A DNA stretch of 38,420 nt, from NCBI GenBank assembly GCA_027036355.1, contig JALVQZ010000125.1, forward strand, positions 1 to 38,420, in the 5' to 3' direction. Of this stretch, positions 1-38,420 are shown piece by piece (the stretch's first letter is position 1; each line of letters starts with the position of its first letter). The notes under the pieces are model-generated. The model was given only the letters and a program-made list of their open reading frames with translations, searched no databases and had not been told where the DNA came from. Origin of the DNA: Acidimicrobiia bacterium (GTDB lineage Bacteria > Actinomycetota > Acidimicrobiia > Spongiisociales > UBA5794). The position numbers and the translations under genes are program-made.

Positions 1-1
1 G

Positions 2-820
2 AAGTCGACCCTGCTCGGCATGATGGCGGGAGGAACCACCGCCGACCTGACCGTCCTCGCCCTCATCGGGGAACGGGGCCGGGAGGTGCGAGAGTTCATC
101 GAGGACGAGTTGGGCCCCGAAGGGATGCAGCGTTCGGTGGTGGTCGTCGCCACGTCCGACCAGCCGGCGCTCGTGAGGATCCGCGCCTCGCACCTGGCGA
201 CGAGGATCGCCGAATGGTTCGCCGACGGCGCCGCCGACGTGCTGTTGATGATGGACTCGCTCACTCGACTGGCGATGGCGCGCCGGGAGGTCGGTCTCGC
301 CGCCGGCGAGCCTCCGACCGCACGCGGGTACACCCCGTCGGTGTTCTCCGAGATGGCGCACCTCCTCGAGCGAGCCGGGCCGCGCGAACGCGGCACGATC
401 ACCGGCTTCTACACGATCCTCGTCGAAGGCGACGACATGAACGACCCGATCGCCGACGCCGCCCGGTCGATCCTCGACGGGCACATCGTGCTCGACCGGG
501 GGTTGGCCCACGCCGGACGCTACCCCGCGATCGATCCCCTCGCGTCCCTCAGCCGCCTCGCCCCCAAACTCGTCGACGCTCGACGCATCGAGCTGGTCAC
601 CCGGGCGCGGGGAGCGCTGGCGGCGGCCGAGGAGGTCCGTGACCTCGTCGAGGTGGGCGCCTATGTGCCGGGAACCAACCCGGGTGCCGATCTCGGTCTC
701 GCCGCCAAGCCGCACCTGGTCGAGTTCCTGAAGCAGGCGCCATCGGACCGTCCGTCCTTCGAGGACTCGTGGGCGCGTCTGGAAGCCCTGGCGCCGTTCC
801 TCGGAGACGAGCGGTCATGA
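2..820 (+). CDS. fliI: Flagellum-specific ATPase FliI, 5'-truncated by window start
   Basis: Frame opens with the end of Walker A (KSTLLGMMAGG), followed by LIGERGREVREFIED and DVLLMMDSLTRLAMARRE (Walker B region), typical of FliI. Confidence 0.96.
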   Translation, partial: KSTLLGMMAGGTTADLTVLALIGERGREVREFIEDELGPEGMQRSVVVVATSDQPALVRIRASHLATRIAEWFADGAADVLLMMDSLTRLAMARREVGLAAGEPPTARGYTPSVFSEMAHLLERAGPRERGTITGFYTILVEGDDMNDPIADAARSILDGHIVLDRGLAHAGRYPAIDPLASLSRLAPKLVDARRIELVTRARGALAAAEEVRDLVEVGAYVPGTNPGADLGLAAKPHLVEFLKQAPSDRPSFEDSWARLEALAPFLGDERS

Positions 821-1248
821 CCAGGAACAGGAACCCGTTCGACGTGCTGTTCCGTGTCCGGGCCATCAAGGAGCGACAAGCTCGCGGCGAGATGGGACGG
901 GCCCGAGCCGACCAGCACGAGGCGTACGCCAGGCTCCAGGAACTCAAGGCGAGCCTCGAGGGAGCGCCGGGCCTTCCCGGGACGCTGTCGGCCGTCCAGT
1001 TGCGGGCCCTCCAGTTGACGGGGATCACGTCCCACGAGCGCCTCCAGGCGGCGGCCGAAGCGCACGAGGAAGCCAGGGCCCTGGTCGAGCACCACACGGC
1101 CAGATGGCGCGCCACGTACGAGGAGCTCGAAGCCGCCGACCGCCTGAAGCAGAAGAAGAAGGAGGCCGCGGCCTTCCGGGCCGTCATCGCCTCGGAACGA
1201 GCGATGGACGACCTGCTGCTGTCGCTCAGATCCCGGAGGTCCCGATGA
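817..1248 (+). CDS. fliJ: FliJ-like flagellar export coiled-coil protein
   Basis: ATGA overlap with fliI; about 143 aa charged alpha-helical protein starting MTRNRNPFDVLFRVRAIKERQARGEM; position after fliI. Confidence 0.8.
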   Translation: MTRNRNPFDVLFRVRAIKERQARGEMGRARADQHEAYARLQELKASLEGAPGLPGTLSAVQLRALQLTGITSHERLQAAAEAHEEARALVEHHTARWRATYEELEAADRLKQKKKEAAAFRAVIASERAMDDLLLSLRSRRSR

Positions 1249-1910
1249 CCGGGAACGTCGCCGCCGCCGCCGGCCGGATCGCTGCCATCCGTCGGCGCAT
1301 GGATGCGGTCGCTCCGCCATCGCGGGACTTCCGCAGCGTCCTCGCCTCCGCCGCAGCCGACGGTGGTCCGGCGGGCCCGGTCGCGTCGACCAAGCCATCC
1401 GCGGTCTTCGGCGTTCCGACCGTCGGCATCCTCGGGACCCGCCTCAAGCTCGCCCCCGGGGTGGCCGCCGGCGCGGGGATCGGCGCGATCGCCGACTGGT
1501 CCATGCGGCTGCCGGAGGCCGCACGGCCCTGGATCGGATCGATCCAGGAGGCGGCGAGGGACGCCGGCATCGATCCGCGGATGCTGGCCGCCTTGGTGTG
1601 GACCGAGTCGTCGTTCCGTCCCGACGCGGTCTCCCCGGCCGGCGCCGTGGGCCTGACCCAGCTCATGCCGGCCACCGCCGCCGAGCTCGGTGTCGACCCC
1701 TCCGACCCGGTCCAGAACCTCGAAGGCGGTGCCCGGTACCTGGCCCGGAACCTGGCCGAGTTCGGCCGTCTCGACCTCGCCGCGGCGGCGTACAACGCCG
1801 GCCCGGGTGCGGTTCGGCAGAACGGAGGCCATCCCTACATCGACGAACCCGGCGGCTACGTCGACCGGCTCGTCTCTCGATATCGACGACTTGGAGGTAC
1901 GCACCCGTGA
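1245..1910 (+). CDS. Lytic transglycosylase (SLT domain) in flagellar operon
   Basis: ALVWTESSFRPDAVSPAGAVGLTQLMPATAAELG ... AAAYNAGPGAV motifs; ATGA overlap with fliJ. Confidence 0.9.
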   Translation: MTGNVAAAAGRIAAIRRRMDAVAPPSRDFRSVLASAAADGGPAGPVASTKPSAVFGVPTVGILGTRLKLAPGVAAGAGIGAIADWSMRLPEAARPWIGSIQEAARDAGIDPRMLAALVWTESSFRPDAVSPAGAVGLTQLMPATAAELGVDPSDPVQNLEGGARYLARNLAEFGRLDLAAAAYNAGPGAVRQNGGHPYIDEPGGYVDRLVSRYRRLGGTHP

Positions 1911-3280
1911 TCGAGTTCCCCCGCCTGCCCGACCCCGTCGGCGTCACAGGCCCGGAGGAGGGCGCCGAGGCCGAGGAAGGATCGGCGGCCTTCGCCGAGA
2001 TGCTGCAGCGCTCCCTCGGGCGCAATCTGGCTCCCGGCTTCGCCTCGCGGGCCCCCCACCGTGATGCCGAGAACGAGCCGTCGGCGAGCGGCGACGGCGG
2101 CGGCTCCGGATGGCTCGAGGGCGACGGCGTCGTCGGGTCCGCTGCCGCGGCGCTGGGCGTCGCGATCGGCGACTCCGCGCTGGGCGGCGCCGACGTCGCT
2201 TCGCCGGACGCGCGCCGCGATACCGGTGTCGCTGCCGACGGTCCTCCCGTCCCGGAGGTGCCCCGCGCGGCCCCCGATCCGACCTCGTCGCCGGCGGGTC
2301 CGCCCCCGTCCCTCTCCGTCGTCGAGGATGGACCGCCCGAGCCCGACGCGGTCCCGGCGGCGACCACGCAGGCCGAACCGGAGACGCCGTCTGCACCCGA
2401 ACGATCCGGGCCGGTCGGCGACGGCCCCGACGAGGTCGTGACCGTCGCCACGACCGTGTCCGGGTACGTGTCGATGGGGGAGCTCGCGACGGTGACCCCG
2501 ATCCGTGCACCCGGCGACGCCCCAGATGCCGGGCCCGTCGACGGGCCGGACCCCGACGGGACCATCGATGCCCCCTCCGCCTCGGCGCCTGCCTCGGTGG
2601 CCCAGTCCGAGCCGCTCGTGCACCCCGGCGCACCGGACGCCCCCGGTGAGGATCGGACGGCCTCCGTGCGAACCTCCCGGCCGGTGGATCCCGCCCGTGT
2701 CCCTCCCGGCGATGCGGGTGCGGGGGCGCCCGCGCCCCCCGCGGTTCGGCCTGTGGCGGGCGACGTCGACGAGGCACTGGCCCGGCTTCGGGCCCGTCTC
2801 GGGCGCCACGACGTTCGTCGCGGCGGCGATGCGGCCCCGCCGACCTCGTTGACCGCAGAGTCGGCCGGTGGGCGGATCCACGCCGGGCGCCCGACCCAGA
2901 CGGGTCCCCAACCGACCGTCCCCGCCTCCGCCCCTGTGTCGGCGCTCGCGGCACGCATCGTCGAGATCGCCGATCTCGTCGAAGCCCGGAGGCTCCCCCA
3001 GCGCGTGATCATCGACATGCCCGAGCTCGACGATGTCCGCCTCGCGGTGACCGTACGTGGAACGACGGTGACGATCACCGCACCCGACCGGCCGGAACTC
3101 CCAGGCGCCGTACGCGCGTGGCTCCCCGCCCTCGACGCCGCGCTCGCCGAACGCGGGCTCGACCTCGGCGGGGGTGGGCGTCGCCGGGACACCGGACCCG
3201 GCGAGCAACGACCCGGCCGGCCCATCGACGGCCCTCGGACACGGACCCGCGACACGACCGATGACGATCTCAGGCTCTGA
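1907..3280 (+). CDS. fliK: FliK-like flagellar hook-length control protein
   Basis: GTG start overlapping previous stop; long Pro/Ala/Gly/Asp-rich low-complexity body with a C-terminal Flg_hook-like region (IDMPELDDVRLAVTVRGTTVTITAP); located before flgD. Confidence 0.7.
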   Translation: MIEFPRLPDPVGVTGPEEGAEAEEGSAAFAEMLQRSLGRNLAPGFASRAPHRDAENEPSASGDGGGSGWLEGDGVVGSAAAALGVAIGDSALGGADVASPDARRDTGVAADGPPVPEVPRAAPDPTSSPAGPPPSLSVVEDGPPEPDAVPAATTQAEPETPSAPERSGPVGDGPDEVVTVATTVSGYVSMGELATVTPIRAPGDAPDAGPVDGPDPDGTIDAPSASAPASVAQSEPLVHPGAPDAPGEDRTASVRTSRPVDPARVPPGDAGAGAPAPPAVRPVAGDVDEALARLRARLGRHDVRRGGDAAPPTSLTAESAGGRIHAGRPTQTGPQPTVPASAPVSALAARIVEIADLVEARRLPQRVIIDMPELDDVRLAVTVRGTTVTITAPDRPELPGAVRAWLPALDAALAERGLDLGGGGRRRDTGPGEQRPGRPIDGPRTRTRDTTDDDLRL

Positions 3281-3298
3281 CGAGAGAGGCGATACCCC

Positions 3299-3724
3299 AT
3301 GAACATCGAAGCCACAGGCGCCGCCGCAGCGGCGGCCTCCACCCCCGGATCGGACGCCGCATCCAGTGCGCTCGGCCAGCTCGGATCCGACGCCTTCCTC
3401 AAGCTGCTGGTGGCGCAGCTCCGTTACCAGAACCCCATGGCCCCCAACGACGGCGCCGCCATGCTCCAGCAGACCGCCCAGTTCACGTCCGTCGAGACGC
3501 TCCAGGCGATCAGCGAATCGAACCAGCAGATGATGGGGCTCCAGCAGGTCACCTTGGCCATGTCGGTCGTCGGCAAGGAGGTCACCGCACTCGATCCGTC
3601 GGGCGGCAACGTCGTGGGGATCGTCGGGTCCGTTCGGTTCACCGCCGACGGTCCGATCCTCGATGTCGAGGGCTCCCAGATCCCGCTCGACAACGTCCTG
3701 AAGGTGACCGCTCCGACCCCCTGA
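3299..3724 (+). CDS. flgD: Flagellar hook capping protein FlgD
   Basis: FLKLLVAQLRYQNPMAPNDGAAMLQQTAQFTSVETLQ is the FlgD signature. Confidence 0.93.
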   Translation: MNIEATGAAAAAASTPGSDAASSALGQLGSDAFLKLLVAQLRYQNPMAPNDGAAMLQQTAQFTSVETLQAISESNQQMMGLQQVTLAMSVVGKEVTALDPSGGNVVGIVGSVRFTADGPILDVEGSQIPLDNVLKVTAPTP

Positions 3725-3735
3725 AGGGCACCGCG

Positions 3736-3750
3736 CCACGGTGACCGTGG
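3736..3750. repeat. Inverted repeat CCACGG-TGA-CCGTGG between flgD and flbD
   Basis: Perfect 6-bp arms directly upstream of the candidate -35; terminator or operator undetermined. Confidence 0.5.
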
Positions 3751-3754
3751 GCCC

Positions 3755-3781
3755 TTACGTCGGGCCCGGCGGAGCCGACAG
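3755..3781 (+). promoter_or_regulatory. Candidate sigma28-like promoter TTAC-N15-GCCGACAG for flbD-motA-motB-fliL
   Basis: Matches recurring motif with exact 15-nt spacer; 70 nt upstream of flbD. Confidence 0.55.
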
Positions 3782-3851
3782 ATCAGGTGCAAGCGACGAA
3801 CGATGAGCACATCCAAAGGGAATTGGATGAGCGTGCACAAGGAGGTGCCGA

Positions 3852-4115
3852 GTGATCCCCGTATCACCGCTCCAGGGTCGATCGATCCTGGTCAACGCGG
3901 ATCTCATCGAAGCCATCGAACGTGTTCCCGATACCGTCGTCGTCCTCGCCAACGGCCGGCGGATGTTCGTCACCGACTCCCCTGAGGAGATCATCGACCG
4001 GATCCGCCACGTTCGCGCCTCGATCTTGGCCTACGCCGACGACATCCTCGATCACGGTACCGCCGAAGTCGTTGCGTTGCATGGGATCGACGGGATCCCG
4101 GGGGACCTCCGATGA
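3852..4115 (+). CDS. flbD: FlbD family flagellar protein (copy 1)
   Basis: GTG start after AAGGAGGTG; ILVNADLIEAIERVPDTVVVLANGRRMFV; followed by motA. Confidence 0.88.
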   Translation: MIPVSPLQGRSILVNADLIEAIERVPDTVVVLANGRRMFVTDSPEEIIDRIRHVRASILAYADDILDHGTAEVVALHGIDGIPGDLR

Positions 4116-4894
4116 CGACCATCCTGGGTATCGTCATCGCCCTTCTCGCGATCGTCGTGGCGACGATCATGGACGGGAACTCGTTCGGCGCGCTCATCGG
4201 CCCTTCGTCGCTGGTGCTCGTTCTCGTCGGGTCGCTCGGCGTGTCGATGTCGGGGTTCCAGATGGACGACCTGAAGAAGCTGCCGAAGGTCATCATCTAC
4301 TCGTTCACCGGCAAGGAACCGGACGCCTCGGCCACCGTCGACACGCTGATGGAAGCCGCCGAAGTGGCCCGCAAGGAAGGGGTGCTCGCCCTCGAATCGA
4401 AGCTCGAAGGGATCGAAGACCCCTTCCTCCGCAACGGTCTGCAGTCGGTCGTCGACGGCGTCGACGCCGACACGATCAGGGACATGCTGGAGATCGACAT
4501 CCAGGCGCTCGACGATCGGCACCGCACCGGCATGAACATCGTCAAGGCGATGGGTGGCTACGCCCCGACCATGGGCATGATCGGGACCGTCGTGGGGCTC
4601 ATCAACATGCTGGGCAACCTCTCGGACCCTGCCCAGCTCGGGCTCGGCATGTCCGTGGCCCTGTTGACGACCCTGTACGGCGTCATCTTCGCCAACCTCG
4701 TGTTCCTCCCCATCTCCGCCAAGCTCGAACGCTTGAACGCCCTCGAACTGGCACAGCGTGAGCTCGCCATGGACGGCATCCTCGCCATTCAGGCCGGAGC
4801 CAGCCCCCGGCTCCTCGTCGAGCGCCTCGAGTCCTACCTCATCCCCGAGGCCCGCGTGGGCCACCAGGAACGTTCGAAGAGGAAGGCCGCCTGA
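4112..4894 (+). CDS. motA: Flagellar motor stator protein MotA
   Basis: MTTILGIVIALLAIVVATIMDG ... GGYAPTMGMIGTVVGLINMLGNL; typical MotA. Confidence 0.95.
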   Translation: MTTILGIVIALLAIVVATIMDGNSFGALIGPSSLVLVLVGSLGVSMSGFQMDDLKKLPKVIIYSFTGKEPDASATVDTLMEAAEVARKEGVLALESKLEGIEDPFLRNGLQSVVDGVDADTIRDMLEIDIQALDDRHRTGMNIVKAMGGYAPTMGMIGTVVGLINMLGNLSDPAQLGLGMSVALLTTLYGVIFANLVFLPISAKLERLNALELAQRELAMDGILAIQAGASPRLLVERLESYLIPEARVGHQERSKRKAA

Positions 4895-5772
4895 TGGCCA
4901 GGAACCGCCGACCACCCGAAGAGGACAATCCGCTGCGGTGGCTCACCACCTACGGCGACGTCGTCACCCTGCTGCTGGCGTTCTTCGTGATGCTGTACGC
5001 CATCTCGAGGGTCGACGAGCAGAAGTTCATGCTCTTCGTCGCCGGCCTCCAGGATCCCTTCGGCAACGAAGCGATCGCCAACGGGCTCCTCGCCCAGGGC
5101 ACCGGGATCGTGGGGGGAGCGTACGGCGACAAGCCCGTCGGCGACCGGGAGGGCTTCGACGGCGACGGTCTGCTCGACGGGCGGCCCGAGGTCGACACGA
5201 AGGTCGCCGCCGACGTGCCGACCGAAGACCAGATCGACGAGGAGGACGTCCGCGACTACCTCACGTCCTTGGAGGACCTGGTGCGGGTGCGCGACGCCGT
5301 CAAGGAGGCGCTTCAGGCCGCGGGGTTCGACGAGAACGTGGACTTCGAACTCGGCGCCCGAGGCCTGGTGATCGCCGTCGCCACCGACGACGTCCTGTTC
5401 GCCAGCGGATCGGCCGCGTTCGGTGCCCAGGGGCGGGAGATCATCGCCGCGATCGCGCCGAGCCTCGACTCCTTCGAGAACCAGATCCTCGTCGAGGGAC
5501 ACACCGACTCGGTGCCCCTGCACGGGCGGGGCGGCTACGACAACTGGAACCTGTCTGCCGATCGCGCCCTGGCGGTCTTGAAACTGCTCGTCGACGAGTA
5601 CGGGATCGATCCGCAGCGGCTGGCTGCCACCGGATACGGCGAGTTCAGACCTCGGGCTTCGAACGAGACGGAGGAAGGCAAAGCGAAGAACCGCAGGGTC
5701 GAGCTGGTCGTCGTTGCCGACGTTGCCCGGCTCCAGGACACCACGAACGGAGGTGATGGCGATGGTGGCTGA
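4894..5772 (+). CDS. motB: Flagellar motor protein MotB (OmpA-like domain)
   Basis: RWLTTYGDVVTLLLAFFVMLYAIS N-terminal TM; LVEGHTDSVPLHGRGGYDNWNLSADRA. Confidence 0.95.
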   Translation: MARNRRPPEEDNPLRWLTTYGDVVTLLLAFFVMLYAISRVDEQKFMLFVAGLQDPFGNEAIANGLLAQGTGIVGGAYGDKPVGDREGFDGDGLLDGRPEVDTKVAADVPTEDQIDEEDVRDYLTSLEDLVRVRDAVKEALQAAGFDENVDFELGARGLVIAVATDDVLFASGSAAFGAQGREIIAAIAPSLDSFENQILVEGHTDSVPLHGRGGYDNWNLSADRALAVLKLLVDEYGIDPQRLAATGYGEFRPRASNETEEGKAKNRRVELVVVADVARLQDTTNGGDGDGG

Positions 5773-6235
5773 GGTCGCCGAGGCGCCGGCACAAGAAGCG
5801 CCCAAGAAAGGGAAGAAGAAGCTCATCATGATCGTCGTACCGGTCGTGGTGCTCGTCGGGGTCGCCGGCTTCTTCATGTTCGGGAAGGGCGGCGGTGACG
5901 AGACCGCCGTCACGACGACCACCGTCGTCGAGATCGGCTCGGTCATCGAAGGGGAGACGTTGACGGTGAACCTGGCCGATCCCGGCTCACCTCGCTACGC
6001 CCGAGTGACCTTCGCCGTGGTGCTCCCGATGGGCGCCGACTCGGGGATCGTGGGGATGAAGATCGCGCTGCTCAAGGATCGGGCGGTCAGCATCATCTCG
6101 GCGTACACGTCCGACATGCTCCTCGGCGACGGCGGCCTGGATCGCCTCCGAAGCGAGCTGACGGCGGCTGCCGGCGAGATCTGGGACGAGACCGAGGTGA
6201 TGGAGGTCGTGTTGACCGAGGTCCTCGTTCAGTGA
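5762..6235 (+). CDS. fliL: Flagellar basal body-associated protein FliL
   Basis: Single N-terminal TM after KKGKKK, about 157 aa, C-terminal EVVLTEVLVQ; between motB and fliM; start 5762 chosen for SD spacing. Confidence 0.85.
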   Translation: MVAEVAEAPAQEAPKKGKKKLIMIVVPVVVLVGVAGFFMFGKGGGDETAVTTTTVVEIGSVIEGETLTVNLADPGSPRYARVTFAVVLPMGADSGIVGMKIALLKDRAVSIISAYTSDMLLGDGGLDRLRSELTAAAGEIWDETEVMEVVLTEVLVQ

Positions 6236-6278
6236 GCGGCGGCGTGGGTTCCTCCGAGCCGCGACGGCCGACGGGTCC

Positions 6279-6305
6279 TTCATCTGGAGGCGTCCCTGCC
6301 GACGG
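6279..6305 (+). promoter_or_regulatory. Weak candidate sigma28-like promoter TTCA-N15-GCCGACGG upstream of fliM
   Basis: Same spacing and -10 as the stronger sites, divergent -35. Confidence 0.3.
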
Positions 6306-6339
6306 TTGATGGCGTGACACCTTCGACCGGAGGCACTCC

Positions 6340-7272
6340 GTGACCGCAGCACCGACGACCGACACGCCGCTCCGACCGGGCGACCAGGTCACCGTCGCGC
6401 CGTTCGACTTCCGAGCCACCGGCGCGATCGCCAAGGAGCTGGTCCGGCGCCTCGAGCTGCTACACGAGGTCTTCTCCAGGGCGCTCGGCAACGAGCTGTC
6501 CAACGCTCTCCGCTCGCTCGTCCGCATCGAACTGATGTCGGTCGATCAGGTGAGCTACGACGAGTACGTGCGGTCGGCGCCGAACCCGACCGTGCTCTGC
6601 TCCATGGCCACCCCACCGCTGCCCGGTTCGGTACTGATCGAGATGAGCACGCAGATGGCGCTCAACCTCGTCGATCGGCTCCTCGGTGGCAACGGGACCT
6701 CCACGATCGTCCGGCGCCCCACCGCCCTGGAGACGTCCATCATCGAGGACCTGCTGCAGATGTTCGTCGAGCCGGTCCGTCAGACCCTCGAGCCGCTCAT
6801 CGAGATCGAGCCCGCCCTCGGCGGGATCGAGTACAACCCGCACTTCCTGCAGGCCGCCAACCCGTCGGACATGATGACGATCCTGTCGTTCTCCTTGTCG
6901 ATCGTCCAGGGTGTCCGCGCCGAGGGTCTGCTCACCGTCGCGTACCCGCCCGCGGTCATCGATGCGATCACCGAACGGGCCGACGCGGCCGTCGCCGACG
7001 ATCGCCTCCCGGCGTTGGAGGCCGGCATCCCCGATTCCCCCGTCGCCGACCGTCTCGTCGACGCACCGGTGACCCTCAGCATCGAGCTGCGACCGACCAC
7101 GGTCGCCGCCGCCCAGCTCGCCGAACTGCGACCCGGCGACGTGCTCACCCTCGACCACCGGGTCGACGAGGAGGTCGTCGGGCGGGTCGCCGAGATGGAG
7201 ATCCTCCGCGGCCGGATCGGCCGCAACGGCAAGAACCTGGCCCTACAGCTGACACAGTGGAGCGCACGATGA
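6340..7272 (+). CDS. fliM: Flagellar motor switch protein FliM
   Basis: FDFRATGAIAKELVRRLELLHEVFSRALGNELSNALR; SMATPPLPGSVLIEMS; C-terminal SpoA-like region. Confidence 0.96.
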   Translation: MTAAPTTDTPLRPGDQVTVAPFDFRATGAIAKELVRRLELLHEVFSRALGNELSNALRSLVRIELMSVDQVSYDEYVRSAPNPTVLCSMATPPLPGSVLIEMSTQMALNLVDRLLGGNGTSTIVRRPTALETSIIEDLLQMFVEPVRQTLEPLIEIEPALGGIEYNPHFLQAANPSDMMTILSFSLSIVQGVRAEGLLTVAYPPAVIDAITERADAAVADDRLPALEAGIPDSPVADRLVDAPVTLSIELRPTTVAAAQLAELRPGDVLTLDHRVDEEVVGRVAEMEILRGRIGRNGKNLALQLTQWSAR

Positions 7273-8039
7273 CCACCGACACGATCACCCCCGACATCGA
7301 GGCGACCCTCGCCACGATCGCATCCGACGCCGTCCAGGCATGGGCCACCGCGGCCGGCCTCGACATCGACGCCGCCACCCCGGTCGTCGGCGGCACCGTC
7401 GATCTCGATCCGGACGCCGCGGTCGCCGTCGCCGCCCAACTCGCCGGAGCGGTCCAAGGAGCGCTGGTCGTCGTCGTCCCCGCCGACGCCATGCCCGATC
7501 AGGAAGCGGCGCTCGCCGGGATCGTCACCGCCGCCGCCGAGGCCCTCGGCCGCGCCGCCGGCGGCCCGGTCGAGGTCGAAGGTTCGGGCATCGTGGCCGC
7601 CGCCGAGGTCCTCTCCGCCGGCGGACATCACGTTGCCATCGAGATCGCCGGTGCGCAGGGCTCGTACCTGATGCACTGGCTGCTGGAGCCCACGCTCGTG
7701 GCCCGGATCGGGGACGGTCCGGTCGCGTCCCCCGGGTCACCGAGCGTGGCTCCGGCATCGTTCCCGGACCTCGCCGGAGCTCCGCCGGCGTCCGCGTCGC
7801 TGCGGGAGCTCAGCGTCCTGGCGGACGTCCAGATGGAGGTCAGCGTCGAACTGGGCCGCACCCAGCTACGGGTCAGGGACCTCCTCGCCCTCGTCGAGGG
7901 CAGCATCATCGACCTGGATCGAACCGCCGACGCCGAGGTCTCGGTGTTCGTCAACGGCACCCTGATCGCCAAGGGCGACGTGGTCGTCGTCGACGAGGAG
8001 CTCGGCGTTCGGATCACCGAGGTCGTCGCTCGGCCATGA
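7269..8039 (+). CDS. fliN: Flagellar motor switch protein FliN/FliY (extended N-terminus, C-terminal SpoA)
   Basis: C-terminus LADVQMEVSVELGRTQLRVRDLLALVEGSIIDLDRTADAEVSVFVNGTLIAKGDVVVVDEELGVRITEVV. Confidence 0.93.
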   Translation: MTTDTITPDIEATLATIASDAVQAWATAAGLDIDAATPVVGGTVDLDPDAAVAVAAQLAGAVQGALVVVVPADAMPDQEAALAGIVTAAAEALGRAAGGPVEVEGSGIVAAAEVLSAGGHHVAIEIAGAQGSYLMHWLLEPTLVARIGDGPVASPGSPSVAPASFPDLAGAPPASASLRELSVLADVQMEVSVELGRTQLRVRDLLALVEGSIIDLDRTADAEVSVFVNGTLIAKGDVVVVDEELGVRITEVVARP

Positions 8040-8422
8040 ACGTCGGCGAGGTCATCGGCCGGACGATCCCGGCGCTCCTGCTGGTGCTGGCGGTCCCGCT
8101 CGGGGCGTACTGGTGGGCTCGCCGATCCGGCACGACCGGCACCAGCGCGGATCTCCGCATCGGCGCGAAGGCGGCCTTCGGGAAGAACCTGTGGGTCGCC
8201 GTGGTCGAGGTCGACGACCGACGGTTCCTCGTCGGCGTCGGCGAGGGAGGGATCAACGTCATCTCGGAGCTGGATCGGACCCCGGCGCCCGCGGTGGCAC
8301 ACGGCACGGAAGCCGACGAAGGAACGGAACGGCCAGGGATGGGCCTCGTCCGCCGGTTGCAGCACATGACGGTGCGCAAACCGACGAGGACCTCCTGGAG
8401 GCCGCGTGTTCCCACCCCGTAG
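8036..8422 (+). CDS. fliO: FliO-like flagellar biosynthesis protein
   Basis: N-terminal TM, LRIGAKAAFGKNLWVAVVEVDDRRFLVGVGEGGINVISEL; between fliN and fliP. Confidence 0.85.
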   Translation: MNVGEVIGRTIPALLLVLAVPLGAYWWARRSGTTGTSADLRIGAKAAFGKNLWVAVVEVDDRRFLVGVGEGGINVISELDRTPAPAVAHGTEADEGTERPGMGLVRRLQHMTVRKPTRTSWRPRVPTP

Positions 8423-9254
8423 GGTCGCAGCCTTCCTCCTGATCGTCGCCGCGTTCGTCGGGATGCCGAGGGGCGCCGCCTTCGCCCAGGTTCCCGACCA
8501 GCCGCCCGCCGCCGGTGTCGTCGGCGTCCCCGAGAACCAGACGGTCCTGACCGTCCCCGACGTTCCCGAGACACCGGCGGTGCCCGATGTCGGCATCAGC
8601 ATCGACTCGGAGGACGGAGGCATCTCGAAGGCGGTCCTCATCGTCATCATGCTCGCCCTGGCCTCGGTGGTGCCGTTGCTGCTGCTCCTCACGACGTCGT
8701 TCACGCGGTTCGTCGTCGTCCTCGGCCTGACGCGCAACGCCGTCGGGATCCAGAACATCCCGCCCACCCAGGTCCTCATCGGCTTGGCCTTCTTCCTGAC
8801 CTTGTTCGTCATGGGACCGATGCTGTCCACCATCAAGGCCGACGCGGTGGATCCGCTCCTCGCCGGCGAGATCGACCAGTCCACGGCCATCGAGATCGCC
8901 ACCGAGCCCCTCCGCAGCTTCATGCTCGACCAGACCCGCGAAGAGGACCTCGCCCTGTTCATCGGTCTCGCCGGCAAGGACAAGCCCGAGACGCCCGAGG
9001 ACGTGTCGCTGACGACGCTGATCCCGGCCTTCGTCGTGTCGGAGCTGACGACGGCGTTCATGATCGGATTCCTGATCTACGTGCCGTTCCTCATCATCGA
9101 CCTGATCGTCTCGGCGGTCCTGATGGCCCTGGGGATGGTGATGTTGCCTCCGGTGTTCATCTCCCTGCCGCTGAAGCTACTCCTGTTCGTCCTCGTCAAC
9201 GGCTGGGCGCTGATCATCGGCTCGGTCGTCCAATCGGTCGGAGCGGTGTCGTGA
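8406..9254 (+). CDS. fliP: Flagellar biosynthesis protein FliP
   Basis: SFTRFVVVLGLTRNAVGIQNIPPTQVLIGLAFFLTLFVM; LTTLIPAFVVSELTTAFMIGFLIYVPFLIIDL. Confidence 0.97.
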   Translation: MFPPRRVAAFLLIVAAFVGMPRGAAFAQVPDQPPAAGVVGVPENQTVLTVPDVPETPAVPDVGISIDSEDGGISKAVLIVIMLALASVVPLLLLLTTSFTRFVVVLGLTRNAVGIQNIPPTQVLIGLAFFLTLFVMGPMLSTIKADAVDPLLAGEIDQSTAIEIATEPLRSFMLDQTREEDLALFIGLAGKDKPETPEDVSLTTLIPAFVVSELTTAFMIGFLIYVPFLIIDLIVSAVLMALGMVMLPPVFISLPLKLLLFVLVNGWALIIGSVVQSVGAVS

Positions 9255-9517
9255 CCGACGCCCAGGTCCTCCAGATCGCCCAGGACGCGTTCGTCATCGC
9301 CGGCAAGATCGCCGGCCCCGTGCTCATGGCGGCCCTCATCGTCGGGGTCGTCATCTCCGTGATCCAGACGATCACCCAGATCCAAGAGATGACCCTGACC
9401 TTCGTCCCGAAGCTGCTCGCCGCCGGCCTCGTCGTGTTGCTCGGCGGCAACTGGATGATCGGTGAGATGACGAGCTGGGTCCGCGCCCTGTGGGGACTGA
9501 TCCCGGGTATCGGATGA
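9251..9517 (+). CDS. fliQ: Flagellar biosynthesis protein FliQ
   Basis: 88 aa, two TM; IVGVVISVIQTITQIQEMTLTFVPKL. Confidence 0.96.
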   Translation: MTDAQVLQIAQDAFVIAGKIAGPVLMAALIVGVVISVIQTITQIQEMTLTFVPKLLAAGLVVLLGGNWMIGEMTSWVRALWGLIPGIG

Positions 9518-10281
9518 ACATCGACGTCGAGGCCGCCTTCGTCTTCGGGACCCTCCTCGCGATGGCTCGGATGATCGGCTTCGTCGTCGCCTCGCCGATC
9601 TACTCCAAGGCCATCCCGATGCCGGGCAGGATCGCCTTCGTCACGGTGCTCGGCTTCTTCTTCGCGGGCGACGGCGCCAACCCCCACACGATGGGCACGC
9701 TCATCGCATGGCTCATCGCCAACCTGGCCGTGGGGATCGTGCTCGGGTTCGTCACCGGGCTGATCTTCCACCTGTTCACCATGGCCGGAGCCATGGTCGA
9801 CTTCTCGTCCGGGCTCTCGATCGCCCAGGTGTTCGATCCGCTGTCCGCCAACCGGTCGGCGCCCTTCGGGCGTTCCTTCAACATCATCGCCCTGACCATC
9901 TTCTTCGCCATCGGAGGGCACCGGCTCGTCGTCGAGGGCATGGCCGCCTCCTTCCAGACGATCGGCCTCACCGGTTCGCTCGATCTGTCGCCGGACCTGG
10001 CGGCTGCCGCCATCGAGCTGCTCTCCCGGTCGTTCGTCGCCGCCCTGGAGCTCGCCATGCCCGTGGTCACCGCGTTGTTCGTCACCGAGCTCGTGCTGGG
10101 CATCGCCTCGCGATTCGCTCCCCAGTCGAACGTCTTCATGGTCGGGTTGCCGCTCAAGCTGATCATCGCCCTCTCCAGCGTCGGCGTCATCGTCTTGTTG
10201 ATGCCCGACTCCCTCGACGGGGCGATGCGGGTCATGCGTGACGCCTTCGCCCAGGTCGTCAACGGCATGGCCGCGGGATGA
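9514..10281 (+). CDS. fliR: Flagellar biosynthesis protein FliR
   Basis: Polytopic protein following fliQ; GFVVASPIYSKAIPMPGRIAF, GLPLKLIIALSSVGVIVLLMP. Confidence 0.94.
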   Translation: MNIDVEAAFVFGTLLAMARMIGFVVASPIYSKAIPMPGRIAFVTVLGFFFAGDGANPHTMGTLIAWLIANLAVGIVLGFVTGLIFHLFTMAGAMVDFSSGLSIAQVFDPLSANRSAPFGRSFNIIALTIFFAIGGHRLVVEGMAASFQTIGLTGSLDLSPDLAAAAIELLSRSFVAALELAMPVVTALFVTELVLGIASRFAPQSNVFMVGLPLKLIIALSSVGVIVLLMPDSLDGAMRVMRDAFAQVVNGMAAG

Positions 10282-10290
10282 CTCCGTTCC

Positions 10291-10317
10291 TAAACCCCAC
10301 CCGTTCGATGCCGACTG
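10291..10317 (+). promoter_or_regulatory. Candidate sigma28-like promoter TAAA-N15-GCCGACTG for flhB-flhA
   Basis: Near-consensus -35 and -10 half, exact spacing, intergenic, upstream of flhB. Confidence 0.68.
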
Positions 10318-10320
10318 GAC

Positions 10321-10343
10321 CGGTGCCCATGGAGCGGGCACCG
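10321..10343. repeat. Inverted repeat CGGTGCCC-N7-GGGCACCG in flhB leader
   Basis: Perfect 8-bp arms read directly. Confidence 0.85.
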
Positions 10344-10383
10344 AACGCCATGGAACGGCTGCGAACGCCGACGCGGAGCCACC

Positions 10384-11430
10384 ATGAGCGACCGGTCCCA
10401 GGACCGCACCGAGAAGCCGACTCCCCGCAAACGCCGGGAAGCGCGCCGTGAGGGGCGCGTCGCCCGCAGCCAGGAGGTCGGCGTCGCCCTGTCCCTGGTG
10501 GTGCTCGTCGCTTCGGTCCGCTTCCTCTTCCCGCTCGTGGCCCCTCGCCTCCTCGTCGCCGCCAGGGACCTGCTCATCCTCAGTGGGACCGGCCGCATCA
10601 CCCTGGGCGTCCAGGACGCGATCGTCGACATGGTGATCTTCGGACTGCTGCCGGTCCTCGGGCTCGCCACGGTCTTCGGGATCGTCGGCGGCGTGATGCA
10701 GGTCGGGTTCTCCCTGGCGCCCAAGGCCATGAAGCCGAAGCTGTCGAACCTGTCGCCGAAGAAGGGCCTCCAGCAGTTCAAGCCGTCGGTGTTCGGCTGG
10801 AACCTGGTCAAGACGCTCCTCAAGCTGGGGCTCCTCGCCCTGGTGGTCTGGGCGCCGCTCCATGCGGCGCTCTCGGGGCCGCTGGTGCCCTACGGGCTGG
10901 GCAACGCCGTCGGCAATGTGACCGCGATCGCCTGGAAGATCGTCGTGGGAGCCACGGTGTTGGCGGTGGCGATCGCCGGCGCCGACTACGGCGTCACCTG
11001 GTGGCGGACCGAGAAGGAACTCAAGATGACCAAGCAGGAACTCAAGGAGGAGCACAAGACCTCCGAAGGGGACCCGTTGGTGAAACAGCAAAGGAGGCGG
11101 CGTGCAGCCGAGCTGTCGAGGAACCGCATGATCTTCAACGTGGCCTCCGCCGACGTCGTCGTCACGAACCCGACCCATCTCGCGGTCGCGCTCCGCTACG
11201 GGCCGGGAGATCCCGCGCCGAAGGTCGTCGCCAAGGGTGCGGACTCGGTCGCCGCCCGGATCCGGCGGGAGGCGTACCGCCATGGCATCGTCGTGGTCGA
11301 GAACAAACCCATCGCCCGGGCCCTGTTCCGGACCGTCAAGCTCGACCACTTCGTTCCCGCTGCCCTGTTCGAGGCGGTGGCGACGGTCCTCGCCGTCGCC
11401 TACCGGCGCCGGGGGAGGAGGGTCGCGTGA
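10384..11430 (+). CDS. flhB: Flagellar biosynthesis protein FlhB
   Basis: QDRTEKPTPRKRREARREGRVARSQEV; autocleavage motif NPTH followed by LAVALRYG. Confidence 0.97.
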   Translation: MSDRSQDRTEKPTPRKRREARREGRVARSQEVGVALSLVVLVASVRFLFPLVAPRLLVAARDLLILSGTGRITLGVQDAIVDMVIFGLLPVLGLATVFGIVGGVMQVGFSLAPKAMKPKLSNLSPKKGLQQFKPSVFGWNLVKTLLKLGLLALVVWAPLHAALSGPLVPYGLGNAVGNVTAIAWKIVVGATVLAVAIAGADYGVTWWRTEKELKMTKQELKEEHKTSEGDPLVKQQRRRRAAELSRNRMIFNVASADVVVTNPTHLAVALRYGPGDPAPKVVAKGADSVAARIRREAYRHGIVVVENKPIARALFRTVKLDHFVPAALFEAVATVLAVAYRRRGRRVA

Positions 11431-13487
11431 AGATCCGCTCCTCGACGATCGTTCCGCTGACGCTGGTCGCCATCGTCCTGTTGATGGTCGTGCCGGTGTC
11501 GCCGCGGGTCCTCGACGTGCTGCTGGCGGCGAACATCACCCTGGCGATCCTGATCATGGTCGGAACGATCTTCCTCAAGGACAGCCTCGACTTCGCCATC
11601 TTCCCGTCGTTGCTGTTGATCACCACGATGGCTCGCCTCGCCTTGAACGTCTCGTCGACCCGGCTCATCCTGCTCAACGGCGACGCCGGCAAGGTCATCG
11701 AGACCTTCGGCAGCTACGTCGTCGGCGGGTCGATCGTGGTGGGGCTCGTCGTGTTCCTGATCCTCATCGTCATCCAGTTCGTCGTCATCACCAACGGCTC
11801 GACGCGGGTCGCCGAGGTGGGGGCCCGGTTCACGTTGGACGCCATGCCGGGCAAGCAGATGGCGATCGACGCCGACCTCGCGTCGGGGCTCATCGACGAG
11901 AACCAGGCCCGTGAGGCCCGCAAGCGCATCGCCGCCGAGGCGGACTTCTACGGTGCGATGGACGGAGCGTCGAAGTTCGTCAAGGGCGACGCCATCGCGT
12001 CGCTCATCATCGTGGCGATCAACCTCATCGGCGGGCTCGCCATCGGGATGGCGTCCCTCGGTCTCTCCTTCGGGGACGCCGTCAACCAGTACGTCCTCCT
12101 GTCGGTCGGTGACGGCCTGGTCTCGCAGATCCCCGCCCTGCTCATCTCGATCAGCACCGGTCTGCTGGTCACCCGGGTCGGAACCGAGACCGACATGGGC
12201 GAACAGATCGGGATCCAGCTCTTCGGCAGCCGGCGGGCGCTCATCTACGCGGCGGTGGCGGTCGCCGGACTCGCCATGCTCCCGGGCTTCCCGAAGCTCC
12301 CCTTCTTCGCCGTCGCCGGCGTGCTGTACCTCGTCGCCGCACGGCGTTCCGACGACGACCACGAGGCGGCCGCCGACGCCGATGACGAGACCCCACGGCT
12401 TTCCCTCGACCCGGAGGAGCCCGAGGCGATCATCGGTGAGATGCGGATCGAGCCGCTCGAGCTGCGCCTGTCCTACGACATCTTGGACCTGATCGACGCG
12501 GCCAAGGGCGGAGATCTCCTCGAACGGGTACGGGCGCTCCGCCACCAGATCGCCCTCGAGCTCGGCATCGTCATGCCCCTCGTCCGTACCCGCGACGACG
12601 CATCGTTGCCACCGTCGACGTACTCGATCGTTCTGCGGGGCACCGAGGTCGGACGGGGTCTCGCTCCCCGCGACCAGATCTTGGCGTTGCCCATCGATGC
12701 CGGCTCGGAGCTGCGCGGGCTGGGCGGCATCGAGACCGTGGAGCCGGTGTTCGGTCTCCCGGCGTTCTGGGTGCCCGAATCGGCGCGTGCCACCGCTGCG
12801 GCCACCGGGGCCACCGTCGTCGATCGCGCCTCGGTGCTGGTGACCCACCTGGCCGAGGTGGTCCGAACCAACGCCCCGTCGCTGCTGTCCCGCCAGGACG
12901 TGCAACGGCTCGTCGAAGGCCTGCGCTTCGAAGAGCCCGTTCTCGCCAACGAGGTGGGGACCGAGTTCCTGCCGCTGAGCCTGCTCCACGAAGTGCTGCG
13001 CGGCCTGCTCGCCGACCGGGTGTCGATCCGGGACCTGAGCCCCATCGTGGAGGCGGTCGCCGCCAAGGCCCACGAGACGAGGAACGTCGAGCAGCTCGTC
13101 GCCGCCGCTCGGGTCGCGGTCGGCCGGGCGATCGTCACCGGCATCGCTCGGGACGGCAAGTTGGGGGTGATCACGTTGGAGCCCGGCCTCGAGGCCGGAC
13201 TGCACGAGTCGATCCGCGACGCGGACGGGACGTCGCTGCTCGCCATCGACGCCAACCGGCTCATCGGTCTGCAGCGGGAGATCGAACGCTGCGCCACCGA
13301 CGCCGCCCGTCAGGACGTCCCTGCCGCCATCGTGTGCGGCTCGGCGCTGCGGGGACCGCTGCAGCGCACGGTCACCTCCATGAGCATCGACCTCGCCGTT
13401 CTCGCCTACCCGGAGCTTCCCCCAGATATCGAACTCATCGCCGTCGGAGTGATCGGAGTGAATGATGCACACCCAGCAGTCGCCTGA
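11427..13487 (+). CDS. flhA: Flagellar biosynthesis protein FlhA
   Basis: GTG start overlapping flhB stop; LLAANITLAILIMV, TTMARLALNVSSTRLIL, RFTLDAMPGKQMAIDADL. Confidence 0.97.
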   Translation: MKIRSSTIVPLTLVAIVLLMVVPVSPRVLDVLLAANITLAILIMVGTIFLKDSLDFAIFPSLLLITTMARLALNVSSTRLILLNGDAGKVIETFGSYVVGGSIVVGLVVFLILIVIQFVVITNGSTRVAEVGARFTLDAMPGKQMAIDADLASGLIDENQAREARKRIAAEADFYGAMDGASKFVKGDAIASLIIVAINLIGGLAIGMASLGLSFGDAVNQYVLLSVGDGLVSQIPALLISISTGLLVTRVGTETDMGEQIGIQLFGSRRALIYAAVAVAGLAMLPGFPKLPFFAVAGVLYLVAARRSDDDHEAAADADDETPRLSLDPEEPEAIIGEMRIEPLELRLSYDILDLIDAAKGGDLLERVRALRHQIALELGIVMPLVRTRDDASLPPSTYSIVLRGTEVGRGLAPRDQILALPIDAGSELRGLGGIETVEPVFGLPAFWVPESARATAAATGATVVDRASVLVTHLAEVVRTNAPSLLSRQDVQRLVEGLRFEEPVLANEVGTEFLPLSLLHEVLRGLLADRVSIRDLSPIVEAVAAKAHETRNVEQLVAAARVAVGRAIVTGIARDGKLGVITLEPGLEAGLHESIRDADGTSLLAIDANRLIGLQREIERCATDAARQDVPAAIVCGSALRGPLQRTVTSMSIDLAVLAYPELPPDIELIAVGVIGVNDAHPAVA

Positions 13488-14598
13488 GGACATCGTCGTC
13501 GAGGCCGCGGATCTCGAGACCGCCCTGGCCGAAGTCGCCCAGCGTCTCGGACCCGAGGCCGAGATCGTCGATGCCCAGAAGGTCCACAAGGGAGGCCTCG
13601 GTGGCTTCTTCGCCAAGGAGCTCGTACAGGTCACCGCCCGGGTGCCCGCCGCCATGGCGGGTGTCGCCGGTGCCATCGACGCGCTCGTCGACGTCGCCGA
13701 TGGCGGCGAGGCCGACTTCCGCGAGGTCCTGCGGGAACGGATGATCGACCCGCCGATCGATCCTCCCGTCGACGCCGAGGGATCGGCGGGCCCCGACCCG
13801 CGTCCGGTCGGCCCGATGGCGCAGGCCGCCGCGGCCGCGACCGGAGCCACCGACACGGTCGCTCCGTCCGTGCCGGTCATGATGGTCAGCTCCCCGATCG
13901 ATGCCGACATCGAGCCCGACGCGCCCGCGGCGTGGCTGGCGACCGAGGCCGGAGGCACCGAGACCGCCCACGCGACCGCACCGGTGTGGGGTGCCGCCGA
14001 GTCCGGGCCGCCCGACTGGCGAGCCGACGACGGCGAGGCTCCCGAAGGGATGGGACGGGTCGACTGGAGCGCCACGGCCCTGGCGCGGATCGGCCTCCCG
14101 ACCGAGATCGTGGAAGCCACCAAGGGGCTGGACCCGCGCGACGACCTGGCGTGGGTGGGTGCGATCGCCCGGGCGGTGGCACCGCTGTGCGGTGCGCTGC
14201 CGGACGTTCCGATGCTCATCGTCGGCGCCCACGCCGACCGTCTCGCCGAGCCGCTCGACGTGCCACTGGTCAACCCGCCCGGCATGCCGCCCTACTCGGG
14301 ATCGGTCTGTGCCGTCGTCTCCAACGACCAGCGGGACCTCGACTGGCTGCGCTTCGTCCGGGGCGACCGGAAGCTGCATCTGGTGGTGGGGGAGGACCCG
14401 TGGCGTGAGCTCCTCGTCGACGATCCGCTCGTCGTGTCGTGGTCGGGCGACCGTGGCGTCATCGATGCCATCTATCTCGCCAGCACCTTGGGTGGCTCAC
14501 TCGGATACGGGACGGTCGACGGGTTCGCCTCGGGGATGGTCAGGGCCCGCCCCGTCGATGTCGCCCTCGCGGTGCGCCGTCTCGTCGGGAGGCGATGA
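13462..14598 (+). CDS. FlhF-like protein with conserved N-terminal region but no recognisable GTPase P-loop
   Basis: LETALAEVAQRLGPEAEIVDAQKVHKGGLGGFFAKELVQVTARV resembles the FlhF N-terminal domain; follows flhA; no GxxxxGK(S/T). Confidence 0.6.
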   Translation: MMHTQQSPEDIVVEAADLETALAEVAQRLGPEAEIVDAQKVHKGGLGGFFAKELVQVTARVPAAMAGVAGAIDALVDVADGGEADFREVLRERMIDPPIDPPVDAEGSAGPDPRPVGPMAQAAAAATGATDTVAPSVPVMMVSSPIDADIEPDAPAAWLATEAGGTETAHATAPVWGAAESGPPDWRADDGEAPEGMGRVDWSATALARIGLPTEIVEATKGLDPRDDLAWVGAIARAVAPLCGALPDVPMLIVGAHADRLAEPLDVPLVNPPGMPPYSGSVCAVVSNDQRDLDWLRFVRGDRKLHLVVGEDPWRELLVDDPLVVSWSGDRGVIDAIYLASTLGGSLGYGTVDGFASGMVRARPVDVALAVRRLVGRR

Positions 14599-14834
14599 CC
14601 GTGGGGATGCGCCAGATCTCGGCCATCTTGGGTCTGTTCGCGCTCGCCCCGATCGGGTTGATGCTGATCAAGGGTCAGCTGTCGCTTCCCGAGGCGGCGA
14701 CCCGCGCCGGGATCGTTCTGGTCGCGGTGATGGTCGTCACCTGGCTGGGGCGTCTCGGCGTCGCCATCCTCGCTCGCTCGATGGAGGCGGCCGTTCCCCG
14801 ACGCCGGGCCTCCGACGTCGTCGTCGAGGACTGA
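14595..14834 (+). CDS. Small two-TM protein of unknown function, coupled to FlhF-like gene
   Basis: ATGA overlap; MTVGMRQISAILGLFALAPIGLMLIKG...AGIVLVAVMVVTWLGRLGVAIL. Confidence 0.65.
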   Translation: MTVGMRQISAILGLFALAPIGLMLIKGQLSLPEAATRAGIVLVAVMVVTWLGRLGVAILARSMEAAVPRRRASDVVVED

Positions 14835-14840
14835 CCGGCG

Positions 14841-16337
14841 TCACAGATCCTCGAGGACCGCGACGACGGTGGGATCGAATCGCGATCCGGCTTCGTCCTT
14901 GATCCTGGTCAGGGCCTCGGGGGTCGGATCCGGAGCCGAGGACCAGCGATCGAGCGCATCGGCGACGGCGAGGATGCGGGCCTCGAAGGGGATGTCGGTC
15001 CCTTCGGTCCCGTCGGGGAAGCCCGTGCCGTCCCAGTGCTCGTGGTGGCCTGCGATGGTGTCGGCCACGACGTTCCCGGCCGGGATCCGGACGATGTCGG
15101 CTCCCAGCCGCGGATGGGACCGGTAGGCCTCCGACCCGTCGTCGCCTTCCGGGAACCGCTCGTCGGCGGGAACGTGGATCTTGCCGAGATCGTGGAGCCG
15201 GGCGGCGAGGCGGACCGCCGCCAGGCGGCGTCCTTCCAACCCGAGGCGTTGGGCGAGGTCGGCGACGATCCGCTCCACCCGCAGCCCGTGCCCGGGCCCC
15301 GACGGATCGTCCTGTTCCACGACGTCGACGGCCTGGAGCAGGGCTTCGAGCTCGGTGGTGGCGGAGAAGACCCGGGTGAGGCTGTCGGCGCCGACGATGC
15401 GCTCGCCCAGGCTCCCGTCGACGCACGCGGCGAGTCCCCGCTCGGCGAGCTCCCGGACCGTGGCCACGTCGGAGCCGGTCTCCGGCCCGGCGTGGCCCAT
15501 CGCCAGGACGAGCGGCGCCGAACGGTCGGGGGCGAAGGTCGACGCGATCGACGACATCTCGTGTCCCAACGACGCGAACTCGTCGGCGGCGAGGATCTCG
15601 GCGAGGACGGCGAACTCGTTGTCGCCGACCGAGAAGATGTCGGCGCCTCGGATCCGGCAGGCCTGCTGCATCTGGGATCCGAGCCGCCGCTTGAGGAGCT
15701 TGGTGGCTTCGCGTCCCAGGCGCCCCGTCGGCGAGCCGAGGACCTTCACGGCGCCGTAGCGGGGAACGGTCCCGGCTTGACTGAGCGCGGCGAGACGTTC
15801 GGCGAGGGCGGCCGGGCCGGGCAGGTTCGATGCCGGATCCCGGTCGAACACCACCGGCGCCGCGTCGCCGTTGCCGAGTCGTTCGAGACGTTGCGCGTAC
15901 GTTTCGAGCACGTCCTCCTCGGGCGAGCCGTCCTCGACGTGGAGCCGGATCGCCTCTTCGTTGCCTTCGGCCACGATGGCGGTTCCGCCGCACGCCATCA
16001 GCGCCGCCGCCGTCGCTTCGCCGGCGGGATGGGTCAGGACGATGACCGGGATGTCGGTCGTCTCCATGGCGCAGATCTGCGAGACGGCCTCCGGCGGCGC
16101 ATAGCGGGTGGCCACGACGACGGCCGCGGCGGTGCTCTTCGCCTCGTCGTCGTCGACCAGCTCGTAGCCGTAGGCCGCCAGACGGGACCTGAGGGGATCG
16201 GGCGCCCACGGCGAGTAGAGGGTCAGGGTGGGGATCTCGACGGCCGGTTCGGTCTCGGGAGACGCCGGAGCGGATTCGGCCTCTTCGGCCGCGGCGGTCT
16301 CCGGCGGGGCCTCGAGCTCGGTTGCGGATCCTGCCAC
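14841..16337 (-). CDS. HD-GYP domain protein with degenerate GGDEF-like domain and receiver-like N-terminus
   Basis: HDLGKIHVP and HHEHWDGTGFPDG motifs; GDNEFAVLAE at GGDEF position; GTG start after AAGGAGGTGCGCC. Confidence 0.88.
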   Translation of the reverse strand: MAGSATELEAPPETAAAEEAESAPASPETEPAVEIPTLTLYSPWAPDPLRSRLAAYGYELVDDDEAKSTAAAVVVATRYAPPEAVSQICAMETTDIPVIVLTHPAGEATAAALMACGGTAIVAEGNEEAIRLHVEDGSPEEDVLETYAQRLERLGNGDAAPVVFDRDPASNLPGPAALAERLAALSQAGTVPRYGAVKVLGSPTGRLGREATKLLKRRLGSQMQQACRIRGADIFSVGDNEFAVLAEILAADEFASLGHEMSSIASTFAPDRSAPLVLAMGHAGPETGSDVATVRELAERGLAACVDGSLGERIVGADSLTRVFSATTELEALLQAVDVVEQDDPSGPGHGLRVERIVADLAQRLGLEGRRLAAVRLAARLHDLGKIHVPADERFPEGDDGSEAYRSHPRLGADIVRIPAGNVVADTIAGHHEHWDGTGFPDGTEGTDIPFEARILAVADALDRWSSAPDPTPEALTRIKDEAGSRFDPTVVAVLEDL

Positions 16338-16361
16338 GGCGCACCTCCTTGTTGCCGACCC

Positions 16362-16377
16362 GTTGCATCCGTGCAAC
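16362..16377. repeat. Inverted repeat GTTGCA-TCCG-TGCAAC in HD-GYP gene leader
   Basis: Perfect 6-bp arms, 4-nt loop, just upstream of the SD on minus strand. Confidence 0.7.
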
Positions 16378-16395
16378 CCGGCGGATCTGCCGACC

Positions 16396-16422
16396 CTGTC
16401 GGCGGGAGCCTGGTGCGGTGAA
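16396..16422 (-). promoter_or_regulatory. Weak candidate sigma28-like promoter TTCA-N15-GCCGACAG for HD-GYP gene
   Basis: Same spacing and -10 as stronger sites; divergent with the 16436 site. Confidence 0.35.
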
Positions 16423-16435
16423 GGTCTCGGTCACG

Positions 16436-16462
16436 TAAACATCGCCCCGTTCCGGCCGACAG
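16436..16462 (+). promoter_or_regulatory. Candidate sigma28-like promoter TAAA-N15-GCCGACAG for FlgN-like gene
   Basis: Near-consensus sigma28 elements, exact 15-nt spacer, intergenic. Confidence 0.68.
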
Positions 16463-16470
16463 GAACGGGG
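16445..16470. repeat. Inverted repeat CCCCGTTCC-N8-GGAACGGGG overlapping the candidate -10
   Basis: Perfect 9-bp arms. Confidence 0.85.
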
Positions 16471-16555
16471 ACATGAGCCACCTCATCGCACCTGCGTCGA
16501 TCCCGGCGGGCGCCTCCCGCCGGTCGTGGCGCGGTCTCACGTGGAGGAGCGCCCG

Positions 16556-17095
16556 ATGACCCTCGGTGACGCGGTGTCCGGCTTGATCGGTCCACATCAG
16601 GTGCCGCCACCGTCACCGGCGACCGCCGGTGGCGCCGAGGAGCGGATGCGAGCACTGCTCGCGTTGCTCGACGAGGAGCGGAGCATGCTCGAGAGGCTCG
16701 TGCACAAGCTGGCGGCGGCGACGGTCCTGGCCGAGGCCGCCGAGGACGTCTACCTCCTCAGGGCTGCCGACGAGGTCGTGGAAGCCGAGGAGGACCTCGG
16801 TGCCATGGAACTGGCGAGGGCGATGATGGTCGCCGACATCTGCGATCTGCTCGGCTTCGCCAACGAACTCACCCTCACCCAGCTCACCCAGGTCGCGCCG
16901 GAGGGTCTCAGGGAACCGCTCGAGCGTCGCCGGAGCGAACTCCTCGCCCAGGTCGACGACGTCAACCGGCTCAGGGAACGAGGTCGCGGCGCCGTCGAGG
17001 AGCGGCTGGCGCGGATCGAGCAGGGACTGTCCGGCCTGGAGGCCGCGATGGAAGACGGACGCTACGAGCCGCCGTCGTCGCGACGCTTCACCTGA
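16556..17095 (+). CDS. FlgN-like flagellar chaperone (copy 1)
   Basis: LLALLDEERSMLERLVHKLAAATVLAEAAEDVYLLRAADEV helical protein, similar in layout to the minus-strand gene upstream of flgK. Confidence 0.65.
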   Translation: MTLGDAVSGLIGPHQVPPPSPATAGGAEERMRALLALLDEERSMLERLVHKLAAATVLAEAAEDVYLLRAADEVVEAEEDLGAMELARAMMVADICDLLGFANELTLTQLTQVAPEGLREPLERRRSELLAQVDDVNRLRERGRGAVEERLARIEQGLSGLEAAMEDGRYEPPSSRRFT

Positions 17096-17319
17096 TCGGG
17101 TCGGGTCTCGGCGAAGCGGCGTTTGGCCTCGGCAGCATGCTCGACGGCGGCCAGGTTCTCCCGTTTGACCTGCTCGTACACCTCGGCCCGATGGACCTGG
17201 ACGCTGCGGGGAGCGTCGATCCCGATCCGCACCTGACCGCCGCGAACCTCGACGATCGTGATGACGATGTCGTTCTGGATGACGATGGATTCTCCGGGGC
17301 GACGGGTGAGGACGAGCAT
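17062..17319 (-). CDS. csrA: Carbon storage regulator CsrA
   Basis: MLVLTRRPGESIVIQNDIVITIVEVRGGQVRIGIDAPRSVQVHRAEVYEQVKREN. Confidence 0.97.
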   Translation of the reverse strand: MLVLTRRPGESIVIQNDIVITIVEVRGGQVRIGIDAPRSVQVHRAEVYEQVKRENLAAVEHAAEAKRRFAETRPDQVKRRDDGGS

Positions 17320-17720
17320 CAGGCGGCCGTCAGTTCGAATCGGGCCCTGGCGGGATAGCCGCTGTCGGAGAGCACCACCTGCCGGCCGATGCGCTCGGCG
17401 GCATTGACGACGAACGGGCCGAGGAGGTTGAGGTAGAGCGCGCCTTCGTCTTCGGCGTCGAAGGTCACCGAACAGAACACCGTGGCATCTTCGGGTCGCT
17501 CGATGGAGAGATCGGCCTCGTCCTCGGACGAGAGCTCCAGGGTGTAGTCGGGCACGAACAGCCACGGCACGGTGACCAGCATGGCGATCTCGGGATCGTC
17601 GACCGAGCGCAGCTCGTAGAACGCCGAGTCGGGCGCGAGCTCGACGAGCACGAACCGTTCCAGCTCGGGGAACCCGGGGATACCGCCCGGGAAGCGGATG
17701 ATCTTGTCTTCCATGGTCAC
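17319..17720 (-). CDS. fliW: Flagellar assembly factor FliW
   Basis: IIRFPGGIPGFPELERFVLVEL ... LYLNLLGPFVVNAAERIGRQVVLSDSGYPARARF; adjacent to csrA. Confidence 0.96.
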   Translation of the reverse strand: MTMEDKIIRFPGGIPGFPELERFVLVELAPDSAFYELRSVDDPEIAMLVTVPWLFVPDYTLELSSEDEADLSIERPEDATVFCSVTFDAEDEGALYLNLLGPFVVNAAERIGRQVVLSDSGYPARARFELTAA

Positions 17721-17769
17721 CGATCTGCAGTGGGAGCGGTCGGGGTGCAGGGTAGCGCCGAGATCTCCG

Positions 17770-18654
17770 TCATCGAAGGAAGTCGACGAGGGACGCCTGG
17801 CTCGATCGAGCGAACACCGCCATCGTCGTCTGGTAGGCGCTTTCCCTGAGCTTGAGATCCATGACCGCCTCGGAGATGTCGACGTCCTCGATCTGGGAGA
17901 GCTGACTGCGAAGCGTGTTGATCTCTTCCAGGAACCGATCCTGGGCGGCGTCGATGCGTCGTCCGGCCGATCCGAGGCGGGCGAGGGCGCCGAGGTTGCG
18001 TTCGAGGGCGGCGTCGATGTCGGCGATGGCGGCTCCCATCGCCGACTGATCGCCGGCCAACGCGGCCGCTTCGAAGTCGTCGAGCACCGTGAAGATGTCG
18101 GTGCCCGCGTTGAAGCCGAAGACGTCGTCCGCGGTGACGTTCACCTGGACGGTCTCGTCGTCGTCGATGCGACGCATCACCGCTCCCGTGTCGCCGGTGA
18201 AGGTCCACGTTCCGGCGATGTTGGTGACGGGGGCACCGGCCCCGAACCCGCCGAAGATGCGGCGGCCCTGGTGCTGGGCGTTGGCGATCTCGACGAGCTG
18301 GTCGCGGATCTCGGCCACCTCGATGGCGATGGCCTGCTGCTCCTCGGCCGATGCGAACGACGCCCCGGTCACGGCCAGTTCCTTGGCCCGTTGGAGCCGC
18401 TCGGACACCGTCTGCAGTTTCGAGTCCGCCACGTTGACCCACATCTCCCCGTCGGCCGCGTTCGTGGCGGCCTGCTCCTTGACGCGGAGCGCCGATCGCA
18501 GCTCCATCGCCTGGCTCATGCCGATCGGGTCGGCGGAGGGCCGATCGAACGACTTGCCGGTGGCGAGGCGCCGCTGCGCGTCGGCCACGGCCGACTGGCC
18601 GGCGCCCATCCGTCGGATGGCTTCGTTGAACTGCCAGCGGTGGGTGATCCTCAT
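17770..18654 (-). CDS. flgL: Flagellar hook-associated protein 3 FlgL
   Basis: MRITHRWQFNEAIRRM...RLATGKSFDRPSADPIGMSQAMELRSALR flagellin-N-like; after flgK. Confidence 0.92.
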   Translation of the reverse strand: MRITHRWQFNEAIRRMGAGQSAVADAQRRLATGKSFDRPSADPIGMSQAMELRSALRVKEQAATNAADGEMWVNVADSKLQTVSERLQRAKELAVTGASFASAEEQQAIAIEVAEIRDQLVEIANAQHQGRRIFGGFGAGAPVTNIAGTWTFTGDTGAVMRRIDDDETVQVNVTADDVFGFNAGTDIFTVLDDFEAAALAGDQSAMGAAIADIDAALERNLGALARLGSAGRRIDAAQDRFLEEINTLRSQLSQIEDVDISEAVMDLKLRESAYQTTMAVFARSSQASLVDFLR

Positions 18655-18657
18655 GCG

Positions 18658-20019
18658 CTACCTCCCCACGAGCCCGGTCCGGTTGACGAGCGTGTCGAGG
18701 AGCTGATCGACGGCGGTCATGACCCGCGCCGCCGCTTCGTAGGAACGCTGGTACCGGATGAGGTCCGCCATCTCCTCGTCGAGGGACACGCCTTGGCGCG
18801 ACTCGCGGATGTTCTGAGCGGTGCGGAGCAGGTTCTGGGACGACTCGGCGTTGGTGGCCGCCAGCCGAGCGCGGCTGCCCACGTCGGTGACGACCTGGCG
18901 GAAGGCGCCGTCGATCGTCGTCGTTCCCGAGAGGGCGACCGCGGCGTCGCGGAGCGCCGCGATGGCGTCGGCGTTGGTGCCGTCGAAGGCCGGAACCGGC
19001 GGCCCGGGGTTGCCGGCGGCGGCGATCTGGGAAGGATCGGTGACGGCGACCGCGATGGTGGAGGCCGCCGCCCCCGGCGTGTAGGTCAGGAGGGGACCGC
19101 CGGCCGCTCCCGACGGGGTGAACCCTGCGGCGTGAGCGGCGTTGATGGCATCGGCCAGGTCGGCGGCGAAGGTGTCGAGGCCGGACATGAGCGCCGGAGC
19201 GTCGTTCGTGAGGAACTCGGCGTAGCCGGCCAGCGCCCCGCCGGGGTTCAACGGGTTGCCCGAGTCGTCGGTGAACGCGTAGGAACCGTCGACGGCGATC
19301 TGGTGGACGGTGCTGCCGTCGACGAGCGCCAGCCCGTTCAACGAGACCCGAACGGTTCCGTCGCCGTTGTCGCTGATCGCGACCCCGGCGAGTTCGGTGA
19401 GCCGGTCGAGGATCCGATCCCGGGAGTCGAGGAGGTCGTTGGGGGCGCCCACGGTGGCCGCATCGAGGATCTGCACGTTGAGCGGCCCGAGGTCGCGCAG
19501 GAGCGTGTTGACCTCACCGACGGTGTCGCGCAACTCGACGCCCGCCCGATCGATCTGGGCGGTCCACGAGCCAGCCAGGTCCCTGATCCGGGCGGTCACG
19601 GCGTCCATGGCCGCGATGGTGTCGAGGCGGGCCGCGGTGTCGGGCGGATCGAGCGCGAGCTGCTCGAACGACGCCCACAGATCCCCGAGGGCGCCGGTGA
19701 TCCCTCCCTCGGGCTCCATCGTCATCTCGTCCATGGTGCCCAGCAGTCCCGACATCGCGGCGAACCTCCCGGCGACCTCCGAGTTGGCCCACACCCGGCG
19801 ATCCGCGAACCGGTCCCGGGCTCGGGAGATGTCGATCACGTCGACCCCCGTGCCGATCGGGCCGACCGGGCTCTGGTAGGTGGAACGGCTCGCCAGTTCG
19901 ACACGCTGGCGGGTGTAGCCGGCGGTCCCGGCGTTGGCGACGTTGTTGGAGGCCGTGTCGGTGCCCGCCTGGGCGGCCTGGAGGGCGGAGAAGGCGGTGT
20001 AGAGGCTGATCATGCTCAT
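18658..20019 (-). CDS. flgK: Flagellar hook-associated protein 1 FlgK
   Basis: ISLYTAFSALQAAQAGTDTASNNVANAGTAGYTRQRVEL; C-terminal SLDEEMADLIRYQRSYEAAARVMTAVDQLLDTLVN. Confidence 0.97.
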   Translation of the reverse strand: MSMISLYTAFSALQAAQAGTDTASNNVANAGTAGYTRQRVELASRSTYQSPVGPIGTGVDVIDISRARDRFADRRVWANSEVAGRFAAMSGLLGTMDEMTMEPEGGITGALGDLWASFEQLALDPPDTAARLDTIAAMDAVTARIRDLAGSWTAQIDRAGVELRDTVGEVNTLLRDLGPLNVQILDAATVGAPNDLLDSRDRILDRLTELAGVAISDNGDGTVRVSLNGLALVDGSTVHQIAVDGSYAFTDDSGNPLNPGGALAGYAEFLTNDAPALMSGLDTFAADLADAINAAHAAGFTPSGAAGGPLLTYTPGAAASTIAVAVTDPSQIAAAGNPGPPVPAFDGTNADAIAALRDAAVALSGTTTIDGAFRQVVTDVGSRARLAATNAESSQNLLRTAQNIRESRQGVSLDEEMADLIRYQRSYEAAARVMTAVDQLLDTLVNRTGLVGR

Positions 20020-20537
20020 CAGAGCACCTCGTCGATCCGCGCCGGGTTCGCCTGTCGCTCGGAGCGGTGGCGACCGGAGGCGTCGTAGAGGCCCGGATCG
20101 CCGTCCCCGTCGGCGAGGATCCCGAAGCTGCCGCCGATCCCCGACAGGCCGAGGGTGGCCAGGCGTCGGTTCTCCTTGGTGACCGATTCGATCTCCCCGG
20201 TGAGGGCGAGGAAGCGGTTGCGATGGTCCTCGAACACCTCGCGCAGCTCCTCGGGTGCGTTGACGGCGAGGTAGGCGAGGGTCACCGACGCGGCGGGAAC
20301 ACCCCATTCGGCGGCGAGGCTCGAGACGATCTCCGCCCGGTCCGTCTCGGTCTTGCGGATCTCGGCGATGATCCGATCCACCTCCCCGATCGCCGGTGCG
20401 ATGAACCGCTGGTCGTCGGCGTTGAGCATGAGGTTGGCGGTCACCAGCTTGAACAGGAGGTACTCCATGAGACGGCGCTCGTACCACAGGATGTCTGCGA
20501 GACGCGTCAACTGCTGGAGGCGGAGCTGTGGATCCAT
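20019..20537 (-). CDS. flgN: FlgN-like flagellar chaperone (copy 2)
   Basis: LADILWYERRLMEYLLFKLVTANLML; coupled to flgK by TGATG. Confidence 0.72.
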   Translation of the reverse strand: MDPQLRLQQLTRLADILWYERRLMEYLLFKLVTANLMLNADDQRFIAPAIGEVDRIIAEIRKTETDRAEIVSSLAAEWGVPAASVTLAYLAVNAPEELREVFEDHRNRFLALTGEIESVTKENRRLATLGLSGIGGSFGILADGDGDPGLYDASGRHRSERQANPARIDEVL

Positions 20538-20545
20538 CGTGGTTC

Positions 20546-20572
20546 CGGTCGGCCGTCGAGACCGCCGCTTAA
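20546..20572 (-). promoter_or_regulatory. Candidate sigma28-like promoter TTAA-N15-GCCGACCG for flgN-flgK-flgL-fliW-csrA
   Basis: Minus-strand motif with exact spacing; -35 inside an inverted repeat shared with the divergent site. Confidence 0.62.
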
Positions 20573-20609
20573 GGAGGAACGGGGCGCCGCAGGGACGTTG
20601 CTCCTTAAG
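20568..20609. repeat. Inverted repeat CTTAAGGAG-N24-CTCCTTAAG spanning divergent -35 elements
   Basis: Perfect 9-bp arms read directly. Confidence 0.93.
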
Positions 20610-20631
20610 TTCGGCGGCGAGCTGCCGAGGT
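20605..20631 (+). promoter_or_regulatory. Candidate sigma28-like promoter TTAA-N15-GCCGAGGT (TTAAGTTC-N11-GCCGAGGT)
   Basis: -35 extension AAGTT resembles the sigma28 consensus; upstream of GGDEF-like gene. Confidence 0.62.
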
Positions 20632-20691
20632 AGGTAGAGGTATATCGATGGAACGTGCCGTCACGGAACGGCCGAGCTCAGGGGAGTCGAC

Positions 20692-21348
20692 ATGAACGGT
20701 GGAACGAACGGACCCGCGGGGATCCCGATGAACGGATCCACCGCCTCGGCCCAGGAGGCGATGGAACGGATCGCCGCGCTCGAGGAGATCATCGCCGGCC
20801 AGCGGGCCGAACTCGGTCTGCTCCGCCTGCAGCTCGAGATGCTGTCCGCGACCGATGTGATCACGGGCCTGCCCAACTTGACCGGCATCATGCAGACCCT
20901 CGAGAAGCAGCTCGCTCGCCATCGTCGGACGGCCGAGCCGTTCGGGATCATGCTGATCGAAGCCGACGGCATCGAAACGACCGAGGGCGCGGGCCAAGAG
21001 GCCCTCCACGACGCGTTGCGCCACTGCGGAGCGATGATCTCGGCGGCGCTGCGCCAGTCCGATACGGTCGGGCGGATCGACGAGCGGACCTTCGCCGCCG
21101 TCCTGCCCGATCTGAGCCGCGACGGTGCGGGCGTGGTGATGGGCAGGATCGACGCCAACCTCCGGACGATGCCTCCCGGCCCGATCGACGCCCCGACCCG
21201 CCTCACCCCGCGTCTGTCGGTCGTGCTGATCGACGGCGCCTTCGCCGGCGACGCCACCGATCTGATGGAGGGCATCAACCGCCTCCGCGTCGAGGCGAAG
21301 CCCGGAGAGCCCACGATCATCGAATCGTCGGACCTCGCCGCCTCCTGA
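20692..21348 (+). CDS. Degenerate GGDEF-domain protein
   Basis: ATDVITGLPNLTGIMQTLEKQL matches GGDEF N-terminal D(x)LTGLPN; signature replaced by GRIDERTFAAVLPD. Confidence 0.75.
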   Translation: MNGGTNGPAGIPMNGSTASAQEAMERIAALEEIIAGQRAELGLLRLQLEMLSATDVITGLPNLTGIMQTLEKQLARHRRTAEPFGIMLIEADGIETTEGAGQEALHDALRHCGAMISAALRQSDTVGRIDERTFAAVLPDLSRDGAGVVMGRIDANLRTMPPGPIDAPTRLTPRLSVVLIDGAFAGDATDLMEGINRLRVEAKPGEPTIIESSDLAAS

Positions 21349-21455
21349 CCGACGCGAGGCATCGGAGACCGTCTCGACGGTCGTGCGTTCCTGGTCACGG
21401 CCGGCCCGCCGCGGGTGCCGGCGACCGTGGTCGCCTCCTCGCCCCACGTTTCCGC

Positions 21456-21482
21456 TTAACCGGCCGTGGTGACGGCCGACGG
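21456..21482 (+). promoter_or_regulatory. Candidate sigma28-like promoter TTAA-N15-GCCGACGG for flgE
   Basis: Exact spacing, intergenic, about 115 nt upstream of flgE. Confidence 0.6.
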
Positions 21483-21596
21483 GACCCGGCGAGCGGAACG
21501 GAAGACCGGCCGCACGCTCGTACCAGCAGCGCTCCACGGATCGGAGCCGATCCTCTCTAGGGACGGAGACGACCATCACGAAGGAGTGATGCGCCG

Positions 21597-22823
21597 ATGA
21601 TGCGATCGATGTTCTCCGGGGTCTCCGGATTGCGGTCCAACCAGACGATGATGGATGTGGTCGGCCACAACATCGCCAACGTCAACACCGCCGGTTTCAA
21701 GTCCTCCCAGGTCACGTTCGAGGAAGCGCTCGCCCAGACGCTCGGCGGCCCGTCGGGCGCCGGCGTCAACCGCGGCGGGACGAACCCCATCCAGATGGGT
21801 CTCGGCGTGAAGATCGCGTCGACCGACGCCGTCTTCACGCAGGGGGCGACGCAGGTCACGGGCCGGCCCACCGACCTGGCCATCCAGGGCGACGGGTTCT
21901 TCGTGCTCGAAGGCGGCGGCGAACGGGTCTACACGCGGGCCGGCACGTTCCGGTTCGACGAGGTGGGCAACATCGTCGCCCCCGGCGGCATGATGGTCCT
22001 CGGCTGGACCGCCGACGGCGCCGGCAACATCGACAACCAGGTGGCGGTCGCGCCGATCACCCTTCCGCTGACCCAGGTCATCGAGCCGAACCTCACCACG
22101 CTCGTCGAGGTGGGTGGCAACCTGTCCGCCGACACGGCCGTCGGCGACGTGCACCGCACCTCGATCGACATCATCGACAGCCTCGGCGAGTCGAGGAACC
22201 TGCTGATCGAGTTCCAGAAGACCGCAGCCAACGACTGGGACGTGTCGGCCACCGTGGACGGCAACGCCGTGACGCTGTCGACCGCCTCGATCAGCTTCAA
22301 CCCGGACGGATCGCTCGCCGGACCCACCAGCTTCACGGTGTCGGGCTACACGCCCCCCGGCGCGAACCCGCTGAACTTCACGGTGGAGCTCGCCGGGAGC
22401 GCGCCGCTCCTCCAGTACGGCGGCGTGGCCAACGCCGAGGCCGTCAACCAGGACGGCAACCCGATCGGGTTCCTGAGGGACTTCTCGATCGGCGCCGACG
22501 GATCGATCAACGGGGTGTTCTCCAACGGAGAGGCCAAGCTCCTTGCCCAGATCGCCACGGCGACGTTCAACAACCCGTCGGGTCTCGTTCGCAACGGCGA
22601 ATCCCACTTCGCCGCCTCGGTGAACTCCGGTCAGGCCTTGATCGGCGTCCCCGGGGGCGGAGGCAAGGGCACGATCGCCGCCGGTGCCCTCGAGATGAGC
22701 AACGTGGACCTCGCCCAGGAGTTCACCAACCTGATCATCGCCCAGCGCGGGTTCCAGGCCAACTCCAGGATCATCACCGCCAGCGACGAGGTCCTGGCCG
22801 ATCTGGTCAACATGAAGCGATGA
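21597..22823 (+). CDS. flgE: Flagellar hook protein FlgE
   Basis: MFSGVSGLRSNQTMMDVVGHNIANVNTAGFKSSQVTFEE; C-terminal VDLAQEFTNLIIAQRGFQANSRIITASDEVLADLVNMKR. Confidence 0.97.
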   Translation: MMRSMFSGVSGLRSNQTMMDVVGHNIANVNTAGFKSSQVTFEEALAQTLGGPSGAGVNRGGTNPIQMGLGVKIASTDAVFTQGATQVTGRPTDLAIQGDGFFVLEGGGERVYTRAGTFRFDEVGNIVAPGGMMVLGWTADGAGNIDNQVAVAPITLPLTQVIEPNLTTLVEVGGNLSADTAVGDVHRTSIDIIDSLGESRNLLIEFQKTAANDWDVSATVDGNAVTLSTASISFNPDGSLAGPTSFTVSGYTPPGANPLNFTVELAGSAPLLQYGGVANAEAVNQDGNPIGFLRDFSIGADGSINGVFSNGEAKLLAQIATATFNNPSGLVRNGESHFAASVNSGQALIGVPGGGGKGTIAAGALEMSNVDLAQEFTNLIIAQRGFQANSRIITASDEVLADLVNMKR

Positions 22824-22854
22824 TCTCGATCTCGACCCTTGATGGGAGGCACGC

Positions 22855-23100
22855 ATGATCACCGTCCACCGGCTGCGAGGAGAAGAGATCTTCCTCAACG
22901 CCGACTTGATCGAGTCGATCGAGCGGACGCCCGACACGGTCGTCACGCTCATCGACGGCCGCCGCATCGTGGTGGCCGACGATCCGGACGACATCGCTCG
23001 TCGGGTCGTGGCCTACCGGGGCGCGATCCTCGCTTCGGCCGAGGACATGCGATCCGGTGGTCGGCCTTCCCTCGTGATGGTCGAGGGAGGTGACGAATGA
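22855..23100 (+). CDS. flbD: FlbD family flagellar protein (copy 2)
   Basis: EEIFLNADLIESIERTPDTVVTLIDGRRIVVADDPDDIARRV. Confidence 0.88.
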   Translation: MITVHRLRGEEIFLNADLIESIERTPDTVVTLIDGRRIVVADDPDDIARRVVAYRGAILASAEDMRSGGRPSLVMVEGGDE

Positions 23101-23519
23101 GCGAGCACGTGCTGATCATCGACGACGACGAGGACTTCGCCCGGCTCCTGTCGGTGTACCTGAGCCGGGCGGGGTTCCGCACGACGATCGCCCCCGACGG
23201 GATCCAGGGTCAGATGGCGGCCAACCGGTCCCGCCCCGACGTGATCGTCCTGGACTACCAGATGCCGGCCGCGTCGGGGGTCACCGTCGCCGCTCGCCTC
23301 CGGCGCTCCACGCTCACCGGAGGGATCCCGGTGGTCATGTTGACCGGGCACAAGACCCAGACCCTCACCAGCACGGCGATGGCCGCCGGCGTCGCCGCGG
23401 TGGTGTCGAAGAACGACCTCACCGAGGACCTCCTGCTGCGCACCTTGCGGACCGCACTCGACGGGAACATGGGAACGTCCGTCGACCTCGACGCCCTGTT
23501 CCCGATCGATGTCACCTGA
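23097..23519 (+). CDS. Stand-alone receiver-domain response regulator
   Basis: VLIIDDDEDFARLL, VIVLDYQMP, VVMLTG, VVSKND. Confidence 0.92.
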   Translation: MSEHVLIIDDDEDFARLLSVYLSRAGFRTTIAPDGIQGQMAANRSRPDVIVLDYQMPAASGVTVAARLRRSTLTGGIPVVMLTGHKTQTLTSTAMAAGVAAVVSKNDLTEDLLLRTLRTALDGNMGTSVDLDALFPIDVT

Positions 23520-24594
23520 ACGGCCTCGACCGATGTCGCTGTTCCCTCTCGGGGTGGCGGCGTTCGCGGCGGGGGTGGCGATCACCGCGGTTCCGGGATC
23601 GACGCCGGTCGCGCTGCGGGTGGCGACCTTGGCGGTGTTCGTCGCCGCCTATGTGTGGGCGGCGTCGGTCGAGATCATCGTCCGGCAGCGGTCCGGTGGA
23701 GATCGCCGCTGGTCGGTGCTCCCGCGGCCGGTCCTCGACAGCGTGGTGGACGCGCATCTGGCCACCCGGGCCCACGAGGACGCCCTTCGTTCCGCCATCC
23801 AGCGGGAGCGCATCGCCGGCCTGGAGCTCGAGATCCGGGCTGCGGCCGCGGCGGAGGCACAGCGCCGTGTCGAGGAGCTCAACGCGGAACTCGAGGCGTT
23901 CACGTTCTCCGCATCGCACGACCTGGCCGTCCCTCTCAAGACGATCCGGGCGTTCGTCGCGCTCTTGGAGGAATCGGACGGCCATCGCCTGGGTGAGGAG
24001 GGACGCGAGTACCTCGCTCGGGTGGGCAACATCGCGGCCCGGATGGAGGAGCTGATCGGCGACCTGCTGTCGCTGGCGAGGATGCGGCGCGACGCCGACC
24101 CCGAACCGGCGCTCGTCGACGTGCGTGGCCTCGTCGACGAGGTCGCCGGCGACGTGGAACGAGCCGTCGGCAAGCCCATCGACGTCCGGGTGGTGGGCGA
24201 CGTCGCCGAGCTGCTGGCTCCGCCATCGCGGCTGCGAGCCATCCTGCAGAACCTCATCCACAACGGCGCCAAGTACAACGACCACGAGCGGCCGTCGATC
24301 AGGGTGCTCGTGGACGCCGGGGACCGGTTCGCGTCGCTGGTGATCATGGACGACGGCATCGGGGTGGCCGAGGGCGACCGGGAACGGATCTTCGAGCTGT
24401 TCGTCAGAGGCACGGACCATCTCGGGCTGCCGGGAACCGGCGCCGGCCTGGCGATCGCCCGGCGCGCCGCTCGATCCCTCGGCGGCGACCTCTGGTTGGA
24501 GACGACCGGACCGGAGGGAACCACCTTCTGTCTCACCATCCCCCGAACGGCGGTCCCCGAGCACGGGGCCGGCCGGCCGGCGTCGGTCGCTTGA
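23509..24594 (+). CDS. Sensor histidine kinase 1
   Basis: H-box FTFSASHDLAVPLKTIRAFVALLEE; LIHNGAKYND; IMDDGIGVAEGDRERIFELFVRG; LPGTGAGLAIARR. Confidence 0.92.
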   Translation: MSPERPRPMSLFPLGVAAFAAGVAITAVPGSTPVALRVATLAVFVAAYVWAASVEIIVRQRSGGDRRWSVLPRPVLDSVVDAHLATRAHEDALRSAIQRERIAGLELEIRAAAAAEAQRRVEELNAELEAFTFSASHDLAVPLKTIRAFVALLEESDGHRLGEEGREYLARVGNIAARMEELIGDLLSLARMRRDADPEPALVDVRGLVDEVAGDVERAVGKPIDVRVVGDVAELLAPPSRLRAILQNLIHNGAKYNDHERPSIRVLVDAGDRFASLVIMDDGIGVAEGDRERIFELFVRGTDHLGLPGTGAGLAIARRAARSLGGDLWLETTGPEGTTFCLTIPRTAVPEHGAGRPASVA

Positions 24595-25712
24595 ACCCGG
24601 TGACCGAGCGGACCCCGGAGAGTCCTCAAGGCCTCGAGGGACCTGCCGACGGGTACGCCGCTATGGATCGGAGACACAAGACCATCATCCGTGGGGTCCT
24701 GATCGGGTTCCTGGTCGGGTCGATCTTCCCCCTCGTCGCCCTCGTCGTCGGCAGCGCCACCACCGGATCGGCCTCCATCGTCGACCTCCGGCGCGCCCAG
24801 CCGGTCACGTGGATCATCGACTTCTTCCCGTTCGCCCTCGCCGCCCTCGGTGGGCTCCTGGCCAGCGCCTCGTTCCGTTTCCGGGTCCTCGAGGAGCACA
24901 CCGAGGAGATCGCCCACCGGGTGATCGAGGAGTGGACGACCCAGATCCACGACACCAACGCCGAGATCGCCCGCTCCGCCCAATCCCAGGCGAAGTTCTT
25001 CGCCGCCCTGTCCCACGACATGCGGACGCCGCTGTCGGCCATCATCGGGTTCTCGACGCTCATCGAGGAGGAGGAGCAGGACCCCGAACTCGTGCGGGCC
25101 ATGGCCAGCGACATCCGGTCGTCGGCGACCCAGGTCCTCACCATGGTCAACGACCTCCTCGACGCCGCCCGGATGGACTCGGGGAAGATCGACATCGAGG
25201 TCGTCGACGTCGACACCGAGCAGATGATCAAGGACATCGCCAGGCACATGGGACCCCTCGCGGACGAGAAGCACCTGGACATGTCGCTCGATCTCGAACC
25301 GGGCGTCGAGTGTCGGGCCGATCCGCAGCGCCTCCGTCAGATCCTGATCAACCTCCTGTCCAACGCCGTGAAGTACACCGACGAAGGCGGCATCTGGATC
25401 CGGACCCGCTCGGTCGCCCGCAAGGTCTTCGTGGAGGTCCAGGACAGCGGTGCGGGCATCGCGCCGGAGGACGTGCCCGCGGTCTTCACCCCCTTCGAGC
25501 AGACCACCGTCGCCCAGCAGCGGGTCGACTCGACCGGCCTCGGGTTGCCCATCTCGCTGGGGCTGGCCCAGGCGATGGGTGGCACCATCGAGTTCCACTC
25601 GGAAGGCCCGGGGAAGGGCAGCACGTTCACGCTGATCCTCCCGGCGGCGACGGGCGAGGAAGCCGAGCCGCGGGTCGCCACCCTTCCCACCCTCGTGTCC
25701 TCGGCGGCGTGA
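24591..25712 (+). CDS. Sensor histidine kinase 2 (two N-terminal TM)
   Basis: FFAALSHDMRTPLSAIIGF; LINLLSNAVKYTDEGG; VQDSGAGIAPEDVPAVFTPFEQT; TTG start overlapping previous stop, or ATG at 24663. Confidence 0.92.
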   Translation: MNPVTERTPESPQGLEGPADGYAAMDRRHKTIIRGVLIGFLVGSIFPLVALVVGSATTGSASIVDLRRAQPVTWIIDFFPFALAALGGLLASASFRFRVLEEHTEEIAHRVIEEWTTQIHDTNAEIARSAQSQAKFFAALSHDMRTPLSAIIGFSTLIEEEEQDPELVRAMASDIRSSATQVLTMVNDLLDAARMDSGKIDIEVVDVDTEQMIKDIARHMGPLADEKHLDMSLDLEPGVECRADPQRLRQILINLLSNAVKYTDEGGIWIRTRSVARKVFVEVQDSGAGIAPEDVPAVFTPFEQTTVAQQRVDSTGLGLPISLGLAQAMGGTIEFHSEGPGKGSTFTLILPAATGEEAEPRVATLPTLVSSAA

Positions 25713-25720
25713 CGGCCGCC

Positions 25721-25747
25721 TCAAGTGCGCCGGCGCGATGCCGATGA
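25721..25747 (+). promoter_or_regulatory. Candidate sigma28-like promoter TCAA-N15-GCCGATGA for CheA hybrid
   Basis: -10 GCCGATGA close to GCCGATAA consensus; exact spacing; 41 nt upstream of the GTG start. Confidence 0.58.
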
Positions 25748-25788
25748 ACCCTGAGAGCCGCAAGGCGCAGACGTGAGAGGGGATTCGG

Positions 25789-28497
25789 GTGTCCTGGAGC
25801 ACTGATCCAGAGCTCCATCGCATGTTCGTCGACGAGATCGCGCAACGGTCGCGAACGCTCGTCGAAGGGGCGGACGCGATCGAGATGGGAGCCGCCGACG
25901 ACGAGTTGGCCGGCTCCATGCTGCGCGAAGGCCACACGATCAAGGGCACGGGCCGGGTCATGGGGTACGAGGCGGTCTCGCTGGCGGGATTGATGCTGGA
26001 GGACGTCTGGCGGTGGATCCACCAGGGCGCCGTCGAGCCGTTCCCGGCACTCGCCGCGGCGCTCCGGAACCTCGCCGAGGCCCTCCCCGATGCCGTCGAC
26101 GATCCCGACCTGCTGGTCGACCCCATGCTGGCGGTCCATGCGGCCTTCGACGGCGTCGACCTCCCCGACGCGTTGCCGCTGCCGCTCCGCGACGACGCGA
26201 ACGAGGCGACCCAGGACGCCGACGACGGCGATGGGGCGGTCGTGATCCCGTTCGAGCCGCGCGCGGCCGCCGTCGCCGAGGAACCGGCCGGCGGCGTTGA
26301 TGACGGCGAGGAGCCCGCCGTCGCCGTCGAGGATGCCGACCGGCTCGACGAGCCGGAGGACGATGCGGTCGATCCGGAGGCTGCGGCCGCCCTCGAGTCG
26401 CTCGAGGGACTCGCCGAGATCCAGGAGGAACCCGATGAGGTCGTCGACGAAGTCGACGGCGACGTCGCCTCGGCGGCGGGGGACCGGGACGCGGAGGACG
26501 ACGACCAGGACGCGGGGGAGGAGGACCGAGCCGCGGAGGACGGCGAGGAAGGCGACGCCGACGAGGCGGCCGCCGACGTCGTCGAAGAGCCCGTCCCGTC
26601 GGAACCCGAGCACGTCGCCGCGGCCGTGGACGAGCCGCGGGACGTCGTCCACCACGAGGCCTCCGGTGCGTTCCTCGAGTTCAGCGTCGAGGCCGTCGGA
26701 CCCGAGCCCCGCCCGGTCATCGAAGTGGACATCGAACATGCCCCCGTCGAGTTCGACCCCGAATGGGACCTCGACCCCGTCCCCGAGCCCGCCGGCTTGG
26801 CCGTGTTCGACCCCGACGACCGGCAGGACGGGGCGCCGGTCGCCGACGTCGAGATCGCCGAGAGGGTCGCCCCGGCGCACGCCCCCGACCTCGGCGGGCT
26901 CCTCGGAGCGCTCGAGACGTGGGCCAGCGCCGAGTCCGTGGTCGTCAAGGCCGGCCAGCTGTACCGCATGATCAACGAGCTGGCAGGGGTGAGCCTCGAG
27001 CTGGAGGCCGCCTCCAAGCGGGCCGACGCCCTCGTCGCCCTCACCTCGGGAACGACCGTCGGCGAGGACACCGCCGAGATCGCGGCGGCGCTGCGCACCC
27101 TGGTCGAGACCACCAGGACGCTGGAAGACGAGGCGCTGGACCTGGCCTCCGTCAAGCTGTCGACCGTCACCAGCACCCTCCCCCAGCTCGCCCGCTACCT
27201 GGGCAAGAAGACCGGCAAGGCGGTCGCCCTCGAGCTCGTCGGCGACGACGTCCTCGTCGACCGGCAGATCGCCGACCGGATCGGCGAACCGATCCGCCAT
27301 CTCGTCGTCAACGCCATCGCCCACGGGATCGAGCTCCCCGACGTGCGAACCGAGCGCGGCAAGCCCCCCACCGGCTCGATCTCCGTCCACGTCGCCGTCG
27401 AGGAAGGCAAGCTCATCGTCGAGGTCGCCGACGACGGCGCCGGGATCGACTGGGGCGCGGTCGCCGAGCGGGCCCAGGCCGAGGGTCTCGCCGGCGACGA
27501 CGCCGGCGAGGAGGAGCTCCGCAGCGTCCTCACCAAGGACGGGTTCTCCACCAGCCCGCAGCTCGACGACCTGGCCGGCGACGGCACGGGATTGGCCAAG
27601 GTCCGGGCCGTCACCGAGGAGCTCTACGGGACGTTCACGATCGAGTCGGATCCCGACCAGGGCACCATCGTCACCCTCACCGTGCCCACCCATCGCGCCC
27701 TCCAGAAGGCGCTGGTCGTCCGCGCCGGCCGCCAGCACTGGGGCGTCCCCGAGACGGCAGTGGACGCGGTCATGCCCCTCGGCGCGGCCCATGCCTCGGT
27801 GGTCGCCGGCGGATCCAAGATGGTGTGGAAGGCCAAGGAGATCCCCGTCGTCTTGTTCGCCACCCTGGTCGGCACCGAACCGTCGGGCCTGCCGACCCAT
27901 CTCGTCATCGTGTCCGCCCCCACCGGAGCGATCGCGGTCGGCGTGGAAGAGCTGATCGGTTCCCGCGAGGTCGCCGCCAAGGAGCTCGGTCCCCTCGTCA
28001 GCGGACCCGACTTCGTCACGGGCGCCGCCCTGCTCGGCGGCGACGAGGTGGTGCTCCTCGTCGACGCCGCCCGCCTGGCCGAACGCCACAGCGTCGTGGA
28101 AGCCAAGCCGATCGGGCCGATCCGGAGCATCCTCATCGTCGACGACTCGAAGGGCGTGCAGGAGGTCCTGGCGGCGGCGCTCAGCTCGAGCGGCTTCGCC
28201 ACCTACACGACCGGGTCGGTCTCCGAGGCGCTCAAGGTGCTCGCCGTGCGCGACATCGACGCCATCGTGGTCGACTTCTCGATGCCCCGAGCGGACGGGG
28301 TCGCGCTGGTGCACATGGTCCGAGGTCGCTTCGGTGCCATCCCGATCGTGATGCTGTCGGGCGTCGCCACCGACGAGGACCGGAAGCGGGCGGAGGAGGC
28401 CGGTGTCGACGCGTTCTTCGACAAGGCCGACTTCAGGGAGGGCGTCCTCGCCGAGACGCTGCGAGAGCTGATCGAACGGGCGGAAACCGCCGGGTAG
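25789..28497 (+). CDS. cheA: CheA-type histidine kinase with acidic linker and C-terminal receiver domain
   Basis: HPt EGHTIKGTGRVMGYEA; HLVVNAIAHGIELPDVRTERGKPPTG; VADDGAGIDW; CheW-like region; REC ILIVDDSKGVQEVL...AIVVDFSMP. Confidence 0.9.
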   Translation: MSWSTDPELHRMFVDEIAQRSRTLVEGADAIEMGAADDELAGSMLREGHTIKGTGRVMGYEAVSLAGLMLEDVWRWIHQGAVEPFPALAAALRNLAEALPDAVDDPDLLVDPMLAVHAAFDGVDLPDALPLPLRDDANEATQDADDGDGAVVIPFEPRAAAVAEEPAGGVDDGEEPAVAVEDADRLDEPEDDAVDPEAAAALESLEGLAEIQEEPDEVVDEVDGDVASAAGDRDAEDDDQDAGEEDRAAEDGEEGDADEAAADVVEEPVPSEPEHVAAAVDEPRDVVHHEASGAFLEFSVEAVGPEPRPVIEVDIEHAPVEFDPEWDLDPVPEPAGLAVFDPDDRQDGAPVADVEIAERVAPAHAPDLGGLLGALETWASAESVVVKAGQLYRMINELAGVSLELEAASKRADALVALTSGTTVGEDTAEIAAALRTLVETTRTLEDEALDLASVKLSTVTSTLPQLARYLGKKTGKAVALELVGDDVLVDRQIADRIGEPIRHLVVNAIAHGIELPDVRTERGKPPTGSISVHVAVEEGKLIVEVADDGAGIDWGAVAERAQAEGLAGDDAGEEELRSVLTKDGFSTSPQLDDLAGDGTGLAKVRAVTEELYGTFTIESDPDQGTIVTLTVPTHRALQKALVVRAGRQHWGVPETAVDAVMPLGAAHASVVAGGSKMVWKAKEIPVVLFATLVGTEPSGLPTHLVIVSAPTGAIAVGVEELIGSREVAAKELGPLVSGPDFVTGAALLGGDEVVLLVDAARLAERHSVVEAKPIGPIRSILIVDDSKGVQEVLAAALSSSGFATYTTGSVSEALKVLAVRDIDAIVVDFSMPRADGVALVHMVRGRFGAIPIVMLSGVATDEDRKRAEEAGVDAFFDKADFREGVLAETLRELIERAETAG

Positions 28498-28562
28498 CCG
28501 CTTCCCGGCGCCGGGTGACATCGATGTAGTTCGCCGGCGGAGCTTCGGTACACTCGGTGGCC

Positions 28563-30740
28563 ATGCCCGAGTCCGCCCTCCTGGAGAACCTCAACCCTGC
28601 CCAACGGGAGGCGGTCGCCGCGGTCGACGGTCCGGTGCTCGTCGTCGCCGGAGCGGGTTCGGGCAAGACCCGCGTGCTCACCCATCGGATCGCCCACCTG
28701 ATCCGCGACGTCGGCGTGTCGCCCTACTCGATCCTCGCCATCACGTTCACGAACAAGGCGGCGACCGAGATGAAGGACCGGGTCGCCGCCCTCGTCGGGC
28801 CGGTCGCCAACGACATGTGGGTGTCGACCTTCCACAGCGCCTGCGCCCGCATCCTCCGCCGGGAGGCGCCCAAGCTCGGGTACCGGTCGTCGTTCTCGAT
28901 CTACGACGAGTCGGACGCGCTGCGGCTCGTGACGATGTGCGTCAAGGACCTCGACATGGACCCGAAACGGTTCCCGCCCCGGTCGATCCGAGCCACCATC
29001 TCGAACGCCAAGAACGAGTTGATCGACTACGAGACGTTCGCCGGCAGCGACAGCGGCTTCTACCACGAGAAGGTCGCCGACGTGTACCGCCTCTACCAGC
29101 AGCGCCTCGTCGAAGCCTCGGCGTTGGACTTCGACGACATCTTGATGCTGACCGTCGAGGTGTTCCAAGCCTTCCCTGAGGTGCTCACCACCTATCAGGA
29201 ACGGTTCCGGTACCTGCTCGTCGACGAGTACCAGGACACGAACCACGCGCAGTACCTGTTCGTCAAGCTCCTCGCCGACGTCCACCGCAACGTCTGCGTC
29301 GTCGGAGACCAGGACCAGTCGATCTACCGGTTCCGCGGGGCGGACCTGCGCAACATCGTGGAGTTCGAACGCGACTATCCCGACGCCAAGGTGGTGCGCC
29401 TCGAGCAGAACTACCGGTCGACCCAGACGATCCTCGACGCCGCCAACGCGGTGATCGACCACAACCGGCAACGGAAACCGAAACGTCTGTGGACCGACCG
29501 CGGCTCGGGGGAGCGGATCGCCACCTACGAGGGTCAGGACGAACACGACGAGGCCGCGTTCGTCGCCGAGGAGGTGCAGCTCCTCGAGCAGCGGGGGATC
29601 CGCCTCTCCGACATCGCCGTGTTCTACCGGACCAACGCCCAGAGTCGCGTCCTGGAAGAGCTGTTCGTGCGCTTCGGGCTGCCGTATCAGGTCGTCGGCG
29701 GATTGAAGTACTACGACCGTCGCGAGGTCAAGGACGTCCTGTCGTACCTCAGAGCCATCGTGAACCCGGACGACCAGGTGGCCTTGAAGCGGATCATCAA
29801 CGTGCCGAAGCGTTCCATCGGCGACACCACCGTCGGACACGTCGACCGCCACGCCCAAGCCGCGGCGATCGGGTTCATGGAGGCGCTCCGGCAGGCCGGC
29901 GACAACGCCCGGTTGACGAGCCGTGCGCAACGCTCCATCGCCGGGTTCGTCGAGCTGATGGATCACCTCCGGCAGCGAGCCGTCGACGGTCCGAGAGCGG
30001 CCATCGAGGCCGTCCTCGACGCCACGGGCTACATGGACATGATCCGGTCGGAACGCACGATCGAGGCCCTGGGACGGCAGGAGAACCTGGAGGAGCTGGT
30101 CTCGGCCGTCGCCGAGTTCGAGGAGACCGGACCGGCGTCTCTGGGCGCCGAGCAGTGGGCCGAGATGGGCGGGATCGACAAGCTCGGCATGTTCCTCGAG
30201 TCCGTGAGCCTGGTCACCGACGTCGACGCCATGGAGAACGACGAGAAGGTCACGCTGATGACGTTGCACAACGCGAAGGGTCTCGAGTTCCCCATCGTGT
30301 TCATCACCGGGATGGAGGACGGCGTGTTCCCCCACATGCGTGCGCTCGGCGATCCCGACGAACTGGAGGAGGAACGCCGGCTCTGTTACGTCGGGATGAC
30401 CCGGGCCGAGGACCGGCTGTACCTGACCCGGGCCTGGAGCCGGAACCTGTACGGGCAGAACCACTACAACGGGCCGAGCCGGTTCCTCTCGGAGATCCCC
30501 GACCATCTGATGATCGAGACCGAACGCGATCGGCGCCGCCGGTCCGCCGCGGCCGAGCCGAAGGCGACCGTCTCGGCGGGCGAGATCACCGTCGGCGACC
30601 GGGTCCGCCACACCCACTGGGGGTTGGGCACCGTCTCGGAGATCGCCGGAGGCGGCGACCGGGCCGAGGCGATCGTCGTCTTCGACGACCAAGGCTCCAA
30701 ACGCCTCCTCCTCGCCTGGGCCCCCTTGGAGAAGGCCTGA
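28563..30740 (+). CDS. pcrA: ATP-dependent DNA helicase PcrA/UvrD
   Basis: LNPAQREAVAAVDGPVLVVAGAGSGKTRVLTHRIAHLI; VDEYQDTN; VGDQDQSIYRFRGAD; VTLMTLHNAKGLEFPIVFITGMEDGVFPH. Confidence 0.97.
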   Translation: MPESALLENLNPAQREAVAAVDGPVLVVAGAGSGKTRVLTHRIAHLIRDVGVSPYSILAITFTNKAATEMKDRVAALVGPVANDMWVSTFHSACARILRREAPKLGYRSSFSIYDESDALRLVTMCVKDLDMDPKRFPPRSIRATISNAKNELIDYETFAGSDSGFYHEKVADVYRLYQQRLVEASALDFDDILMLTVEVFQAFPEVLTTYQERFRYLLVDEYQDTNHAQYLFVKLLADVHRNVCVVGDQDQSIYRFRGADLRNIVEFERDYPDAKVVRLEQNYRSTQTILDAANAVIDHNRQRKPKRLWTDRGSGERIATYEGQDEHDEAAFVAEEVQLLEQRGIRLSDIAVFYRTNAQSRVLEELFVRFGLPYQVVGGLKYYDRREVKDVLSYLRAIVNPDDQVALKRIINVPKRSIGDTTVGHVDRHAQAAAIGFMEALRQAGDNARLTSRAQRSIAGFVELMDHLRQRAVDGPRAAIEAVLDATGYMDMIRSERTIEALGRQENLEELVSAVAEFEETGPASLGAEQWAEMGGIDKLGMFLESVSLVTDVDAMENDEKVTLMTLHNAKGLEFPIVFITGMEDGVFPHMRALGDPDELEEERRLCYVGMTRAEDRLYLTRAWSRNLYGQNHYNGPSRFLSEIPDHLMIETERDRRRRSAAAEPKATVSAGEITVGDRVRHTHWGLGTVSEIAGGGDRAEAIVVFDDQGSKRLLLAWAPLEKA

Positions 30741-30836
30741 GGGGGCGGGTCCCGACGGAGCCCTGGACGCCGGAGCGGAATGCGCGCCGTCGGGCAGGGT
30801 TGTCGTCTTCGATGGAGGCGAGCGATAAGGAGCATC

Positions 30837-31481
30837 ATGACCCTGCGTGAGAAGCTGGAAGCCCGCAAGGCGGCCTCCGCCGACAGGACCCCTGACCATG
30901 TCAAGGCCGTGATGGGCCGGTCACTCGAAGCGCTCCGGCACTCGGGGATCGTGGGACGGGCGCTGGCGGTCGGGGACGAAGCCCCCGATTTCACGCTCCC
31001 GAACGCCACCGGCGAGCCCGTGCACCTCGCCGAGCTGCTCGCCGCGGGACCGGTCGTGATCTCGTTCTACCGCGGCGGCTGGTGCCCGTACTGCAACCTG
31101 GAGCTGGCCGCCCTCCAGGAGGCCGTCGCCGACCTCGAGGCCGCCGGCGCCGGTCTCGTCGCCATCTCTCCCAACCTGCCGGACGAGTCGCTGACCACCG
31201 CCGAACGCCACGCGCTGACGTTCCCGGTCCTGTCGGATGTCGGCAACGTCGTCGCCCGCCGGTTCGGCCTCGTCTTCGAGGTGCCCGACGACCTCGAGGC
31301 CGTGTACCGGGCCATGGGCCACGACATCGGCAAGGCCAACGGCGCCGATCGCTGGGAGATCCCCCTCCCGGCCACCTACGTCGTCGACCCCGGCGGCACG
31401 ATCCGTTTCGCCTTCGTCGACGCCGACTACCGCCTTCGCGCCGAGCCCGCCGACGTCATCGAGATCCTCCAGACCCTCTGA
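30837..31481 (+). CDS. Peroxiredoxin-like (AhpC/TSA family) protein
   Basis: GDEAPDFTLPNATGEPVHLAELLAAGPVVISFYRGGWCPYCNLELAALQ. Confidence 0.9.
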   Translation: MTLREKLEARKAASADRTPDHVKAVMGRSLEALRHSGIVGRALAVGDEAPDFTLPNATGEPVHLAELLAAGPVVISFYRGGWCPYCNLELAALQEAVADLEAAGAGLVAISPNLPDESLTTAERHALTFPVLSDVGNVVARRFGLVFEVPDDLEAVYRAMGHDIGKANGADRWEIPLPATYVVDPGGTIRFAFVDADYRLRAEPADVIEILQTL

Positions 31482-31500
31482 CGGGCGGCGGCGGCCCGTC
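31480..31500. terminator. GC-rich hairpin GACGGGC-N7-GCCCGTC downstream of peroxiredoxin
   Basis: Perfect 7-bp arms at the stop codon; no T-tract, so termination unproven. Confidence 0.35.
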
Positions 31501-31578
31501 GACGGGTCGGGGTCGTCGTGGTTCGCGAGGGGGGAATCCTCCGCAGAAGGCTCCCTGTCGCCCTACCATCGTCACACC

Positions 31579-33015
31579 ATGGTCCAACGTTCTCTGCCGG
31601 TCATCATCCAGGGAGGGATGGGCGCCGGCGTTTCCGACTGGCGCCTGGCCCGCGCCGTCGCCTCGCTCGGCCACCTCGGGGTCGTCTCCGGTACCGCCAT
31701 CGACACGATCTTCGTCAGGCGCCTCCAACAGGGCGACCCTGGCGGGCACATGCGCCGCGGCCTGGCCGCGTTCCCCATCCCCGACATGGCCGCCGAGATC
31801 CTCGACCGGTACTTCATCGAAGGCGGCAAGGACCCATCCGCGCGCTTCAAGACCAAGCCCATGTTCTCGGTCGACATCCCACGACCTCTCGAGGAGCTCA
31901 CCGTCGTCGCCAACTTCGTCGAGGTGTACCTGGCCAAGGAAGGACACGACGGCCCGGTCGGGGTCAACTACCTCGAGAAGGTCCAGATCCCGACCCTCCC
32001 GTCCCTGTTCGGGGCGATGCTCGCCGGGGTCGACTACGTGCTCATGGGAGCGGGCATCCCGAAGTTCATCCCCGGGATCATGGATTCCCTCGCCGCCGGT
32101 CGTCCCGTCGAGCTGAAGCTCGACGTCAAGGGCACCGACCGCGGCGAGTCCGTCGTGACCACCTTCGATCCGGCCCCGTACATCGGTGCGGGCGCGCCGC
32201 TGCCGCACCGGGGCCGGTTCATCGCTATCATCGCCTCCCACATCCTCGGCACCATGCTGGCCAAGAAGGCCGACCCGCCCGTCGACGGGTTCGTCATCGA
32301 AGGACCCACGGCAGGCGGCCACAACGCCCCGCCTCGCGGCAAGCTCGTTCTCGGCGAGACCGGCGAGCCGCTGTACGGCGAACGGGACGTCGTCGATCTG
32401 GGGGTCATGCGTGAGCTGGGGCTCCCGTTCTGGCTCGCCGGCGGCTACGCCGAGCCGGACAAGGTCGCCGAGGCGCTGGCCGAAGGCGCGGCCGGGGTGC
32501 AGGTCGGGACCGCGTTCGCCTACTGCGAGGAATCGGGGTTCACCGCCGACATCAAGGCCGAGGTGCTCCGCCGCTCCATCGAAGGCACGGCCCGCATCTT
32601 CACCGATCCCGTCGCCTCCCCGACCGGCTTCCCGTTCAAGGTCGTCCCCCTCGAGGGCACGATGTCCGAAGACGACGTGTACGCCGAACGCACCCGGGTC
32701 TGCGATCTCGGGTACCTGCGGAGCCCGTACAAGAAGGACGACGGTTCCGTCGGGTGGCGGTGCCCCGCCGAGCCGGTCGGCCACTTCGTCCGCAAAGGTG
32801 GCAGCGAAGCCGAAACGGTCGGCCGCAAGTGCCTGTGCAACGCGCTCATGACCAACATCGGTCTCGGGCAGATCCGTCGCGACGGCGCGAGGGAGAAGCC
32901 GCTCATCACCTCCGGCGATGACGTCGCCCACGTGGCCCGCTTCCTCCGTCCCGGGCAGACGACCTACACCGCCGCCGACGTCGTCGCCTACCTCATGGCC
33001 GACGTCCTCGTCTGA
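31579..33015 (+). CDS. Nitronate monooxygenase / 2-nitropropane dioxygenase-like protein
   Basis: [71 protein letters not shown]. Confidence 0.88.
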
Positions 33016-33026
33016 GACGTCCATCG

Positions 33027-33425
33027 ATGTACCTCGCCGCCCTCGCCATGGTCGTCGGCGGGGCGTTCGTCGTCGCCGTCGGGCGGCGAGCCACGTCGGG
33101 CCGTCTCCCACGCGACGGTCACGGCGGCATCCGGACCAGGGTCACGACCCTGTCGGACGACACGTGGTACCCGTCCCAACGCATCGCCGGTCCGTGGATC
33201 GTCGCCTCCGGAGTGGCCATCGCCTTCGGGGGAGCGATCATCTTCGTGGCTCGACCCGACGACGACACCGGGCTGACCGTCGCGGCGTCGGCCGCGTTGA
33301 TCGCCGGGGTCGCCGCCCTCGTCGGGGCGTTGCTCGCCGGCAGGGTGGCCCACGGCGTCGTCGAGGCGTCGCCGGCCGCGGGCGACCAGGCTCGGCCGGA
33401 TCGGCCGGGGGAGTCGGTGAACTAG
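33027..33425 (+). CDS. Small membrane protein of unknown function
   Basis: Hydrophobic segments [60 protein letters not shown]. Confidence 0.6.
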
Positions 33426-33436
33426 CCTGGGGCGCC

Positions 33437-33861
33437 ATGCCGCCTCGAGTGCTCATCGCCAAGCCCGGGCTCGACGGCCACGACCGTGGAGCGAAGGTCG
33501 TCGCCCGCGCCTTGCGCGACGCCGGATGTGAGGTGATCTACTCCGGCCTCCACCAGACCCCCGAGCAGATCGCCGAGACGGCGATCCAGGAGGACGTCGC
33601 CGCGGTGGGCCTCTCGACGCTCTCGGGCGCCCACCTCGTCCTGTTCCCGAAGGTCGTCGAGGCGCTCGCCGAGCGCGGCGCGGACGACATCATCGTGTTC
33701 GGCGGCGGGGTCATCCCCGACCCCGACATCGCCGTCCTCAAGGAGGCGGGCATCGCCGAGGTGTTCACCCCCGGCACGTCGCTCGAGACGATCCAGCGGT
33801 GGGTCGTCGAACATCTCGAAGGTCGAGACACGGCCGAGGCAGGGCCAGAAGGAGAGACAGC

Positions 33862-33865
<4 letters not shown>
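33437..33865 (+). CDS. Stand-alone cobalamin-binding domain protein (methylmalonyl-CoA mutase C-terminal type)
   Basis: [34 protein letters not shown] (DxHxxG), [17 protein letters not shown]. Confidence 0.93.
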
Positions 33866-35081
<1,216 letters not shown>

Positions 35082-35085
<4 letters not shown>

Positions 35086-36011
35086 GCATCTTGGTGGGAC
35101 ATGCAACGAAGGTCATCGTGCAGGGACTCGGTCGGACCGGACGGTTCCACACCGACAAGGCCATCGCCTACGGCACCACGATCGTCGGTGCGGTGCATCC
35201 GAGCCGAGCCGGCGAGGTCGAGGTGTTCGAAGGAGAGACCGACCATTCCGGCGTCCCGGATCGGCCCGACACCTACCGGGTCGAGGTCCCCATCTTCCGC
35301 AGCGTCGCCGACGCGATGGCGGCGACCGGCGCAGACGCATCCGTGGTGTACGTGCCGCCGCCCTTCGCCGCCGACGCGATCATGGAGGCCGCCGACGCCG
35401 GCATGCCGCTGGTGATCACCATCACCGAAGGGATCCCGGTGGCCGACATGGTCGTCGCCAAGCGCTACCTCGAAGGCAGGGACACCCGGCTGGTCGGACC
35501 GAACTGCCCGGGGGTCATCACGCCCCGTGAGTGCAAGATCGGGATCATGCCCGGGTACATCCACACGCCGGGCCGGATCGGGGTCGTGAGCCGTTCGGGG
35601 ACCCTGACCTACGAGGCCGTGTACCAGCTCACCCAGAACGGCCTGGGTCAGACGACCGCCGTCGGCATCGGCGGTGACCCCGTCAACGGGACCGACTTCG
35701 TCGACGTCCTGGCGCTGTTCAACGACGATCCCGCCACCGAGGGCGTCATCATGATCGGCGAGATCGGTGGCACGGCCGAGGAGGAAGCAGCCGCCTGGAT
35801 CGCCGCGAACATGACGAAGCCGGTGGCCGGCTTCATCGCCGGGACGACGGCGCCCCCCGGCAAGCGGATGGGCCATGCCGGGGCGATCATCTCGGGCGGG
35901 AAGGGCACGGCGGAAGCCAAGATCGAGGCGTTGGAGGCGGCCGGAGTCGTCATGGCGCCGACGCCGACCGACATGGGTCAGGCGATGGCAGAGGCGTTGG
36001 AGCGGGCATGA
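35082..36011 (+). CDS. sucD: Succinyl-CoA synthetase alpha subunit
   Basis: [61 protein letters not shown]. Confidence 0.95.
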
Positions 36012-36024
36012 AGCCGTTGGCCCG

Positions 36025-36627
36025 GTGACCGAGCTCGTCACCGGACTGACGCTCGGGCTGGCGGCCGGTCTCGCTCCCGGTCCGCTCCAGGGCCTGATCG
36101 TGACGACGACCCTCCATCGCGGGTTCGGGGCCGGGTGGCGGGTCGCGATCGCGCCGTTGCTGACCGACGTGGTCATCGTCTCGTTGTCGGTCGCCGTGCT
36201 GTCGGTCCTTCCCGACGCGGTCCTCGTCGGGCTGACCGTCGTCGGAGGTGGGCTGCTGGTGGGTCTCGGCGCGGTCGAGCTCGTCAGGTCGCGCAGGCCC
36301 CTCCCGCCGGGCGACGCCGGGGGGTCGTCGAAGGACCTCGCGGCCGGGGCGCTCGTCAACGTGACCAATCCGCACGCCTGGCTGTTCTGGGTGACCGCCG
36401 GCGGGCCGTTGCTGATCAGGCTCTACCGCGCCTCCCCGCCGACGGCGGTCGGGTTCCTGGCGGCGTTCTACGTGGCCCTCGTGGGCTCGAAGGTGGGCCT
36501 GGCGGCCGTCGTCGCCGCCGTCCGCCACCAGCTCGGGGATCGCTCCCGCCGCAGGCTCCTCGCCGCCGGGGGGCTGTTGCTCATCGCCGGCGGGGTGCTC
36601 ATCGTGGCCGGGGGGATGTCGGGTTGA
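36025..36627 (+). CDS. LysE-family transporter
   Basis: TLGLAAGLAPGPLQGLIVTTTLHRGFGAGWRVAIAPLLTD; NVTNPHAWLFWVTAGGPLL; polytopic. Confidence 0.85.
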   Translation: MTELVTGLTLGLAAGLAPGPLQGLIVTTTLHRGFGAGWRVAIAPLLTDVVIVSLSVAVLSVLPDAVLVGLTVVGGGLLVGLGAVELVRSRRPLPPGDAGGSSKDLAAGALVNVTNPHAWLFWVTAGGPLLIRLYRASPPTAVGFLAAFYVALVGSKVGLAAVVAAVRHQLGDRSRRRLLAAGGLLLIAGGVLIVAGGMSG

Positions 36628-36648
36628 CCGACCGTTGTCGAGGAGGGC

Positions 36649-37518
36649 TCAGCCGTCGGTGACCGCCGCGCTGCGGACGGCATCCGCGTACCGGTCGAGG
36701 CGTTCGACGATGGCCGGTTCCGGGTCCGGCGGCAGTGAGAGGACGGCCCGGGCGATCCCTCGTTCGGCCAGGCCGGTGAGGATCTCCGGGTCGGCAGGGA
36801 CGCCGAACATCCCGAGCTCGACGTCGTCGCGGGGTCGTCCGGCGGCTTCGAGCGCGTCTCCGAGCTGTTCGAGCTTCGCGTCGTCGATGCCGTGGCGGCC
36901 GTAGATCGGCATCCATCCGTCGCAGAACTCGGCGATGTGGGCGAACGTCTTGGGACCCGCTCCGCCGCCCATCACGATCGGTGGGTGAGGATCCTGCACC
37001 GGCTTGGGCCAAGCCCAGCTCGGCTCGAAGTCGACGTACGTGCCGTGGAACTCCGCGACGTCCTTCGTCCACAGCTCCTTCATCGCCAGGATTTTCTCCC
37101 GCAGGATGTCGCGGCGGTACCGGAACGGGATCCCGTGGTCCTCCACCTCTTCGCGGTTCCAGCCATACCCGATCCCGAACACGAACCGCCCGTCCGACAG
37201 CGTGTCCAGCGAGGCGACCTCCTTGGCCAGCCACAGCGGGTCGCGCTGGGCCACCAGGGTGATGCCGGAGCAGAGCCGGATCGTGGACGTCGCCGCGGCC
37301 GCGGCGCCGAGGGCCACGAACTGATCGTGGGTTCGCCAGTACATCTCGGGCAGCGGCGGAGCGTCCTTCTGCCCACCCCACGGGGTCTTGCGGCTGACCG
37401 GGATGTGACTGTGCTCGGGGAACCACAGGGATTCGAAGCCGCGGTCCTCGGCGGCGACGGCCAGCGCCACCGGCTGGATGGCGGTGTCGGTGGGGAACAT
37501 CATGACCCCGACGTGCAT
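36649..37518 (-). CDS. LLM-class (probably F420-dependent) oxidoreductase
   Basis: MHVGVMMFPTDTAIQPVALAVAAEDRGFESLWFPEHSHIP; GRFVFGIGYGWNREEVEDHGI; SD GGAGGAGGAG. Confidence 0.92.
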   Translation of the reverse strand: MHVGVMMFPTDTAIQPVALAVAAEDRGFESLWFPEHSHIPVSRKTPWGGQKDAPPLPEMYWRTHDQFVALGAAAAATSTIRLCSGITLVAQRDPLWLAKEVASLDTLSDGRFVFGIGYGWNREEVEDHGIPFRYRRDILREKILAMKELWTKDVAEFHGTYVDFEPSWAWPKPVQDPHPPIVMGGGAGPKTFAHIAEFCDGWMPIYGRHGIDDAKLEQLGDALEAAGRPRDDVELGMFGVPADPEILTGLAERGIARAVLSLPPDPEPAIVERLDRYADAVRSAAVTDG

Positions 37519-37552
37519 GTCTCCTCCTCCGGTGATGATCGGGAACGTTCGT

Positions 37553-38420
37553 TCAGGCGACGCCGGCCTCGTCGAGGAGCGTCGGGATGTACTCGGCGAA
37601 GCCCTCGCGGAGCGACGCCGGCGAGAACCCGAGCTGTTGGGTCGCCTTCGTGTGGTCGCCCAGGTAGGTGACCCCGGCGGCGACCCGCAGGCTCTCGGCC
37701 TGTCCGGCCAACGGCGGGACGACCCTGGCCAGCGCGCCGACGGTCCCTGCGATGGCCTTCGTCGCCGGGACCGGGATCTGGAACCGTGGCGGGTTCGTGC
37801 CGGCGATCTCGGCTGCCAGGGCCAGGGCGCCGGACAGCGATTCGGGCGGTCCCGCCACGATGTACGACTCGCCGGCGACGCCGCGGTCCATGGCGAGGCG
37901 ATGCGCCGTCGCCGTGTCCGCCACGGTCGCCCAGCAGTAGGCGTTGCCGGCGGGCACGGCGGGAAGACGGCCGCGGAGGGCCCGGGTGAGGACGTCGGCG
38001 ATGGCCGAGTGGTCGCGCGGCCCGTAGATCGCCCCGGGCATGACGACGACCAGCGGCAGGCCCCGCTCCATCATGGGTTCGGCGACGAGCCGGTGCGCCT
38101 CCCACTTCGTCCGGTCGTAGTGGCTCAGGTGGGGACCGTCGTAGCGGTAGGACTCGTCGACGATCTGCCCGTGGGTGTCGGAGTTGATCGCCAACGTGCT
38201 CGTGTAGACCCCTCTGGGGATCTCGAGTTCCGCCATGAGCTCGAGGACGTTGCGGGTCCCCGCGACGTTGACCGCCTCCAGCGGTGCCGGGTCTCGGACG
38301 CCGATCCGGTAGACGCCGGCGACGTGGAAGACGCCGTCGACGCCGCGCATCGGTTCGCGCATTGAGTCCTTGTCGGTGACGTCCCCGCGGTGGACCTCGG
38401 CGCCGAGGTCCACCGCGGGG
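37553..38420 (-). CDS. NAD-dependent epimerase/dehydratase (extended SDR), 5'-truncated at window end
   Basis: GAEVHRGDVTDKDSMREPMRGVDGVFHVAGVYR; YDRTKWEAHRLV (YxxxK); GAIYGPRDHS. Confidence 0.9.
   Translation of the reverse strand, partial: PAVDLGAEVHRGDVTDKDSMREPMRGVDGVFHVAGVYRIGVRDPAPLEAVNVAGTRNVLELMAELEIPRGVYTSTLAINSDTHGQIVDESYRYDGPHLSHYDRTKWEAHRLVAEPMMERGLPLVVVMPGAIYGPRDHSAIADVLTRALRGRLPAVPAGNAYCWATVADTATAHRLAMDRGVAGESYIVAGPPESLSGALALAAEIAGTNPPRFQIPVPATKAIAGTVGALARVVPPLAGQAESLRVAAGVTYLGDHTKATQQLGFSPASLREGFAEYIPTLLDEAGVA
38383..38420. repeat. Perfect 38-bp palindrome at window end
   Basis: CCCCGCGGTGGACCTCGGC|GCCGAGGTCCACCGCGGGG, 19-bp arms, no spacer. Confidence 0.97.

Follow-up and report, generated by a model that had tools for sequence, protein, structure and literature searches.

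The 154-bp intergenic region shared by flgN and a divergently oriented GGDEF-like gene carries a perfect inverted repeat, and the question arises whether this repeat is the operator of a regulator or follows from the promoters themselves. The original prediction had read it as two mirror-image sigma28-like promoters, whose bases beyond the -35 regions may in addition serve as an activator or repressor site. We consider it very probable that the region holds two independent, back-to-back promoters of the sigma28 (FliA/WhiG-clade) type and that the extra symmetry is not an operator. Positions refer to the window, that is, the whole stretch of 38,420 nt that was analyzed.

The predicted promoter pair and its gene neighborhood

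20568-20609, no strand: whole inverted repeat CTTAAGGAG-N24-CTCCTTAAG, 9-bp perfect arms with 24 nt between them
20568-20576, minus: left arm CTTAAGGAG, with CTTAAG at 20568-20573 as predicted -35 core of the flgN promoter
20601-20609, plus: right arm CTCCTTAAG, with CTTAAG at 20604-20609 as predicted -35 core of the GGDEF-side promoter
20548-20553, minus: predicted -10 hexamer GCCGAC of the flgN promoter; flgN start codon 10 nt downstream
20624-20629, plus: predicted -10 GCCGAG of the GGDEF-side promoter; last base departs from the family consensus GCCGAC
20019-20537, minus: flgN (PF05130), predicted to have a leaderless mRNA; stop codon TGA overlapping the ATG of flgK
18658-20019, minus: flgK, first hook-filament junction gene (PF22638 FlgK_D1, Flg_bbr_C); ATG at 20019
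17770-18654, minus: flgL, flagellin-family, junction protein by position (PF00669, PF00700)
17319-17720, minus: fliW (PF02623)
20681-20686, plus: putative ribosome-binding site GGGGAG of the GGDEF-like gene, from the sequence
20692-21348, plus: GGDEF-like gene with degenerate signature (PF00990, 51.7 bits)
21455-21480, plus: predicted sigma28-type promoter CTTAAC-N14-GCCGAC of flgE, from the pattern search
21597-22823, plus: flgE, hook (PF07559, PF06429, PF22692)
16435-16460, plus: GTAAAC-N14-GCCGAC, predicted sigma28-type promoter upstream of a flgN paralogue; conserved in the congener G001
10290-10315, plus: CTAAAC-N14-GCCGAC, predicted sigma28-type promoter upstream of the ORF at 10384; conserved in G001
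24625-24650, plus: sigma28-type site CTCAAG-N14-GCCGAC of a histidine kinase gene, 12 nt before the ATG at 24663; conserved in G001
25720-25745, plus: sigma28-type site CTCAAG-N14-GCCGAT before a CheA-like gene; conserved in G001

Both 9-bp arms and the 24-nt spacing between them were found as claimed. The two CTTAAG cores lie 36 bp apart, and outward of each TTAA there are exactly 15 nt followed by GCCGA (20572-20549 on the minus strand, 20605-20628 on the plus strand). Hence, a TNAA -35 and a GCCGA -10 at 15-nt spacing are present in both directions. The proposed mirror image holds as far as GCCGA and stops there: the last -10 bases are different (left -10 GCCGACCGG, right -10 GCCGAGGTA), and so are the predicted leaders, of about 2-3 nt on the flgN side against about 55 nt on the other.

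Leftward of the repeat the gene order is flgN, flgK, flgL and fliW, and rightward the GGDEF-domain gene is followed by flgE. In Bacillus subtilis the corresponding operon is flgM-flgN-flgK-flgL...fliW-csrA. The order flgN-flgK-flgL-fliW is thus the same, but here flgM is missing from the head of the operon and flgN is the first gene.

Promoter activity is inferred by us from sequence. The leftward element, CTTAAG-N14-GCCGAC, would direct transcription of flgN-flgK-flgL, with fliW downstream, from a predicted start near 20540, 1-3 nt before the ATG, which would give a leaderless mRNA. FlgK would then be reached via the TGATG stop-start overlap with flgN. The rightward element, CTTAAG-N14-GCCGAG, would give rise to an mRNA that has a leader and encodes a GGDEF-like protein, which is probably not catalytic. 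From a predicted start near 20637, this leader of about 55 nt would contain the GGGGAG site, unlike the flgN side. Since both promoters are of the sigma28 type, one flagellar sigma factor would turn both on together. A short ORF at 20648-20693, before the GGDEF-like gene, was dropped, because its ATG is missing in the congener.

The active sigma28 promoter of Escherichia coli aer reads TAAAGATA-n11-GCCGACAT, with GCCGACAT as the -10 (PMC2859248). Like E. coli FliA promoters, the elements described here combine a TNAA(G) -35 with 15-nt spacing to GCCGA and belong to flagellar and chemotaxis genes, and the GCCGAC -10 that works in aer is the one found at flgN. They differ in that the -35 mostly has T as its second base (CTTAAG), the -10 does not end in TAA, the pair stands back to back and the flgN copy abuts the start codon. 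The full sigma28 -10 octamer GCCGATAA, which is a consensus and not obligatory in each promoter, is absent from both sites (GCCGACCG and GCCGAGGT); the consensus -10 of the lineage is GCCGACNGG. Rubrobacter WhiG promoters have a TAAA -35 and GCCGATAA as the -10, and several of them precede DGC/PDE genes (PMC8325347). Sigma clade, promoter class and phylum are shared with our case, and c-di-GMP-type genes are among the targets in both. However, the Rubrobacter targets are genes for type IV pili and for DGC/PDE enzymes, whereas here they are flagellar genes and a degenerate GGDEF gene.

Recurrence of the motif and a candidate sigma factor

The pattern CTTAA-N15-GCCGA occurs four times in the genome, while its reversed control does not occur at all. 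The four sites are the divergent pair, flgE (21455) and flgB (on another sequence, L020), so that the motif precedes the flagellar genes flgN, flgE and flgB, and three sites lie inside the flagellar window. Among 41 genomes the motif also tracks the flagellar ones. CTTAA-N15-GCCGAC was found at 24 sites in nine flgN-positive relatives (32.3 Mb, 0.74/Mb) compared to two sites in 32 others (85.3 Mb, 0.02/Mb), where the nine are genomes with a clear flgN and the 32 include one, G026, with a weak flgN match. This amounts to an approximately 30-fold density (binomial p=6e-12, a value that overstates independence, because the genomes are mutually related).

The nearest named relatives are actinobacterial metagenome assemblies, mostly labeled Acidimicrobiia. 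In the order-level set, which comprises 16 flgN loci (the window and L085-L099), the flgN promoter motif was present in all 16, once with GTCGAC and in a few cases with an altered -35. The flgE motif was recovered in nearly all of these loci with enough sequence. A profile of 36 aligned sites, slightly weakened by one site (flgB of our genome) that is one base out of register, has its information at CTTAA, at GCCGAC and, weakly, at a GG after GCCGAC. Since the search pattern helped to pick the sites, the core would look conserved in part for that reason alone, and bases outside the pattern provide the unbiased test. Recurrence and conservation in relatives thus agree with the two divergent sigma28-like promoters that had been predicted for flgN-flgK-flgL and the GGDEF-like gene. 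They also supply a usable flagellar promoter consensus, CTTAA-N15-GCCGAC-NGG, for actinobacteria whose relatives in this set are metagenome assemblies. CTCC as an extended -35 was rejected: flgB has CTCCTTAAC here and CGTCCTTAAC in the congener, and hence it is not a conserved feature. Between the flgB promoter and flgB a GC-rich hairpin is followed by a T-rich stretch (L020:1570-1605), a possible leader terminator or attenuator. In the congener two identical CTTATG-N14-GCCGAC sites lie about 1 kb apart (L109, G001:C29:91937 and 93004), perhaps at tandem flagellin genes.

A gene for a FliA/WhiG-like sigma factor is present in the genome (L108:776-1642), and its best structural matches are WhiG and FliA. 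With the FliA_WhiG model TIGR02479 it scores 175.4 bits (G000:C92:824-1483), below the cut-off of 189.6, and we therefore call it FliA/WhiG-like only. Its sigma class (E of about 1e-46 to 1e-55) was detected in 9 of 10 genomes with a flgN match versus 3 of 31 without, and the latter three belong to the same genus as the flgN-positive G026 or G024. A second FliA/WhiG sigma factor, which exceeds the cut-off, is encoded in this genome and in 36 of the 41 genomes, flagellated or not. Given the concentration of the first in flgN genomes and the ubiquity of the second, the L108 factor is the better candidate for reading these sites, on the basis of correlation. One relative, G018, has the promoter motifs and no flagella-type sigma factor among the matches listed. 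A stretch of about 90 nt upstream of the sigma gene (L108:600-776, G000 contig C92) is nearly unchanged in the congener and contains an inverted repeat, GGTGACCACGG / CCGTGGTCGCC, a possible control site of this gene.

We also considered FlgM as a regulator. A short FlgM-like match (L100:1498-1640, G000 contig C156; 40 bits, above the Pfam cut-off) is located on a different contig, and relatives that lack flgN have similar matches too; hence no role was assigned to it. Actinobacterial classes of the non-FlgFG type have been reported to lack FlgM (PMC10746217).

The inverted repeat and alternative readings

The pair of arms clearly exceeds what chance would give: when the window was shuffled 100 times with dinucleotides preserved, the gapped repeat never appeared, and in the whole genome it occurs at a single place. 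CTTAAG itself is found five times in 2.99 Mb, compared to 29 times for the reversed control, and the arms account for two of the five. However, a self-complementary hexamer such as CTTAAG forms an inverted (and direct) repeat whenever it is present twice, whatever the orientation. The inverted repeat thus exists because the preferred -35 of the lineage is palindromic, and the region is probably an ordinary pair of sigma28 promoters, for the most part mirror-symmetric only as a consequence of this -35. What needs explanation is solely the GAG/CTC next to the cores and the imperfect extension of the arms, which reach 14 bp inward with one mismatch (CTTAAGGAGGAACG, 20568-20581; CGTTGCTCCTTAAG, 20596-20609), a feature absent from the original prediction. 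At an assumed G+C content of 66%, composition alone gives the three matches a chance of about 0.02 and the 7/8 inward matches one of about 7e-4.

These bases would have a function if the 42-bp dyad were an operator, at which a dimeric activator or repressor bound to CTTAAGGAG/CTCCTTAAG co-regulates both promoters. The perfect arms and their extension would suit such a site, as would a one-strand folding z of -3.0, and the low chance of the inward symmetry leaves room for a recent local operator. Comparison with the sole available congener cuts both ways. Arms and -10s are identical at 30 of 30 positions, the arms alone at 18 of 18, while identity is 17/24 (71%) between the arms and 9/14 in the flgN-side spacer. 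Yet the arm spacing is 23 nt there and 24 nt here, and the inward symmetry drops from 7/8 to 4/8. Moreover, identity at fourfold sites is 78-82% in flgN and the GGDEF-like gene, and at this rate, or at the 71% between the arms, the six extra bases would remain unchanged by chance 13-26% of the time (about 0.13-0.26 from local or fourfold-site identity). Outside the genus the dyad is absent: 0-5 of 8 inward positions match, and the two -35s are separated by 4 to 79 nt. The outcome that the original prediction had named as refuting it, loss of the arms beside retained -10s, was thus observed in these relatives for the extra GAG/CTC, which is gone from the pair, but not for the -35 core, which is retained.

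The remaining evidence points in the same direction. The three positions upstream of CTTAA are nearly information-free across the 36 promoters (0.08, 0.24 and 0.30 bits), and by exact match the 9-mer CTCCTTAAG occurs in the genome at these two places only, although a strictly local operator would look alike. The arms overlap both -35s, so that a bound protein would need to compete with or replace sigma contacts, and with gaps of 4 or 9 nt between the -35s, as in some relatives, two polymerases would hardly fit together. The proposed activator or repressor site is therefore not supported: its bases carry little information, are shared with the congener only, to a degree accounted for by the local neutral rate, and are unique in the genome. 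We judge an operator unlikely. A strictly local, genus-specific one is conceivable, although nothing requires it, and GAG/CTC and the imperfect extension most likely reflect chance or genus-level inheritance.

Alternatively, the flgN promoter alone might be real, the right copy matching by chance or having decayed, with other signals for expression of the GGDEF-like gene, for instance with the TATATC at 20638-20643 serving another promoter. The right -10 is indeed GCCGAG, and in relatives the GGDEF-side element is less uniform (CTNAAG, N15/N16, variable last -10 base). However, wherever the GGDEF-like gene is retained, in 13 loci, a divergent site was found as well (four with N16; weak in G024), and several relatives have the classical TTT/TTG after the -35 (CTCAAGTTT, CTAAAGTTG). 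The right -35, the -10 and most of the right spacer are unchanged in the congener, and this reading is in our view very improbable. One locus, L095, has no GGDEF-like gene beside flgN and has kept the flgN promoter alone. Finally, that the dyad acts as nucleic acid, for example as a cruciform or as the hairpin of a transcribed terminator or attenuator, is hardly credible despite a single-strand fold of -15.5 kcal/mol (z = -3.0), because it lies upstream of both predicted starts and would be transcribed from neither promoter, both genes point away and need no terminator, a T-run is absent, an Rfam search of the dyad gave no match and the longer pairing is lost in the congener.

Promoter-to-start distance at flgN and the GGDEF-like partner

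The reading as two independent sigma28-type promoters leaves one feature that goes beyond the original prediction and is the part worth following, namely the fixed geometry between the flgN promoter and the flgN start. An in-frame ATG or GTG of flgN follows the -10 hexamer after 9-11 nt in 16 of 16 order-level loci, with start codons taken from sequence and several loci being closely related (L089 and L090 hardly differ). In the sampled rest of the phylum (L114-L137) the element lies 8-10 nt before an in-frame flgN start in 16 of 25 loci. The 8-11-nt bin thus contains 16 cases in each set, whereas other 4-nt bins up to 60 nt contain 0-3 (order) or 0-5 (phylum). A -10 element placed 8-12 nt before the flgN start is therefore conserved in the order and in 16/25 loci beyond it.

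This fixed distance predicts a leaderless flgN-flgK-flgL mRNA. Transcription of aer begins 6 bp downstream of the -10 octamer (PMC2859248), and by this rule the flgN leader would be about 1-3 nt long. Leaderless genes, which are common in Actinobacteria, are known to be marked by a sigma70 -10 box located some 10-12 bp upstream of the start codon (PMC3160421), and one such gene, atsA, was mapped in Actinoplanes missouriensis (PMC11064477). As in these genes, the -10 distance at flgN would put the start point at the start codon, and a clear ribosome site is lacking. In contrast, the known signal is the sigma70 TANNNT, while here it is the sigma28 GCCGAC in one gene, flgN, order-wide and in much of the phylum. 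A search of open-licence papers for flgN together with leaderless and Actinobacteria returned nothing.

The partner gene has IDERTF where xGGDEF is expected. This signature is degenerate in 12 of 12 aligned sequences, whereas the upstream TGLPN-like block is kept. The GGDEF/GGEEF signature of diguanylate cyclases is thus absent from the window protein and from all aligned homologues, and production of c-di-GMP by this protein seems unlikely, whereas it may have a binding or structural role. GGDEF proteins were reported to be more numerous in flagellated actinobacteria than in others (PMC10746217). Being conserved and preceded by a like promoter type, the degenerate GGDEF gene is a candidate for connecting c-di-GMP with the assembly of flagella.

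Taken as one proposal, we lean toward a picture in which flgN of flagellated Acidimicrobiia and much of the Actinomycetota is locked to a sigma28 promoter and expressed as a leaderless flgN-flgK-flgL mRNA, and in which the divergent, non-catalytic GGDEF partner may link c-di-GMP to flagellar assembly. If true, synthesis of the filament junction would need leaderless translation initiation as well as the flagellar sigma factor. Leaderless flgN mRNAs across much of the phylum are a cheap testable prediction, which can be checked against existing start-site maps, among them Cappable-seq data of A. missouriensis.

The consensus also corrects gene starts that depend on promoter position. The true start of the histidine kinase gene is probably 24663, instead of the TTG at 24591. 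At the 16435 promoter, GCCGAC is followed at 12 nt by an ATG; the 28-codon ORF that starts there ends in a TGA overlapping the ATG at 16559 of the flgN-like gene. This arrangement of promoter, 28-codon ORF and second flgN-like gene (16435-16561) is kept in the congener.
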